DNA of 64,000 nt. It comes from Paracoccus everestensis (GTDB lineage: Bacteria; Pseudomonadota; Alphaproteobacteria; Rhodobacterales; Rhodobacteraceae). Both the position numbers and the translations under genes were made by a program. This document shows, piece after piece, positions 1 to 64,000 of the stretch. The stretch covers positions 792,501 through 856,500 of the forward strand of contig NZ_CP090836.1 of NCBI RefSeq assembly GCF_021491915.1. The letters run 5' to 3'. The notes beneath the pieces were generated by a model. The model saw only the letters and a program-made list of their open reading frames with translations, did not search any database and was not told where the DNA came from. Each line of letters begins with the position of its first letter. Position 1 is the first letter of the stretch.

Positions 1-2204
<2,204 letters not shown>

Positions 2205-2333
2205 GATCCGGAAGAAGACAGACTTCCGTGTGCGCAGGCACACAGAACTGAAATCTTCCAACGCATCCTTGGACAACATCGTCCCGCAATCCCCCAAAAG
2301 GATCGCGGGACAACGCTGATCGCCTCTTTCCCG

Positions 2334-2450
2334 GTCTGGTGGCCCTAGCGCGAGCAAAACACCCGATCCCATCCCGAACTCGGCCGTTAAGTGCCGCTGC
2401 GCCGATGGTACTGCGTCTCAAGACGTGGGAGAGTAGGTCACCGCCAGACC
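2334..2450 (+). rRNA. rrf: 5S ribosomal RNA
   Basis: This is a 117-base segment whose ends pair (GTCTGGTGG with CCGCCAGAC). It contains the conserved CCCGATCCCATCCCGAACTC loop and the late GGGAGAGTAGGTC block typical of alphaproteobacterial 5S rRNA. It lies about 130 bases after the 23S 3' end and 60 bases before tRNA-fMet, the standard rrn order in this family. The ends are set by the terminal helix and are good to within a few bases. Confidence 0.95.
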
Positions 2451-2510
2451 TGGAAAGACGCGATAAAATCTCCCTGAAAACGATGAAAAAACCGACACCG
2501 ACAACCCTGC

Positions 2511-2587
<77 letters not shown>

Positions 2588-2607
2588 AACCAAGCCTAAA
2601 ATGACAC

Positions 2608-2633
2608 AAGCCCCGGATAAACGCCGGGGCTTT
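2608..2633 (+). terminator. rrn operon intrinsic terminator
   Basis: AAGCCCCGG (2608-2616) pairs perfectly with CCGGGGCTT (2624-2632) around a seven-base loop and ends in a short T run. It lies 20 bases after tRNA-fMet and closes the rRNA operon. Confidence 0.8.
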
Positions 2634-2667
2634 GGCATGTCCGCGTCTTGCAGGAATGCGAGGTTTG

Positions 2668-3304
2668 CTTTGCGCTGCACTCTCCATTCTGAATGCACCA
2701 GTCCTGTAGAGCGGGGTTCGTCATGGTGCCTCCCATCGTATCAGTTCGTCTCGGAACGCTTCGGTGGGTGTTCGATAGCCCAGACACTTTCGGGGGCGTG
2801 GCGTTCAACCGCTGACACATCATCCTCATCGAACGAGGTGTCAGCTGCGACACAGCAGCGTCCCGGGGCAGGCAGCGACGGAGCCGCTTGTTCCTGTTCT
2901 CGACTGAGCCCCTTTGCCACGGCTTGCGCGTCGCAGAACCACGCCTTCGTGCCAAGGCCGGTTTCCAGCTCGCGCCAGGCCACGAACTCCAGGCCGCGGT
3001 CAAAGGTGATCGAGTGCCGCGCGTCGGCGGGCAGAGGGCGACATAGGCCCGCAGGGAGATCTTTCGTATTTGATAGTCGTGGCTGGGTGAGGCTACAGTG
3101 TCGGGACGCGACATGCAGGTGCACGGCAGCAAAGCGTGATGTCAGATCGACGTTGCTGTCCTCGCGCCATGGGAAGGTCTTCCACATATCGGCGTTTGTG
3201 CAGCGGGTGCGGCGCGGCGCGGATCTGATCGATCGCCATCTCAGGCTCGGTTTGGACAACAATCTCGTCTGGCATCTTTGCTTTTTGTCGATGTTACGGA
3301 TCAT
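2668..3304 (-). pseudogene. IS30-family transposase remnant (C-terminal half, frameshifted)
   Basis: Reverse-strand frames between about 3300 and 2725 read as the catalytic half of an IS30-family transposase. They show an SITFDRGLEFVAW-like block with the second catalytic Asp, then AWFCDAQA, then, after a frame change near 2930, WQRGSVENRNKRLRR and a C-terminal CQRLNATP. The N-terminal helix-turn-helix half is missing and at least one frameshift breaks the DDE domain, so it cannot be active. A candidate outer end is the TTTGCGCTGCACTC-like sequence near 2668, resembling IS30-type ends; that boundary is an inference. Confidence 0.7.
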
Positions 3305-3708
3305 CCAACCAGATCTCTGGAAGCCAAAGCTGCCACGCAGTCGGCAAGCCCGACCTCATTGCCAATGGAAAGACTGACTGCTATCTGGCAATAGTCCTGC
3401 TTGCCGAGATGTCCGCAATGTTGACGGGCGACAACCCCGGGATGGTTGCTCTTTGGGGAAAGCCCGTGTCACCGATAATCCGGGCCGTGACCGAGCCACC
3501 GCCTTTCATGCGGGAGCAAGACTCGATAGCAAACGCGCCCCATCAGCGCTTCGTCTGACCAAGAGGCTTGTCCCAGAAAGAATAAAAGGAACTGGTGCCT
3601 GGTGCAAACATGCGACGGCGCCGTCACCGCGGCCAGTGGCGCCACGCTTTTGCACCGCGCCGGCATCATCAACCCCGTGCAATCCATCAAGGCTCCGCAC
3701 GATCCACC
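3305..3708. other. unassigned stretch between two IS remnants
   Basis: About 400 bases hold no complete gene. Two short plus-strand open frames have protein-like composition. One, an ATG at 3409 to a stop at 3558 (49 codons), runs on open upstream. The other runs from about 3599 past 3708 into the IS end. They are in different frames and match no family I recognise. They may be fragments of a gene or genes destroyed by the insertions. Confidence 0.35.
3409..3558 (+). pseudogene. short open frame, possible gene fragment
   Basis: This is a 49-residue frame beginning MSAMLTGDNPGM and ending QRFV, without an obvious ribosome-binding site. The frame stays open upstream of the ATG to at least 3342, which suggests a fragment of a longer protein rather than a small gene. 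I do not recognise the family. It lies between two degenerate insertion sequences and is probably non-functional. Confidence 0.25.
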
Positions 3709-4605
3709 TGGTCTTGCCCCCGTTTCACCGGACACTCCTCAGGCGGTTGCTGTTTGAGCTGCGATAAACTTGCGTGGCGAGCGCATCTTCAGCCCTGAAT
3801 GCGGGTGGTTGTTGTTGTAATCCTTGATCCAGCTTCCGATCAATCCAAGGACTGTCTGGGCATCCGGCAGCGGTGTCACCTGGGCGTAATCGCGCTTCAG
3901 CGTCTTTACGAAAGGCGAGCCATTGTTCGCCACTGGTCCGAGGACATGGCGAGCGAGACACCGTTGCTTTGTGGGCTCTGCACCGGTGTGAAGCAGGGTT
4001 TCAGCCCCAGCTGGCGCGCGGAGATCTGCGTTTCCTTCGCAATGGAAGGGGAGCCCTTGTCGGACAGCATCTCAATGACCGAAGGTGCGCGACATGTGCC
4101 GAAGCGACGTTCGACGGCTTCGAGCATGATGTCGCGAATGTCGGACCCGCTGATGCCGGCATTGACCACAGCCCTCCAGGCGATGATCTGCGGTCATGGG
4201 CATTGATGATAAAAGCGTCCCGGACGATGTCGCCGTTCCGAGCCGGGTAAACTCAAAGCCGTCACTGCACCAGCGGAGGTTCGAGCGCATCACGTTGATC
4301 CTGCCGTCATGGATGTGCTCCGGCCGCTCAGAATATTTCCGCGCCAGCAGCAAGTTGTGTGCTGTCATGATCCTGTAGGTGCTTGAGTTGATACCGCTTC
4401 AGGCCGCCATACTTCTTGCGCCCGCGATAATACATCGGCTCGGTCACGCCGATCTGCCGCACCGCGTCGGAAATCGCCATTCCTTGTCCATGAAGCACTT
4501 CAATCTGCCGAAGTTTCAGCACGATATCTTCTGGTTCGTCTCGCTTGCATGCCACCTGCTGTCCTCCTGAAGGGGATAATTCTGTCCGAGTGGGGGACCA
4601 GTTCA
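3709..4605 (-). mobile_element. degenerate IS3-family element, IS2-like group
   Basis: The left end, read on the minus strand from 4605, is TGAACTGGTCCCCC. The right end, read on the plus strand from 3709, is TGGTCTTGCCCCC. Both resemble the terminal repeats of IS2-like elements. The enclosed coding remnants run minus-strand from OrfA to OrfB. At about 0.9 kb the element is shorter than the usual 1.3 kb, reflecting an internal deletion that removes the end of OrfA and the start of OrfB. No clear target duplication was found. Confidence 0.65.
3739..4570 (-). pseudogene. IS2-like transposase OrfA/OrfB remnant, multiply frameshifted
   Basis: Reading from about 4570 downward, an OrfA-like helix-turn-helix segment (LKLRQIEVLHGQG, then QIGVTE and YYR) is followed directly by OrfB catalytic-domain pieces in three different frames. 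The pieces are RWCSDGFEF near 4290, LEAVERRFG with a damaged DNGS site (reads DKGS) near 4100, and FVKTLKRDY to HPHSGLKMRSPR at 3890-3770. Deletion between OrfA and OrfB plus at least two frameshifts make it non-functional. Confidence 0.75.
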
Positions 4606-4702
4606 GGGGGGCACTCCAGCGGCGGGCCAAAGTTATCTAAGGTTAACTATGCGTCAGGGCGAAACGGGATGCCAGCAAAGCTTGGGTGCGCCACGCGCGT
4701 CC

Positions 4703-5098
4703 TCAGTACATAACGGTATGCAGGGTGATGGTGGCGGGTGCGCCTGCCTGAACCTGCGTGCTGCCCCGCGCGATCAGCCAGCCATCCGCCCGCTGCAACC
4801 GTGCAACGACCTGCCGGGGCAGGGGACCGCCCGTTGCGGATGGGGGCAGGGCTATCAACACATTCATCTGTCTTGATCCGCCATCGCTCTGGGCATTTAT
4901 CCGTGCACCGCCGGATGGCCGGCTGGCTGCTCCGTCAAGATATACGACCAATTCACCCTTCGGGATCGTCCCGCCGCCTTCGTAGGCGACGGCAACTTCG
5001 ATCTGGGTCGGATGGGGCGCATCGGCCCCGGCGGTTGCCGCAATCGCCGCAGTCGCGGCGGCCAACAATATCGTCCGGCGATGGGCAAGCCGCTTCAT
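4703..5098 (-). CDS. small exported protein of unknown function, downstream of the RTX protease
   Basis: This 131-residue protein starts with a classical signal peptide: basic MKRLAHRR, then a hydrophobic Ala/Leu core, with a likely cut after AGADA near residue 27. The mature part of about 105 residues has no cysteine and alternates short hydrophobic and polar stretches, suggesting a beta-rich fold. It starts 87 bases after the stop of the serralysin-like protease on the same strand, so the two could be co-transcribed. Serralysins of enterobacteria and pseudomonads are often paired with a small periplasmic inhibitor (Inh/AprI family). Size and position fit that role, but I see no Inh motif, so this is only a hypothesis. 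Confidence 0.7.
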   Translation of the reverse strand: MKRLAHRRTILLAAATAAIAATAGADAPHPTQIEVAVAYEGGGTIPKGELVVYLDGAASRPSGGARINAQSDGGSRQMNVLIALPPSATGGPLPRQVVARLQRADGWLIARGSTQVQAGAPATITLHTVMY

Positions 5099-5185
5099 CT
5101 TGCGTTCCTCATTGCTTTCGCCCTGCCGAATTTTCCCACGGCGTGGCAGAAGGGGGCGCGGTGCCGCGCGCCCGTTCGGGTTGCT

Positions 5186-8100
5186 TCAGACAACATAGAA
5201 ATCTTCGGCCGAAAGGCCAAGATTCGTGCCCAGCCTCGCGAACCTGACGGCAGCCGTCTGGCCCGATCCATCTGCGTCATAGGACAGAAAGCCGCTGTCG
5301 CTGTCATAAAGGATCCGGTCGTCCGCATCCTGGGCTGCACCGCCCGGACCGCTGCGGAACGCCCCGAAGGCAAGGGCGCCAAGCGCGCCGATCCCGTCGA
5401 AGATGTCACCTGCAAGCAGGATCAGGTCGTCGGCCACGTTGAAGTCCGAAATGCGGTCGATGTTTCCATCCCCAAGCGCGGTCGAGAAGCGGAACGAATC
5501 CTCGCCCGTGCCGCCGATCAGAAAGTCCGCGGCCAACCCGCCATCCAGCAGGTCGCTGCCCGATCCGCCTCGAAGCGTATCCTTGCCGGAAATCCCGGGC
5601 TGGACCGGTTCGGGCGGGAACTCCACCGACACGTTCAGTTCATATGTCGAACCTTCGGGAACCGACGGCGACCAGCCGTTCCCGGGCGCGTCGGGCGACC
5701 AGCTTCCCTCGACGATATAATATGTTCCGGTTTCCTCGACGGTGAAGACGGTGCTTGAATCGCGGTTGGTGGTCGATCCGGGATCGCCGCCGCCATCGTC
5801 GTTCTCAGTGACGATGTTGCCGTCGCTGTCCAGCAGCCTGACCCAGCTGTCATGGACATCGGGATCGGCAATGCCGTCGATGTCGATGGTGATCAGCGTG
5901 CCCGCCGCCAACTCGATGCTGTAGTAACCGGCCTTGCCGGTCCCGGTGGCATTGACGGTGGTATGCAGGACCGTGGTGGAATCGAAGATGTCGGGATCGG
6001 CGGTCAGCGAGAAGTTGTCGGAAATGTCGAGGGCCGTCGCGATCGAACCGTTGGTCGCGTCCGGCCCAAGGGTGACATAGCCGCTGCCCAGGCCGGGGCG
6101 CGGCAGGGGTTCGCCCTGGGGGGTGAAATCGCCCAGCAGGGTGTCATCGCCGTTCCCGGCGCGCAGGTCGTCGGCGCCCCCTTGGCCGGTCAGCATATTA
6201 GCGCCGCCGTTCCCGCTGATCCGGTCGTTGAACCCCGAGCCAGCGCCGTTTTCGATCGAGACATAGACATCACCGTCAGGCCCGCCGCGTGCCAGGTCGA
6301 TGCGGACCCCGGCCGCAGCATCGGCATAATCCGCCGTGTCGCGCCCCGCGCCGCCCAGCAGGGTATCGGCGCCCGCCCCGCCTGCCAGGGTGTCGTCGCC
6401 CGAACCGCCGGACAGTTCGTTGGCCACGTCGTTGCCGGTGATGTGGTCGTCATGGAACGAGCCGACCGCGTTTTCGAAACCGGCCAGGATGTCGTGGCGG
6501 ATGACCGTGCCGCGCCCGACGATCTGCACGGGACCGTCGGCATCGCCGCCCCGGGCAGATCCGTCGGCCAGGTCAATCCTGACGGCGGCCGAGCTTCCTG
6601 CATAGACGACCGTGTCGATTCCTGCGCCGCCGTCCAGGTAATCCTGGCCCGCCCCGCCGATGATCGTGTCGTCGCCGCCTTCGCCATACAGGATGTCGCC
6701 GTCGTTGCCGCCATCCAGCAGGTCGTTGCCATCACGGCCGTTGAAATAATCGCCGCCGCCCTGGCCCCGGAAATGGTTGGCCGCCGAACTGCCGACAAAG
6801 CGGTCGATCCGGTCATCGGATCCGATCAGGTTCTCGATGCTGTCGAAGGTATCGCCTGATGCGGTGCCGCCGCTGGCGACGTTGGTTTCCAGGTTGACCA
6901 GCAACTGGAACGGGCTTTCCCGGCTGAAATCCACCGTATCGCTGCCCGAGCCGCCCCGGAAGACATCGACGCCCGCCTGGCCCAGCAGCAGGTCGTCGCC
7001 ATTGCCCCCGTCCAGCGTATCGTCGCCCGCGCCGCCAAAGATGGTATCGTTGCCATCCCCGCCATACAGCGCGTCGTCGCCGTCGTCGCCGTCGTCGCTT
7101 TCGGTCTGGTCCGCCAGGTCCGCGACGTCGATCGTGTTGTTGATGTCGCGGCTGGCCAGGGAATCGCGCCCGCCTGTGATCAGGTCGTCACCGCCCAGGC
7201 CGAGGATCGTATTGCCGCCCGCTCCACCGTCCAGGGTGTTGTTGCCTCCATCGCCCACAAGGATGCTGGAAAGGGGCGGGCCGCCGTTGCCTGCGGGATC
7301 CCCGCCGTCATTCCGGGGGTCCGGGACGGTTCCGCCTGCATAGATGATGGTTTCCACATTGGCGACGGTGCCGATGTCCAGGCCATCGGCAATCACGATG
7401 ATCGTGTCGCTGCCGCCATCCGCGTCCTCGCGGACAATGTCGTCGGCGGAATCGACGAAATAGGTGTCATTGCCGCCGTTGCCCGCCATGCGGTCGGCCC
7501 CGCCGCGCCCGTCCAGCACGTTATCCCCATCATTGCCGATCAGGATGTCGGCGAACCCGCTGCCGATTCCCTTCTCGATATGGTATTCGGTCTGGTCGGC
7601 ATTGTGGCCGGCAAAGATCGATACGTTGTTGCTGTGGCCGTTCACGCTGGAAAACTGGCCCGCGCGCAGGTCAAGGATCGTTCCCGCCGTTGACCCGGAA
7701 AAGTTGATGGTGTCGTCGCCGCCCGTGTCATGGATGACAAAGCCGATATCGCGCTGCGTCCCCGTCGGTGTCAGCAGATAGCCGTATTCGGTGCTGTTGA
7801 AGCCGTAAACGTTGCTGCCGGTGTTCAGGGCGATCGTCTGATAGGTGCGCTGCCCGTCCGCATCCACGGTCGAGAAGAACCGGCGGATCACGGCCTCGAT
7901 GTCAGCCGTCAAGGGCGTCGCGGCCGACCAGCGGCTTTCCTCGCCCACGTCGATGCCGTCGAAATAGGACATGACGCTGTATTGCTGCCGGTCATAGATC
8001 CAGGTCGCATTGTTCAGATAGTTGATCTGCACGCCCCCAGGACCGCTGTAATTGTACAGGCCGGGGTGGTTCAGGCCGAATTCATGCCCGAATTCGTGAA

Positions 8101-8539
8101 CAAAAGAATCAAAGACATAGCCGCCGATGTCGGTCAGGTCCGGTTCGGTGTCGTGGAACCTTTGGCCGATGCTGACATACTGGTCGGCGGAATAGGCGCT
8201 GCCATCGTCCAACTCGCCCAGTTCGGGGCTGACAACCTCCATCCAGTCGGTCGTTGCGTCGAACGGCGCATCATCGACGATCTCGAACCGCAGGGGCGTG
8301 ACCGACGACCACAGCGTAAGGGCGCCGACGGCGGCGGCCTTGTACTCGGGATGGTCGTTCAGTTCGTGGACGTTGATCCGCAGCGGTTCGGACGCAGTGG
8401 CGGGCGTCAGGTCGCGTCTCAATGCGCCCAGGTGATCCAGGAACGCGTCGTAGTCTTCGCTTTTCCCATAAGGATTGTCGGGCGTTTGGTCATTGATCCA
8501 CCATTCTTCGGTATTCTGGATCGAGGTCGTGGCCGGCAT
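5186..8539 (-). CDS. serralysin-like M10 metalloprotease with RTX repeats and a PPC domain
   Basis: This 1117-residue secreted protease has the zinc site HEFGHEFGLNH at residues 148-158 (HExxHxxGxxH) and a Met-turn YSVMSYF around Met190, as in serralysins and metzincins. Many GGxGxDxLxGG calcium-binding nonapeptides follow, from about residue 360 to 830. A pre-peptidase C-terminal beta-sandwich lies at about 845-1010, then a last RTX block and a hydrophobic C-terminus ending DFYVV, the type I secretion signal. I chose ATG 8539 over the longer frame because AGGGAG lies just upstream. No ABC/MFP/TolC secretion genes are in the window. It is much longer than typical serralysins of about 470 residues. 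Confidence 0.9.
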   Translation of the reverse strand: MPATTSIQNTEEWWINDQTPDNPYGKSEDYDAFLDHLGALRRDLTPATASEPLRINVHELNDHPEYKAAAVGALTLWSSVTPLRFEIVDDAPFDATTDWMEVVSPELGELDDGSAYSADQYVSIGQRFHDTEPDLTDIGGYVFDSFVHEFGHEFGLNHPGLYNYSGPGGVQINYLNNATWIYDRQQYSVMSYFDGIDVGEESRWSAATPLTADIEAVIRRFFSTVDADGQRTYQTIALNTGSNVYGFNSTEYGYLLTPTGTQRDIGFVIHDTGGDDTINFSGSTAGTILDLRAGQFSSVNGHSNNVSIFAGHNADQTEYHIEKGIGSGFADILIGNDGDNVLDGRGGADRMAGNGGNDTYFVDSADDIVREDADGGSDTIIVIADGLDIGTVANVETIIYAGGTVPDPRNDGGDPAGNGGPPLSSILVGDGGNNTLDGGAGGNTILGLGGDDLITGGRDSLASRDINNTIDVADLADQTESDDGDDGDDALYGGDGNDTIFGGAGDDTLDGGNGDDLLLGQAGVDVFRGGSGSDTVDFSRESPFQLLVNLETNVASGGTASGDTFDSIENLIGSDDRIDRFVGSSAANHFRGQGGGDYFNGRDGNDLLDGGNDGDILYGEGGDDTIIGGAGQDYLDGGAGIDTVVYAGSSAAVRIDLADGSARGGDADGPVQIVGRGTVIRHDILAGFENAVGSFHDDHITGNDVANELSGGSGDDTLAGGAGADTLLGGAGRDTADYADAAAGVRIDLARGGPDGDVYVSIENGAGSGFNDRISGNGGANMLTGQGGADDLRAGNGDDTLLGDFTPQGEPLPRPGLGSGYVTLGPDATNGSIATALDISDNFSLTADPDIFDSTTVLHTTVNATGTGKAGYYSIELAAGTLITIDIDGIADPDVHDSWVRLLDSDGNIVTENDDGGGDPGSTTNRDSSTVFTVEETGTYYIVEGSWSPDAPGNGWSPSVPEGSTYELNVSVEFPPEPVQPGISGKDTLRGGSGSDLLDGGLAADFLIGGTGEDSFRFSTALGDGNIDRISDFNVADDLILLAGDIFDGIGALGALAFGAFRSGPGGAAQDADDRILYDSDSGFLSYDADGSGQTAAVRFARLGTNLGLSAEDFYVV

Positions 8540-8927
8540 GATCTGGATCTCCCTGTGCAGCAACCTTGGGTGGTCCGTGCTGGATGGCTTGACGCCTTGG
8601 AGTTCGGGCACGCGCTGCGTGTATTACGTGCAGAACCTATTACCAGGGTTGATGATGATCGCGGTGCGAAAATCTGTCCATGCTTGCACAACCCCGCATT
8701 GACGATATTATAAGCATTGCCAATCAATACTTTGTTCAGCCCATTTCGCAGGATAGGCGAAGTTCGGCCGAGATGGTCGCGGGATTGGGCGCTGTTTTGC
8801 ATGCCAATCTGAAGGCGATTTTTTCGCGGAACAAAACGCAAATGGCCTTGGCATGGATCGTCAACCGCTGGGCGACTTGCTGCGAGACTGGGGAAACGGA
8901 TAGAACGTCGATGGAAAAGGACGTTGC
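8540..8927. other. divergent promoter region between protease and aminopeptidase genes
   Basis: This 388-base gap has lower GC than its surroundings between about 8690 and 8830. A TATAAT lies on the minus strand at 8712-8707 in the right orientation for the protease, but I see no convincing -35 partner. The plus-strand open frame at 8680-8931 runs into the aminopeptidase start and has no recognisable protein features, so I do not call it. Confidence 0.4.
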
Positions 8928-10124
8928 ATGACTGTCAGAACCACCCAAGCCGCGCCAACCGATCTTGACCACGCGCTGGCATCCTTTCACCCGGTATCTG
9001 CCACGCCCATCGGCGTTGCTGCATACAAGGCGCGGCTTGCCGCCCTTCGGGCCGAAATTCGCGTGGCGGGGCTGGCGGCGGTCTGGCTGGACGGATCCTC
9101 GTCGCTGACCTATTTCACCGGGCTGCGGCTGGGCCAGTCCGAACGGATCCACGGCGCCCTGGTGGCCGCCGAAGGACCGCCGGCCTATCTGACACCGGCT
9201 TTCGAGGCGCCAAAGCTGGATGCCTTGCGGCAAATCCCCGGCCCGATGCTGATGTGGGAAGAAGACGAAGATCCGTTTGCGCTTGTCGCGCGATACTTGG
9301 GCGATCTGCCCGGCAGGGGGCTGGGTCTGGACCCGGCAACGCCCTTTGGCTTTGCATCGCGAATGATGGCGGCCCTGGACGGGCAGGGTTGTTCCGCGGC
9401 AGGGATCATCGCCGGATTGCGGCAGATCAAGTCCGCCGAGGAAATCGCCATCATCCAGACCGCGATGGATGCAAGCTGGCACATCCAGCGGGCGGTCCAT
9501 TCCGGCCTGCGCGCCGGGATCACCACAACCGAGATCGGCCAGTTCATCGACGCGGCGCACCAGGCGTCGGGGATGAAACCGCTGTTCCACGCCGTCCAGT
9601 TCGGCCAGGCAACGGCCTTTCCGCATGGCGTGCCGGATCCCCAGATCCTGGAACGTGGCGACATGGTGCTGGTTGACATGGGGGGCACGCTGCACGGGTA
9701 TCGGTCCGACATCACCCGCAGCTATGTGTTTGGCGCGCCCACCGCGCGGCAGCGGCACCTGTGGGGGATCGAACGCGCGGCCCAGGCGGCAGCCTTTGCC
9801 GCCGCGCAGGTCGGCACGCCGTGCGAGGCGGTGGACGCCGCCGCCCGCACGGTGATCGCCGCCGCCGGGTTCGGGCCGGGTTACGCGGTGCCCGGCCTGC
9901 CGCATCGCACCGGCCACGGCTTGGGGCTGGATATCCACGAGGACCCCTGGATCGTGAAGGGGAACCAGACGCCCCTGCAGCCCGGAATGTGCTTTTCAAT
10001 CGAGCCGATGCTGTGCCTTTATGGCGAATGCGGCATCCGGCTGGAGGATATCGTCCACATGACCGGAGACGGGCCGCGCTGGTTCAATCCGCCCGCCGAT
10101 GACCTGGACCGGCCGTTTGGGTAA
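8928..10124 (+). CDS. M24B family Xaa-Pro aminopeptidase/dipeptidase
   Basis: This 398-residue cytoplasmic metallopeptidase cleaves peptide bonds next to proline. The N-terminal creatinase-like domain covers about residues 25-165 and the pita-bread catalytic domain about 175-390. All five metal ligands are visible: Asp in VDMGG, Asp in SDITRSY, His in GHGLGLDIHE, Glu in SIEPM and Glu in RLEDI. A GGAAAAGG-type ribosome site precedes ATG 8928. It lies just upstream of, and in the same direction as, a peptide ABC importer, so a role in using imported proline-containing peptides is likely. Related enzymes in this family also hydrolyse creatine-like or ectoine-derived substrates, so the exact substrate is open. 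Confidence 0.88.
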   Translation: MTVRTTQAAPTDLDHALASFHPVSATPIGVAAYKARLAALRAEIRVAGLAAVWLDGSSSLTYFTGLRLGQSERIHGALVAAEGPPAYLTPAFEAPKLDALRQIPGPMLMWEEDEDPFALVARYLGDLPGRGLGLDPATPFGFASRMMAALDGQGCSAAGIIAGLRQIKSAEEIAIIQTAMDASWHIQRAVHSGLRAGITTTEIGQFIDAAHQASGMKPLFHAVQFGQATAFPHGVPDPQILERGDMVLVDMGGTLHGYRSDITRSYVFGAPTARQRHLWGIERAAQAAAFAAAQVGTPCEAVDAAARTVIAAAGFGPGYAVPGLPHRTGHGLGLDIHEDPWIVKGNQTPLQPGMCFSIEPMLCLYGECGIRLEDIVHMTGDGPRWFNPPADDLDRPFG

Positions 10125-10298
10125 GCAAGATTGACCTTGAATCCGGCTTGTGGTTTTAAGAACAGACGTATCGTCATAGCCGTTGCTGGTGGAACAATCA
10201 TCCTGTCCAGGTGTATGCCTGCATAATATGCACCGCGAATCCCCGTCTGGCGACAACGCGGTCACAAGTTCAACAGAGAGCGTAAAGGATCAATCCGC

Positions 10299-11900
10299 AT
10301 GAACCACCTGTCCCGCAGCCTTCTGGCCGTATCGGCCCTGGCGATGATGACCGCCGTGGCCGAGGCCAAGACCTTTGTCTATTGCTCGGAAGCCTCGCCC
10401 GAGGGCTTCGATCCGTCGCCCTATACCGCAGGCACCACCTTCGACGCGTCTGCCCACCCGATCTATAACCGCCTGACCGAGTTCAAGAAGGGCACGACCG
10501 AGGTCGAACCGGGCTTGGCCGAAAGCTGGGAAGTGTCCGAGGACGGCACGGAATACACCTTCAAGCTGCGCCAGGGCGTCAAATGGCAGTCGAACGACCG
10601 CTTCACCCCGACCCGCGATTTCAACGCCGATGACGTGATCTTCTCGTTCCAGCGGCAGGGCGATTCCGCCCATCCCTGGCACCAGTACATCCCGGGCATC
10701 ACCTATGAATACTATACCTCCATGGATATGCCGAACCTGGTGAAGTCCATCGAGAAGGTCGACGACCATACCCTCAAGATCACGCTGAACCAGCCAGAGG
10801 CGCCGTTCCTGGCAAACATCGCGATGCCTTTCGCGTCGATCGTGTCCAAGGAATATGCCGACACGCTGGAGGCCGCGGGCGCCCAGGAAGACCTGAACAA
10901 CCTGCCGATCGGCACCGGGCCGTTCAAGTTCGTGGCCTATCAGAAGGACGCCGTGATCCGGTATCAGAAGAACCCCGATTACTGGGGCACGGCGCCCAAG
11001 ATCGACGACCTGATCTTTGCGATCACGCCCGATTCCTCGGTCCGTCTGCAAAAGCTGAAGGCCGGCGAATGCCACCTGATGCCCTATCCCTCGCCCGCCG
11101 ACCTGGACTCGATCCGGGCCGACGACAGCCTGAAGCTGGATGAACAGCCGGGCCTGAACGTGGGATATCTGGCCTATAACACCACGGTTGCGCCCTTTGA
11201 CAATCCGAAGGTCCGCAAGGCGTTGAACATGGCCATCAACAAAGAGGCCATCATCGACGGGGTTTTCCAGGGCGCGGCCGAACCCGCCAAGAACCCGATC
11301 CCGCCGACCATGTGGTCCTATAACGACAGCATCGAGGATGATCCCTACGATCCCGAAGCCGCCAAGGCGATGCTGGAGGCCGAAGGCGTCACCGGCCTGT
11401 CCATGAACATCTGGGCGATGCCGGTCCAGCGGCCCTATATGCCCAACGCCCGCCGCACGGCCGAACTGATGCAAGAAGACCTGTCCAAGGTCGGCGTGAA
11501 CGCGCAGATCGTATCCTATGAATGGGGCGAATACCTGTCCAAGTCGATGGAAGCCGGCCGCGACGGCGCGGTGATCCTGGGCTGGACCGGCGACAACGGC
11601 GATCCCGACAACTTCCTGTCGGTGCTGCTGTCTTGCGATTCCGCCAAGGAAGGCGGCGCGAACCGCGCGTTCTGGTGCAACGAGGAGTTCTCGGATCTGC
11701 TGCGTCAGGCCAAGGTGACGGCTAATGCGGCGGAGCGCACGAAGCTTTACGAACAGGCACAGGTCGTCTTCAAGGACCAGGCGCCCTGGCTGACCATCGC
11801 GCATTCGACCCAATACGTGCCGATGTCGACCAAGGTGTCGGGCTTCCAGATGAGCCCGCTTGGCGATTTCACCTTCGAGACCGTTGATCTGGCCGAATAG
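10299..11900 (+). CDS. dppA: periplasmic dipeptide/oligopeptide-binding protein of an ABC importer
   Basis: This 533-residue SBP_bac_5 family protein begins with a Sec signal peptide ([17 protein letters not shown], cut after AEA near residue 23). The body has the family hallmarks: an early [13 protein letters not shown] segment, [31 protein letters not shown] and [11 protein letters not shown]. It captures peptides in the periplasm for the DppBC channel. It heads the dppABCDF cluster and follows an Xaa-Pro peptidase gene. A strong stem-loop separates it from dppB. A nickel- or haem-binding role, known for some homologues, cannot be excluded. Confidence 0.9.
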
Positions 11901-11927
11901 GCCCTTCGCGTCACACCTTCGACAAAT

Positions 11928-11957
11928 GAACGCGCGGGCTCGAGTTCCCGCGCGTTC
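11928..11957 (+). promoter_or_regulatory. stem-loop between dppA and dppB, probable mRNA stabiliser
   Basis: GAACGCGCGGG (11928-11938) pairs perfectly with CCCGCGCGTTC (11947-11957), an eleven-base stem with an eight-base loop. No T run follows, so it is not a simple terminator. Hairpins in this place are known to protect the binding-protein mRNA and give it excess over the permease. Confidence 0.65.
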
Positions 11958-11974
11958 CTCAAGGAACAAGGCAC

Positions 11975-12982
11975 ATGGTCCGTTTCCTCCTTTCGAAGCT
12001 GCTGTATCTGGTCCCGACTTTCCTGGGGATCACGATCGTTGCCTTTGGCTTTGTCCGCATCCTGCCCGGCGATCCGGTGCTGTTGATGGCGGGCGAACGC
12101 GGCGTATCGCCTGAACGTCACGCCGAACTCAGCGCGCAACTGGGCTTCGACAAGCCGATCGTGATGCAGTACCTGGATTTTCTGGGACGCCTGCTGCAAG
12201 GCGACCTGGGCAATTCGCTGGTCACGAAAAAGCCCGTGCTGACCGAATTTCTGGCCCTGTTTCCGGCAACCGTCGAACTGGGCCTGTGCGCGATCATCAT
12301 CGCGACGCTGGTGGGCGTCCCGGTGGGCGTGCTGGCGGCGATCAAGCGGGGCAGCTGGTTCGATCAGGTGTCCATGACATCGGCCCTGGTCGGCTTTTCG
12401 ATGCCGATCTTCTGGTGGGGTTTGCTGCTGATCATCTTCTTTTCGGGTTTCCTGGGCTGGACGCCGGTGTCGGGCCGCATCAGCCTGATGTATTTCTTTC
12501 CCCAAGGCACCGGCTTCATGCTGATCGACAGCCTGATGTCGGGGCAGGACGGTGCGTTCCGGTCGGCGGTCAGCCACCTGATCCTGCCCTCGGTGGTGCT
12601 GGCCACGATCCCGCTGGCGGTGATCGCCCGGCAGACACGATCGGCCATGCTGGAGGTTCTGGGCGAGGATTACGTCCGCACCGCTCGCGCCAAGGGTATG
12701 CCGCGGCGCCGGGTGATCGGCGTCCATGCGCTGCGCAACGCGATGATCCCGGTCGTCACCACCATCGGCCTTCAGATCGGCGTGCTGATCGCAGGCGCGA
12801 TCCTGACCGAGACGATCTTCAGTTGGCCGGGCATCGGCAAGTGGATGATCGATTCCATTTCGCGCCGCGACTATCCTGTCGTGCAGTCGGGGCTGCTGCT
12901 GATCGCGGGAATGGTGATGGTGGTGAACCTGCTGGTTGACCTGACCTATGGCCTTATCAACCCCAGGATCCGCGCGTCATGA
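11975..12982 (+). CDS. dppB: dipeptide ABC importer permease DppB
   Basis: This 335-residue inner-membrane permease has about six transmembrane helices. The N-terminus LLSKLLYLVPTFLGITIVAF is typical of DppB/OppB. The EAA loop that contacts the ATPase is seen in RTARAKGMPRRRVIGVHALRNA near residues 229-250. It follows a AAGGAACAAGG ribosome site after the stem-loop, and its stop overlaps the dppC start by four bases (ATGA), so translation is coupled. It forms the channel with DppC. Confidence 0.93.
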   Translation: MVRFLLSKLLYLVPTFLGITIVAFGFVRILPGDPVLLMAGERGVSPERHAELSAQLGFDKPIVMQYLDFLGRLLQGDLGNSLVTKKPVLTEFLALFPATVELGLCAIIIATLVGVPVGVLAAIKRGSWFDQVSMTSALVGFSMPIFWWGLLLIIFFSGFLGWTPVSGRISLMYFFPQGTGFMLIDSLMSGQDGAFRSAVSHLILPSVVLATIPLAVIARQTRSAMLEVLGEDYVRTARAKGMPRRRVIGVHALRNAMIPVVTTIGLQIGVLIAGAILTETIFSWPGIGKWMIDSISRRDYPVVQSGLLLIAGMVMVVNLLVDLTYGLINPRIRAS

Positions 12983-13878
12983 GCAATACCGCCGAACTTT
13001 CTACCGCCGCGATCCGCCGCCAGATGCTGTCCGAGTTCTGGTTCTATTTCCGCCAGAACCGGGGCGCCGTGGCCGGGCTGGTGGTGTTCATCCTGCTTGT
13101 GCTGACCGCGCTGTTTGCGCCGGTCCTGGCGCCGCATGATCCGACCACCCAATATCGTGACGCATTTCTGACGCCGCCTTTCTGGCAAGAGGGTGGCCGG
13201 GCCGAGTTCCTGCTGGGCACCGATGCCGTCGGCCGGGATATGCTGTCGCGGCTGATCTTTGGCGCGCGCTATTCGCTTTTCATCGGCATCGTCGTGGTGT
13301 CGGTCGCCCTTGTCGGCGGCGTGATCATCGGCCTGATCGCGGGGTTTTTCCGTGGCTGGGTCGATGGGCTGATCATGCGCGTGATGGATGTGATCCTGGC
13401 ATTCCCGTCGCTGTTGCTGGCACTGGTTCTTGTCGCCGTGCTGGGACCGGGGCTGACCAATGCGATGATCGCCATCGCCATCGTTTACCAGCCGCACTTC
13501 GCCCGCCTAACCCGCGCCGCCGTGATGGGCGAGATGCGGCGCGAATATGTCACCGCCGCGCGCGTCGCAGGCGCAGGCAACCTGCGGCTGATGTTCAAGA
13601 CCATCCTGCCCAACTGCCTGGGACCACTGATCGTGCAGGCGACGCTGTCCTTTTCCTCGGCGGTGCTGGATTCGGCCGCACTGGGATTCCTGGGCATGGG
13701 GGCACAGCCCCCTGCGCCCGAATGGGGGACCATGCTGGCCGAGGCTCGCGAATTCATCCTGCGGGCATGGTGGGTGGTCACCCTGCCGGGGTTGGCCATC
13801 CTGGTCTCGGTCCTGGCGATCAACATGATGGGCGACGGGCTGCGCGACGCGCTTGACCCCAAACTGAAGCGGAGCTGA
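12979..13878 (+). CDS. dppC: dipeptide ABC importer permease DppC
   Basis: This 299-residue permease has the OppC-type N-terminal region (FRQNRGAVAGLVVFILLVL) and the LLGTDAVGRDMLSRLIFGAR segment diagnostic of DppC/OppC. Its EAA loop is YVTAARVAGAGNLRLMFKTI. About six membrane segments are visible. Its start overlaps dppB and its stop overlaps the dppD start by one base. It pairs with DppB to form the transmembrane pore. Confidence 0.93.
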   Translation: MSNTAELSTAAIRRQMLSEFWFYFRQNRGAVAGLVVFILLVLTALFAPVLAPHDPTTQYRDAFLTPPFWQEGGRAEFLLGTDAVGRDMLSRLIFGARYSLFIGIVVVSVALVGGVIIGLIAGFFRGWVDGLIMRVMDVILAFPSLLLALVLVAVLGPGLTNAMIAIAIVYQPHFARLTRAAVMGEMRREYVTAARVAGAGNLRLMFKTILPNCLGPLIVQATLSFSSAVLDSAALGFLGMGAQPPAPEWGTMLAEAREFILRAWWVVTLPGLAILVSVLAINMMGDGLRDALDPKLKRS

Positions 13879-14723
13879 TGCCCATGTCGTTGTTGACCAT
13901 CCGCAACCTGACCGTCAGGTTCGCCACCGCGACCGGCAGCTTCACAGCCGTGGACGGGGTGGACCTGTCCGTGGACCGCAGCGAGGTTCTGGCCATCGTG
14001 GGCGAATCCGGGTCGGGCAAGTCGGTGTCGATGCTGGCGGTGATGGGCCTTCTGCCCGATACCGCCACCGTCACGGCCGATGAAATGACCTATGACGGCC
14101 AGAATATGCTGACGATGACCGATGCCGAGCGGCGCAAGCTGATCGGCCGGGAAATCACGATGATCTTCCAGGAACCCGTGGCGTCGCTGAACCCGTCCTT
14201 CACCGTAGGCTTCCAGATCGAGGAAGTCCTGCGCCTGAACCTGGGCCTGTCGGGCAAGGCTGCGCGCAACCGCGCCCTGGACCTGTTCCGTTCCGTGGGC
14301 ATCCCGGAGCCGGAAGAAAAGCTGAAATCCTATCCGCACCAGATGTCGGGCGGGCAGTGCCAGCGGGTGATGATCGCCATCGCCATCGCATCGAACCCCA
14401 GGCTGCTGATCGCGGACGAGCCGACCACCGCCCTGGACGTGACCATCCAGAAACAGATCCTGGATCTGCTGATGAAGCTGCAGGAAGATTACGGCATGGG
14501 CCTGATCCTGATCACGCATGACATGGGCGTGGTGGCCGAAACCGCAGACCGCGTGGTGGTCCAGTACAAGGGCCGCAAGATGGAGGAGGCCGAGGTGCTG
14601 GACCTGTTCGAGAACCCGCAAAGCCCCTATACCCGTGCGCTTCTGTCGGCCCTGCCGGAACACGCGACCGGCGACCGCCTGCCCACCGTGTCCGACTTTT
14701 TCATCGAGGAGGCCGCGCGATGA
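13878..14723 (+). CDS. dppD: peptide ABC importer ATPase DppD
   Basis: This 281-residue ATP-binding subunit has Walker A GESGSGKS near residue 40, the signature [11 protein letters not shown], Walker [13 protein letters not shown] and the switch His in LITHDMG. The C-terminus has the [11 protein letters not shown] segment of peptide-transport ATPases but is shorter than E. coli DppD of about 327 residues. The start MPMS at 13878 overlaps the dppC stop; a second ATG two codons later is also possible. It overlaps dppF by four bases. It works with DppF to power uptake. Confidence 0.92.
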
Positions 14724-15565
14724 CACCTGTTGTCGAGGGACGCGCAATCGTCCGGGATTATCACGTTCCAGGCAATATGCTGCGCCGCGCCAAGTCCGTC
14801 CGCGCGGTCAAGGGCATCGATTTCAGCGTACACAAGGGCAAGACGCTGGCGATTGTCGGCGAATCCGGTTCCGGCAAGTCCACGCTGGCCCGCATCATCG
14901 CGCTGATCGACGCGCCCTCGCAGGGGGAATTGCTGATCGAGGGACAGCGCGTCGACATCAACGCCAGCCGCCCCGGTCCCGAATTGCGGTCCAAGGTGCA
15001 GATGGTGTTCCAGAACCCTTATGGCAGCCTGAACCCGCGCCAGAAGATCGGCGATGTGCTGACGGAACCCTTGGTCATCAACACCGATGTGCCCGCCGCC
15101 GAACGGCGCGACCGGGCCCGGGCGATGCTGAAAAAGGTCGGCCTGATGCCCGAGCATTACAACCGCTATCCGCATATGTTCTCGGGCGGGCAACGGCAGC
15201 GGATCGCGATTGCGCGTGCGCTGATGCTGAACCCGTCGCTGCTGGTCCTGGACGAACCGGTCTCGGCGTTGGATCTGTCGGTGCAGGCGCAGGTTCTGAA
15301 CCTGCTGGCCGATTTGCAGGACGAACTGGGCCTGACCTATGTCTTCGTCAGCCACGACCTGTCGGTGGTCCGCTATATCGCCGACGACGTGATGGTGATT
15401 TCCGAAGGCGAGGCGGTGGAACAGGCGTCGCGCGATGCGATCTTTTCCGATCCGACCCATCCTTATACCCGGCAGCTGTTCGCCGCGACCCCGGTCACCG
15501 ATACCCAGGCAATCCGGGCGCGGGTGGCCCGCCGCAAGGCCGCACGGCAAGCCGCAGCGGTCTGA
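14720..15565 (+). CDS. dppF: peptide ABC importer ATPase DppF
   Basis: This 281-residue second ATPase shows Walker [10 protein letters not shown], the Q-loop VFQNPYGSLNPRQ typical of DppF/OppF, signature FSGGQRQRIAIARAL, Walker B LLVLDEPVSALD and FVSHDLSVV. It ends with DPTHPYTRQL. It is the last gene of the dpp operon, with an ATGA overlap to dppD. It converges on the lysR gene with about 130 bases between them; I see no clear terminator hairpin there. Confidence 0.92.
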   Translation: MTPVVEGRAIVRDYHVPGNMLRRAKSVRAVKGIDFSVHKGKTLAIVGESGSGKSTLARIIALIDAPSQGELLIEGQRVDINASRPGPELRSKVQMVFQNPYGSLNPRQKIGDVLTEPLVINTDVPAAERRDRARAMLKKVGLMPEHYNRYPHMFSGGQRQRIAIARALMLNPSLLVLDEPVSALDLSVQAQVLNLLADLQDELGLTYVFVSHDLSVVRYIADDVMVISEGEAVEQASRDAIFSDPTHPYTRQLFAATPVTDTQAIRARVARRKAARQAAAV

Positions 15566-15694
15566 GGGGCCATTGGCCGTCCCCAGTCCGCGCAGCGACA
15601 AGACCATGCGGCTTGGCAGGGGCCAGAAGCGTGGGATCGCCACCCTTGCCGCCCGGCGTGGGGCGCGCGGATCCGCAAATGGCGCGATGCTGGC

Positions 15695-16618
15695 CTAACT
15701 AGTGCCGATGGCCTCGGACAGCAGGGCTTCGCTTTGGCGGCGACGAAAGGCCTGGATTTCCTCCAGCACGAAGTCGCGGAACACGGCGACGCGGCGGGTT
15801 TGGCGCAGTTCCTCGGGATAGGCCAGGAAAACCGGCACCTCGCCGGATTCCGTATCGGGCAGCACGCGCACCAACCGCTTGTGATCGGCGGTCAGGTAAT
15901 CGGGCAAGACCCCGATCCCCAGATTGGCCAACACCGCCTGCAACACGCCGAAGTAATTGTTCACCGTCAGGGTCGATCCGATGTTCTGGGCCATGATGTC
16001 CTGGACCAGCCGCGCGCCCGCCGCCACTTGCGGCTGGTCGGGCCGCTGGCAGATCAGGCGGTGGGGCGACAGATCCGCCATCGCCGCAGGCGCGCCCGCC
16101 TTGTCCAGGTATTCCTGGGTCGCGTAAAGGCGCATCCGCACCGACAGCAGACGCCGCCGGATCAGGTCGGACTGGCTGGGTTCCTTCATGCGGATGGCCA
16201 CGTCGGCTTCGCGCATGGGCAGATCCAGTACCCGTTCCTCGAGCATCAGGTCGATCTTGAGGTCGGGATATTTTTCGTAAAGCTTGACCAGCTTCGGGGC
16301 CAGCCACAGCGTGCCGAAACCGACCGTGGCCGTGACCTTCAACTCGCCAAAGACGTGTTCCTCGCTGTCGCGGATCCGGGCAGATGCCGTGTCCAGCTTG
16401 CGCGCCATGGACGATGTGGCGTCGAACAGCAACTCGCCCTGTTCGGTCAGAATCAGTCCCCGCGCATGGCGGTGGAACAGGGTCGTTCCCAGGGCTTCTT
16501 CCAGCGCGCGAATCTGCCGGCTGACGGCGGATTGCGACAAATGCAGCGTGTCGCCAGCATGGGTCAGGCTGCCCGCATCGGCAACGGCGTGGAATATTCT
16601 AAGCTTGTCCCAGTCCAT
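15695..16618 (-). CDS. LysR-family transcriptional regulator, divergent from the indolepyruvate oxidoreductase gene
   Basis: This 307-residue protein has an N-terminal winged helix-turn-helix (DWDKLRIFHAVADAGSLTHA, then SQSAVSRQIRALEEALG) at residues 2-62. A LysR substrate-binding domain follows from about residue 88. ATG 16618 was chosen because it begins exactly at the helix-turn-helix; the longer frame adds 28 residues with no family match. It is read away from the adjacent oxidoreductase gene, the usual layout for a LysR protein and its target, so control of that gene is likely. The inducer is unknown. Confidence 0.9.
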   Translation of the reverse strand: MDWDKLRIFHAVADAGSLTHAGDTLHLSQSAVSRQIRALEEALGTTLFHRHARGLILTEQGELLFDATSSMARKLDTASARIRDSEEHVFGELKVTATVGFGTLWLAPKLVKLYEKYPDLKIDLMLEERVLDLPMREADVAIRMKEPSQSDLIRRRLLSVRMRLYATQEYLDKAGAPAAMADLSPHRLICQRPDQPQVAAGARLVQDIMAQNIGSTLTVNNYFGVLQAVLANLGIGVLPDYLTADHKRLVRVLPDTESGEVPVFLAYPEELRQTRRVAVFRDFVLEEIQAFRRRQSEALLSEAIGTS

Positions 16619-16668
16619 GCTGTTACAATCCTGCCGTGACTGCCATGCGTTTTTTGCAGACCTAACCT

Positions 16669-16681
16669 GAATGCTGCATTC
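16669..16681. promoter_or_regulatory. perfect palindrome, candidate LysR operator
   Basis: GAATGC-T-GCATTC is a perfect inverted repeat with a one-base centre. It sits midway between the divergent lysR and oxidoreductase genes, about 50 bases from the LysR start codon. Position and symmetry suggest an operator, although it does not fit the T-N11-A LysR consensus exactly. Confidence 0.4.
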
Positions 16682-16719
16682 CAGCAAGCAAAAGCCGCAC
16701 ACGCATTTTTTCCTTCGTC

Positions 16720-16742
16720 GGTCAGCAAAGCTGACCTATAAT
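16720..16742 (+). promoter_or_regulatory. operator-like palindrome abutting a TATAAT box upstream of the oxidoreductase gene
   Basis: GGTCAGC-AAA-GCTGACC (16720-16736) is a perfect 7+7 inverted repeat followed at once by TATAAT (16737-16742), 26 bases before the ATG. A protein bound there would fill the -35 to -10 spacer and block polymerase. No good -35 hexamer is visible, which fits a regulated promoter. The binding protein is unknown. Confidence 0.5.
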
Positions 16743-16768
16743 GCCCGCAAGGTGGAGGAGACGCCAAG

Positions 16769-19700
16769 ATGAGCAAGCAGGAATTTTCGCTAGCCGACCG
16801 GTTCGACCTGACCAAGCCGCAAGTGCTGCTGAACGGCACGCAAGCCCTTGTCCGGCTGATGCTGATGCAGGCGGCGCGCGACAAGGCGGCGGGGTTGAAC
16901 ACGGCAGGCTTTGTCACGGGCTATCGCGGATCGCCGCTGGGCGGCGTCGATCTGCAGATGATGCGCGAAGGCAAGCGGCTGGGGGAGGCGAACATCCTGT
17001 TCCAGCCGGGCCTGAACGAGGATCTGGCCGCCACCGCCATCTGGGGCAGCCAGCAGGCGGAACTGCGCGGCGAGGGCAAATACGACGGCGTCTTTGCCCT
17101 GTGGTATGGCAAGGGTCCGGGCGTGGACCGGTCGGGCGACGTGATGCGGCACGCCAACATGGCCGGGTCGTCCCCGCATGGCGGCGTGGTGATGGCCATG
17201 GGCGACGACCATACCGGCGAAAGCAGTTCCGTGCTGCACCAGTCCGATTGGGCGATGATCGACCGCTATATCCCGGTGCTGTCGCCTGCGGGGGTGCAGG
17301 AAATCCTGGACTATGGCCTGTATGCCTTTGCGCTGTCGCGGTTCGCGGGCGTCTGGACCGGGCTGAAGACCATGAAGGACACGGTCGAGGCGACCTCGGT
17401 CGTGAACGGCGATCCGTTCCGGCTGTCCTTCGTCACCCCGGACTTCCAGATGCCGGAAGGCGGGCTGAACATCCGCCTGCATGACACGCCCGTCGCGTCC
17501 GAAGCGCGGATGATCGACTATAAACGCTGGGCGGCCGAGGCGTTTTCGCGCGCCAACAAGATCGACCACAAGGTCTGGGGCAAGCCCGGCGCCAAGATCG
17601 GCTTCGTCGCGGCGGGCAAGAACTGGCTGGATCTGGTCCACGCGCTGTCCCTGCTGGGCATCGACGAGGCCGAGGCCGAACGGCTGGGCCTGACCACCTA
17701 CAAGGTCGGCCAGACCTGGCCCTTGGACATGAAGTCCTTCCAGGAATGGTCCGAGAACCTTGAACTGGTCGTCTGCGTCGAGGAAAAGCGCAAGCTGATC
17801 GAGGTGCAGTTGAAGGAAGCGATCTTCGACAACCGCCACGGCCGCCGCGTCCATGGCTGGAAGCACGACCGCACCGGTGCGGAACTGTTCCCCACCCGCT
17901 ATGCGCTTGACCCGGTGATGATCGCCCAGACCATTGGCGAAATCCTGATCGAGGAAGGCCGCGGAACCGACCATATCAAGGCGGGCCTGACCCGGCTGGC
18001 CGAGGTGCGCCGCGCCGACAACGCGCCGGAAATCGCCACCCGGACCCCGTGGTTTTGTTCAGGCTGCCCGCACAACAGTTCGACCAAGGTGCCCGAAGGC
18101 AGCCGCGCCTATGCCGGGATCGGCTGTCACTACATGGTGCAGTGGATGGACCGGGAAACCACCGGCTTCACTCATATGGGCGGCGAAGGCGTGAACTGGG
18201 TGGGCGAGGCGCCGTTTTCCAAGACCAAGCACGTCTTCCAGAACCTGGGCGATGGAACCTACAACCATTCGGGATCGCTGGCGATCCGCGCGGCCATCGC
18301 GGCGGGCACAACGATCACCTACAAGATCCTGTTCAACGACGCGGTCGCCATGACCGGCGGGCAGCCCAACGAAGGCGGGTTGACCGCCCAGCAGATCGCC
18401 GAGGAACTGGTGGCGATGGGCGTGAAGCCCCTGGTCGTCGTCTATGACGAAAAGGAAGACATCGACCAAAAGCAGTTCCCTGCCGGGCTGCGGTTCGAGG
18501 AACGGGCCGAACTGATGGCCGTTCAGCGCGAGATGGCGGAAACGCCGGGCGTCAGCGCGATCCTTTACATCCAGACCTGCGCCGCCGAAAAGCGCCGCCG
18601 CCGCAAGCGCGGCAAGTTCCCCGATCCCGACCGCCGCGTCTGGATCAACCCCGAGGTCTGCGAGGGCTGCGGCGATTGCGGGGTGCAGTCGAACTGCGTG
18701 TCGATCGTGCCACTGGACACGGAACTGGGCCGCAAGCGTCAGATCGACCAATCCAGCTGCAACAAGGATTATTCCTGCGTCAAGGGATTCTGCCCCAGCT
18801 TCGTCACCGTGGAAGGCGGCAAGCTGAGAAAGCCCAAGGCGGAATCCTTCGACATTCCCGACCTGCCCGCCCCCGCCTTGCCCGCGATCAGCGGCACCCA
18901 TAACGTCGTCATCACCGGCGTGGGCGGCACCGGCGTGGTGACCATCGGTGCCGTGCTGGCCCAGGCCGCCCATATCGACGGCAAGGGCGCCGGCATGATG
19001 GAGATGGCGGGCCTCGCCCAGAAGGGCGGCGCGGTCCATATTCACCTGCGCCTGGCCAACCGCCCCGAGGACATCAGCGCCATCCGCGTCGCTGTGGGCG
19101 AGGCTGATTGCATCATCGGCGGCGATCTGGTCGTCACGGCAGGGGCCAAGACCATCGGCCTGATGACGACGAACCGCACCGGCGCGGTGGTCAACGACCA
19201 CGAGATCATCACGGGCGATTTCACCCGCCTGCGCGATTTCCGCGTGCCGTCGGACCAGCTCAAGGTTTCGCTTCAGGCGCGGCTGCGCGACCGCGTGGCT
19301 TTCTTCGACGCCAATGACCTGGCGCTGCGGATGCTGGGGGATTCGATCTATTCCAACATGCTGGTGCTGGGCGCGGCCTGGCAGCAGGGGCTGTTGCCCT
19401 TGTCGCTGGACGCGATCATGCAGGCAATCGACCTGAACGGCGCCAAGGTCGCGGAAAACCAGCGCGCCTTCCAGATCGGCCGCTGGGCCATGGCCTTCCC
19501 CGACCAGACCCGCAAGCCGGCGCCTGTCACGCAACTGCCCCCCGATCCCATCGCCTATCGCGAAGCGCGGTTGGTCGGATACCAGAACAAGCGGCTGGCG
19601 AAGCGTTTCCGCAAGCTGGTCGATGCGGCCCCCGCGCCCCTGCGTGAAAGCGTCGCGCGCGGGTATTACAAGCTGCTGGCCTACAAGGACGAATACGAGG

Positions 19701-20158
19701 TCGCGCGGCTGCACCTGACAACGGCCGAACAGATCGCCCAGCAATGGGACGGCGACACCAGGCTGACCCTGCACATGGCCCCGCCGATCCTGTCCGGCAA
19801 GACTGCCGAAGGGCGTCCGAAGAAACGAGAGTTCGGTGCCTGGATGCTGACGGCCTTCAAGGTTCTGGCCCGGATGAAAGGCCTGCGCGGCACCCCCTTC
19901 GACCCCTTCGGCTATTCGGCTGAACGCCGCCACGAACGCGCCATGATCCGCGAATACGAGGCGGACCTGCGCGAGGTTCTGGCGGGGGTCACGGACGCCA
20001 CCATGCCCGTCGCCATCGAGCTTGCCGAACTGCCCCTGACGGTGCGCGGCTTTGGCCCGGTCAAGGAACAGGCGGCGGCGCTTGCGGCCACACGACGCGC
20101 GGAATTGCTGGCCCAGTTCCGCAGCGGCCAAGCCCCCTTGCAGCAGGCGGCCGAATGA
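16769..20158 (+). CDS. indolepyruvate ferredoxin oxidoreductase, fused alpha-beta-gamma type
   Basis: This 1129-residue single-chain enzyme oxidatively decarboxylates aryl 2-oxo acids from aromatic amino acids to aryl-acetyl-CoA, passing electrons to ferredoxin. An N-terminal pyruvate:ferredoxin-type domain (GYRGSPLGGVD) comes first. The TPP-binding half contains WFCSGCPHN, GIGCHYM and the LFNDAVAMTGGQP motif. Cysteine clusters CEGCGDCGVQSNC and CNKDYSCVKGFC likely hold Fe-S centres. The gamma domain starts at VVITGVGGTGVVT near residue 713. An AGGTGGAGGAG ribosome site precedes the ATG. The gene is divergent from a LysR gene and stands alone, followed by murI. Confidence 0.93.
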   Translation: MSKQEFSLADRFDLTKPQVLLNGTQALVRLMLMQAARDKAAGLNTAGFVTGYRGSPLGGVDLQMMREGKRLGEANILFQPGLNEDLAATAIWGSQQAELRGEGKYDGVFALWYGKGPGVDRSGDVMRHANMAGSSPHGGVVMAMGDDHTGESSSVLHQSDWAMIDRYIPVLSPAGVQEILDYGLYAFALSRFAGVWTGLKTMKDTVEATSVVNGDPFRLSFVTPDFQMPEGGLNIRLHDTPVASEARMIDYKRWAAEAFSRANKIDHKVWGKPGAKIGFVAAGKNWLDLVHALSLLGIDEAEAERLGLTTYKVGQTWPLDMKSFQEWSENLELVVCVEEKRKLIEVQLKEAIFDNRHGRRVHGWKHDRTGAELFPTRYALDPVMIAQTIGEILIEEGRGTDHIKAGLTRLAEVRRADNAPEIATRTPWFCSGCPHNSSTKVPEGSRAYAGIGCHYMVQWMDRETTGFTHMGGEGVNWVGEAPFSKTKHVFQNLGDGTYNHSGSLAIRAAIAAGTTITYKILFNDAVAMTGGQPNEGGLTAQQIAEELVAMGVKPLVVVYDEKEDIDQKQFPAGLRFEERAELMAVQREMAETPGVSAILYIQTCAAEKRRRRKRGKFPDPDRRVWINPEVCEGCGDCGVQSNCVSIVPLDTELGRKRQIDQSSCNKDYSCVKGFCPSFVTVEGGKLRKPKAESFDIPDLPAPALPAISGTHNVVITGVGGTGVVTIGAVLAQAAHIDGKGAGMMEMAGLAQKGGAVHIHLRLANRPEDISAIRVAVGEADCIIGGDLVVTAGAKTIGLMTTNRTGAVVNDHEIITGDFTRLRDFRVPSDQLKVSLQARLRDRVAFFDANDLALRMLGDSIYSNMLVLGAAWQQGLLPLSLDAIMQAIDLNGAKVAENQRAFQIGRWAMAFPDQTRKPAPVTQLPPDPIAYREARLVGYQNKRLAKRFRKLVDAAPAPLRESVARGYYKLLAYKDEYEVARLHLTTAEQIAQQWDGDTRLTLHMAPPILSGKTAEGRPKKREFGAWMLTAFKVLARMKGLRGTPFDPFGYSAERRHERAMIREYEADLREVLAGVTDATMPVAIELAELPLTVRGFGPVKEQAAALAATRRAELLAQFRSGQAPLQQAAE

Positions 20159-20244
20159 CACTTTGGTGGGCAACCTGATCTAAGTCATTTCCAAGACCCG
20201 CGATGCGCCGTAAAAAGCGCCTCGCGACAGGCAAGGATGACAGC

Positions 20245-21057
20245 ATGGCAGTGGGCGTTTTCGATTCGGGACTGGGCGGGTTGACGGTTCACCAGGCCAT
20301 CGCCGCGCGCCTGCCTGACCTGCCGCTGATCTATCTGGGCGACAACAAGCACACGCCTTATGGCACCCGCACTGCCGACGATATCTTTGACCTGACCTGC
20401 GCAGGCGTGGAACGACTGTGGGCCGAAGGCTGCGACTTGGTGATCCTGGCCTGCAATACCGCAAGCGCCGCCGCGCTGAAGCGGATGCAGGAAACCTGGC
20501 TGCCCGCCGACAAGCGCGTCCTTGGCGTCTTCGTCCCCCTAATCGAGGCGCTGACCGAACGCCGCTGGGGCGACAATTCGCCACCCCGCGAGGTCGCCGT
20601 GAAGCACGTCGCCCTGTTCGCCACCCCGGCCACCGTCGCCAGCCGCGCCTTCCAACGGGAACTGGCGTTCCGCGCCGTGGGCGTCGATGTCGAAGCGCAG
20701 CCTTGCGGCGGCGTCGTCGATGCCATTGAAATGGGCGACGAAATCCTGGCCGAGGCGCTTGTGTCCTCTCATGTGGAGGCGCTGCTGCGCCGGATGCCCC
20801 ATCCCCAGGCCGCCGTGCTTGGCTGCACGCATTATCCGCTGGTGGAAGCCGCCTTCCAGAAGGCACTTGGTCCCCATGTCAAGGTTTTCAGCCAGGCGGG
20901 GCTGGTTGCGGAAAGTCTGGCTGATTATCTGCAGCGCAGGCCTGAATTCCTGGGATCGGGCACGGAATCCAAGAACCTGACGACCGGCGATCCGGTGCGG
21001 GTATCGGGCAAGGCCACCCAGTTCCTGCGCCGCCCGATCCAGTTCGAGGCAGCATGA
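20245..21057 (+). CDS. murI: glutamate racemase
   Basis: This 270-residue cytoplasmic enzyme makes D-glutamate for peptidoglycan. Both catalytic cysteines are in their motifs, ACNTAS and GCTHYP, and the N-terminal [11 protein letters not shown] loop is typical. I chose ATG 20245, preceded by AAGGA, over the upstream in-frame ATG because family homology starts there. It lies ten bases before ccmE, so the two are probably co-transcribed. Nothing in the active site looks unusual. Confidence 0.92.
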
Positions 21058-21067
21058 GGGTATCGAC

Positions 21068-21526
21068 ATGGCTGGCATGAAATCCCTGAAGAAACGCCGC
21101 CGCATCCAGGTGATCGTCGCGGCCGCCGTGGCCTTGCTGATTGCGGTCGGCCTGATCGGTTATGGTTTCCGCCACGGGATCAACCTGTATCGCTCGCCCG
21201 CCCAGGTGGCCCAAGCCGCGCCCGAACCTGACGAATATTTCCAGTTGGGCGGCTTGGTGAAGGAAGGCTCGATCGTCAATCGCGATGGGGTGGAATTCGA
21301 TTTCGTGATCACCGATGGCGCGGTGGAAATCCCGGTCAGCTATGTCGGGCGCGACCCGCGGCCCGACCTGTTCACCGAAGGGCAGGGCACCATCGCCAAG
21401 GGATATTACCGCGATGGCCGGTTCGAGGCCCGCGACCTGCTGGCCAAGCACGACGAAACCTATATGCCGAAAGAGGTTGTCGATACGCTGAAGGAAAGCG
21501 GCGTGTATCAGGATCCGAACAGCTAG
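21068..21526 (+). CDS. ccmE: cytochrome c maturation haem chaperone CcmE
   Basis: This 152-residue protein has an N-terminal basic patch (KKRRR), one membrane anchor at about residues 14-33 and a periplasmic OB-fold domain. The haem-binding His lies in LAKHDETYMPKE near the C-terminus, followed by the conserved Tyr. CcmE receives haem from CcmC and hands it to the CcmF/H lyase. It sits directly after murI, while ccmF and ccmH are 6 kb downstream, so the maturation genes are split. An ATG three codons later is an alternative start. Confidence 0.95.
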   Translation: MAGMKSLKKRRRIQVIVAAAVALLIAVGLIGYGFRHGINLYRSPAQVAQAAPEPDEYFQLGGLVKEGSIVNRDGVEFDFVITDGAVEIPVSYVGRDPRPDLFTEGQGTIAKGYYRDGRFEARDLLAKHDETYMPKEVVDTLKESGVYQDPNS

Positions 21527-21743
21527 GGTCAGGGCTGACAGCCAGATCGTCATCGTTGCGGGCATGATCTGACTGGGCAGGTCGGGTGTTAAAATCCTGA
21601 CCTTCTCAACCTCGGCGTTCCTACCCGGTGCTACCGGACATCCTTTTGACCAGGACAAGGAAACAGCGGCATATCTGCAACTTTCGCGTGCAGCCATTCC
21701 GCGACTGCATGGCCGCTATGTTGTCCCGATGGGTTCATTGGTC
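21527..21743. other. non-coding stretch between ccmE and the small RNA
   Basis: About 220 bases lie after ccmE. I see no protein-like frame and no clear hairpin with a T run. The rest of the 425-base ccmE-purL gap is taken by the small RNA and the purL leader. Confidence 0.4.
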
Positions 21744-21776
21744 TTGAACCGTTAATAACCTGCCCATAAATCAAGC
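21744..21776 (+). promoter_or_regulatory. candidate promoter of the small RNA
   Basis: TTGAAC (21744-21749) and ATAAAT (21766-21771) are separated by 16 bases and end just before the first sRNA hairpin. Spacing and sequence fit a housekeeping sigma factor. This is positional inference only. Confidence 0.35.
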
Positions 21777-21861
21777 GTAGAAGGCGATGGACCGCGTAAT
21801 CGCGCATCACCTTCTACCTCCCTGTTGGACTTAGGCCGGGCCTTGTGCCCGGCTTTTTTTT
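21777..21861 (+). ncRNA. candidate trans-acting small RNA, resembling suhB/mmgR (alpha-r8) family
   Basis: A long hairpin has outer arms GTAGAAGGCGATG (21777-21789) and CATCACCTTCTAC (21805-21817), with one mismatch. An inner CGCG-TAAT-CGCG stem lies inside it. A single-stranded stretch with CTCCCTGTTGG follows, then a GC terminator hairpin and eight Ts. The total of about 85 bases, the layout and the pyrimidine-rich single-stranded segment recall the alphaproteobacterial suhB/mmgR RNAs involved in PHB granule control. The assignment is from memory of the family layout. It lies 90 bases upstream of purL in the same direction but ends in its own terminator, so it is unlikely to be a purL leader. 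Confidence 0.55.
21834..21861 (+). terminator. intrinsic terminator of the small RNA
   Basis: GCCGGGC (21835-21841) pairs with GCCCGGC (21847-21853) around a five-base loop and is followed by eight Ts. It is one of the clearest terminators in the window. Confidence 0.85.
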
Positions 21862-21951
21862 GGCCCGGCCCCGGGACGGGTTAGGGCGGGCCTTCCCATG
21901 CAGGGCGTCTGTGCCTAAAAGGCGCCAGACCCTTGGCAGGAAGGCACCACG

Positions 21952-24132
21952 ATGCAGGAACCGACGATCACCCCCGACCTGATCGCCGCGCACGGGCTGA
22001 AGCCCGACGAATACGACCGGATCCTGGACATCATCGGTCGCGAACCGACCTTTACCGAACTGGGCATCTTCAGCGCCATGTGGAACGAGCATTGTTCCTA
22101 TAAATCGTCGAAGAAATGGCTGCGCACCCTGCCCACCACCGGCCCCCAGGTGATCTGCGGGCCGGGCGAGAATGCGGGCGTGGTGGATATCGGCGACGGG
22201 CAGGCCGTGGTCTTCAAGATGGAAAGCCACAACCACCCCAGCTATATCGAGCCGCATCAGGGCGCCGCGACCGGCGTGGGCGGCATCCTGCGCGACGTCT
22301 TCACCATGGGCGCGCGCCCGATTGCCGCCATGGACGCGCTCTCCTTTGGCCGCCCCGAACATCCCAAGACCCTGCATCTGGTCAAGGGCGTGGTCGAGGG
22401 CATTGGCGCCTATGGGAATGCCTTCGGCGTCCCGAACGTGGGCGGAGAGGTCCGTTTCCACCGCAGCTATGACGGCAACTGCCTGGTCAACGCCTTCGCG
22501 GCGGGCCTAGCTGATGCGGACAAGATCTTCTATTCCGCCGCTTCCGGCATCGGGATGCCGGTGGTTTATCTGGGCGCCAAGACCGGCCGTGATGGTGTCG
22601 GCGGCGCGACGATGGCCAGCGCCGAATTCGACGACAGCATCGAGGAAAAGCGCCCCACGGTTCAGGTGGGCGATCCCTTCACCGAAAAATGCCTGCTGGA
22701 AGCCTGCCTTGAACTGATGCAGACGGATTCCGTCATTTCCATCCAGGACATGGGCGCGGCTGGCCTGACCTGTTCGGCGGTCGAGATGGGCGACAAGGGC
22801 GGGCTTGGCATCAAGCTGATCCTGGACAACGTCCCGCAGCGCGAAACCAACATGACCGCATACGAGATGATGCTGTCTGAATCCCAGGAACGGATGCTGA
22901 TGGTCCTCAAGCCCGAGAAGGAGGCCGAGGCTCGCGCCATCTTCGAGAAATGGGACCTGGACTTCGCCATCGTGGGCGAGACGATCGCCGAGGACCGTTT
23001 CCTGATCCTGCATGGCAATCAGGTCATGGCCGACTTGCCGCTGTCCAAGCTGTCCTCCTCGGCGCCGGAATACGACCGCCCCTGGGTGGAAACGCCCGCC
23101 GCCGGGGCTGCGCCGAAGCTGCCCGCGATCACGCCCATCAAGGCGCTGCGGGCGCTGATCGGCAGTCCCTCCTATGCCCACAAGGGCTGGGTCTGGGAAC
23201 AATACGATACCCAGGTCGGGGCCGACACGATCCGCCGCCCCGGCATGGGCGCGGGCGTGGTCCGCGTGCACGGCACGAACAAGGCGCTGGCCTTTACCAG
23301 CGACGTGACGCCCCGCTATGTCAAGGCCAACCCCTATCAAGGCGGCAAGCAGGCCGTGGCCGAGGCTTATCGCAACCTCTCCGCCGTCGGCGCGCTGCCC
23401 TTGGCCACGACCGACAACCTGAACTTCGGCAATCCCGAAAAGCCCGAGATCATGGGCCAGCTTGTCGGCGCCATCAAGGGCATCGGAGAAGCCTGCGCGG
23501 CGCTGGATTTCCCGATCGTGTCGGGGAACGTGTCGCTGTATAACGAAACCGACGGCAAGGGCATCCTGCCCACCCCCACCATCGGCGGCGTGGGCCTGAT
23601 CGACGACCTCTCGAACCTGATCGCTGGCCTGCCCGTGGAGGGCGACGTGGCCATCGTAATCGGCCGGACCCAAGGCCATCTTGGCCAGTCGGCCTTGGCC
23701 GCCGAGGCCTTCGGGATCGAGGAGGGCGACGCCCCCTTTGTGGACCTTGCCGCCGAACGCAAGCATGGCGAGTTCCTGCGTGCCAACCGCGCCCATGTGA
23801 AATCCGCCACCGACCTGTCCGATGGCGGCCTTGCCCTTGCCGCCTTCGAGATGGCCGAGGCTGCCGGCATCGGCATCCGCCTGGACAGTGGCGACATCGC
23901 GCAACTGTTCGGCGAAGACCAAGCCCGCTATCTGGTCGCCTGTGACGCGGCGGGTGCTGACACCCTTCTGAAGGCGGCCGAGGCTGCGGGCGTTCCTGCC
24001 GCGCAGGTCGGCGTCTTCGGCGGCCTGGCCGTGCAGATGGGCGAGGATGCAGGCGATCTGGCCGAACTGTCGGACCTGTATCGCACCGCCTTTGCCCAGG
24101 CGATCCGGGGCGATATGCCCGACCACGCATGA
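21952..24132 (+). CDS. purL: phosphoribosylformylglycinamidine synthase, large subunit PurL
   Basis: This 726-residue enzyme is the small-type PurL, which works with PurS and PurQ in purine synthesis (step 4, FGAR to FGAM). The N-terminus has the conserved [12 protein letters not shown] block with catalytic His. Also visible are the metal/ATP segment [11 protein letters not shown] near residue 90, [16 protein letters not shown], and the second-half repeats NFGNPEKPE and [21 protein letters not shown] ribosome site precedes the ATG. Its stop overlaps the ispDF start by four bases, so the two are translationally coupled. The length of about 730-740 is usual for this type. Confidence 0.96.
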
Positions 24133-25271
24133 CGGTCAAGGCGCCCTCGGGCTATGCCGCCATTGTCACCGCCGCCGGTCGCGGCACCCGCGCGGGCGGC
24201 GAGCCGAAGCAATGGCGCGACCTTCGCGGGCGCAGCATCCTTGCGCGCTCGCTTGATGCGTTTGCGGGTTTCGACCGCGTGGTGCTGGTGGTTCATCCCG
24301 ACGACATGGTCCGCGCGATCCGCGACTTTGCGGGCGGCGTCACCATTGTCACCGGCGGCGGAACCCGCGCGGCCAGCGTCATGGCGGGGCTTGAGGCTCT
24401 GGAAGGGCAAGCGACACACGTCCTGATTCACGACGGCGCGCGGCCTTTGGTCAGCGACGCGGTGATCCAGGGGGTGATCGACGCGTTGCAAGGCGGTGCG
24501 CAGGCCGCAGCCCCGGCGCTGCCCGTCAGCGACGCCCTGTGGAAGGGCGCTGATGGGGCGGTGATTGGCACGACCCCCCGCGTGGGCCTGTTCCGCGCGC
24601 AGACGCCGCAGGGTTTCACCTTGGATCAGATAACCAAGGCGCACCGCCTGTACCCGGACGACGCTGCCGACGATGTGGAACTGGCGTTGAAGGCTGGGAT
24701 CCCGGTTGCGATCACGCCGGGGTCCGAGGACAATCTGAAGATCACCTTTCCCGCCGATTTCGCGCGGGCCGAACGGATATTGGGGACCGCGATGGATATT
24801 CGCCTGGGCAATGGCTATGACGTTCACGCCTTCGGGCCGGGCGACCATGTCTGGCTGTGCGGCGTGCAGATCGCGCACGAGGCCGGTCTGATCGGCCATT
24901 CCGACGCCGATGTAGGAATGCATGCGCTGACCGACGCGATCTATGGCGCGCTGGCCGAAGGCGACATCGGACGCCATTTTCCGCCCTCTGACCCACAATG
25001 GAAGGGCGCAGACAGCGCGATCTTCCTGGCGCATGCGGCGGATCTGGCGCGCGAACGGGGGTTCAGCTTCGGCAATGCCGACGTGACGCTCATCTGCGAG
25101 GTGCCGAAGATCGGCCCCCATGCGCAGGCCATGCAGGCCCGCCTGGCCGAGATCATGGGCGTTGACGCCACCCGCATCAGCGTCAAGGCCACCACCTCGG
25201 AACGGCTGGGCTTCACCGGGCGGCGCGAGGGCATCGCGGCAATCGCCACCGCCGCGCTGATCAAGGCGTGA
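24129..25271 (+). CDS. ispDF: bifunctional IspD-IspF, MEP isoprenoid pathway
   Basis: This 380-residue fusion starts with a cytidylyltransferase domain (about 1-220) with the [15 protein letters not shown] nucleotide loop and HDGARP. An MECDP synthase domain (about 222-380) begins [19 protein letters not shown], with zinc ligands Asp and His in YDVHAF and a second His in IGHSDADV. It catalyses steps 3 and 5 of the MEP route to IPP and DMAPP. The fused form is common in alphaproteobacteria and may be bridged by IspE. It overlaps purL and is followed four bases later by pgpA. Confidence 0.96.
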
Positions 25272-25275
25272 CGCG

Positions 25276-25773
25276 ATGATCAGCATCATCACGACCTTCT
25301 TCGGCATCGGCAGGCTGAGGCCCGCGCCCGGCACCTGGGGATCGGCGGCGGCCGTCCTGCTGGCGGTGCTGGTCTATCAGGCAGGCGGCGCGCTGCTGAT
25401 CCCGCTGGGCGCGGTCCTTGCCGCGTTGATCGGCTTCTGGGCCGTGCCGCAGGCATTGCGCATGACCACGGACGAAGACCCGTCGGAAATCGTCATCGAC
25501 GAGGTCGCGGGCCAGTGGCTGGCCATGTCCTTTACCGTGATCCCGCTGTGGCGGCACGGAATTTCGATCCTGGATGCCTGGCCCGGATTTGTCGTGCCCT
25601 TCCTGCTGTTCCGCCTGTTCGACATCTGGAAGCCCTGGCTCGTGGGCCGCGCCGACCGGCAGGGCGGCGCCGTGGGGGTGATGATGGACGACCTGTGGGC
25701 CGGGCTGTTCGCAGGCATCGGGTCCGTCGCGCTGGCGGGCCTTTACCACGCCCTGCTGGAGCCGATGCTGTGA
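25276..25773 (+). CDS. pgpA: phosphatidylglycerophosphatase A
   Basis: This 165-residue membrane enzyme dephosphorylates phosphatidylglycerol phosphate. The N-terminal GIGRLRPAPGTWGS segment and the acidic IVIDEVAGQW block (residues 74-84) are diagnostic of PgpA. About four membrane segments follow, ending with the KPWLVGRADRQGGAVGVMMDDLWAG signature in which the acidic pair likely binds metal. It starts four bases after ispDF, and its stop overlaps the GTG start of the cinA-like gene. Confidence 0.94.
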   Translation: MISIITTFFGIGRLRPAPGTWGSAAAVLLAVLVYQAGGALLIPLGAVLAALIGFWAVPQALRMTTDEDPSEIVIDEVAGQWLAMSFTVIPLWRHGISILDAWPGFVVPFLLFRLFDIWKPWLVGRADRQGGAVGVMMDDLWAGLFAGIGSVALAGLYHALLEPML

Positions 25774-26240
25774 GCCTTGCCGCCGATATCCTGGATGCCG
25801 CCCGTGCGCGCGGCGTGATGATCGCCACCGCCGAAAGCTGCACGGGCGGCCTGATCGCGGGCGCCCTGACCGAGGTTCCGGGATCGTCCGACGCCGTGGA
25901 CCGGGGCTTCGTCACCTATTCCAACGCCGCCAAGCAGCAGATGCTGGGCGTGCGCGCCGACACGCTGGAGGACCATGGCGCCGTCAGCGAACAGGTCGCT
26001 GCCGAAATGGCCACTGGCGCCCTGCGCTTGTCTGACGCGGGCATCGCCGTTTCCGTCACCGGCATCGCAGGCCCCGGCGGGTCCGAACACAAGCCCGAGG
26101 GCCGCGTCTGCTTTGGCATCGCCCAGCCGTTCGGCACCCGCACCGAAACCGTCGAATTCGGCGCTATCGGCCGCCGCCAGGTCCGCGCCGCGACCGTGGA
26201 CCATGCGCTGCAGATGCTGCTGGACGCGCTTCGCAGCTAG
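25770..26240 (+). CDS. CinA C-terminal-domain protein, nicotinamide-nucleotide amidase type
   Basis: This 156-residue protein is the stand-alone CinA C-terminal domain (PncC-like), which deamidates NMN to NaMN. The signature TAESCTGGLIAGALTEVPGSS is near residue 20, followed by FVTYSN and VTGIAGPGG. I use the GTG at 25770, embedded in the pgpA stop (GTGA), because homology begins right there; the longer frame upstream is antisense-like filler over pgpA. It ends the purL-ispDF-pgpA run. Confidence 0.9.
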   Translation: MSLAADILDAARARGVMIATAESCTGGLIAGALTEVPGSSDAVDRGFVTYSNAAKQQMLGVRADTLEDHGAVSEQVAAEMATGALRLSDAGIAVSVTGIAGPGGSEHKPEGRVCFGIAQPFGTRTETVEFGAIGRRQVRAATVDHALQMLLDALRS

Positions 26241-26254
26241 CAACGCGCGGCTGG

Positions 26255-26270
26255 TTAACAGCCCGTTAAC
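26255..26270 (+). promoter_or_regulatory. perfect CtrA-binding box upstream of the GTA lysis cassette
   Basis: TTAACAGCCCGTTAAC matches the full CtrA consensus TTAA-N7-TTAAC without mismatch. It lies 45 bases before the endolysin start and just after the cinA-like stop. CtrA is known to be needed for GTA lysis-gene expression in Rhodobacter capsulatus, so direct control here is a natural reading. Confidence 0.75.
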
Positions 26271-26315
26271 GCAGGCCCGCCACCCTTGTGCCTCATTTGC
26301 AGGACGGGGGTATCC

Positions 26316-26927
26316 ATGCCAAGCGTTGAGGAAGTCGCGGCCCAGATCGTTGCGCGAGAAGGCGGATATGTAAACGATTCCGACGATCCGGGCGGGGCCA
26401 CCAACTATGGCGTCACCATCGGGACGATGAAATCGCTGGGCCTGGACCTGAACAAGGACGGGCTGGTCGATGCGAACGACGTCAAGATGCTGACCCGTGC
26501 CCAGGCGCAGCAGATTTTCGTCGAACATTATTTCCGCCGCCCGCGCCTGGCCGAACTGCCGCCTGCGGTGCAGGCCAGCGTCTTTGACATGTATGTGAAC
26601 GCCGGCGCCAATGCGGTGAAGATCCTGCAACGCCTGGTCGCGCGGATGGGGTTTGCCGCGTCCGCTGACGGCGTGATCGGCCCCCGGACCCTCGCCGCGG
26701 CCCATGATGCCGCCGCCGCCGCGCCCGATCATTTCGCGGATGCCTATGGGATCGCGCGGCGCAATTACTACTATTCGCTGGCCGATCAGCGCCCCGCCAG
26801 CCGCAAATATGCGCGCAGCAAGTCGGGCGGGAAGGGCGGCTGGATCACCCGGGCCGAGGAGTTCATCCAGCCCCGCTATCACCTGACCGAGGCCGAGCAT
26901 CGCGAAAGGACCGCCAAATGGGCATGA
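26316..26927 (+). CDS. GTA-type endolysin, glycoside hydrolase family 108 muramidase
   Basis: This 203-residue lysozyme-like enzyme has the GH108 catalytic motif EGGYVNDSDDPGGATNYGV (Glu at residue 14) and the C-terminal peptidoglycan-binding 3 region (SADGVIGPRTLAA). No Sec signal peptide is present, so release needs the holin. ATG 26316 follows AGGACGGGGG; the longer frame adds ten residues with no match. It overlaps the holin gene by ten bases. In R. capsulatus the same pair (rcc00555-00556) forms the GTA lysis cassette away from the structural cluster. Generic prophage origin is less likely, since no phage genes are nearby. Confidence 0.9.
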   Translation: MPSVEEVAAQIVAREGGYVNDSDDPGGATNYGVTIGTMKSLGLDLNKDGLVDANDVKMLTRAQAQQIFVEHYFRRPRLAELPPAVQASVFDMYVNAGANAVKILQRLVARMGFAASADGVIGPRTLAAAHDAAAAAPDHFADAYGIARRNYYYSLADQRPASRKYARSKSGGKGGWITRAEEFIQPRYHLTEAEHRERTAKWA

Positions 26928-27439
26928 TCGACCGCTTCATCGGCCTGGGCCAGGGCGTCACCGCCCTGGGCAGCGCCGCCACCGGCATGGCCGAGGTGTT
27001 CACCCAGAACGCCACCCGCAAGATGGAGCTTGAGGAGGAAGCCTATGCCCGCGCCATCAACCAGCTGGGCCAGGAATTCCAGTCCGTCCGGCCGGGGTTT
27101 TTCGACGGCTTCGTCAATGGCTTGAACCGTCTTCCCCGGCCGCTTCTGGCGCTGGGGACGATGGCCTTGTTCATCTATGCCATGGTGGAGCCGCAAGGGT
27201 TCAGCCTGCGCATGGTGGGCCTGCAGCAGGTGCCCGAACCCTTGTGGTGGCTGCTGGGCGCTATTGTCGGCTTTTACTTCGGCGCGCGCGAGGCACATCA
27301 TTTCCGCCACCGCGTCTGGCCCGCCAACGAGGTCAAGACCAGCGTCACCACGACGCAGCAGGTCGCGATCAAGCGTCCCGACGAGGATTTCGCCGACAAT
27401 GCGGCGCTGCGCGACTGGGTGGCCACCCTGCGCGAATAG
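26918..27439 (+). CDS. GTA-type holin, three-transmembrane-segment family
   Basis: This 173-residue protein matches the layout of the holin family linked to gene transfer agent release. The N-terminal MIDRFIGLGQGVTALGSAATG segment is followed by a charged helix (KMELEEEAYARAINQL). Membrane segments follow at about residues 75-92 and 107-126, and the tail is hydrophilic. It would open the inner membrane for the GH108 endolysin encoded just upstream, with which it overlaps. A strong terminator follows. ATG 26924 is an alternative start. Confidence 0.87.
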   Translation: MGMIDRFIGLGQGVTALGSAATGMAEVFTQNATRKMELEEEAYARAINQLGQEFQSVRPGFFDGFVNGLNRLPRPLLALGTMALFIYAMVEPQGFSLRMVGLQQVPEPLWWLLGAIVGFYFGAREAHHFRHRVWPANEVKTSVTTTQQVAIKRPDEDFADNAALRDWVATLRE

Positions 27440-27477
27440 GCCGCAGCCCGGCGCACGCAAAACTGATGGCGGCGACC

Positions 27478-27501
27478 AAGGGGGGACTTTTCCCCCCTTT
27501 T
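27478..27501 (+). terminator. intrinsic terminator after the lysis cassette
   Basis: AAGGGGGGA (27478-27486) pairs with TCCCCCCTT (27491-27499), followed by further Ts. It separates the endolysin-holin unit from ccmF, so the lysis cassette looks like its own transcription unit. Confidence 0.75.
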
Positions 27502-27540
27502 GCATGGGCCTATGCTGTGCAGGCACCAAAGGATCGCGCC

Positions 27541-29502
27541 ATGACAGCAGAATTCGGCCATTTCGCCCTGATCCTCGCCTTTGCGGTATCACTGTTCCAG
27601 ATGGTGGTGCCGATGGTTGGGGCGTCCAAGGGCTGGGAACCCTGGATGGACAGCGCCCGTCCCGCCGCCGTGGCGCAGTTCCTGCTGGTGGGCTTGTCCT
27701 TCGCGGCGCTGACAATGGCGTTCGTCACCTCTGACTTCTCGCTGAAGCTGGTTTATGAAAACTCGCATACCGCCAAGCCGATGCTCTACAAGATCAGCGG
27801 CGTCTGGGGGAACCACGAAGGCTCGATGCTGCTGTGGGTGCTGATCCTGGCGCTGTTCGGCGCGGCGGCGGCGGTGTTCGGCGACAACTTGCCCCCGGCC
27901 TTGCGGGCGCGGGTGCTGGCGGTGCAGGCGGCCATCGGGGCTGCCTTTTATGCCTTCATCATCTTCACCTCGAACCCGTTTCTGCGGCTGGCAAGCCCGC
28001 CCTTTGACGGGCGCGACCTGAACCCGCTGTTGCAGGACCCGGGCTTGGCCTTTCATCCGCCGTTCCTCTATCTGGGCTATGTCGGCCTTTCGATGGCGTT
28101 CTCCTTTGCCGTCGCCGCCCTCATCGAGGGTCGTGTGGACGCCGCCTGGGCCCGCTGGGTCCGGCCCTGGACGCTGGCCGCCTGGATGTTTTTGACCATC
28201 GGCATCGCACTGGGATCCTGGTGGGCCTATTACGAACTGGGTTGGGGCGGCTTCTGGTTCTGGGATCCGGTGGAAAACGCCAGCTTCATGCCCTGGCTTC
28301 TGGCCGCCGCCCTGCTGCATTCCGCCATTGTCGTGGAAAAGCGCGAGGCGCTGAAAAGCTGGACGATCCTGCTGGCGATCATGGCATTCGGATTTTCCAT
28401 GATCGGGACGTTTATCGTCCGGTCGGGGGTGATCACATCCGTCCACAGCTTTGCCAGCGATCCGGCGCGCGGCGTCTTCATCCTGGGGATCCTGGTCGTG
28501 TTCACCGGCGGCGCGCTGACACTTTATGCCGCGCGGGCCACGCAGATGACGGCCAAGGGCGTTTTTGCGCCCGTGTCGAGAGAGGGCGCCCTGATCCTGA
28601 ACAACGTCCTGCTGGCGGTCGCGGCATTCGTGGTCTTTATCGGCACGATGTGGCCGCTGATCGCGGAAATGCTGTGGGACCGCAAGCTGTCGGTCGGCGC
28701 GCCGTTCTTCAACCAGGCCTTCACCCCCTTCATGATCGCCCTGGCCATCGCGCTGCCCCTTGGGTCGATCCTGCCCTGGAAGCGCGCAACCCTGGGCCGC
28801 GTGATGCGGCCCTTGTGGCCTGCCCTGACCCTGGCGGGGGCGGTCATGGCGCTTGTCTTCGCCGTTTCCACGGGGCGGTCCGCCATTGCCGTGATCGGTG
28901 CGGGCCTGGGCGCCTGGATTATCTTTGGCGCGGTGGCCGAGCTGGTCCACCGCACCGGCCAGTCGGGCCTGTCGCGGTTGCTGCGCCTGCCGCGCGCCGA
29001 TTGGGGCAAGGCCACGGCGCATGGCGGCCTGGGCGTCACCTTTATCGGCATCGCCCTGCTGACGGCCTGGCAGGTCGAGGATATCCGCGTGGCCCAAGTG
29101 GGCCAGCCGTTCCGGGTGGCCGATTACGACATCACGATTGCCAGCGTGGACGAGGTCGAGGGGCCGAACTACATCTCGACCACCGCCACGATGGAGGTGG
29201 CGCGCGACGGACGGCTGGTCGCCACGCTTCACCCCGAAAAGCGCGTTTATCCCGTCCAGGCCATGCCCACCACCGAGGCGGCCATCGACAATGGCATCTT
29301 CCGCGACATCTATCTGGTGATCGGGGACGCGCAAGCGGATGGGGGATGGGCGATCCGCACCTATATCAAGCCTTTCGCCAACTGGATTTGGGCAGGTTCG
29401 CTGTTGATGGCGCTTGGCGGGATCATCAGCCTGTCCGACCGCCGGTATCGCGTGGCGGCAGGCGCGCGCCGTTCGCCAGCCAAGACGGTGGCTGCGGAAT
29501 GA
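27541..29502 (+). CDS. ccmF: cytochrome c haem lyase subunit CcmF
   Basis: This 653-residue inner-membrane protein has many transmembrane helices. The tryptophan-rich haem-handling motif GGFWFWDPVENASFMPW lies near residue 235. The WGNHEGSMLLW segment with a haem His and the C-terminal periplasmic region (EGPNYISTTA, RVYPVQAMPTTEAAI) are typical. It attaches haem from CcmE to apocytochrome c together with CcmH. ATG 27541 lies 40 bases after the upstream terminator. It overlaps ccmH by four bases. Confidence 0.96.
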   Translation: MTAEFGHFALILAFAVSLFQMVVPMVGASKGWEPWMDSARPAAVAQFLLVGLSFAALTMAFVTSDFSLKLVYENSHTAKPMLYKISGVWGNHEGSMLLWVLILALFGAAAAVFGDNLPPALRARVLAVQAAIGAAFYAFIIFTSNPFLRLASPPFDGRDLNPLLQDPGLAFHPPFLYLGYVGLSMAFSFAVAALIEGRVDAAWARWVRPWTLAAWMFLTIGIALGSWWAYYELGWGGFWFWDPVENASFMPWLLAAALLHSAIVVEKREALKSWTILLAIMAFGFSMIGTFIVRSGVITSVHSFASDPARGVFILGILVVFTGGALTLYAARATQMTAKGVFAPVSREGALILNNVLLAVAAFVVFIGTMWPLIAEMLWDRKLSVGAPFFNQAFTPFMIALAIALPLGSILPWKRATLGRVMRPLWPALTLAGAVMALVFAVSTGRSAIAVIGAGLGAWIIFGAVAELVHRTGQSGLSRLLRLPRADWGKATAHGGLGVTFIGIALLTAWQVEDIRVAQVGQPFRVADYDITIASVDEVEGPNYISTTATMEVARDGRLVATLHPEKRVYPVQAMPTTEAAIDNGIFRDIYLVIGDAQADGGWAIRTYIKPFANWIWAGSLLMALGGIISLSDRRYRVAAGARRSPAKTVAAE

Positions 29503-29954
29503 GGCGTCTTCTGATCCTTTTGGCCCTGCTGCTGCCTGTCGCGGCCTTTGCCGTCCAGCCCGACGAAGTCCTGCCCGACGCCGGGCAGGAGGCGCGGGCG
29601 CGAGAGATCTCGCAAAAGCTGCGCTGCCCGGTTTGCCAGGGCGAAAACATCGACGAATCGAACGCGCCCATCAGCCGCGATCTGCGGCTGTATGTGCGCG
29701 AACGGATCGTGGCAGGCGACAGCAACGATCAGGTGATCGAGGCTGTGGTGGACCGTTTCGGCGAATTCGTGCTGTTCGAGCCGCGCGCGCGGGGCGGCAA
29801 CCTGGTCCTGTGGCTGGCAGGTCCGGTCATGGCGCTGCTGGCCCTGCTGGGCGCCTGGCGGTTCCTGCGCGCCCGTGCGACCGCCCGCCCCGAACCTGCC
29901 GAGGCGCTGAGCCAGGCCGAACGCGACCGCCTGGACCAGATCATGCGCGACTGA
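29499..29954 (+). CDS. ccmH: cytochrome c maturation thioredoxin-like protein CcmH
   Basis: This 151-residue protein has a cleavable signal (MRRLLILLALLLPVAAFA), then the redox motif LRCPVCQGENIDESNAP at about residue 42. A membrane helix lies near 104-122, and the C-terminal cytoplasmic tail ends LDQIMRD. It reduces the CXXCH cysteines of apocytochrome c before haem attachment by CcmF. Its start is embedded in the ccmF stop (ATGA). This is the short CcmH/CycL form; a CcmI-type TPR gene is not seen next to it. Confidence 0.95.
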   Translation: MRRLLILLALLLPVAAFAVQPDEVLPDAGQEARAREISQKLRCPVCQGENIDESNAPISRDLRLYVRERIVAGDSNDQVIEAVVDRFGEFVLFEPRARGGNLVLWLAGPVMALLALLGAWRFLRARATARPEPAEALSQAERDRLDQIMRD

Positions 29955-30017
29955 CGCCGGGTGGGGCTTTCCCCTTTGGCGTTTTGCGTCATGATGCGCC
30001 CCAAAAGGGGGACCGCC

Positions 30018-30788
30018 ATGACCTATGAAACCATCCAGTTCACCATCAGCGACGGGGTTGCCGCCCTGACGCTGAACCGCCCGCAGGTAATGAATGCGCT
30101 GAGCAGCCGAATGCGGGCCGAGATCACGGATGCCGTTCAGACCCTGCCCGCCGATGCGCGATGCCTGGTCATCACTGGCGCTGGCCGCGGCTTTTGTTCC
30201 GGCCAGGATCTGACCGACCGGGCGGCAGCCGCCGATCTGGAAGGCACGCTGAGGGATGAATACGAACCCATGCTGCGCGCGATCCGCGCCTGTCGCGCGC
30301 CGGTGATCGCAGCGGTGAACGGCGTGGCGGCGGGGGCGGGGGCGAACCTGGCCCTGGCCGCCGATGTGGTGATCGCGGCGGAAAGCGCCAGTTTCATCCA
30401 GGCCTTTGCGCGCATCGGGCTGGTCCCGGATGCGGGCGGCACCTTTGTCATCCCCCGCGCCGTGGGCATGGCGCGGGCCATGGGCATGATGCTGTTCGCC
30501 GAACCCGTCGGTGCCCGTCAGGCTGCGGATTGGGGCCTGATCTGGGAGGCCTTGCCGGACGAGGGTTTCGCCGCAGGCATCGCCGCCCGCGCGCGGCAAC
30601 TGGCCCAGGGTCCGACCGCCGCCTTTCTGGCGATCCGCGAGGCCGTGCAGGCATCCACCCAGAACGACATGGATGCCCAGCTTGCCCTGGAAGCGCGGCT
30701 GCAAGGGGCGGCGGGCCGGACGGCGGATTTCGTCGAGGGGGTGACGGCCTTCCTGGAAAAGCGCCCCGCGCGCTTCACCGGGCGCTGA
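30018..30788 (+). CDS. enoyl-CoA hydratase/isomerase family, PaaG-like
   Basis: This 256-residue crotonase-fold enzyme has the oxyanion-hole segments GAGRGFCSGQDL and NGVAAGAGANLALAADVVIA. The FIQAFARIGLVPDAGGT block resembles PaaG, the ring-1,2-epoxyphenylacetyl-CoA isomerase, more than fatty-acid hydratases. ATG 30018 follows AAAGGGGG; the longer frame is filler. No other paa genes are in the window. The fused indolepyruvate oxidoreductase 10 kb upstream would also make phenylacetyl-CoA, a possible metabolic link but not a genomic one. Confidence 0.82.
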   Translation: MTYETIQFTISDGVAALTLNRPQVMNALSSRMRAEITDAVQTLPADARCLVITGAGRGFCSGQDLTDRAAAADLEGTLRDEYEPMLRAIRACRAPVIAAVNGVAAGAGANLALAADVVIAAESASFIQAFARIGLVPDAGGTFVIPRAVGMARAMGMMLFAEPVGARQAADWGLIWEALPDEGFAAGIAARARQLAQGPTAAFLAIREAVQASTQNDMDAQLALEARLQGAAGRTADFVEGVTAFLEKRPARFTGR

Positions 30789-31472
30789 TCAGGCGATCTG
30801 CGCGAAACGCGGGGCCGGGCTGCGGTTGTCGAAGAACGGCACCGTGTCCGGCACGGGCAGGGGCGCGTCATGGGGCAGGTCCGCGATCAGGTCGGCCAGT
30901 TCGGCCAGCACCACCTCGGTGATGAAGGGCAGATCCAGGGCGCGCGCCTGGGCCAGGGGCACCCAGTGCAAATGCGAAAGCTCGTCGCAGGCGCGGCTGA
31001 AATCGTCGGGATCGGTCGCCAGGCAAGCGGCATCGGCCAGAAAGAATCGTGCATCGAACCGGCGCGGACGCCCCGGCGGCGTGATCGCGCGGAACAGATA
31101 GGTCAGGGGGACGGCATCGGGGGCCAGGCCCGCCTCGGCAAAGCCCGGCCAGTCACAGCGGCCGGGGCGTCCGATCAGCTGGCCTGTTTCCTCGGCCAGT
31201 TCGCGCAGGGCGGCGGCGGCGATGGCATGGGGATCGGTCGCGGTCCCGGGCCGGGGTTCCCGGGCCAGTCGGCTGCGATGGGGATCGGACAAGGGCGCGG
31301 CCAGCGTCGCCGCGGCGTCGGCTGCATCGACCGCCCCGCCCGGAAAGACGTATTTCGACGGCATGAAGACCGCCGCCGCCCCGCGCATCCCCATCAGGAC
31401 CGAGGCGGCACCGGCCTGCCTGCGCAGCAGGATGATCGTTGCCGCATCGCGGATGGGGGCGGGGTCGGTCAC
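30789..31472 (-). CDS. Nudix hydrolase, NUDT19-like
   Basis: This 227-residue protein has a Nudix box, here split by a long insertion: YVFPGGAVD near residue 46 and then ALRELAEETGQLIG near 90. That wide spacing is usual in the NUDT19/RP2p group, which often acts on CoA derivatives or capped nucleotides. I use the GTG at 31472, which overlaps the stop of the DUF983 gene (GTGA), since homology starts there. It converges with the PaaG-like gene, with no space for a separate terminator. The substrate is unknown. Confidence 0.83.
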   Translation of the reverse strand: MTDPAPIRDAATIILLRRQAGAASVLMGMRGAAAVFMPSKYVFPGGAVDAADAAATLAAPLSDPHRSRLAREPRPGTATDPHAIAAAALRELAEETGQLIGRPGRCDWPGFAEAGLAPDAVPLTYLFRAITPPGRPRRFDARFFLADAACLATDPDDFSRACDELSHLHWVPLAQARALDLPFITEVVLAELADLIADLPHDAPLPVPDTVPFFDNRSPAPRFAQIA

Positions 31473-31879
31473 GATGCCAGGGGCCTTGGTTCCGCGCCGA
31501 ATCCGTGCATCCGCCGCGCCCATTGCAGGCCCACGAAAGCCCCCTTGATGCGCGGCAGAAGCAGCATCGACAGGATCACCGCCCCCAGGCTGAAGGTCCA
31601 GATCATCGTCATCGCCGACGGCCGCCACGCCACATAGCAGGCCAACAGCAGGGGCGCGCCCAGATGTGAGACCAGCAGGATCGTCAGATAGGCAGGCCCG
31701 TCGTCGGCGCGCTGGTGGTGCAGCGCCTCGTTGCAGGCGGGGCAGTGATCGGCGACCTTCAGGAAGGACCGGAACAGCTTTCCTTCGCCGCAGTTGGGGC
31801 AACGGCCCATGGCGCCCCGCAGCATCGCCTGGCCCGTCGGGCGCTCGGACGAATCGATGGGGGCTGCGTGGGACGACAT
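31469..31879 (-). CDS. DUF983 family membrane protein with zinc-ribbon motif
   Basis: This 136-residue protein carries two CxxC pairs (CPNCGEGKLF and CPACNE), forming a probable zinc ribbon. Two membrane helices follow at about residues 64-82 and 88-107. This is the DUF983 layout, common in alphaproteobacteria and of unknown function. It is translationally coupled to the downstream Nudix gene, a pairing often seen in Rhodobacteraceae. Confidence 0.87.
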   Translation of the reverse strand: MSSHAAPIDSSERPTGQAMLRGAMGRCPNCGEGKLFRSFLKVADHCPACNEALHHQRADDGPAYLTILLVSHLGAPLLLACYVAWRPSAMTMIWTFSLGAVILSMLLLPRIKGAFVGLQWARRMHGFGAEPRPLAS

Positions 31880-31967
31880 GGCAATCTCCGGGGTCAGGGT
31901 GGGGCGATGCCAATGTAGGGGCTGCGCCGTCCCGATGCCAGTCCCAAGCCTTGCCCCTTTTGTCGCA

Positions 31968-33353
31968 TCACCAGACGGGCTGGGTGGGCGCCATCAGCAC
32001 GCGGTTCCGCCCCAGCGACTTGGCCGCCATCATCGCGCGGTCGGCCCGTTCCAAGGCGATTTCGGCCAGGATATCGGGGCGGCTGATGCAGAAGGGGGCC
32101 TGCTCGAAGGCGACGCCGATGGACAGGGTTGCCTGAACCTCGCCCCCGCCCGAGATGGGGGGCAGCAGCGTGGGCTGGGTTTCGACCCTGCGGCGGATCT
32201 GTTCGGCCATGTGGAAGGCTTCGGTCTCGGTGGCATGGGGCAGCACGACCAGAAATTCCTCGCCGCCCAGGCGGGCGGTCAGGCCGTGGTTCGACACGAT
32301 GGCTTCGACCCGGTGCGCGATGTCGCACAGGACCGCATCGCCCGCGGCATGGCCGAAGTTGTCGTTGATCGTCTTGAAGCGATCCAGATCCAGCGCCATC
32401 ACAGCGAAACCGCCCTGCCGCTTCATGGCGCTGCGGGCGATTTCGGCCAACCGGGGCAGGGCATAGCGGCGGTTGTGCAGCCCCGTCAGCGGGTCGGACA
32501 TGGCCCAAGCGATGTTGCGCTTCATTTCCTCGCGCCGGCCATCGGCACGGCGCTTGCGATCCAACTGGTTGCGCAGCGCAAGGGCCGCGATTTCGGCGTT
32601 GTTATCCTCGGCCGGGTCCAGGGGCAGAACCTCGCCCGCGCCGAGGTCCAGGGCGATGGCGCAAAGCTCCTCCCGCTCGGGCGCGACAAGAACGGCGAAG
32701 CCGGCTTCCTTCGACCCGTTGCGCGACCGCAGTTCGGACAGCAGGCGCAATCCGTCGCCCTTCCGGTCGATGTCGGCGGCGATGATGTACAAATCCGCGC
32801 CATCGCCCTGGGCCGCCGCGCTGAGCGTTTCGTCCGGGCTGGAAATTGCAAAGCGGCAATTCAGGCGCGGTTGCAGGATATGGCGCCAGCGTTGCGCACG
32901 CCCCGGCTGGTCGGCCACCAATACGACATTGCCCGACGGCGCATGGCCGAACGCTCCTGCATCCTCGGCCAGGGCGAAATCGGGTGCATCCTCGGCCTCG
33001 GCATCGCGCAGCAATCCCCGCACCCGGGCCAGAAGCATCTGTTCCGCCACGCGGGGGTCCAGGACAGCCGCCGCGCCGGCCTCCAGCGCCTCGACCCGGC
33101 GGTGGCCATCGGCCAGCACAAGGACCGGCGCACGGGGCCGTTCTACAGATACCATCTGGAACACGTCGGCCAGCGGCAGCCCCGTAAAACCTGGTCCCAG
33201 TAGGATCAGGTCCGGGCGGCCCTGGCGCAGTTGCGACTGCAAGTCCTCGGCCGCAGCCGCTGTCAGAACGTCATAACAGGCGCCCGACAACCTGACCTTC
33301 AGGCTGATCCGGCTTGTCGCACTGCCTTCCGCGATAAGGATACGCGCAGTCAC
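31968..33353 (-). CDS. PleD-like diguanylate cyclase with degenerate receiver domains
   Basis: This 461-residue protein has the PleD layout: two receiver-like domains (about 1-120 and 150-275) and a GGDEF domain (about 295-455). The cyclase site is intact (DLDRFKTINDNFGHAAGD and RLGGEEF). The first receiver has Gly at residue 53, exactly where PleD has its phospho-accepting Asp, and Glu-Gly instead of the acidic pair at 9-10. The RxxD inhibition site before GGEEF reads SNHG. So it probably makes c-di-GMP without standard phospho-control or feedback. GTG 33353 follows AAAGGGGGG. It is divergent from the DUF3572 gene. Confidence 0.88.
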   Translation of the reverse strand: MTARILIAEGSATSRISLKVRLSGACYDVLTAAAAEDLQSQLRQGRPDLILLGPGFTGLPLADVFQMVSVERPRAPVLVLADGHRRVEALEAGAAAVLDPRVAEQMLLARVRGLLRDAEAEDAPDFALAEDAGAFGHAPSGNVVLVADQPGRAQRWRHILQPRLNCRFAISSPDETLSAAAQGDGADLYIIAADIDRKGDGLRLLSELRSRNGSKEAGFAVLVAPEREELCAIALDLGAGEVLPLDPAEDNNAEIAALALRNQLDRKRRADGRREEMKRNIAWAMSDPLTGLHNRRYALPRLAEIARSAMKRQGGFAVMALDLDRFKTINDNFGHAAGDAVLCDIAHRVEAIVSNHGLTARLGGEEFLVVLPHATETEAFHMAEQIRRRVETQPTLLPPISGGGEVQATLSIGVAFEQAPFCISRPDILAEIALERADRAMMAAKSLGRNRVLMAPTQPVW

Positions 33354-33453
33354 GGATAACGCCCCCCTTTCGACGATGTTCGAACAATGGCATTGATTCC
33401 TTAACAAAGGGTTTCCACACAGGCGGCTGATCCGCCGGATCAAAGGACAGGCG

Positions 33454-33741
33454 ATGACATATACGCGAGAATCCGCACAGGACCTGGCCGTGACCATCCT
33501 GCTGTACATAGCGGAACGGCCTGACCTGATCGGGAGATTCCTGGAATCCTCGGGGCTTCAGCCGCAGGATTTGCGACAGGCCGCGGGCAATCCCGACATC
33601 GCGCTGCACGTCCTGGACTATCTGCTGGAAGACGACGCGCGGGTGCTGGACGCGGCCGCCGACCTGAACATAAAGCCCGGCGACCTGATGGCGGCCCGCA
33701 CCGCCCTTGCCGGGCCGGGCAGCTATGGCTGGGAGGTCTGA
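33454..33741 (+). CDS. DUF3572 family protein
   Basis: This 95-residue protein is predicted to be helical: TYTRESAQDLAVTILLYIAE, then LDYLLEDDARVLDAAADLN, ending GWEV. This matches DUF3572, a small alphaproteobacterial family of unknown function often encoded next to PleD-type cyclases, as here. It has no signal peptide or membrane segment. It is divergent from the PleD-like gene and 52 bases upstream of the H-NOX gene in the same direction, so it may lead that operon. Confidence 0.83.
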   Translation: MTYTRESAQDLAVTILLYIAERPDLIGRFLESSGLQPQDLRQAAGNPDIALHVLDYLLEDDARVLDAAADLNIKPGDLMAARTALAGPGSYGWEV

Positions 33742-33793
33742 CATTTGCGATTTGTTCACCTGTTGCGCCTATCAAGGGCAGCGGAGGTGACAT

Positions 33794-34309
33794 ATGCACG
33801 ATCTTGTCAGCCGCGCGGTCGAGAAGTTCTTGGCCGAGGAATCGGTCCCCATTCAGGCTGGACCAGGCATCCTGCCCCCCGGGCAGATGCTGCGCGATGC
33901 GGCGCTGCACCTGGACAAGCCCGTCGATGAACTGGTCGAGGATCTGGGCGCCTGGCTGGTCCGGCAGGACGAAATCTGGCGTCTGCTGCGCTTTTGCGGG
34001 CGCGATTTCCTGGATTTCCTGCTGCGGATCGAAGAACTGCCCGATCGGATCCGCCTGATCACCGACGATCTTGATGTTCCCGAGATTGCCCTGTCACGCA
34101 GCGAGGACGGGTTGCTGTGGATCGCGCTGTCTGGCGGCCCGCCCGTCTGGACGGCCCTGCTGGGCGGGCTGTTGCGTGCCATGGCCGATGACTATGGGGC
34201 GCTGTGCGTGATTACCCCACAGGCAGGGGGGCTGTGCATCGACGTGTCGGACTCTGCCTTTGCGGCCGCGCGCACCTTTCATCTGTCGTCCAGGGTCCAG
34301 GCCCGATGA
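33794..34309 (+). CDS. H-NOX (HNOB) homologue lacking haem-ligand residues
   Basis: This 171-residue protein has the H-NOX pattern. It starts MHDLVSRAVEKFL, has a central helical part ending FLDFLLRIEELPDRIRL, and a C-terminal half with LLWIALSGGPP and LLGGLLRAMADDYG. In haem-binding members the proximal His lies in the NLDNLH segment; here the matching residue is Pro83. The haem-propionate motif YxSxR aligns with ALSGG at 111-115, keeping only Ser. The N-terminal helix region is also shortened. It therefore probably does not bind haem in the standard way. A strong GGAGGTGA ribosome site precedes it. It overlaps the partner cyclase by four bases. Confidence 0.75.
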   Translation: MHDLVSRAVEKFLAEESVPIQAGPGILPPGQMLRDAALHLDKPVDELVEDLGAWLVRQDEIWRLLRFCGRDFLDFLLRIEELPDRIRLITDDLDVPEIALSRSEDGLLWIALSGGPPVWTALLGGLLRAMADDYGALCVITPQAGGLCIDVSDSAFAAARTFHLSSRVQAR

Positions 34310-35316
34310 CCCATGCCCTGACCCTGGGACAGGATGCGCTTGACCGGTTGATGCCGATGCATCTGTGCATCAGCCGTTGCGGCCTGATCCATTTCGCCGG
34401 ACCCACCATGCGCAAGCTGATCCCCCCCGGCGCGCAGCGGGTCGAGGATGTCTTTGTCGAAGGGCGGGGCGCCGCCCTGGGCCATGTCATCGGCGCGATC
34501 CGCGCGGTGGCGCCGGGGGACCGTCTGGCCCTGCGCCTGCGCCATCACCGCCAACTGACGTTGAGGGGCCACGTGGTGACGCCCGGGTTCGGAGGGCTTT
34601 TGCTGGATTTCGGCTTTGGCGTGTCTTTGTCCGATGCGGTTGCGGTCTTTGGCCTGACCGAATCGGACTTTGCCCCCACGGAATTGGCTCTGGAACTGAT
34701 GTTCCTGCAAGAAGCCAACCGGGCGATCCAGCAGGAACTGGCCCGCTTCAACCGGCACCTGATGCTGGCCCGCCAGGATGCCGAACGCGACGCGCATACG
34801 GATGCCCTGACCGGCCTGCTGAACCGCCGGGGATTGCAGGTCGCAATGCGCGCGGCCCTGGATCCGCAGGACAAGATGCAGGGCTTTGCGCTGGTGCATC
34901 TGGATCTGGACAACTTCAAGCAGGTGAACGACCGGCTGGGCCACGCGGCCGGCGACAGGCTGCTGGGCGATGTCGCGCGGGTGCTGGGCCGGGCGGTGCG
35001 GGCGCGGGACCATGTGGCGCGGATCGGCGGCGACGAATTCGTGCTGATCCTTGGCGGAGCATGGACCAGCCAGGCGCTGACCGCCATCGGTACGCGGATC
35101 ATCCAGGGGATCGAGGAGGCCTCGCCCGAAGAATGCGGGATCTCGGCCAGCCTGGGGGTGGTCTTGTCGGCGGGCTATGGCCGGAATGACATCGACCGGA
35201 TGCTGGAGGACGCCGACGCGGCATTGTATCAATCCAAGCGGGCGGGCAAGGGCCGCGTCTCGGTCGCGCCCATTCCCGTCGGGAACCGCCCGGAACCGCT
35301 GCCGGGATTGCGCTGA
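34306..35316 (+). CDS. HNOBA-domain diguanylate cyclase, partner of the H-NOX homologue
   Basis: This 336-residue protein has an N-terminal haem-NO-binding-associated (HNOBA) PAS-like domain at about 10-125 (MPMHLCISRCGLIHFAGPT, then RHHRQLTLRGHVV). A short coiled linker (about 130-160) and a GGDEF domain (about 165-325) follow. The active site is intact (HLDLDNFKQVNDRLGHAAGD, RIGGDEF). The product-inhibition site RARD lies five residues before GGDEF. H-NOX proteins usually control such partners by direct contact, and the ATGA overlap with the H-NOX homologue supports a shared job. No membrane segment is seen. Confidence 0.87.
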   Translation: MTHALTLGQDALDRLMPMHLCISRCGLIHFAGPTMRKLIPPGAQRVEDVFVEGRGAALGHVIGAIRAVAPGDRLALRLRHHRQLTLRGHVVTPGFGGLLLDFGFGVSLSDAVAVFGLTESDFAPTELALELMFLQEANRAIQQELARFNRHLMLARQDAERDAHTDALTGLLNRRGLQVAMRAALDPQDKMQGFALVHLDLDNFKQVNDRLGHAAGDRLLGDVARVLGRAVRARDHVARIGGDEFVLILGGAWTSQALTAIGTRIIQGIEEASPEECGISASLGVVLSAGYGRNDIDRMLEDADAALYQSKRAGKGRVSVAPIPVGNRPEPLPGLR

Positions 35317-35521
35317 TCGTGCTGGCGTTGACGCGGGTGAGCCACCTTCGGGCACCAGTGGTCCGCCAATGTTCATCATCGCCGGCCTGCCTGGCAATCA
35401 AGGGGCAGAGGCACGCTCTCTTGTCCCCTGCTGCTTGCCTTGGGAATGATAGGGGCGTTCTATTCGGGACATACGCTTCGCCGGATGGCGACGATGTGAT
35501 GATGCAGGGAAAGGGAACGTC
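35317..35521. other. intergenic region before the hydantoinase gene
   Basis: About 205 bases lie between the cyclase and hydantoinase genes. An imperfect hairpin centred near 35415 (AGGGG at 35400 with CCCCT at 35427) has no T run. The hydantoinase ribosome site is GGGAAAGGGAACG. No clear promoter hexamers are visible. Confidence 0.3.
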
Positions 35522-36955
35522 ATGCAGGACTTTGACCTGGTGATCCGGGGCGGCACGGTCGTGACTGCGGCGGATACCGCGCGGGCGGATGTGGGCATCC
35601 GCGACGGCAAGATCGTGACCGTCGGGCTGGACCTGGGCAAGGGCCGGCAGGACATCGACGCGACCGGGATGCGCGTGATGCCCGGTGGCATCGACAGCCA
35701 TGTGCATCTGGCCCAGCCGGCCTTTGGCGGCCCCGCCATGGCTGACGGGTTCGAAACCGGCACCCGGTCCGCCATCGCCGGCGGCAATACCACCGTGATC
35801 CCCTTTGCCCTGCAGGCGCGCGGCGCGTCCCTGCGCCAGGCGGTCGAGGATTACCATAAGGAGGCCGAGGGCCAGTCCTATTGCGATTACGGGTTCCACC
35901 TGATCCTGACCGATCCGACGCCCGCCGTGCTGGGCCAGGAACTGCCCGCCCTTGTCGCGGCGGGCTATACCTCGCTCAAGGTGTTCATGACCTATGACGA
36001 TCTGGTCCTGAACGACCGCGAACTGCTCGAGGTCTTTGACGCGGCGGGTGAGCAGGGCGCCCTGGTCATGGTTCATTGCGAGGGCTATGACGCGATCCGC
36101 TTCATGACCGAAAAGCTGGAAAAGGCGGGCAAGGTCGCGCCTTATTTTCATGCGGTGTCCCGCCCCCAGTCGGTCGAGCGTGAAGCCGCCCACCGGGCCA
36201 TCAGCCATGCCGAACTGACCGGCGTGCCGATCATGATCGTCCATGTGTCTGGCCGGGAGGCGATGGAGCAGATCCGCTGGGCGCGGAGCCGGGGCCTGAG
36301 GATCCTGGGCGAAACCTGCACCCAATACGTGTCGCTGACGGCCGAGGATCTGAAAGGCCTGAACATGGACGAGACGGGCGGCAAATATGTCTGTTCGCCC
36401 CCGCCGCGCGACCGGGAAAGCTGGGACGCCATCTGGAACGGCATCCAGACCGGGGTGTTCCAGACCTTTTCGTCCGACCATTGCCCGTTCTTCTTCGAAG
36501 GCGAGATGGGCAAGAAGAACCCCAAGGCCCGCACCGCCTTCAAATGGGTGCCGAACGGCATTCCAGGGGTCGAGGTCCGGATGCCGATCCTGTGGTCCGA
36601 GGGCGTGGTCAAGGGGCGCATCACCGAAAATGAATTCGTGGCCCTGTCATCGACCAATCATGCCCGGATCTATGGGCTGACCACCAAGGGATCCATCGCG
36701 CCCGGATTTGACGCGGATATCGTGCTGTGGGATCCTTCCCGGCGGGTGACGATCAGCCAGTCGCTGATGCATCACGGGTCGGATTACACCCCTTGGGAGG
36801 GCTACGAGGTCACGGGCTGGCCCCATGCGACGATCCTGCGGGGCGAGGTGGTGATGCTGGAGGGCGAGATCCTGGGCAGCAAGCAGGGCGGCAGGTTCCT
36901 GCCCCGCGCGCTGTCGCCCATGGCCGGTCGCGGCGCAGGCGCGCCGATGCAGTGA
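35522..36955 (+). CDS. hydA: dihydropyrimidinase/D-hydantoinase
   Basis: This 477-residue amidohydrolase opens cyclic diamides such as hydantoins or dihydrouracil. Metal-binding and catalytic motifs are present: GGIDSHVHL near residue 55, the carboxylated lysine in TSLKVFMTYDD near 155, VHCEG near 187, IVHVSG near 240, and DHCPF near 320. The length is normal for the family. It faces the end of a minus-strand operon with asparaginase, CE4 deacetylase and CobW genes (three bases between stops). Dihydropyrimidinases also hydrolyse cyclic imides, so it may belong to the same substrate range. Confidence 0.92.
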   Translation: MQDFDLVIRGGTVVTAADTARADVGIRDGKIVTVGLDLGKGRQDIDATGMRVMPGGIDSHVHLAQPAFGGPAMADGFETGTRSAIAGGNTTVIPFALQARGASLRQAVEDYHKEAEGQSYCDYGFHLILTDPTPAVLGQELPALVAAGYTSLKVFMTYDDLVLNDRELLEVFDAAGEQGALVMVHCEGYDAIRFMTEKLEKAGKVAPYFHAVSRPQSVEREAAHRAISHAELTGVPIMIVHVSGREAMEQIRWARSRGLRILGETCTQYVSLTAEDLKGLNMDETGGKYVCSPPPRDRESWDAIWNGIQTGVFQTFSSDHCPFFFEGEMGKKNPKARTAFKWVPNGIPGVEVRMPILWSEGVVKGRITENEFVALSSTNHARIYGLTTKGSIAPGFDADIVLWDPSRRVTISQSLMHHGSDYTPWEGYEVTGWPHATILRGEVVMLEGEILGSKQGGRFLPRALSPMAGRGAGAPMQ

Positions 36956-36958
36956 CGT

Positions 36959-37918
36959 TCAGCCGCCAAAGCGGCGCCAGGACTGGGCGATCCGGTCGCC
37001 GTCCATGCCGCGTCCGATCAGCACGATCACGTCCTCCTCGGGGGGCGGGCCTGCAAGGGCGTCGTTGTCGGGCAGGATCTCGGGCGGCTGGACGACCCGG
37101 CGCACCGATTGCAGCAGCAGGCGACCGGCAGGGGTGCGAACCACGCCCTTGATGCGCACGATGTCGTCGCCCCTGGCGTGGATCAGGGCAGACAGCCAGG
37201 TGGACAAGGCCACCCATCCGCCCTGCCCGACATCCAGGCGATAGGGCAGGATCGGCTGGACCGCGGACAGGGCGGGCAGGGCGAACGGCGTCATTCCGTC
37301 TTGCACCGGCGGCAGGGGGACCGCGACGCCCTGTTCGGCCGCCGACAGCACGGCGGCGGGATTGATCTGGTGCAGCGTCAGCGCCAGACGCCCCAGCGTT
37401 GCGGGATCGGCCCCTGCGGGCTTGGTCAGGATCAGGTCGTCGGCTGACTCGATCTGGGCGCGTGCAAGGGTTTCGCCCGCCAGTTGGCTGGCGCCGTGCA
37501 GGCTGTCCACCAACACCAGTGTTTGCGCCACCGACAGGCGGCGCGTCAGCACGGGGTCGGCCGCGATCGCCGCCGCGATCCGGCCGGGGTCGGCCAGGCC
37601 GCTGGTTTCCAGCAGGATCCCCGCAATCCGGCCTGCATCCCTGCCGCTGGCCGCATCACAGATCCGGCGCAGGGCGGCAAGCAGGGCAGGCAGCCCGGTG
37701 CAGCAGGCGCAGCCGCCTGCCAGCACGTCGATTCGATTGGCCCCCGCCAGCAGAAGGTTGTCCACCGGTGTTTCGGCTGCCTCGTTGACAAGGACATGGT
37801 GCCTTCCGAACCGGCCCATGTGCAACTGGTGGCGCAGCCAGGTGCTTTTCCCGGCACCCAGGAAACCGCCCAGGATTGTCAGCGGCAGGCGGCCGTCCAA
37901 ACGCGGCAGGTCAACCAT
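36959..37918 (-). CDS. CobW/COG0523 family GTPase, putative metallochaperone
   Basis: This 319-residue P-loop GTPase has Walker A GGFLGAGKST at residues 17-26. The metal-binding GGCACC motif of the COG0523 family lies near 68-73, with LLETSGLADP and LILTKPAGAD (in place of NKXD) further on. A short CobW C-terminal domain starts near 205. These proteins insert zinc or other metals into target enzymes. It is the last gene of the operon and overlaps the 97-residue CxxC gene by eight bases. The operon's deacetylase and the facing hydantoinase are metal enzymes and possible clients. Confidence 0.88.
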   Translation of the reverse strand: MVDLPRLDGRLPLTILGGFLGAGKSTWLRHQLHMGRFGRHHVLVNEAAETPVDNLLLAGANRIDVLAGGCACCTGLPALLAALRRICDAASGRDAGRIAGILLETSGLADPGRIAAAIAADPVLTRRLSVAQTLVLVDSLHGASQLAGETLARAQIESADDLILTKPAGADPATLGRLALTLHQINPAAVLSAAEQGVAVPLPPVQDGMTPFALPALSAVQPILPYRLDVGQGGWVALSTWLSALIHARGDDIVRIKGVVRTPAGRLLLQSVRRVVQPPEILPDNDALAGPPPEEDVIVLIGRGMDGDRIAQSWRRFGG

Positions 37919-38204
37919 CCGCCAGGGCCAGGTCGGACAGCGGATCCACGGGTCGTCCGGCCATCCGTTCGGCGGCCGCCCACAGCGCGGCCAGATCGGA
38001 CACCAGTTCGCGCTGTCCGCCCGGCGCGAACAGCTGCAAGCCGGGGGTCGCGCCGTCGTCCCATGCCTTCAGCCCATAGGGCGCCAGAAGGCGGTTCACC
38101 GTCCCCAGCCGGGCAAAGCGCAGGCGCAGCCGGTCGCCCGGGGTCTGCGCGCCCGCATCCGTCCAATGGCCGGGGGCTGCCGGAAAGCCGCAGGCGCTGC
38201 ACAT
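37911..38204 (-). CDS. small CxxC protein of unknown function in the imide/amide operon
   Basis: This 97-residue protein begins MCSACGFPAAPGHW and carries a single CxxC at residues 2-5. It is otherwise polar and helical with no signal peptide or membrane segment. It starts six bases after the deacetylase gene and overlaps the CobW start by eight bases. I do not recognise a family. The N-terminal cysteines and the coupling to a CobW metal chaperone suggest a metal-binding partner or client, which is inference from position. Confidence 0.75.
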   Translation of the reverse strand: MCSACGFPAAPGHWTDAGAQTPGDRLRLRFARLGTVNRLLAPYGLKAWDDGATPGLQLFAPGGQRELVSDLAALWAAAERMAGRPVDPLSDLALADG

Positions 38205-38210
38205 GGCGTT

Positions 38211-39113
38211 CTAGATCACCTCGGGCCGCTTGCCGGATGCGAAGGGATAGCGTGCGCGGAAATCGTCGGCGATCTCCTCGAAGGTGGCCCATTCCACGCC
38301 GTCATGGCTGTTGATATGGTCGATCAGCCGTTCCAGCATCAGCAGCACCTGGGGACGGCCCGCGACGTCGGGATGGATGGTAAAGGCGAACACGCCGTAA
38401 TCCATCTCGCGATACACCCAGTCGAACTGGTCGCGCCACATTTCCTCGATATGGCGCGGATTGACAAAGCCGTGGCTATTGGGCGCCTTTTTCATGAACA
38501 TCATCGGCGGCAGGTCGTCCACATACCAGTTGGCTGCGATATCGACGAGGTCGATCTCTTTCCCGTGCTTCAGCGGGTGCATCCATTCCTTGGCTTGCTT
38601 GGTATAGTCGATGGTGTTCCATTCGTCGCCCACGCGGGCGTAGAAGGGCTGGAAATCGCGATAGCCCTGCGAATGGTCATAGCTGAAATTGTATTTTTGC
38701 AGCAACGCGGCGGTGGAATTCGACATCTCCCACCAGGGCGCGACATAGCCGCGCGGGGCGCGGCCCGTCAGCCCCTCAATCAGTTCGATGGACTTGACCA
38801 GCACGTCTTCTTCCTGCTGGGGGGTCATGGCAATGGGATTTTCGTGCAGATAGCCATGCGCGCCGACCTCGTGACCGCCGTCCACGATCATCCGCATCTG
38901 GTCGGGAAAGGTTTCCAGGGAATGACCGGGGATGAAGAAGCTGGTGCGCAGGTCGTATTTCTTGAACAGCCGCAACAGGCGCGGGATGCCAACCTCGGTC
39001 GCAAAGATGCCCCGCTGGATGTCGGACGGGCTGTCGCCGCCGCCATAGGATCCGATCCATCCGGCGACGGAATCGATGTCGGTGCCGAAGGCGCAGTAGA
39101 TTTTCTTGGTCAT
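38211..39113 (-). CDS. CE4 (polysaccharide deacetylase-fold) hydrolase, imidase-like
   Basis: This 300-residue NodB-fold enzyme has the catalytic Asp region [15 protein letters not shown] near residues 11-25. Metal ligands lie in [13 protein letters not shown] near 90, and other motifs are YVAPWWEMS and [11 protein letters not shown]. The lack of a signal peptide argues against a peptidoglycan target. The [11 protein letters not shown] segment and length of about 300 match cytosolic members such as PuuE-type allantoinase and the Pseudomonas cyclic-imide hydrolase. With an asparaginase and importer in one operon, ring opening of an imide or ureide is more likely than polysaccharide deacetylation. 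Overlaps the asparaginase gene by four bases. Confidence 0.82.
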
Positions 39114-40129
39114 CGTGATCTCCGTGGAAAGGGGATTTCGGGATCTTCGGCCCGCCAGGACAGGTCGGTGAAATCGTCGAACCGGTCCGGGCCGCCAGTC
39201 ATCAGCGACAGCATTAGCACCAGCCGGGCTTTCAGCGCGTCCAGATCGCCGCTGCCTTTCAGCCCCCGGTTCAGCAGGTCGATTTCCCCGCCCGCCTGGC
39301 CATAGGTCCGCGACAGCACGCGCCCGCCCCGCGTCCGGCTGGAAAAGACCACGGGGATGCGTTTGGCCGCAGCCGACAGCGGATCCAGCCAGGGGGACTG
39401 CACATGGCCGCCGCCCGCCAGATCCAAGACAAGCCCGGTGGCGCCTTCGTCAAGGCAAGCCTGGACCAGCAGGGGCGGATCGGACAGGCCGGGCTTCAGG
39501 ATCGGCACAAAGGGCAGGGGCGCGTCGGGCGGCACGTCGAATCCAGGGCTGCGTGGCGGCCTTGCGTAAAGGATGGGCCGCCCTTCGGCCATCCATCCCA
39601 AGGGCGCGGGGGACCAGAAGGCCCCCGTGGACGAGGTGTCGCGTTTCTGCACCCAGGCCGCCTGATGGATCACGTCGTCAAAGGCGACAATGACGCCCAG
39701 GTTGCGGCAGCCGGGGTCCGCCGCGCAGGCCACGGCGGCCAGAAGGTTGGCGGGCCCGTCCGCACCGGGCAGCGAGGGGTTGCGCATGGCACCTGTGACC
39801 ACGACCGGCACCGATCCCCGGTGCAGCAGGTTCAGCACGAACGCGGTTTCCTCGATGGTGTCGGTGCCCTGCGTGACCACGATTCCGGTCGTGCCCCCGT
39901 TCTCGTGCGCGCGGATCGCCGCCGCTAGGTCGAACAGTAGCGGCAACCCGATCTCGGTCGAGGGCAGGTTTGACAGGTTCCCCGCGTGGATCTGCGCCAA
40001 GGCGTCCAGTTGCGGGACGGCGGCGACCAGATCGGCACCCGTCAGGCCGGGCGCCACGCCGCCTGCGCCTGCATCGGGGGTGCAGGCGATGGTGCCGCCC
40101 AGGGCGATGATCTCGACCCGGGGCTTCAT
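39110..40129 (-). CDS. asparaginase/glutaminase family amidohydrolase
   Basis: This 339-residue protein has both asparaginase threonine motifs: [11 protein letters not shown] at the N-terminus and [12 protein letters not shown] near residue 88. The GAMRN block near 116 and a C-terminal domain follow. There is no signal peptide, so it acts in the cytoplasm, unlike periplasmic type II enzymes. Its ATG directly follows the TAG stop of the ATPase gene. In this operon its substrate may be a half-amide produced by ring opening rather than free asparagine; this is inference. Confidence 0.87.
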
Positions 40130-41245
40130 CTAATCCTCGTGCGGGGTGCCGGCCGAATCGTTCCGGCCCGGCAGGTAATGGTTCAGGGCCGCGTCCCAGG
40201 CGGCGTGGACGGTTTCTCCCACGCGGCGGGGATGGGCGAAGTAATCCTCGTCGTTCAGATAGATCATGAATTCCTCGTGCAGGCCGGTGTCCAGGGCGAC
40301 CTTGACGAAGGTGCCCTGGTATTCGACGTTGACGACGGTGCCGGAAATGCCGTTGCGCGCCTGTGGGTCCGGTCGGATCGCGATGCGGTCCCGGCGCACG
40401 GAAAAGCGCAGATCCTGACCCGGTTCGACGCCCTTGGCGGCGGGCAGGTCATGGGAAACCCCGTTCGGTCCCGTCACAACGGCAACGGTTCCGTCGATGC
40501 GTTCGACCCTGCCGCCCAGCACGTTCTGCCCGCCCATGAAGCGCGCGACATAGGGGCTGTGCGGGCGATTATAAACGTCTCGCGGGCTGGCGGCCTGTTC
40601 GATCAGCCCGTGGTCCATCACCACGACCTGGTCGGCCAAGGCGATGGCCTCGGGCTGGGTATGGGTCACGTGGATGAAGGTGATGCCCAGGTCGTTCTGC
40701 AACCGCTTAAGTTCCACCCGCATCTTCAGCCGCAGGAACTCGTCCAGGGCCGAGAGCGGCTCGTCCAGCAGCAGGACCTTGGGGTTGGTGATCAGCGCGC
40801 GGGCCAGGGCCACGCGCTGCTGCTGGCCGCCGGACAGCTCCGACGGCACCCGGTCGGCCAGGTGCAGAAGCTGGACCCGGTCCAGCATCTCGCGCGCGGC
40901 GCGCCGGCGTTCGTCGGCCCGCACGCCCTTGACCCGCAGGCTGAAGGCCACGTTGTCGGTCAGCGACAGATGCGGGAACAGGGCATAGCTCTGGAACATC
41001 AGCGCCGTGCCCCGGCTGCCGGTGCGGGCCGTGGTCACATCGGTCCCCCCGATGAGGATGGTTCCCGATGTCGGCGTCTCGTGCCCGGCGATCATCCGCA
41101 GCAGGGTCGTCTTGCCGCAGCCCGACGGGCCGATCATGCAGCAATAGGCCCCGCCGTCGATGGCCAGATCGACGTTGTTGACCGCCTTCACCGGCCCGTA
41201 AAGCTTGGTGACGTTGCGGATGTCGATGCGGCTTTGTTCGGTCAT
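40130..41245 (-). CDS. spermidine/putrescine-type ABC importer ATPase (PotA-like)
   Basis: This 371-residue ATPase has Walker A GPSGCGKTT near residue 39, signature LSGGQQQRVALARAL, Walker B VLLLDEPLSALD and switch His in VTHTQPEA. A C-terminal TOBE domain follows from about 270. Polyamine-type importers, which take varied amines and opines, share this layout. It overlaps the permease gene upstream by four bases and is directly followed by the asparaginase gene, so imported substrate is probably processed by the downstream enzymes. Confidence 0.9.
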   Translation of the reverse strand: MTEQSRIDIRNVTKLYGPVKAVNNVDLAIDGGAYCCMIGPSGCGKTTLLRMIAGHETPTSGTILIGGTDVTTARTGSRGTALMFQSYALFPHLSLTDNVAFSLRVKGVRADERRRAAREMLDRVQLLHLADRVPSELSGGQQQRVALARALITNPKVLLLDEPLSALDEFLRLKMRVELKRLQNDLGITFIHVTHTQPEAIALADQVVVMDHGLIEQAASPRDVYNRPHSPYVARFMGGQNVLGGRVERIDGTVAVVTGPNGVSHDLPAAKGVEPGQDLRFSVRRDRIAIRPDPQARNGISGTVVNVEYQGTFVKVALDTGLHEEFMIYLNDEDYFAHPRRVGETVHAAWDAALNHYLPGRNDSAGTPHED

Positions 41246-42081
41246 TCAGTCTTTCCCTTGGCGCGCGACCGTTGTTTCTGGATGACGGCGATGGCCACAA
41301 AGGCCGCCGCGATCACCAGGAAGCTGACGGCCGAGGTCACCGTCCCAATGGCATAAAGCGCGGGCGTGGTGACATTGGTGGTCATGTTGGAAATCTCGAT
41401 GGGCAGGGTGTTCCGGCCCCCCACGGTCAGAAGCGACCGCGGCATCTCGTCATAGGACAGGGTGAAGCCGAACAGGGCGACGGCAATCAGGCCGGGGAAC
41501 AGGATCGGCACGGTGACAAGGCCCAGCACCTGCCAGGGCCGGGCGCCTGCGTCCCGCGCCGCTTCCTCCCACGATCCGTCAAAGCGGTTCAGCACGGCGA
41601 ACATGATCAACAGCCCGAAGGGCAGGGTCCAGCTGAGATGCGCGCCAAGGCCCGACATCCACCAGGACAGCCGCAGGCCAAGCAGCTGGAAGAACTGGCT
41701 GATGCCCAGGCCCAGAAGGATGCCGGGAACGATCAGGCTGACGATCGACAGATAGAAGATCGGTCCCGCCCCCCAGAACCTGCGGCGGAACCCCAGTGCG
41801 GCGAACAGGCAGACCGTGGCCGTGATCGCCATCGCCATGACGCTCAGCATCAGCGACCGGCGGAACGCCCCGCCCAGATCGCCATAGCGGCTGGAGGTCC
41901 ACAGGTCGTTGAACCAATGCGTCGAAACCCCCCGCATCGGGAATGTCAGCCCGCCGGTCGGCCCTTGGAAGCTGAGGATGAAGATCATCAGCATCGGTCC
42001 GTACAGGAACAGCACGAACAGCGCGAAGAACGCCGCCAGGACATAGAAATCGGCACCCCGCCGCGTGGATGTCTGTGACAT
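41242..42081 (-). CDS. PotC-like ABC permease
   Basis: This 279-residue inner-membrane permease has six predicted helices. The N-terminal FYVLAAFFALFVLFLYGPMLMIFILSF segment is typical of PotC. The EAA loop is WEEAARDAGARPWQVLGLVTVP near residue 172. It overlaps the ATPase gene by four bases and lies nine bases after the PotB-like gene. It forms the channel with that protein. Confidence 0.9.
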   Translation of the reverse strand: MSQTSTRRGADFYVLAAFFALFVLFLYGPMLMIFILSFQGPTGGLTFPMRGVSTHWFNDLWTSSRYGDLGGAFRRSLMLSVMAMAITATVCLFAALGFRRRFWGAGPIFYLSIVSLIVPGILLGLGISQFFQLLGLRLSWWMSGLGAHLSWTLPFGLLIMFAVLNRFDGSWEEAARDAGARPWQVLGLVTVPILFPGLIAVALFGFTLSYDEMPRSLLTVGGRNTLPIEISNMTTNVTTPALYAIGTVTSAVSFLVIAAAFVAIAVIQKQRSRAKGKTE

Positions 42082-42090
42082 GACCGCCCC

Positions 42091-42963
42091 CTACCGCGCC
42101 AGTTCGGCGCGGATATCCACAACCCGCAGGATCGCGGACACCATCAGCACCACCACCAGGATCAGCAGCACCGCCATGGCCGAGGCCTGGGGATAGAACA
42201 GCTGGTCGATCTCGTTCTTCATGGCCGAGACGACCGAGGCGCTTTGCCCACCGCTCATCACCCGGACGACGAAGAAATCGCCCATCACCAGCGTGACCAC
42301 AAAGATCGAGCCAAGCGCGATGCCGGTCTTGGACAGGGGAATGATGACGCCAGTCAGGATCTGCCAGGAACTCGCGCCCGCGTCGCGCGCGGCCTCGATC
42401 AGGTTGGGGTTGATCTTGGCCATGCTGTTGAAGATCGGCACGATCATGAACAGCGTGAACAGGTGGATATAGGTCAGCACCACCGCGAAATCGGAATACA
42501 GCAGCACGTCCAGCGGCTGGCTGACCAGTCCCGCCCCGATCAGCATCTGGTTGAACAGCCCCTCGCGCCCCAGGAAGGGGATCCAGCTGACCATGCGGAT
42601 CACGTTCGAGGTCCAGAAGGGGATCGTGCACAGCAGGAACAGCCCTATCTGCCATTTCAGGTTCCGCACGTGGAAGACCAGGAAATAGGAACAGGTAAAG
42701 CCGATCAGCACCGTGGCCACCAGGACGATGGCCGCGTATTTCAGCGTGTTGACAAACAGCGACAGCGTGACGCCAGCCGTCAGCACATCGCGGTAATTCT
42801 GCAAGGTGAAGGCGGGATAGACGGATATCCCGTCCGATTCCCAGAAGCTGAGCAGGACCACCGTGCCGATGGGAATGCCGACCATGGCCAGCATGATGAT
42901 GGCAAGCGGCGCCACCTGAAGATAGGGGGTCAGGCGCGTTCCGCCCGTCGATTGCGCGGACAT
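42091..42963 (-). CDS. PotB-like ABC permease
   Basis: This 290-residue inner-membrane permease has six predicted helices, starting with LTPYLQVAPLAIIMLAMVGIP. The EAA loop is LIEAARDAGASSWQILTGVIIPLSKTG near residue 189. It is the first permease after the binding-protein gene, separated from it by 63 bases that contain a GC-rich hairpin. Together with the PotC-like protein it forms the transport pore. Confidence 0.9.
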   Translation of the reverse strand: MSAQSTGGTRLTPYLQVAPLAIIMLAMVGIPIGTVVLLSFWESDGISVYPAFTLQNYRDVLTAGVTLSLFVNTLKYAAIVLVATVLIGFTCSYFLVFHVRNLKWQIGLFLLCTIPFWTSNVIRMVSWIPFLGREGLFNQMLIGAGLVSQPLDVLLYSDFAVVLTYIHLFTLFMIVPIFNSMAKINPNLIEAARDAGASSWQILTGVIIPLSKTGIALGSIFVVTLVMGDFFVVRVMSGGQSASVVSAMKNEIDQLFYPQASAMAVLLILVVVLMVSAILRVVDIRAELAR

Positions 42964-42997
42964 GACAGGATTCCTTGGCCAGATGCCGTTCCGGGAT

Positions 42998-43020
42998 GGG
43001 GCGGCGGGTCGTGCCGCCCC
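42998..43020 (-). promoter_or_regulatory. stem-loop between binding-protein and permease genes
   Basis: GGGGCGGC (42998-43005) pairs with GCCGCCCC (43013-43020) around a seven-base loop, just after the binding-protein stop. No T run follows on the transcribed strand. It probably protects the binding-protein mRNA or damps downstream expression. Confidence 0.55.
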
Positions 43021-43026
43021 GGGTCG

Positions 43027-44325
43027 TCAGGCCGAGATGAACTCGTTCCAGCGCTGGACCATATAGCGTTCCTCGTCCATCACGGTGTTCCAGCAGGCGA
43101 CGTTGCCCATCCGGTCCTCGAACGATCCGCCGTCGCGCACGGCGCCGGCCTTATCCATCACGGCGCCATAGGGATCCAGGATATCCTCGGTCGCGGGCTT
43201 GCCTTCGTACCAATAGCCCACTTCGTTCGGGGACAGGTTGGCCTTGGCGGTTTCGGGCACCGACGAATAATATCCCTGGCGCGCGATGAACGCACCCTGC
43301 CAGCCGGTCAAATACCAGTTCATGTATTCATAGGCCGCTTCCAGCTTCAGCCCTTCCAGATGGCCCATCAGGCCCATCCCCAGGCCCCAGCCGCGATAGC
43401 CTTCCTTGAGGCCCTGATAGACGCAGCCGATGCCGCGCGACTTCACCGCGGTCACGGCGGGCGACCACATCGACTGGATCACCACCTCGCCCGCAGCCAT
43501 CAGGTTGACGGATTCGTCGAAGGTGCTCCAGAAGGCGCGGAACTGGCCTGCCTTCTTCAGCTCGATCAACCGATTGATGGTGTGGTCGATCTCGTCCCGG
43601 GTCATGTTGCCCTTGTCGCCATAGGTGATCTCGCCCATCGCCTCGAGCGCCATGGCGGCGTCCATGATGCCGATCTGCGGGATGTTGACCAAGGCGGTCT
43701 TGCCCTTGAATTCCGGGTTGAACAGCTCGGCCCAGCTTTCGACGGGCCGCCCGATCAAGTCGGACCGGATGCCCACCGTGTCGGCGTTGTAGATGGTGGG
43801 CATGGTGGTGGCGAAATCGGTCGCCTGGGCCGCAAAGGACGTGTCGCCGGGGCCGCCCGTATACATCACCTCAAGGGGCATGGTGCCTTGGCGGGACAGG
43901 TCGGATCCGTCGAAGTTCTTGCCGTCCTTCATCAAGGGCGTCATCTTCGACCAGTTGGCGATCTTGGCGATTTCGACGGGCTGCAGCTTGCCCGATCGCC
44001 AGACCTTCTGCATGGCCCAGAATTCCAGGTCGGCGATGTCGATGGTTTCAGGCTGGCTGACCACCTTGGTCATCAGCGCGGTGCTGTCGGCGGTCTGCGG
44101 GACGATCGTGAAGCCCAGGTCGGCGCTGGCCTTCTCCGCGATATCCGCGATGACGGAATAGGACGGCCCGACCTGGTTCAGCGTCACGTCCCTGATGTTC
44201 TGCGCCCAGATCATCGGCGCGCCCAGGATACCCGTCCCGGCGGCCGCCCCCGTGGCCGCGGCCGTTGTTTTGAGGAACCGCCGCCGTGTCAGGCCCGCGC
44301 GATCCTTCCCGTGTGATTGTGTCAT
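43027..44325 (-). CDS. PotD-like periplasmic binding protein with Tat signal
   Basis: This 432-residue solute-binding protein carries a twin-arginine signal (TRRRFLKTTAAATGAA, cut after IWAQ near residue 42). The body has the spermidine/putrescine-type fold, with a GYRGWGLGMGL segment near 315 and ARQGYYSSVPE near 354. Tat export suggests folding in the cytoplasm before export. ATG 44325 was chosen over the longer frame because GGGAGA lies upstream. It leads the eight-gene operon and has a close paralogue without a signal, encoded at 45587-46744. Confidence 0.9.
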   Translation of the reverse strand: MTQSHGKDRAGLTRRRFLKTTAAATGAAAGTGILGAPMIWAQNIRDVTLNQVGPSYSVIADIAEKASADLGFTIVPQTADSTALMTKVVSQPETIDIADLEFWAMQKVWRSGKLQPVEIAKIANWSKMTPLMKDGKNFDGSDLSRQGTMPLEVMYTGGPGDTSFAAQATDFATTMPTIYNADTVGIRSDLIGRPVESWAELFNPEFKGKTALVNIPQIGIMDAAMALEAMGEITYGDKGNMTRDEIDHTINRLIELKKAGQFRAFWSTFDESVNLMAAGEVVIQSMWSPAVTAVKSRGIGCVYQGLKEGYRGWGLGMGLMGHLEGLKLEAAYEYMNWYLTGWQGAFIARQGYYSSVPETAKANLSPNEVGYWYEGKPATEDILDPYGAVMDKAGAVRDGGSFEDRMGNVACWNTVMDEERYMVQRWNEFISA

Positions 44326-44565
44326 CTCGTCTCTCCCAGTTGGACGCCGTGCGGGTTGCACGGGTTTTCCCGGTCCGGGCCTGTTCTGCGGCCTTCTCGA
44401 CTCGGAAAGCAGTACGGATACGGTAGCAAACTGTCCTTAGGATGCAATGCACATTCCATTTGCGAAGGGGGAAAGCGCGGCGCAAGATCGGGGTCAGGCA
44501 TTCGCGGGAACGGGCGGCACCTGCCCGGGAAATCCGCCTGATCCTTGTGCAGGAAAAGAATTGGC

Positions 44566-45594
44566 ATGGGCCTTGCCGGAACGGAAAAGCAGGGGGAGGG
44601 CGCGCCGCCGGGCAGCGCGTTCTTTTATGCCTCGGTCCGCGACCTGCTGGCAGGCAAGATCAGATCCGGCGAACTGCCTGCCGGCACGGTCCTGAAGGAA
44701 GCGCCGATCTCTGGCCAATTGGGGATGAGCAGGGCGCCCGTGCGCCGGGCGCTGATCCTGCTGGCCGAAGACGGCCTTATCACCCCGGCGGCGGGGCAGG
44801 GCTATGTGGTGGGCGGATCGCGCACCCCCCTGCGCCTGTCGTCCCGCCGCCTGCACGAGATCCTGACGGCCCAGGCCGACGACATCGGCCGCACCGCGTC
44901 GTGGGAACGGATCTTTTCCCAGGTGGCCGAGGCCGTGACCGCCTGCATGCCCTTTGGCACCTTTCGCATTCAGGAAAGCGAGCTTGGCGATTTCCACAAT
45001 GTCAGCCGCACCGTCGCGCGCGAGGTGCTGTGGCGCCTGATGGACCGGCGCCTGATCGAGAAGAACCGGAAGTCCCACTGGATCGTCGGCCAGATGACCG
45101 CGCGGGATCTGCGCGACACGCTGCAGATGCGCCGCCTGCTGGAACCCGAGGCATTGTCCCAGGTCGCCCCCGACTGGGCCGAGGCCCGGTCGGACGCGCT
45201 GCTGGCCCGGGTCGAGGCCGCGATCGCCGCCTTTCCGGCCTGCGGGGCGGCGGTGGTCGATCACCTGGAGGCGGCGATGTTCGTGGATATGTATGACGGC
45301 GTGCGCAATTCGCGCCTGCTGGGGTCGATCCGGCGCAACCAGTTGTCCCTGCTGGTCCCGCGCCTGTTCCGGCGGCATTTTCCGATCATCGACGACCTGC
45401 CCGCCCTTCACGAATATGCCGGGATCCTGCGCTATCTTCGGCAAGGGGACGTGCCGCAGGCACGCGATGTCCTGCACCGCCACCTGGTCCGGGTCGAAGC
45501 CCTTGTGCTGGCGCGGCTGCGCGTCCTGTCGCTGCTGGAGCCGCCCGATATGCCCCCCTATATGACGCCCGTTTACAGGGACCGCGATGGCTAG
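44566..45594 (+). CDS. GntR-family regulator with two winged-helix domains
   Basis: This 342-residue regulator begins with a GntR winged helix (residues about 20-80: VRDLLAGKIRSGELPAGTVL, SRAPVRRALILLAEDGLI). A second winged-helix-like unit lies at about 100-170 (WERIFSQVAEAV, NVSRTVAREVLWRLMDRRLI), then an FCD-like helical domain to about 325. One of the usual FCD metal His positions seems lost (MFVDMYDG). ATG 44566 follows AGGAAAAG; a TTG seven codons earlier is less likely. It is divergent from the importer operon, its likely target. It overlaps the next gene by eight bases. Confidence 0.85.
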   Translation: MGLAGTEKQGEGAPPGSAFFYASVRDLLAGKIRSGELPAGTVLKEAPISGQLGMSRAPVRRALILLAEDGLITPAAGQGYVVGGSRTPLRLSSRRLHEILTAQADDIGRTASWERIFSQVAEAVTACMPFGTFRIQESELGDFHNVSRTVAREVLWRLMDRRLIEKNRKSHWIVGQMTARDLRDTLQMRRLLEPEALSQVAPDWAEARSDALLARVEAAIAAFPACGAAVVDHLEAAMFVDMYDGVRNSRLLGSIRRNQLSLLVPRLFRRHFPIIDDLPALHEYAGILRYLRQGDVPQARDVLHRHLVRVEALVLARLRVLSLLEPPDMPPYMTPVYRDRDG

Positions 45595-46744
45595 GGCGTT
45601 GCGCGTAATCGGAACATCGGCCACCCTGACCGAGGCCTTGCGGCGCCAGGCCCATGCCGATCTGGAATTTCCCGTTGAATTCGAGGTGCTGGACGGCCTG
45701 TCCTGCCAAAGCCGGGGCGTGTTGTCGCCGGAAAGCTATGACGTTTACGACCAATGGTTTCATTCGCTGGACCTGTTGTGGACGGCAGGGTCGATCCAGG
45801 CCATCGACACAGGGCGCATCCGGCATTGGCCGCAGGTCCGGGCGTCGGGGGTCTTTGCGGATGGCGGGCAGGGGTTCGGGACGCGCCCGGCCGACATCCT
45901 GTTCGTCCAGCCCGATCGCAGCCTGTCGGCCGCGCCCGGCCGGGCGATCTCGATGCTGCCCACGACGTATAACGTGGACAGCTTCGCCTATGCGCCGGAA
46001 CTGGCGGCACGCCGCCGTCCGGGCGAACCCGAAAGCTGGGCCTGGCTGCTGGACGACCGCTGGCACGGGCGCTGCGCCCTCAGCCTGGATCCGGCCGCCA
46101 GTGCCATGGAACTGGCGCTGGCCGTCCAGGCCGCCGGGCTGATGCGCGTCGGCGATCCGGGCTGCCTGGCCATCGAGGAGATCGACGAGATGTTCGGGCA
46201 CCTGATGGCCCGCAAGCGCAGCGGCCATTTCAGCCGCTTCTGGACATCGGCCGAGGATTCGATGCGGCTTGTGTCCGCATCGGGCTGCGTCCTGTCCTCG
46301 CTGTGGTCCCCGGCCTATTACGGCATGAGGGCGCTTGGCCATGACCTGACCTATGCCGCCCCGGTCGAAGGCTATCGCGGCTGGCATTCCGGGATGTGCC
46401 TGTCGGCGGCCACGGAAGGTGAAGGGCTGGAGATGGCCTATCGTTACCTGAACTGGTGGCTGGACGGCGTGCCCGGGGCGATCATGGCGCGGCAGGGATA
46501 TTATATCTCAGTCCCGGAACCGTTGCGCGACACACTGACGGACGGGGAATGGGATTACTGGTATGGTGGCCTGCCCGCCGCCCAAGACCTGACGGACAGG
46601 TCGGGCCGGATCGTTGTCCATGCGGGCGAAACCCGTGAAGGCGGCGGCTATCGCCAGCGTTTGTCCAAGGTCGCGGTCTGGAGCACGATCATGCCGGAAC
46701 ACAACTATCTGGTCCGGCGCTGGCACGAATTCCTTCAGGCGTAA
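45587..46744 (+). CDS. cytosolic paralogue of the PotD-like binding protein (no signal peptide)
   Basis: This 385-residue protein is clearly homologous along its length to the binding protein at 43027-44325. Both share EGYRGW, YLNWWLDG/YMNWYLTG, ARQGYY-SVPE, YWYGG/YWYEG and the C-terminal YLVRRWHEFLQA/YMVQRWNEFISA. It starts directly at the mature domain (MARALRVIGTSATLTEALR) with no Sec, Tat or lipoprotein signal, so it should stay in the cytoplasm. The ATG lies inside the end of the GntR gene, giving coupled translation. A ligand-sensing partner of the regulator is my inference; a decayed transporter part is the alternative. Confidence 0.85.
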   Translation: MARALRVIGTSATLTEALRRQAHADLEFPVEFEVLDGLSCQSRGVLSPESYDVYDQWFHSLDLLWTAGSIQAIDTGRIRHWPQVRASGVFADGGQGFGTRPADILFVQPDRSLSAAPGRAISMLPTTYNVDSFAYAPELAARRRPGEPESWAWLLDDRWHGRCALSLDPAASAMELALAVQAAGLMRVGDPGCLAIEEIDEMFGHLMARKRSGHFSRFWTSAEDSMRLVSASGCVLSSLWSPAYYGMRALGHDLTYAAPVEGYRGWHSGMCLSAATEGEGLEMAYRYLNWWLDGVPGAIMARQGYYISVPEPLRDTLTDGEWDYWYGGLPAAQDLTDRSGRIVVHAGETREGGGYRQRLSKVAVWSTIMPEHNYLVRRWHEFLQA

Positions 46745-46745
46745 G

Positions 46746-46785
46746 GGCGGGGGACGGGCAATCCGGTTCCCACCAGCCCCCCGCC
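46746..46785. terminator. GC hairpin between convergent genes, possible bidirectional terminator
   Basis: GGCGGGGG (46746-46753) can pair with CCCCCCGCC (46777-46785) across a 23-base loop, in the 50-base gap between converging genes. There is no T run on either strand, so termination would be weak. Confidence 0.35.
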
Positions 46786-46794
46786 AGCCCGGTG

Positions 46795-47523
46795 TCAGAT
46801 GTCGAAGTTGCTGGGCAGCACGATCATGTCGCGGATCGTGACGTTGCGCGGGCGCGTCAGCATGAACATCAGCGCGTCCGACACCTCGGTCGGTTCAATC
46901 AGCGCGCCGGCGTCCTTCATGCGTTGCAGCCGTTCCGGTTCCCAGTCCGACAGCAAGGCCGAGATGACCGGCCCGGGCGATACCTGGCCCACGCGGATGC
47001 CGTGGCCCATCAGCTGCCGGCGCATGGTCTGGACAAAGCAGGTGACGGCCCATTTCGACGCGGAATAGACCGGCTCGACATGGATCGGTGCATGGCCCGC
47101 GATGGAGCAGGTCACAACGATGTCGCCGGTCTTGCGGCCGATCATGTGCGGGGCCACGGCGTGGACGTTCTTCATCACCGCATTGACATTCAGGTTTAGC
47201 ATCCGGTCAATGGCGGCGGGATCCGTGTCGATCAGGTCGCCGCCGATATAGCTGCCGGCATTGCAGGCCATGATGTCGATATGGCTTACTTTTTCCAGGA
47301 TTTCGGGCACCATCGCGTTGCAGCTGTCGGCATCCAGCAGGTCGGTCACCTGCGCCACCGCGTTTTCGCCCAACTGGCCTGTCAGGTCGGTCAGGGCGTC
47401 CTTGTTGCGGTCCACCATGACCACGCGCGCGCCTGCCGCCAGCAGGGCCTGGGTCGTGGCAAGGCCGATGCCCGAAGCGGCCCCGGTGACAACGGCGATC
47501 TTGCCGTGAAGTTCTGCGGACAT
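46795..47523 (-). CDS. rbtD: ribitol 2-dehydrogenase, SDR family
   Basis: This 242-residue short-chain dehydrogenase has the NAD-binding GAASGIG near residue 14, NAGSYIGGD near 89, catalytic Ser in SIAGHAP and the YSASK catalytic Tyr-Lys. The NAGSYIGG and the C-terminal MLTRPRNVTIRDMIVLPSN block closely resemble enterobacterial ribitol dehydrogenase, which oxidises ribitol to D-ribulose. ATG 47523 follows AAGGAG; an upstream ATG lies before that site and is rejected. It is the last gene of the pentitol cluster in transcription order, after a second SDR. Confidence 0.87.
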   Translation of the reverse strand: MSAELHGKIAVVTGAASGIGLATTQALLAAGARVVMVDRNKDALTDLTGQLGENAVAQVTDLLDADSCNAMVPEILEKVSHIDIMACNAGSYIGGDLIDTDPAAIDRMLNLNVNAVMKNVHAVAPHMIGRKTGDIVVTCSIAGHAPIHVEPVYSASKWAVTCFVQTMRRQLMGHGIRVGQVSPGPVISALLSDWEPERLQRMKDAGALIEPTEVSDALMFMLTRPRNVTIRDMIVLPSNFDI

Positions 47524-47585
47524 GGAAAGCTCCTTCATCTTGCGGGGGTGGTCCCCGCGGGTCTTTTCGGTTTGGCAGGGTCGGG

Positions 47586-48311
47586 TCAGACGGCCAGGAA
47601 GCCGCCGTCCACGGCCAGGACGGCGCCGGTGACCATGGCGGCGTCTTCGGACAAGAGCAGGGCGATGGACCGGGCCACGTCCTCGGCCTCGGCAAAGCGG
47701 CCAAGGGGGTGGCGTGCCATCATGGGCGCGCTTTTGGCGGGGTCTGACCAGGCCTCGGCGGCCAGTTCAGTCATGGTCACGGTGGGCGCGACGGCCGCGA
47801 CGCGGATGCCGTGGGGGCCAAGCTCTCGGGCCATGACGCGGGTGGCGCCCTCCAGCCCGGCCTTTGACGCGGCATAGCAGACGTGATCGGAAAACCCGCG
47901 ATGGCCCGCGATGCTGGTCACGTTGACGATGGCGCCGCCGCCGCCCGCGGCAATGCGGGCGCGGGCGAATTCCTGGGCGCAGATCAGCGCGCTGCGCAGG
48001 TTGATGTCCATCACCGTGTCATACCCCGCATCGGTCATGTCCAGCAGGCTTTCCAGCACATTGGTGCCCGCGCAGTTCACCAGGAAATCGCAGGTGGCCG
48101 CCTGGGCCATCGCCGCGCGTGCGGCACCGGGGTCGGACAGGTCGGCCGCGATGCCCTGGCTGCCGGTATCCCTGGCCAGGCTGTCCAAGTCGGACCGGGT
48201 GCGGCTGATCGCCACGACCCGTGCGCCGCGCGCGGCCATCAGCAGGGCGGTGGCCCGGCCGATGCCCTTGCCGGCGCCGGTGATGATGACGGATTTGCCT
48301 TGGAACTGCAT
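47586..48311 (-). CDS. SDR oxidoreductase resembling L-xylulose reductase (DCXR)
   Basis: This 241-residue short-chain dehydrogenase has the cofactor motif GAGKGIGRA near residue 11 and an Arg-rich loop (SRTRSD) suggesting NADP(H). Catalytic Ser lies in VTSIAGH and Tyr-Lys in YAASK. The C-terminal part (PTVTMTELAAEAWSDP, RHPLGRFAE, AVDGGFLAV) closely follows mammalian DCXR/L-xylulose reductase, which interconverts L-xylulose and xylitol. ATG 48311 gives the correct family start. It lies eight bases after the FGGY kinase stop. The true substrate could be another ketopentose. Confidence 0.84.
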   Translation of the reverse strand: MQFQGKSVIITGAGKGIGRATALLMAARGARVVAISRTRSDLDSLARDTGSQGIAADLSDPGAARAAMAQAATCDFLVNCAGTNVLESLLDMTDAGYDTVMDINLRSALICAQEFARARIAAGGGGAIVNVTSIAGHRGFSDHVCYAASKAGLEGATRVMARELGPHGIRVAAVAPTVTMTELAAEAWSDPAKSAPMMARHPLGRFAEAEDVARSIALLLSEDAAMVTGAVLAVDGGFLAV

Positions 48312-48319
48312 GGGACGCC

Positions 48320-49987
48320 TTACGAATGGGACGGGCCGGTCGCGGCCTGGTCGGGGGAAAAACGGTTCAGGCAGGCCTGAGTTTGCGCGCGGATGCTGCG
48401 GGCCACGTCCTGCAAGGTGGTAAAGGCCGCGTGGCGCGCATCGTGCAGGTGGCGGACCGGGCCGGTTGCGGGATGATGGGTGGCCGCAACCGACGACATG
48501 GCGGGCATCGCGGTGCCAATATCGGGGAAAGCCCCCGCCGCGACTGCGGCCAGGATCGCCGAACCCAGCAGCACCGGTTCGTCGCAGGCGGTGACATCCA
48601 CCGGCAGGCCGGTCGCATCGGCCAGGATCTGGCGGATCAGGGGATGCCTGCCCGCGCCGCCGCTGATGGCGATGCGGTCCACGCCCGCGCCATGGGCCGC
48701 TTGCGTCTCGACGATCTGGCGCAGCCCGTGGCCCAGCCCGCAGACACCCGCGACATACAGCGCCACTAGGGACTGCACGTCGCTGTCCATCCCCAGGCCC
48801 AGGATCGCCGCGCGGGCATGAGGATCGGCAAAGGGTGCGCGGTTGCCCAGGAATTCGGGAACCACATGAAGATGGGCCGCCAGCCGCACCGCCTGGGACG
48901 CATCGCCCGCCTGGGCCAGGGCGGCGTCTGCCAGCCATTCGGGCAGGGATTTCCCGTCCGCCCCGGCAAGGGCCGTGGCGGCGTCATGGGCGGGATGCAG
49001 CGTCAGCAGATGGTCGATGGCTGCGCCTGCCGCCGATTGCCCGCCCTCGTTCAGCCAGGCCCCCGGCACCATGGCCGAGAAATACGGCCCCCAGACCCCC
49101 GGCACGAAGGCCGGATCCAGGGTCGTGGTCATCGTGCAGGACGAGGTGCCGAAGACATAGCCCAGGGTGCTGACCGGATTCTGAGGCCCGCCGCGCGCGG
49201 CGACCGTGCCGATGCCGCCCGCATGGGCGTCGATCAACCCCGCCGCCACCGCGATCCCGGCAGGCAGTCCCATGGCCCGTGCCGCGTCCGGCGTCAGCCC
49301 CCGGCCCAGCGGGGTGCCGGGCGGCACCACCTGGGTGCCGATGCGGACAAAGCCTTCCTCTGCCAGTTCCCCCAGCCCGATGCCGTGGAAATAAGCGGCG
49401 TCCCAGCGGCCTTCATGCGCCAGATAGGTCCATTTGCAGGTGACGGTGCAGGTGGACCGCGCCGTGCTGCCGCTGGCCTTCCAGGTCAGGAAATCGGTCA
49501 GGTCGAAGAAATGCCGGGCGGCGCCGAATATCTCGGGGCGGTGTTCCTTCAGCCACAGCAGCTTGGGCGTCTGCATTTCAGGAGAGATGCGCCCGCCCAC
49601 GTATTTCAGGACGTCATGCCCCCCCGCATTGATCCGCGCCGCCTGGTCCACGGCCCGGTGATCCATCCAGACGATGATGTCGCGTTCGGGATGGTCGGCA
49701 TCGCCCAGGCCCAACGGCCCGTCGCCCGCCACTACCAACGAACAGGTGGCGTCAAAGCCGATGCCCGTGACTCTGCCGGGATCGATCCCCGCGCGGCCCA
49801 GGGCTGTGCGCGTGGCCGCGCACACCGCATCCCAGACCTGGGCGCTGGATTGTTCGGCGATGTCCCCGCCGGGGCGGTGCATCGCGATATCGGCCTTGCC
49901 TGTTCCCAGCAGCGCGCCTTGCGCGTCGAACACCCCGGCCCTGGCGGATCCGGTGCCCACGTCGATGCCGATGAAATGCGTTCCCAT
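48320..49987 (-). CDS. FGGY-family carbohydrate kinase, D-ribulokinase-like
   Basis: This 555-residue kinase has the N-terminal phosphate loop GIDVGTGSARAGVFD and the IIVWMDHRAVDQAARIN segment near residue 101, a mark of the FGGY/YDC pentulose kinases acting on D-ribulose. The catalytic Asp lies in GLIDAHAGGIG near 270, and the ATP-binding SGGAGRHPLIRQ block near 440. Paired with ribitol dehydrogenase it would make D-ribulose 5-phosphate. ATG 49987 begins exactly at the family start. It lies 14 bases after the permease gene and leads into the two SDR genes. Confidence 0.87.
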   Translation of the reverse strand: MGTHFIGIDVGTGSARAGVFDAQGALLGTGKADIAMHRPGGDIAEQSSAQVWDAVCAATRTALGRAGIDPGRVTGIGFDATCSLVVAGDGPLGLGDADHPERDIIVWMDHRAVDQAARINAGGHDVLKYVGGRISPEMQTPKLLWLKEHRPEIFGAARHFFDLTDFLTWKASGSTARSTCTVTCKWTYLAHEGRWDAAYFHGIGLGELAEEGFVRIGTQVVPPGTPLGRGLTPDAARAMGLPAGIAVAAGLIDAHAGGIGTVAARGGPQNPVSTLGYVFGTSSCTMTTTLDPAFVPGVWGPYFSAMVPGAWLNEGGQSAAGAAIDHLLTLHPAHDAATALAGADGKSLPEWLADAALAQAGDASQAVRLAAHLHVVPEFLGNRAPFADPHARAAILGLGMDSDVQSLVALYVAGVCGLGHGLRQIVETQAAHGAGVDRIAISGGAGRHPLIRQILADATGLPVDVTACDEPVLLGSAILAAVAAGAFPDIGTAMPAMSSVAATHHPATGPVRHLHDARHAAFTTLQDVARSIRAQTQACLNRFSPDQAATGPSHS

Positions 49988-50001
49988 GGCCTTGTCCCCG
50001 C

Positions 50002-50985
50002 CTAGCGCCATTCGCGGCCGATATAGATGGCCAGCAGGATGATCAGGCCCTTGATCACGTCCTGCATATAGGGGTTGATCCCCACCAGGTTCAGGCCGTT
50101 GTTCAGGATGCCCAGCAGCACCGCGCCGATCAGCGTGCCCAGGATCAGCCCGCGCCCGCCCGCAATGGCCGTGCCGCCCAGCACCACGGCGGCGATGGCG
50201 TCCAGTTCGAAGCCCACGCCCGCATTGGGCTGGCCGCTCATCAGCCGGCCGGTCAGCACGATCGCCGCCAAGGATGCCGTCACGCCCGAGATGGCAAAGA
50301 CCGCCAGCTTGACCCGCCGCGTCCGCACGCCCGACAGGCGGGCCGCAGTCTCGTTCCCGCCGATGGCATAAACATGGCGGCCAAAGGGGGTGCGTTGCAG
50401 CAGAACCCAAGCCAGCGCATAGACAATCACCATGATCACCACCGGAACCGGGATGATGCCGATGCGGCCCACCCCGAACCACGACACCCAGCCGGGCAAC
50501 CCGCTGATCGGATAGCCGCCGGAATAGATCAGCCCCAGGCCCCGCGCCATGCCCATGGTCGCCAGGGTCACGATGATCGCGGGCATCCGGCCCCAGGCGA
50601 CCAGGGCGCCGTTGAACAGGCCCAGCCCCAGGCCCACCAGCAGGGCCGCGATCAGCCCCACCCCGCCCGGCAGGCCCATGTTGACCATCAGGCCCGCCGC
50701 GATGGTGCCCGACAGCGCCATGACCGCGCCCACCGACAGGTCGATGCCGCCGGTCAGGATGACAAAGGTCATGCCCACGGCCAGGATGGCCACCACCGAC
50801 ACCTGCCGCAGCACGTTCAGGATGTTGTTCAGGGTGAAGAAGTTGTCGCTGGCAAAGGCCATCAGGATCGACACCACGATCAGCCCGACCAGGGGCAGGG
50901 CCAGCGGCGAATGGAACAGCCAGTCCAGTGCGGCGCGGCGCCCCTTGCCGGGGGCCTCGGTTGCGGTGTTGGCGTCATGCGACAT
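50002..50985 (-). CDS. RbsC-type sugar ABC importer permease
   Basis: This 327-residue inner-membrane permease has about eight to ten helices. The [17 protein letters not shown] segment near residue 80 is the classic RbsC/BPD_transp_2 signature, and the C-terminus has [13 protein letters not shown] and NNGLNLVGI. It overlaps the ATPase gene by 11 bases. It transports a sugar or pentitol delivered by the binding protein encoded first in the operon. Confidence 0.91.
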
Positions 50986-52477
50986 GATCGACCCTCCCGG
51001 TCGTTGCGTGGGTCATGATTTCCTCGGATGTGATGGCGGCGCCCTCGACGGTGGCCACGATGCCGCCCGACCGGAACACGCAAACCCGGTCGGACATGCC
51101 GATGATTTCGGGAAGCTCGGACGAGATCATGATGATGGCGCAGCCCCGCGCGGTGAAGTCGCGCATCAGCTGATAGATTTCGGCCTTGGCGCCCACGTCG
51201 ATGCCGCGCGTCGGTTCGTCGAAGATCAGGATCTGCATGTCGTGGTTCAGCCAGCGGGCGATGACGACCTTTTGCTGGTTGCCGCCCGACAGCGTATCGA
51301 CGCGCGCATCCGGTCCCTGGGCCTTGACGCGGACCTGGTCCATCGCCGTCCGGGTAAAGGCGCGTTCCTTCTTGAAGTCGATGAACCAGTGGCCCTGGCG
51401 GTATTTGCCGTAATTGTTCAACGACAGGTTCTGCAGGATCGAAAAGCTGGTGATCAGCCCCTGTTCCTTGCGGCTTTCGGGCAAAAGGCCGATGCCATGG
51501 GCCAGCCCGTCGGCGGGATCGTTCAGCCGGGTCCGGACGCCGTCCACCCTGACCTTGCAGCGCGCGGCGGGATAGGCGCCCAGGATCGACAGCACGGTTT
51601 CCGTCCGCCCCGATCCGACCAGCCCGGCAAAGCCCAGGATCTCTCCGGCGCGCAGCTGGAAGGACGATACCGGGCCGCCCCGTCGCAACTGAACCTCCTC
51701 GACCTCCAGCACGGTCTTGGCCGCGGGGGCGGGGGCAGGCTTGGGGGGAAAGCTGTTCTCGATCCGGCGGCCGACCATCATTTCGACCAGGCGGTCGGTG
51801 GTGATTCCCGCCACGTCGCAACTGGCGACATATTCGCCGTCGCGCAGAACGGTGATGCGGTCGCAAATCTGGAAGATTTCCTCCAGGTGATGCGAGATGA
51901 AGACAATGGCCACGCCCGCCGCGCGCAGTTCGCGCATGACCTTGAACAGATGCTCGACCTCGGTCGGGGTCAGGGTGGCGGTGGGTTCGTCCAGAACCAG
52001 GATGCGCGCGTCCAGCGACAGCGCCTTGGCAATTTCCACGAACTGCTGTTCGGCCACCGACAGGCGGGCGACCGGGACATCCAGCGGCAGGTCGACCTCC
52101 AGCTTGCGCAGGATCGCCTGGGCCCGGCTGCGCATCGCCTTGCGGTCCAGAAGGCCCAGGGGGGTCTTCAATTCGCGCGCCAGGAACATATTCTCGACGG
52201 CGGTCAGATAGGGGATCAGGCTGAATTCCTGAAAGACGATGCCAATGCCCGCCGCGATCGCCTCGTCGTAATTGGCGAACTTGCGGTCCTGGCCCTCGAC
52301 GACGATGCGGCCCTCGCTGGGCTGGATGATGCCGCAGACGATCTTCATCAGGGTCGACTTGCCCGCGCCGTTTTCGCCCAGCAGGGCGTGAACCTCGCCC
52401 GCCTTCACGTGCAGGTCGACGCCGTGCAGAACCTCGATCCGGCCGAAGCTTTTTCGTATTCCCTTCAGTTCAAGCAT
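50975..52477 (-). CDS. RbsA-type sugar ABC importer ATPase (two ABC domains)
   Basis: This 500-residue double ATPase has a first Walker [10 protein letters not shown] near residue 36, with signature [15 protein letters not shown] and Walker [12 protein letters not shown]. The second domain has a degenerate Walker A (GLVGSGRTE), signature [15 protein letters not shown] and Walker [13 protein letters not shown]. This tandem layout with a weakened second P-loop is usual in RbsA/MglA. It lies after the binding-protein gene, separated by a hairpin, and overlaps the permease gene. Confidence 0.92.
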
Positions 52478-52501
52478 GAAGGCCCCCTTGGCTGATCGAA
52501 G

Positions 52502-52530
52502 GGCCGCGCCCCCGGAACAGGGACGCGGCC
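52502..52530 (-). promoter_or_regulatory. stem-loop between binding-protein and ATPase genes
   Basis: GGCCGCG (52502-52508) pairs with CGCGGCC (52524-52530) around a 15-base loop in the 68-base gap. No T run follows. It resembles the hairpins after the other two binding-protein genes in this window. Confidence 0.5.
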
Positions 52531-52545
52531 AGGTTCACGGCTGGC

Positions 52546-53460
52546 TTACCAGCTGAAATCGGCGGCGTTCTCGCTGTCCACGGTGCGCACGTCGATCGGC
52601 ACTTCCGCCGGGACCACGCGGGCGCCCCAGTATTGCGCCAGCGCCATGCCCAGGCCCACGCGGACCTGATCGCGGGGGAATTGCGCGGTGGTCTGGATGA
52701 AGGCGGTGCCGTCGGCGATGGCCTTGACGGCTTCCGGCGCGCCATCGACCGAGGTCAGCTTGATGTCGCGGCCCGATCCCTGGATCGCCGCCAGGGCGCC
52801 CATCGCGCCGCCGTCGTTGACCGAGAAGATGCCCGCAAGGTTCGGATGCGACTGGATCATGTTTTCCACCACGCCAAGCGCGACCGAACGGTCCTGACGG
52901 CCGTTCTGGGTGTCCACAAGCGTGATCCCCTCGCTTTCGGCCAGGGCGGCCTTGCAGCCTTCGACGCGTTCCAGGATCGGCACGACCGGGATGCCGTCCA
53001 GGATCGCGACCTCGCCCTGGCCGCCAAGCGCCTCGGCCAGGTATTTGCACGACTGATAGCCCGCGTCGCGGTTCTTCGACCCCACGAAGGTATCCACCGG
53101 GCCGCTGGCATTGGCGTCCACCGCCACCACGATCACGCCCTGGTCCTTGGCCATGCGCACGGCCGATTCCACGCCCGCGCTGTCGGTCGGGTTCAGCAGC
53201 AGGATGTCGATGCCCTGTTGCAGCATATCCTCCACGTCCGAGATCTGCTTGGCCACGTCATGGCCCGCGTCGGTGACGATCACCTCGGCCCCGATCTGGG
53301 CGGCGGCCTCGTTCAGGGCCTCCTGCATGGACACGAAGTAAGGGTTGTTCATTTCCTGGAACGTCATGCCGATCTTCAGCGCGTCGTCCTGTGCCGCGGC
53401 CAGGCTGGCCGAGGCGGCAAGAAGGGCCGCGGCGGATGCGGTCTTCAGCAGGGTCTTCAT
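52546..53460 (-). CDS. RbsB-type periplasmic sugar-binding protein
   Basis: This 304-residue protein has a Sec signal (MKTLLKTASAAALLAASASL, cut after AAAQ near residue 24). The Peripla_BP_4 fold is shown by MTFQEMNNPYFVSMQ, LLLNPTDSAG near 88 and VNDGGAMGALAAI near 224. ATG 53460 is preceded by GGGAGG at a good distance. It is the first gene of the importer operon. The enzymes downstream suggest ribitol, xylitol or another pentitol as ligand. Confidence 0.9.
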   Translation of the reverse strand: MKTLLKTASAAALLAASASLAAAQDDALKIGMTFQEMNNPYFVSMQEALNEAAAQIGAEVIVTDAGHDVAKQISDVEDMLQQGIDILLLNPTDSAGVESAVRMAKDQGVIVVAVDANASGPVDTFVGSKNRDAGYQSCKYLAEALGGQGEVAILDGIPVVPILERVEGCKAALAESEGITLVDTQNGRQDRSVALGVVENMIQSHPNLAGIFSVNDGGAMGALAAIQGSGRDIKLTSVDGAPEAVKAIADGTAFIQTTAQFPRDQVRVGLGMALAQYWGARVVPAEVPIDVRTVDSENAADFSW

Positions 53461-53556
53461 GGGTCGTCCTCCCGTTGATGGAACTGGCAGTCTTCCCCCC
53501 GGCACGTCCGGCGATGCGCGGGCCGTGTTCGGGGGGTATGGGTTTTGTGCGGCGGG

Positions 53557-54441
53557 TCAGCTGGCCATGCGGATCGTCTGGTTGGCCGCAAAGGTTGCGC
53601 GGAATTCCGACGGCGACATCTTCTTCAGCTTGAGGAAATGGCGATTGAAGTTCGACAGGTTCGAAAAGCCCACGTCATAGCAGATGTCGGCCACCCGGGC
53701 GTCCGGGTCGGACAGCAGCATATGGCAGGCCAGGTCGATGCGCAGCTGGTTGCGATAGCGCACCAGCGTCGTGCCGGTATGGCGCTTGAAGGACCGGGAA
53801 AAGGCGCTTTGGCTTTGTCCGGTCAGCCCCGCCAGTTCGGATTCGCTGACCGTTTCCAGCAGGTTTTCGCGCAAATGGCCGATGGCCCGGTTCATGGCCG
53901 ATTCCTCGGCCCGCTCCATGTCCAGCACGAAGCTGAGGCTGGCCAGGGTCTGCGACTTCGGTGCGGTCGCCAGCAGGTCGAGGATCTGGAAGAACAGCCC
54001 CAGCCTGCGCACGCCCCGCGCCTCGATCAGGGCGCGCATCAGGGGGCGGACGGCGCGGCTGGTGTCTTCGCCGAACAACAGGCCCCGGCGGCTGCGCTCC
54101 AGAAGATGGCGCACCCCCTCCATTTCCGGGAAGGCGTCGCTTGCGGCGTCGATAAAGCTTTCGGGGAACTGGATCACCTCGGTCCGCTGGGGCACGATTT
54201 CGCCCGGGCGGATGGCGCTGATCCAGTTCTGCGGCAGGTTCGGACCGGTCATGATCAGCTGGCCGGGACCGAATTCGCCCACATGATCGCCGATATAGAA
54301 CTTGCCCGTGGTCGCGACGACCAGGTGAATTTCGTATTCGGGATGGAAATGCCACCGCACCGTGCGGAACGGATAGCCGTGCTTCCAGGCGGCAAAGGAT
54401 TCGCCCTTGCGGATATGGACCAGTTCCAGATCGGGTTGCAT
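53557..54441 (-). CDS. AraC-family regulator of the pentitol operon
   Basis: This 294-residue protein has an N-terminal cupin-like ligand domain (about 1-150, with WHFHPEYEIHLV metal-type His residues). A C-terminal double helix-turn-helix lies at about 190-285 (LTGQSQSAFSRSFKRHTG, then VADICYDVGFSNLSNFNRHF). It lies just upstream of the binding-protein gene, reading the same way, so it may control the importer and enzyme genes in response to a sugar alcohol. An AGGGGAGGAA site precedes its ATG. Confidence 0.88.
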   Translation of the reverse strand: MQPDLELVHIRKGESFAAWKHGYPFRTVRWHFHPEYEIHLVVATTGKFYIGDHVGEFGPGQLIMTGPNLPQNWISAIRPGEIVPQRTEVIQFPESFIDAASDAFPEMEGVRHLLERSRRGLLFGEDTSRAVRPLMRALIEARGVRRLGLFFQILDLLATAPKSQTLASLSFVLDMERAEESAMNRAIGHLRENLLETVSESELAGLTGQSQSAFSRSFKRHTGTTLVRYRNQLRIDLACHMLLSDPDARVADICYDVGFSNLSNFNRHFLKLKKMSPSEFRATFAANQTIRMAS

Positions 54442-54801
54442 CGGTTCCTCCCCTCCGCGCCAGCACGGCTTGCCTTGGGCAATGCCGGCCCCTCCTTGGG
54501 CGCTGCATCATTGGTATCATGGCCGGGGCGCGACCCTCCACGACGCCACAGGAAATATTCCGATACTTTTTTGCCGTATCCTGCGGAAATATCATTAGCC
54601 GGGATTTGGCAGTGCGGCCCAAGGCGATGCTGCAATGCCGCATTATGCCGCAAAGCGGCGAAAAATGGGGCGAAATCCGGGGGCATAATGGGCGATCAGG
54701 GGCAGATAGCTGTTGCCTACAGCAGATAACGGCATCAGGGCGCCTTATACTTTCCCGCAGTCTTTGCTAGCAGGTTCGTATCAGGCGCCCTGCGCGGCGT
54801 T
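54442..54801. other. intergenic region upstream of the AraC gene
   Basis: This 360-base gap lies between the AraC start and the xylitol dehydrogenase stop. It is less GC-rich around 54540-54760 and contains the AraC ribosome site. I see no protein-like frame, no clear promoter hexamers and no good terminator for the dehydrogenase gene. Confidence 0.35.
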
Positions 54802-55845
54802 TCAGGCGTGAGGCATCTGGATCTGGATCTTCACGTCGGTTTCGCGTGCTTCGACGGCGCGGTCAAAGGCGGCGATGCTGTCGGCAAAGGGCAGGGTCGC
54901 GGAAATCAGCGGCTTCAGATCGACCTTGCCCGCCGCGATCAGCGAGATCGCCCGGTCATAGACATTGGCATAGCGGAACACGGTTTCCACCCGCAGTTCC
55001 TTGGCTTGAAGGCCGACGATGTCGAAGGGCACCGGATCGACCGGCATTCCCACCAGCACGATGGTTCCGCCCGGGCGGGCAAGCTGCGGCAGCCCCAGGA
55101 TCGCGGGGGCCGCGCCCGAACATTCAAAGACCACATCCGCGCCCCAGCCGTCGGTCGCCTGGGCGATTGCCTGGGCCGCGGGGGTGGGGCGGATGTTGAT
55201 CGTCTCGATTCCCGGATAGGCGCCGATGATGTCCAGCTTGGGTTGCGCCAGATCGGCCACGAAGACCTTGGCGCAGCCCCCTGCCAAGGCGGCCAGGGCG
55301 GTCATCATGCCGATGGGACCGGCCCCCAGGACCAGGCCGGTATCGCCGGGCTGGATGCGCGCCCGCATCGCGGCCTGCATCCCGATGGCAAAGGGTTCGA
55401 CCATGGCGCCTTCTGCAAAGGACACGCTGTCCGGCAGGCGATAGGTGAAGGCGGCCGGATGCACGACCTGCGGCGTCAGGCAGCCATGGACCGGCGGCGT
55501 CGCCCAGAACCGCACGGCCGGATCGACGTTGTAGATCCCCAGCTTGGACGCGCGGGATGTCTGGTCGGGGATCCCCGGCTCCATGCAGACGCGGTCGCCG
55601 ATCTTCAGGTGGGACACCTGGCTGCCCACCTCGACCACGGTGCCGGATGCCTCGTGGCCCAGGACCATGGGATCGGTGACCACAAAGGGGCCGATCTTGC
55701 CATGCGTATAGTAATGCACGTCCGATCCGCAGACGCCCACGGTATGCACGGCGATGCGCACATCGGTGGGCGACAGATCCTGATCCAGGTCGATGTCGCG
55801 CAACGACAGCTTGCCCTTGCGTTCCAGCACCAGTGATGTCGGCAT
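54802..55845 (-). CDS. xylitol/polyol dehydrogenase, zinc MDR family
   Basis: This 347-residue medium-chain dehydrogenase has the zinc-site motifs [13 protein letters not shown] near residue 38 and GHEASG near 64, and nucleotide-binding [12 protein letters not shown] near 173. Similarity is to the sorbitol/xylitol dehydrogenase branch that oxidises xylitol to D-xylulose. The Cys cluster that binds the structural zinc is absent: [15 protein letters not shown] replaces the usual CxxCxxGxxxxC, as in several bacterial polyol dehydrogenases. ATG 55845 follows GGGGGGAA. It is read with the AraC and importer genes but 360 bases upstream of them. Confidence 0.87.
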
Positions 55846-55965
55846 ATGGTTTCCCCCCAAAAAGACTGTGCCGCCACCATGGACGGTTTTGCGGCGCTTG
55901 ACCCCCGTGAATGAAGGGCAGGCGCGCCTTGTGTAAATCCCCCGGCATGGGGAAAAGACGCAAAA

Positions 55966-55981
55966 TTTCCGTTTTCGGAAA
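55966..55981. promoter_or_regulatory. inverted repeat in the divergent xdh-ctaG region
   Basis: TTTCCG-TTTT-CGGAAA is a perfect inverted repeat, 121 bases upstream of the xylitol dehydrogenase ATG and 138 bases before ctaG. It could be an operator for either gene. No matching regulator site is known to me. Confidence 0.35.
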
Positions 55982-56118
55982 AAAACTACCGCTTGCCGCA
56001 AACCGGCTGGCAGCGGCTGTCTTGGCGCCCAGCCCGCGCATTGCACGAAACCCATGGGCGTGGTTCGGTATTGTCGTTGGATAGCCTGCGGCCTCCCGCC
56101 GGCGGAAAGCGAGGTTCA

Positions 56119-56823
56119 ATGAGCCAACCCTATTGCGGACCGGGCGTTGCGCCTGACGGGTTGTGGGCGGCCTGGAATGTCGATCCGCCTCTGCTGGCCG
56201 GACTGGCGGTCCTTTCCGTGGTCTTGTGGCGGCAAGGAAACGGCAGGGCCGGGGGCATTGCCGTCCTGGCACTTGCGGTTGCCTTTGTGTCGCCGCTGTG
56301 CGCGCTGACCGTATCGCTGTTTTCGGCCCGCGCGCTGCATCATCTGGTTCTGGCGGGGGTGGCCGCGCCCGCACTGGCTCTGGCCTGGCCCTTGGCTGCG
56401 CGCGCGCCTGCGCAGGCCGGGGCTACGGGAATGGCCCTGGCGATGGGGGCCTGGCACCTGCCTGTGGTTTATGACGCGATCTGGCGGTCCGATGCGGTTT
56501 ACTGGCTGATGCAGGCGGCGCTGTTCCTGCCTGCCTGGGCCTTCTGGTCGGCGGTGCTGACCGGCCCGCGTTCCTCGGTGCTGGGCCACAGTTTCCTGAC
56601 AATGGGCCTGGCCGGGCTGATGGGCCTGCTGGGCGCGGTGCTGACCTTCGCGCCCGCTGTTCTTTACATCCAGCACGTCGATGGCGCCGCGCCTTGGGGC
56701 CTGACGGCGCTTGACGACCAGCGGCTGGCCGGGCTGATCCTGTGGGTGCCGGGCTTCCTGCCAATGGCCGCTTTTGCGGGCTGGATGCTGCGGCAAGGCT
56801 GGCAGCGGGGCTTTGCGGCATGA
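56119..56823 (+). CDS. CtaG-type cytochrome c oxidase assembly membrane protein (caa3_CtaG)
   Basis: This 234-residue membrane protein has about six to seven helices. HHLVLAGVAAPALALAWPLAA and AWHLPVVYDAIWRSDAVYWLMQ follow the caa3_CtaG family, with conserved His residues likely binding copper. The C-terminal DDQRLAGLILWVPG segment is typical. It is not related to Cox11, also called CtaG. It starts the oxidase gene group; its stop overlaps the next gene by four bases. Confidence 0.88.
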   Translation: MSQPYCGPGVAPDGLWAAWNVDPPLLAGLAVLSVVLWRQGNGRAGGIAVLALAVAFVSPLCALTVSLFSARALHHLVLAGVAAPALALAWPLAARAPAQAGATGMALAMGAWHLPVVYDAIWRSDAVYWLMQAALFLPAWAFWSAVLTGPRSSVLGHSFLTMGLAGLMGLLGAVLTFAPAVLYIQHVDGAAPWGLTALDDQRLAGLILWVPGFLPMAAFAGWMLRQGWQRGFAA

Positions 56824-57320
56824 TCGCGGCGCTGAAGGCCATTCACATCGCGGCGATGCTGTGCTGGTGCGCGGGTCTGGTCGCGCTGCCGCTGCTGTTG
56901 ATGAGCTATGGCCACGCGCGGCGGCAGGTCCGCTATTCCGAATTTCGGCTGCTGACGCATTACGGCTATGTCGCCTTTGCCACCCCGGCGGCGGTGATCG
57001 CCGTTGTGGCGGGAACCGCGCTGATCTTCGCGGCCGGGGTGTTCGACCTGTGGCTGATCGCCAAGCTGGCCTTTGTCAGTTTCATGGCGCTGGCCCATGC
57101 CTGGCTGGGGCACCTGATCGAACAATCCGGCCTGCAGCGTTATGGCCGGGGAACCGATCCCACCAAGGGTTACGAGATGCCCTATCCCGGGATCGCGCTG
57201 GCCGTGATCCTGCCCGCCATCGGGGCGATCCTGTGGCTGGTTCTGGCCAAGCCCGACCTGTCATGGGTGGCGGACCTGCTGCCCGCCTTCATGCAGGAAC
57301 CAAGGGGTCAGTTGCCGTGA
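56820..57320 (+). CDS. CopD/HemJ-like membrane protein
   Basis: This 166-residue protein has four predicted membrane helices. The N-terminal LKAIHIAAMLCWCAGLVALP contains a His-Trp pair typical of CopD- or HemJ-like (DUF2214-type) proteins, and HAWLGHLIE follows near residue 96. A copper-related or oxidase-maturation role fits its position, coupled to the CtaG-type gene (ATGA). The last 13 bases overlap the 3' end of the oppositely read DUF2231 gene. Confidence 0.78.
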   Translation: MIAALKAIHIAAMLCWCAGLVALPLLLMSYGHARRQVRYSEFRLLTHYGYVAFATPAAVIAVVAGTALIFAAGVFDLWLIAKLAFVSFMALAHAWLGHLIEQSGLQRYGRGTDPTKGYEMPYPGIALAVILPAIGAILWLVLAKPDLSWVADLLPAFMQEPRGQLP

Positions 57321-57829
57321 TCCTGTTGCGTCCCGATCTGATAGTCGAAGACCAGCTTGCCGCCGTGCCAGCCGGTGATCGTGGTCATCAGCAAGCCCAG
57401 GGCGGAAATCAGGATCCCAACCGGCAACACCGCCTGTTCGGGGTTGGGGAGGCGATAGCCCCAGTTGGCGCCCAGCACCGACAAAAGCGTGCAGGCCAGG
57501 ATGAAATGCGTCCAACTGGGCGCGCGGATGCGGATGCCGGGGACGATCAGCAATTCGACCGTGCCGCTGATGCCTGCCAGGACGCCCATGACAAAGCCGA
57601 TGCCTGCCGTCCAGACGGCGGCGCGCGGCCAGAATGCGTCGCCCGTCCACCAGAACATCGCGTCGGCGCCGAAGGTCAGGAACGCAAGCGCGATGGGATA
57701 GGTGATCAGCATCGCGTGCAGCGGATGGCCCGCGATCGCGAACCTGGATTCGGTGTCGTTGAAAGCGGAATGTTCCTCGATCGGGTCGGACAAACGGCGG
57801 CGTTGCCGCCAGGTTCGCTTTGGTCGCAT
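57308..57829 (-). CDS. DUF2231 family membrane protein, antisense within the oxidase operon
   Basis: This 173-residue protein has four predicted helices and the family motif RFAIAGHPLHAMLITYPIALA near residue 30, with the conserved HPLH. It is read against all its neighbours: its 3' end overlaps the CopD-like gene by 13 bases and its start lies 18 bases from the oxidase subunit II start. ATG 57829 follows AAGGA; ATGs at 57835 and 57838 are alternatives. Function is unknown; DUF2231 proteins are often encoded with haem-related membrane proteins. Confidence 0.83.
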   Translation of the reverse strand: MRPKRTWRQRRRLSDPIEEHSAFNDTESRFAIAGHPLHAMLITYPIALAFLTFGADAMFWWTGDAFWPRAAVWTAGIGFVMGVLAGISGTVELLIVPGIRIRAPSWTHFILACTLLSVLGANWGYRLPNPEQAVLPVGILISALGLLMTTITGWHGGKLVFDYQIGTQQDHGN

Positions 57830-57847
57830 CGGCATCATCCTTGGGCT

Positions 57848-58519
57848 TTGCGCAAGGGGAAGCTTTGCACGGCCCTTGCGGTTCCCGTGCTTGCCGGGTG
57901 CGGGGGCGGGGCAAGCACGCTGGCCCCCGCGGGACCGGCGGCGGCACAGATCGCGATGCTGTGGTGGGCCATGCTGGCCGGTGCCGCGGTGATCACGGCC
58001 CTGGTCCTGGCGCTGGCGGGCCTTGCGCTGTGGCGCGGCCCGCGCCCGACGGGAGAGCGCGGCTGGACGATCTGGTGGGGCCTGGGCTTTCCCATGTCGG
58101 TTCTTGCGGTCCTGCTGGGATTTGCCCTGTGGGCAGGCGAACGGATGATCGCGCGGAGTGACGGCGCCCTGCAGGTCGAGGCCGAGGCCTATAACTGGGG
58201 CTGGCGCTTTACCCAGCCCGGCCCGGACGGGCCGGTCGTCACCGAAGGGATCCTGTATGTCCCCGCAGGCCACCCCTTCGACATCGTGCTGACCAGCCCC
58301 GACGTGATCCATTCGTTCTGGGTGCCGCAGTTGGGCGGCAAGATGGACGCGATCCCCGGCCATCGCAACATCCACCGCCTGATGGCCGACGCCCCCGGCA
58401 TCCACGAAGGGCTGTGCGCCGAATTCTGCGGCCTGGGCCACGCCGCCATGCGGTTCGAGGTGGTGGTCTATGATCCCGCCGCCCCGCCTCCCTTCCTTTC
58501 AGCCGAAAGCCGTCCATGA
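57848..58519 (+). CDS. ctaC: cytochrome c oxidase subunit II, lipoprotein form
   Basis: This 223-residue subunit carries the CuA centre that takes electrons from cytochrome c. A lipoprotein signal with lipobox LAGC near residue 18 comes first. Two membrane helices follow (about 33-60 and 75-97), then the aromatic YNWGWRF segment. The CuA ligands are His in HSFWVPQ, then CAEFCGLGHAAM. There is no fused cytochrome c domain. The only start that fits is TTG 57848, since no in-frame ATG or GTG precedes the signal except within antisense filler. The ribosome site is weak. Overlaps subunit I by four bases. Confidence 0.87.
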   Translation: MRKGKLCTALAVPVLAGCGGGASTLAPAGPAAAQIAMLWWAMLAGAAVITALVLALAGLALWRGPRPTGERGWTIWWGLGFPMSVLAVLLGFALWAGERMIARSDGALQVEAEAYNWGWRFTQPGPDGPVVTEGILYVPAGHPFDIVLTSPDVIHSFWVPQLGGKMDAIPGHRNIHRLMADAPGIHEGLCAEFCGLGHAAMRFEVVVYDPAAPPPFLSAESRP

Positions 58520-61023
58520 CCGCAGATCTGCAGCCCGTCGCGCCGAACCCGCCCCAAAAGGCCCTGCGGCTGCACCGGCAGTTGGAGGGGGTCTGGTCCG
58601 ACCTGCCGGGGTGGCGGGGCGCGCTTGCCTCGGTCAATCACACCACGATCGGGCTGCGGTTCATGGCGACCTCGTTCGTGTTCTTTGCCGTCGGCGGCGT
58701 GCTGGCGATGCTGATCCGGGCGCAGCTTGCCACGCGGGACGGGGCGTTCCTGGATACCGCGCTGTATAACCAGATCTTCACGATGCACGGCAGCATCATG
58801 ATGTTCCTGTTTGCCATTCCCATGCTGGAAGGGCTGTCCATGTGGCTGCTGCCCAAGATCCTGGGCGCGCGCGACATGGCATTCCCCCGGTTAGGGGCGC
58901 TTGGATACTGGTGCTATCTGTTCGGCGGCACGATCATCCTGGCGTCCTTGCTGTTCGGCGTGGCGCCCGATGGCGGCTGGTTCATGTATGTGCCGCTATC
59001 GGGCAAGACCCATACCCCCGGCATCAGCGCCGATGTCTGGCTGCTGGGGGTGACATTCGTCGAGATTTCGGCCGTGGCGGCGGCGGTCGAGATCATCGTG
59101 ACGATCCTGCGCCTGCGCGCGGCGGGGATGGCGCTGACCCGGATGCCGCTGATGGGCTGGTATATGCTGGGGACGGCCGCGATGATGCTGGTGGGCTTTC
59201 CGCCGCTGATCCTGGGGTCCATCCTTCTGGAACTGGAACGCGCTTTCGACTGGCCGTTCTTCGACGTGCTGCGCGGCGGCGACCCGCTGCTGTGGCAGCA
59301 CCTGTTCTGGCTGTTTGGCCATCCCGAGGTTTACATCATCTTCCTGCCCGCCGCCGGTGTCCTCTCGACGATCATTCCAGTCTTCGCGCGCGTGCCGATC
59401 CTGGGTTACGGCGCCATCGTCGCGGCGATCGTCGGGCTGGTGTTCCTGTCATTCGGGCTGTGGGTGCATCATATGTTCACGGTGGGCATCCCGCATATGG
59501 CGCTTGCGTTCTTTTCCGCCGCCTCGGCCCTGGTGGCGGTGCCCACCTCGGTCCAGATTTTCTCCTGGATCGGGACCATGTGGGCGGGGCGGGTGGAACT
59601 GCGGCTGCCGATGCTGCACGTGATCGGCTTCTTCCTGACCTTTGTCATGGGCGGGCTGACCGGGGTGATGCTGGCCATGGTGCCCTTCAACTGGCAGGCC
59701 CATGACACCCACTTCGTCGTGGCGCACCTGCATTACGTCCTGGTGGGCGGCTTTGTCTTTCCGATGATGGCGGGCGTCACCTATTGGATGCCGATGATCA
59801 GCGGCCGGTTCCGGGTGCGCGCCCTGGGCGAGGCTGCGTTCTGGCTGATCCTGCTGGGCTTTCACGGCACCTTTTTCCTGATGCACCTGACCGGGCTGCT
59901 GGGGATGCCGCGCCGGATCGACCGTTACCCGGACAACCCGGAATGGGAATGGCTGAACCTGATATCCTCGGTGGGCGGAATGGTGATGGCGATGGGCTTT
60001 GCCCTGTTCGTCCTGGACATCGCGATGCAATGGCTTTTCGGGCGGCGCAGCTACCGCAATCCCTGGCGGGCCGATACGCTGGACTGGGCCATGGCGCTGC
60101 CCGCGCCGTCCTATAACTTTGCCTCGCTTCCCGGACCGGGGCGGTGCGACGCAGGCGCGGTCCTGCCACTGGCGCGGGGCGAGGGGCTGCTGCCCGGTGC
60201 GCCCCGCACCCGGCGAGAGGTTCTGGTGACCGACGGGGGAACGGGCCGCCCCGACCACGTTGCGGTGGTGCCGGGCAATACGATGCTGCCGATCTGGACC
60301 GCCGCCGCGCTTGGCAGTTTCTTCCTGCTGATGCTGGCGGGGCTTTACTGGCTGACGCCGCTGGCTGTTGCGGCGGTGCTGTGGGCCGGATGGCACTGGG
60401 GCGGGTTCATGGGCAGCCCGCGCGACGCCGCACCGATCCCGGTGGCGCCGGGATTGGCCCTGCCGGAACATTGGCAGGTCCGCCGGACCCTTGCCTACAG
60501 CGGCACGGTGACGCTGCTGGTCGCAGGCGGCACGCTTTATGCCTCGCTGTTGTTCGGCGTGGGGTTCCTGACCGTGATCGCCCCGAACTGGCCTGCCCCG
60601 GACAGCGGCCTGACCCTGGGCGCCCTGCTGACCGCCGGGGCCGCGCTGCTGGCCATGGCCGGGGCCACGCTTGCCGCCATCTTGGCCGAAACGCGCCGGG
60701 CTGATCCCCTTGGTGTCACGGTGGCCCTTGCCGGGGTGTTGGCCGCGGGACTGGCCGTGGCGCTGCTGGGCGTGCTGGCCTGGCAACTGGACGATCCCCG
60801 CCGCCATGCCCGCGACGCCCTGCGCGCGGTGCTGCTGGGCCATGCCGGGTTTTACGGGGTCGTCACGCTGATGCTGGCGCTGCGCAGCCTGTGCGATGCC
60901 CGGCAGGGGCGGACCAGCCGAATGCGCCGGGGTGCCGCGCCGGTCTGGCAGTTGTTCCAGGCGTTCTGGCTGGCCACGTCCGTCCTGTCGCTGGGCGTCG
61001 TGGCCTTGCAGGAGATCGGCTGA
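58516..61023 (+). CDS. ctaD: cytochrome c oxidase subunit I fused to a subunit III-like domain
   Basis: This 835-residue protein has a haem-copper subunit I of about 540 residues, then a linker and seven further helices resembling subunit III. CuB ligands are in GHPEVY (with the cross-linked Tyr and the proton-channel Glu) and LWVHHMFTVG. The haem ligands are in HFVVAHLHYVL. The D-channel Asp is kept (GARDMAFPRL), but the asparagines of the usual FGNY and RLNNLS are replaced (LSMW and RLGALG). No separate subunit III gene is present. It overlaps both neighbours, so the cluster is coupled. It is an alternative, not the main aa3, oxidase. Confidence 0.93.
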   Translation: MTADLQPVAPNPPQKALRLHRQLEGVWSDLPGWRGALASVNHTTIGLRFMATSFVFFAVGGVLAMLIRAQLATRDGAFLDTALYNQIFTMHGSIMMFLFAIPMLEGLSMWLLPKILGARDMAFPRLGALGYWCYLFGGTIILASLLFGVAPDGGWFMYVPLSGKTHTPGISADVWLLGVTFVEISAVAAAVEIIVTILRLRAAGMALTRMPLMGWYMLGTAAMMLVGFPPLILGSILLELERAFDWPFFDVLRGGDPLLWQHLFWLFGHPEVYIIFLPAAGVLSTIIPVFARVPILGYGAIVAAIVGLVFLSFGLWVHHMFTVGIPHMALAFFSAASALVAVPTSVQIFSWIGTMWAGRVELRLPMLHVIGFFLTFVMGGLTGVMLAMVPFNWQAHDTHFVVAHLHYVLVGGFVFPMMAGVTYWMPMISGRFRVRALGEAAFWLILLGFHGTFFLMHLTGLLGMPRRIDRYPDNPEWEWLNLISSVGGMVMAMGFALFVLDIAMQWLFGRRSYRNPWRADTLDWAMALPAPSYNFASLPGPGRCDAGAVLPLARGEGLLPGAPRTRREVLVTDGGTGRPDHVAVVPGNTMLPIWTAAALGSFFLLMLAGLYWLTPLAVAAVLWAGWHWGGFMGSPRDAAPIPVAPGLALPEHWQVRRTLAYSGTVTLLVAGGTLYASLLFGVGFLTVIAPNWPAPDSGLTLGALLTAGAALLAMAGATLAAILAETRRADPLGVTVALAGVLAAGLAVALLGVLAWQLDDPRRHARDALRAVLLGHAGFYGVVTLMLALRSLCDARQGRTSRMRRGAAPVWQLFQAFWLATSVLSLGVVALQEIG

Positions 61024-61334
61024 TGGCCTGGGTCGCGCGCATGCTTGCCGGGCCGATGCTGTGGGGCGCGCTGTTTTCCGCGGTCTATGGGTTGCATGGC
61101 CTGGGATGCGCCCTGGAGTGGCCTGCGCGCGCAACCCCGTTCGGCCCCTTGCATCCGGTGGGCATGATCCTGCTGTGGCTGGCCGGGCTGGCCCTGCACG
61201 GGGGGCTGATCCTGTGGAACCGGATGCCGGGCACCGGCCGGCAGAACCTGCTGGTCCGGTCGGGCAACTGGGTGGGCGCAGTGGCCAGTGCGGTGACGCT
61301 GCTGCCGGTCATCTTCACCTCGACCTGCGGATGA
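61023..61334 (+). CDS. small membrane protein of the oxidase cluster
   Basis: This 103-residue protein has three predicted membrane helices (about 7-27, 42-63 and 80-98) and a few conserved-looking His/Cys residues (YGLHGLGCALEW). Its start overlaps the fused subunit I/III stop (TGATG), so it is translated with it. I do not recognise a defined family. A small structural or assembly subunit of the oxidase is likely from position alone. Confidence 0.75.
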   Translation: MAWVARMLAGPMLWGALFSAVYGLHGLGCALEWPARATPFGPLHPVGMILLWLAGLALHGGLILWNRMPGTGRQNLLVRSGNWVGAVASAVTLLPVIFTSTCG

Positions 61335-61380
61335 AGATCCGCCAGATGGTAATGGGCGCCTGCTGCCCCCTGGAGAATGC

Positions 61381-62322
61381 ATGAAACCCGACATCCTGAT
61401 CGCCTATCCCCTGCAACCCCGCTTCATGGACGACCTTGGCGCACGCTATACCCTGCACTGGCTGGATCAGGCCGCCGACAGGGACGCCGTGCTGGCCCAG
61501 GCCGGGCCGGTCTGCACGGCCATGGTGGTGAACGGGCACGTGGCCGTCGATGCGGCATTGCTGGACCGGTTACCCGCCTTGCGGCTGGCCGCCTGTTCGT
61601 CGGCAGGCTTCGACATGATGGATCTGCCTGAAATGACGCGGCGGGGGATCACGCTGACCAACACATCCGTCGCGCTTGTGGATGATGTTGCCGATACGGC
61701 GATCCTGCTGATGCTGGCCGCGCGGCGGCGGCTGGTTGAGGGGGATGCCCATGTCCGTTCGGGCGACTGGGGACGGCAGGCGGCGTTTCCGCTGACCACC
61801 TCGACGGCGGGCAAGCGGGCAGGCATCCTGGGCCTGGGCAATATCGGCGCGGCCATAGCCCGGCGTTGCGAGGCGATGGGGCTGCGCATCGGCTATTCCG
61901 GCCGTAACGCCAAGCCGGGGGTGGATTACGCGTATTTCCCCGACCCCGTGGCCTTGGCGGACTGGGCCGACATCCTGATCGTCGCCACGCCGGGCGGGGC
62001 AGGGACCGCAGGGCTGGTATCGGCCGATGTGCTGCGCGCGCTTGGACGACGGGGCACGCTGGTCAATATCGCCCGCGGATCGGTCGTGGACGAGGCCGCG
62101 CTGATCGAGGCGTTGCGCGGCGGGGTGATCGCCCATGCGGGGCTGGACGTGTTCCTGAACGAACCCCATCCCGACCCGGCATTGACGGCGCTGCCAAATG
62201 TCACGCTGTATCCCCATCACGCCAGCGGGACCGAGGAGACGCGCGACCGCATGGCGCAACTGACGGTGGGCAACCTCGACGCGTTCTTCGCGGGCCGGCC
62301 GCTGCTGACCCCGGTGAACTGA
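61381..62322 (+). CDS. D-2-hydroxyacid dehydrogenase family, glyoxylate/hydroxypyruvate reductase-like
   Basis: This 313-residue protein has the Rossmann motif GILGLGNIGAAIARR near residue 148. Catalytic Arg lies in NIARGSVVDEAAL near 224, Glu in LNEPHPDP near 259 and His in YPHHASG near 280. These match the GHPR/hydroxypyruvate reductase group using NAD(P)H. ATG 61381 follows CCCTGGAGAATGC. It stands alone between the oxidase cluster and gatCA and may act in glyoxylate or serine metabolism. Confidence 0.87.
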   Translation: MKPDILIAYPLQPRFMDDLGARYTLHWLDQAADRDAVLAQAGPVCTAMVVNGHVAVDAALLDRLPALRLAACSSAGFDMMDLPEMTRRGITLTNTSVALVDDVADTAILLMLAARRRLVEGDAHVRSGDWGRQAAFPLTTSTAGKRAGILGLGNIGAAIARRCEAMGLRIGYSGRNAKPGVDYAYFPDPVALADWADILIVATPGGAGTAGLVSADVLRALGRRGTLVNIARGSVVDEAALIEALRGGVIAHAGLDVFLNEPHPDPALTALPNVTLYPHHASGTEETRDRMAQLTVGNLDAFFAGRPLLTPVN

Positions 62323-62504
62323 ACGTTCAGGGCGCCGCCCCGCCGGCGGCAGGTCGCGACCATCCTTGATCGTTTTCAGCACGATTGCAGGCTGGACGCG
62401 GTGCCGGTCTCGGTTAGGGGCGGAACGGTGGCGATCGGGAATGAGGCGCTTCTTGCGGGGGCGCGTCGGGGGCTGTAAACCCGCGCCGAACGAAAGGAAA
62501 CCTC

Positions 62505-62792
62505 ATGTCGATCACCGAGGATCAGGCCCGCAAGGTCGCCCATCTGGCGCGCATCGCCGTCGATGACGCCGCTTTGCCCGCGCTTGCGCGCGAGTTGAAC
62601 GGCATCCTGCATTTCATGGAACAACTGTCCGAAGTCGATGTGACAGGCGTCGAACCCATGACCGGCGTCACACCCATGCGCCTGAAGCGGCGGCAGGATG
62701 CCGTGACGGCCGGCGGCATGGCCGACAAGATCCTGTCCAATGCCCCCGACGCGCGCGAGGGATTCTTTGCCGTTCCGAAGGTGGTGGAATGA
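62505..62792 (+). CDS. gatC: aspartyl/glutamyl-tRNA amidotransferase subunit C
   Basis: This 95-residue GatC is the small belt subunit that stabilises GatA in the tRNA-dependent amidation of Glu-tRNA-Gln and Asp-tRNA-Asn. The family pattern is clear: [11 protein letters not shown] near residue 10, [12 protein letters not shown] near 30, [12 protein letters not shown] and the C-terminal [20 protein letters not shown] site precedes the ATG. Its stop overlaps the gatA start by four bases (ATGA). Confidence 0.95.
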
Positions 62793-64000
62793 CTGACCTG
62801 AACACCCTGACCATTGCGGACGCGCGCGATGCGCTGCGCAAGGGCGACACCACCGCCGTCGAGTTGACCGAGGCCTGCCTTTCCGCCATTCAGGCCGCAG
62901 GCGCGTTGAACGCCTTTGTCCACGACACCCCCGACATGGCGCGCGACATGGCCCAGGCCGCCGATGCCCGCATCAAGGCGGGCGACGGCACCGCGCTGAC
63001 CGGGATCCCGCTGGGCATCAAGGACGTGTTCTGCGTGAAAAGCGTGCCGTCGCAGGCCGCCAGCCGCATCCTGGAAGGGTTTCGCCCAGAATACGAATCC
63101 ACCGTGACGCAGAACCTGTGGAACGCGGGCGCGGTGATGCTGGGCAAGCTGAACCAGGACGAATTCGCCATGGGTTCGGCCAACGAATCCAGCGTCTATG
63201 GCCCGGCGGTGAATCCGTGGAAGGTCGATGACCGGCAGTTGACGCCGGGCGGCAGTTCGGGCGGATCGGCGGCGGCGGTGGCCGCAGATCTGTGTCTGGC
63301 CGCGACCGGGACCGATACCGGCGGCTCCATCCGCCAGCCTGCGGCCTTTACCGGCATCGTGGGGCTGAAGCCTACCTATGGCCGGGTCAGCCGCTGGGGC
63401 GTGATCGCCTATGCGTCGTCCCTGGACCAGGCGGGACCGATGACCAAGACAGTGCGCGACGCGGCGATCATGCTGGGCGCGATGGCATCCGTCGATCCGC
63501 AGGATTCGACCAGTGCCGATCACCCGGTGCCCGATTACGAGGCCATGCTGACCGGCGACATCCGTGGCAAGCGGATCGGCATCCCGCGTGAATACCGCGT
63601 GGACGGGATGCCCCCCGAAATCGACGCGCTGTGGCACAAGGGTGCCGAGATGCTGCGGGACGCTGGCGCGGAAATCGTCGATATCAGCCTGCCGCACACG
63701 AAATACGCGCTGCCCGCCTATTACGTCATCGCGCCGGCCGAGGCGTCGTCGAACCTCGCCCGCTATGACGGGGTGCGCTATGGCCGCCGCGCCCGGCTGG
63801 GCCAGGGCGACGGCATTACCGATATGTATGAAAAGACCCGGGCCGAGGGTTTCGGCCCCGAGGTTCAGCGCCGCATCATGATCGGTACCTATGTTCTGTC
63901 GGCGGGCTTCTATGACGCCTATTACAACCGCGCCCGCAAGGTCCGCGCGCTGATCAAGCGCGACTTCGACATGGCCTTTGCCGATGGCATCGACGCGATC
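62789..64000 (+). CDS. gatA: glutamyl-tRNA amidotransferase subunit A (3' end beyond window)
   Basis: The first 404 codons of GatA are present; the gene runs off the window end without a stop. The amidase Lys-Ser-Ser triad is visible: Lys in [10 protein letters not shown] near residue 75, and the serines in [15 protein letters not shown] near 152 and [12 protein letters not shown] near 174. It releases ammonia from glutamine for amidation of misacylated tRNAs with GatB and GatC. Translation is coupled to gatC. Confidence 0.95.

Follow-up and report, generated by a model that had tools for sequence, protein, structure and literature searches.

The window analysed here, a 64,000-nucleotide stretch of the Paracoccus everestensis genome (a single contig of 2,957,008 bases), contains a two-gene unit that diverges from a PotABCD-type importer/enzyme operon. 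On the plus strand, a tandem-winged-helix GntR/FCD regulator of 342 aa (44566..45594; assigned from ORF, Pfam, alignment and predicted structure) is followed by a signal-less, PotD/YdcS-fold solute-binding protein (SBP) of 385 aa (45587..46744, plus strand; ORF, structure and tree), which we propose to be a cytosolic ligand sensor. The SBP start overlaps the GntR stop by 8 bases (45587..45594, plus strand, ATGGCTAG), an arrangement consistent with translational coupling. Across an intergenic region of 240 bp, the minus strand carries the importer SBP with a Tat signal (432 aa, 43027..44325; Pfam/NCBIfam) and, recognised by domain profile matches, a PotB-like ABC permease (42091..42963), a PotC-like ABC permease (41242..42081), a PotA-like ABC ATPase (40130..41245), an asparaginase-family enzyme (39110..40129), a polysaccharide-deacetylase/PuuE-fold enzyme (38211..39113; top sequence match among solved structures H. 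pylori HP0310, 3qbu) and a CobW-family GTPase (36959..37918), with an ORF for a small protein of 97 aa (37911..38204, minus strand) between the deacetylase and CobW genes. A dihydropyrimidinase (D-hydantoinase; 35522..36955, plus strand) scored above cut-off for NCBIfam TIGR02033 and NF009941. The divergent intergenic region holds a candidate operator (44429..44456, plus strand, AACTGTCCTTAGGATGCAATGCACATTC), an instance of a 28-bp palindromic motif common to such loci. The ORF layout, overlap and divergence described in the first-pass annotation were all confirmed by the ORF coordinates.

The regulator scored 63.5 bits against PF00392 for its first winged helix (residues 21-82, 44626..44811, plus strand; cut-off 27) and 32.6 bits against PF07729 for an FCD domain (residues 184-307, 45115..45486, plus strand; cut-off 24.3), which the first-pass annotation had not included. 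Pfam found only this first PF00392 stretch in the window GntR; the second winged helix (residues ~111-175, 44896..45090, plus strand, boundaries approximate) gave no match and was read from the secondary structure of the predicted model (mean pLDDT 89.8), the alignment and fused relatives, three of four of which (P0244, P0249 and P0255) showed two PF00392 stretches by Pfam when scanned. FCD-type GntR proteins have a single winged helix; the window GntR has two by model and alignment, as had been claimed at first pass. The second appears to occupy, approximately, the HTH place of an ordinary GntR/FCD protein. The top structural matches were GntR/FCD proteins aligned over ~210-235 columns with TMq of at most 0.51, a value that would leave about one winged helix unmatched; such partial matches suggest that the second winged helix and FCD together resemble a normal GntR, the first helix being extra. 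At the FCD metal-site positions, which we take to require Asp/Glu and three His, the window protein has E235, F239, Y284 and H306, and the site is degenerate.

The frame encoding the signal-less SBP contains 392 open codons, 385 of them used by the protein. Because only seven precede the ATG, there is no space for a missed upstream signal peptide, and this possibility was ruled out. PotD-type periplasmic binding proteins carry an export signal; 45587-46744 has none, and the importer SBP bears the Tat motif TIGR01409 (23.7 bits, cut-off 16.7). The two proteins aligned along their mature length with 134/391 identical positions (34%), so the earlier description of a full-length homologue lacking an export signal holds. 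The AlphaFold model (pLDDT 91.4) assigns the protein a PotD/YdcS fold, with YdcS (6nlp, E 4.1e-19, TMq 0.72) as the best PDB match by Foldseek; the Pfam SBP_bac_8 score was 20 bits, under the gathering cut-off of 27. The closest relative, from Paracoccus actinidiae, was 97% identical.

We then scanned GTDB species genomes for such loci. The scan matched 104 places, and the best 80 were kept and split by N-terminus and context into 54 signal-less, 14 Tat-bearing and 12 importer-type SBPs, a division made on Tat motif and hydropathy, judged by script and eye with no signal-peptide program; many of these best 80 loci are near relatives (Ensifer, Agrobacterium vitis). GntR calls required more than 70 BLAST bits within a locus and E 1e-30 or 1e-50 across a whole genome. 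Among the best 80 of 104, a window-type GntR lay within the flanks (up to 9 kb) at 28/54 signal-less, 0/14 Tat and 0/12 importer-type loci. Whole-genome searches covered 28 signal-less cases (the 26 lacking a nearby GntR, plus two that have one) and were positive in 26, and overall 52/54 of the genomes with a signal-less SBP encode it. GntR and SBP shared a contig in 51/54 (28 in the flank, 23 at a distance of 9-27 kb) and lay on different contigs in L023; the search gave no GntR match for L022 and L068, both short MAG contigs. The 14 Tat genomes yielded no window-type GntR, and the one match among the 12 importer-type control genomes came from G047, a genome in which a GntR gene and a signal-less SBP gene of its own lie side by side. 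The pairing of GntR genes with signal-less PotD homologues, for which a genome search had been suggested at first pass, is thus conserved.

A second sample, which may overlap the first in species, was taken from an even set of 398 Pseudomonadota genomes, of which 69 matched; 35 scoring above 320 bits were used, with the own genome excluded and G471 (partial, 276 bits) and matches below 265 bits left out. Here a window-type GntR was present in 5/6 signal-less vs 0/29 Tat genomes, all five carrying GntR and SBP on the same contig, and in the stretch read a histidine-kinase-like gene lay beside the SBP in 29/29 Tat and 0/6 signal-less cases. In G656, the signal-less genome where no GntR was found, the 16,550-base contig ends shortly upstream of an amidase gene, the very position at which GntR is located in L142, L145 and L149. 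The longest ORF of L142 extends 80 codons upstream of the SBP start; since those codons lie within cobW, and MITLRVLG is also where the SBPs of the congeners L145, L148 and L149 start, the locus was counted as signal-less. A twin-arginine motif put L154 among the Tat cases despite low hydropathy (0.78). The Fisher tests take no account of relatedness.

Tandem-HTH GntR proteins were also found apart from such SBPs. Among 289 sampled alphaproteobacterial genomes, each scored for up to 7 GntR and 6 SBP candidates, GntR matches occurred in the own genome, in G135 (beside its SBP) and in G067, G163, G187 and G296, the last four having a tandem-HTH GntR without a linked signal-less SBP. A second tandem-HTH GntR with no SBP beside that copy was present in G006, G024 and G047. 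Around each of eight related tandem-HTH GntR loci, the 6.4-19.5 kb read contained no signal-less SBP; a tandem-HTH GntR thus need not come with such an SBP. SDR-like genes lay close by at the unpaired loci L088 and L090-L092, and TRAP-transporter-like ORFs, recognised by eye only, at L089-L092 and L096.

Phylogenetic analysis placed the signal-less proteins in one group (45 rows, SH-aLRT 88) adjoining the Tat/kinase group (12 rows, 100), with the importer SBPs (40 rows) apart; the trees were built quickly and support the key branch moderately, and near-duplicate loci were left out of them (14 for the SBP tree, 3 for the GntR tree). The tree and the identity of only 34% between the window's two SBPs reject a recent duplication of the importer subunit. 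The first-pass claim that the signal-less SBP duplicates this importer's subunit is not supported: the tree puts it nearer to the Tat SBPs associated with histidine kinases, and on a plasmid the pair also adjoins an ABC importer whose gene sizes do not fit the PotD type. In all 14 loci of the Tat group, a two-TM histidine kinase directly follows the SBP gene, overlapping it or at most 34 bases away, and its two hydrophobic segments are 263-290 residues apart; the flanks contain potABC-like genes in 0/14. Since these SBPs pair with kinases and have no potABC-like gene, the nearest relatives of the signal-less SBPs look like sensors, not transport parts. The layout of exported SBP plus membrane kinase was found at none of the signal-less loci (0/54 among the best 80 of 104, and 0/6 in the second sample).

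A search with the window GntR and SBP proteins joined as a single query returned 14 natural fusions (P0244-P0257; 683-806 aa, 92-100% covered, 43-45% identity) with the domain order HTH-HTH-FCD-SBP. They were 66-92% identical among themselves and had a linker without a membrane-like segment. All four fusions scanned contained PF00392 and FCD, and two SBP_bac_8, once above and once below the cut-off; the longest contigs bearing a fusion measured 1.36 Mb (P0249), 152 kb (P0255) and 105 kb (P0245). Six of the 14 were placed in the tree for their SBP part and five for their GntR part. The six SBP parts nested among the signal-less proteins, with L053, L069 and the G047 protein as neighbours (99); in the lineages of these three the GntR and SBP genes are adjacent. 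Together the nine rows joined the window's eleven-row group (92). As the fusions form one group, they may stem from a single fusion event. In the GntR tree without fusions, the 47 paired rows formed one side of a branch (86); with the five fusions added, the paired GntRs no longer did so, and support for the unpaired group dropped to 73.

The regions upstream of the GntR genes share a 28-bp palindrome (consensus AAATGaTTTTTGTATGCAATAtTCATTT), modelled from a seed picked by eye in the same regions after five near-duplicates had been dropped and four loci with GntR downstream of the SBP set aside. The motif was recovered in 34/41 GntR upstream regions when each was left out, with 0/100 shuffles as good in each. 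The window site (44429-44456) had a left-one-out score of 23.3 vs at most 6.5 in 100 shuffles, and nowhere else in the window did the motif exceed 17 bits. At the four loci set aside, the GntR upstream regions reached at most 9.1 bits, and three had a 19-24-bit site elsewhere in the locus. Across 28 sites, which were chosen with a palindromic seed, a mean of 8.3/14 pairs matched vs 4.1 after shuffling. Applied to nine GntR upstream regions unused in the model, three passed 17 bits (L093 19.6, L129 30.0, L165 32.2) and L094, L128, L142, L145, L149 and L164 did not; L142, L145 and L149 had sites that were weaker (11.1-13.6 bits) and altered in the core, the control being plain base shuffling. 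Because 6/9 of these regions fail, the motif appears to be lineage-limited or to have a changing core. Elsewhere it occurred at one place in 209 kb of the first Tat loci, at none in 167 kb of importer-type loci and in 1/29 later Tat loci. Similar sites were present at the unpaired loci L090, L092, L096 and L097, so the motif seems to be a property of this GntR type and not of the pair alone. The two winged helices would let a GntR dimer recognise a long palindrome of nested form, with outer AAATG/CATTT and inner TTGnATnCAA. A sigma-70 scan of the divergent region gave no match.

Judging from these sequence comparisons, the GntR and the signal-less SBP probably form a one-component regulator split over two chains, its sensor being the cytosolic PotD-fold protein. 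By binding the candidate operator in the promoter region of 240 bp between the divergent genes, the GntR would control the importer/catabolic operon, and probably its own gene too. The SBP, remaining in the cytosol, would bind the imported compound or a breakdown intermediate, likely a cyclic ureide/imide or ring-opened acid going by the neighbouring genes; in its ligand-bound or empty form it would contact the GntR, presumably by direct binding, and alter its DNA binding, with derepression as the expected outcome. Because the pairing is conserved and natural GntR-SBP fusions exist, the SBP very probably serves the regulator as its sensor; the fusions, together with the exchange of partner for a kinase in the exported sister group, speak strongly for this reading. 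The split regulator also draws support from two results given below, the FCD metal site that is complete in all unpaired but fewer than half of the paired GntRs and the correlated GntR and SBP distances. Thus the sensor role proposed at first pass gains from the conserved partnership and the fusions, and its companion idea of a duplicated transporter subunit lacks support. On balance, we lean towards a sensor-only SBP lineage with two couplings, either exported with a histidine kinase or cytosolic with a tandem-winged-helix GntR, separate or fused. Several observations run against a split regulator: the eight unpaired GntRs, the 23 distant ones, the operator score of 3/9, the absence of a GntR match for L022 and L068, the loss of the GntR branch on adding five fusions, and two features taken up below, the complete FCD site in some paired GntRs and an overlap of the SBP gene with cobW.

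The alternative we give most room, although it is still unlikely, holds that the FCD, the second potential sensor domain kept by the window GntR, is the real ligand sensor and that the SBP only modulates it, for instance as a second sensor or a ligand-delivering chaperone. The metal site is complete in 21/50 paired GntRs and, by eye, in 5/6 printed fusions (P0254 has Tyr), so the FCD may still sense; against this, the site is degenerate in the window's group, the Rhizobiales/Roseobacter group and L025, and a usual, metal-dependent FCD is therefore unlikely here. Degenerate sites were seen in 29/50 paired GntRs, the window's included, vs 0/8 unpaired tandem-HTH GntRs, all eight of which have it complete, and the metal site thus seems dispensable with an SBP partner, yet not always lost. 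A helper role of the signal-less SBP in metabolism (as substrate carrier, enzyme subunit or partner of the CobW or deacetylase-fold protein), within a cluster that GntR simply regulates, is improbable. Such a role would suit the flanks of the 54 signal-less loci, which hold a deacetylase-like gene in 46, a CobW-like gene in 38 and GntR in 28, and the 4-base overlap of the SBP start with the cobW stop in 11/54. However, the natural fusions, sought with the joined GntR-SBP query only, join the SBP to GntR; the pairs L053, L069, L070, L074, L075 and L079 have no cobW or deacetylase gene in their flanks, nor does the Agrobacterium plasmid pair in 26 kb; and the sister group pairs with kinases, with CobW and deacetylase-fold genes in 0/14 of its flanks. 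GntR and SBP distances correlated with r=0.91 (n=44 loci), below the own-set values for deacetylase-importer SBP (0.99) and deacetylase-CobW (0.95); with six pairs compared over the same 20 loci, GntR-SBP ranked first (0.955) and deacetylase-CobW came close (0.939).

Importer genes near the 54 signal-less loci (potA-like 44, potB-like 36, potC-like 37) would also suit an SBP that leaves the regulator alone and instead feeds back on transport by acting on the importer from within the cytosol. We regard this as very unlikely, given that the SBP is fused to a DNA-binding protein in 14 natural proteins and that one pair adjoins an importer not of PotD-type by gene sizes. Hardly any probability falls to a decaying, functionless duplicate of the importer SBP: the missing signal and the Pfam score under the gathering threshold could be so explained, but relatives in other families are 48-51% identical, the proteins form one tree group, and 28 columns, R264 and W266 among them, are invariant in 31 aligned signal-less sequences.

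In one-component regulators the sensor and DNA-binding parts normally lie on one chain, and the LysR and LacI families use binding-protein folds as covalently joined sensor domains; in the window the putative sensor is a separate PotD-type protein, not joined to the regulator chain. TorT-TorS and LuxP-LuxQ combine a sensory periplasmic SBP with a histidine kinase, a layout resembled by the sister group with its Tat SBP beside a two-TM kinase, whereas the window SBP is signal-less and has a GntR partner. The FCD-type GntR proteins TM0439, VanR/Atu1419 and PmiR resemble the window GntR as a partial structure match (~210-235 columns), from which it differs by its TMq of at most 0.51, degenerate FCD site and partner SBP; PotD, PotF and YdcS share fold and distant sequence similarity with the window SBP, which lacks their signal peptide. 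Judged by titles and abstract openings, the open-access literature gave no description of a split GntR/cytosolic SBP arrangement. Among published systems, the closest analogue we found is SgrR/DsvR, a transcription factor whose second domain has a binding-protein fold (PMC13060122). It combines an HTH of another family and a C-terminal SBP_bac_5 solute-binding domain on one chain. The window instead pairs a GntR/FCD regulator bearing two winged helices with a separate SBP_bac_8-type chain, one-chain forms being found only in the 14 fused relatives.

Should the reading of one sensor lineage with two couplings hold, the locus would exemplify split one-component regulation of a new class, and a single sensor lineage would have crossed the membrane and swapped its signalling partner. 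In the window, the sensor seems to be encoded apart from the regulator and to descend from transport proteins. Comparing its split, fused and kinase-coupled relatives offers a direct test of how regulator sensor domains arose from binding proteins and of how two-component and one-component signalling give way to each other. A protein that carries the annotation ABC transporter substrate-binding (or "signal peptide prediction") may in fact lack a signal and probably have a regulatory role.

Genes nearby make cyclic ureides, imides or hydantoins the likely ligand class. In the window these genes encode the dihydropyrimidinase and the asparaginase-family enzyme; other loci have amidase, HyuA/HyuB, 5-oxoprolinase-like and carboxylase-like genes as neighbours. 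The acidic polyamine contacts of PotD, which we take to be D168, E171 and D257, align with non-acidic residues in the window SBP, so a polyamine is unlikely as ligand. The pair may offer a modular biosensor for ureide/imide-type compounds. Near the Agrobacterium plasmid pair, the annotation lists an ABC importer along with hydantoinase A/B, aspartate/glutamate racemase, a Zn-dependent hydrolase and an amidohydrolase. The gene sizes of this importer hint at the Dpp/Opp type, not the PotD type.

Between the deacetylase and CobW genes lies a small protein whose position is conserved, comprising 97 aa in the window (37911-38204, (-) strand) and about 110 aa in other loci. Relatives were found at 22 of the 54 signal-less SBP loci, as well as at L008-L010 and L013 in other genomes; a Pfam and NCBIfam scan of one of them (L034:7521-7853) returned no match. 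The deacetylase-fold enzyme itself (38211-39113, (-) strand) matched H. pylori HP0310 at 483 bits, and its ureide/imide gene context may help assign an activity to this atypical 'peptidoglycan deacetylase' family.

In L142, L145 and L149 (signal-less loci of the second sample), every divergent intergenic region between the GntR and amidase genes contains AAATGTA/TACATTT-type palindromes whose core is altered, perhaps a variant operator. No signal-less SBP was found near the tandem-winged-helix GntR/FCD regulators of L088-L092 and L095-L097. Some of these unpaired regulators adjoin SDR-like genes, some adjoin TRAP-transporter-like ORFs (recognised by eye), and some of their loci carry a long palindrome similar to the 28-bp operator model.

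At L026, L030, L047, L130-L141 and other loci, a Tat-exported PotD-like protein is directly adjoined by a two-TM sensor histidine kinase, and the sequenced stretches examined around these pairs contained no potABC genes; the two proteins apparently form a dedicated periplasmic sensor system.

Several database relatives of the signal-less SBP (H1, H5, H7-H11, P0062, P0328 and P0332) are named 'signal peptide prediction' in public records. Those not individually inspected likely lack a signal, and the name is possibly an annotation problem.
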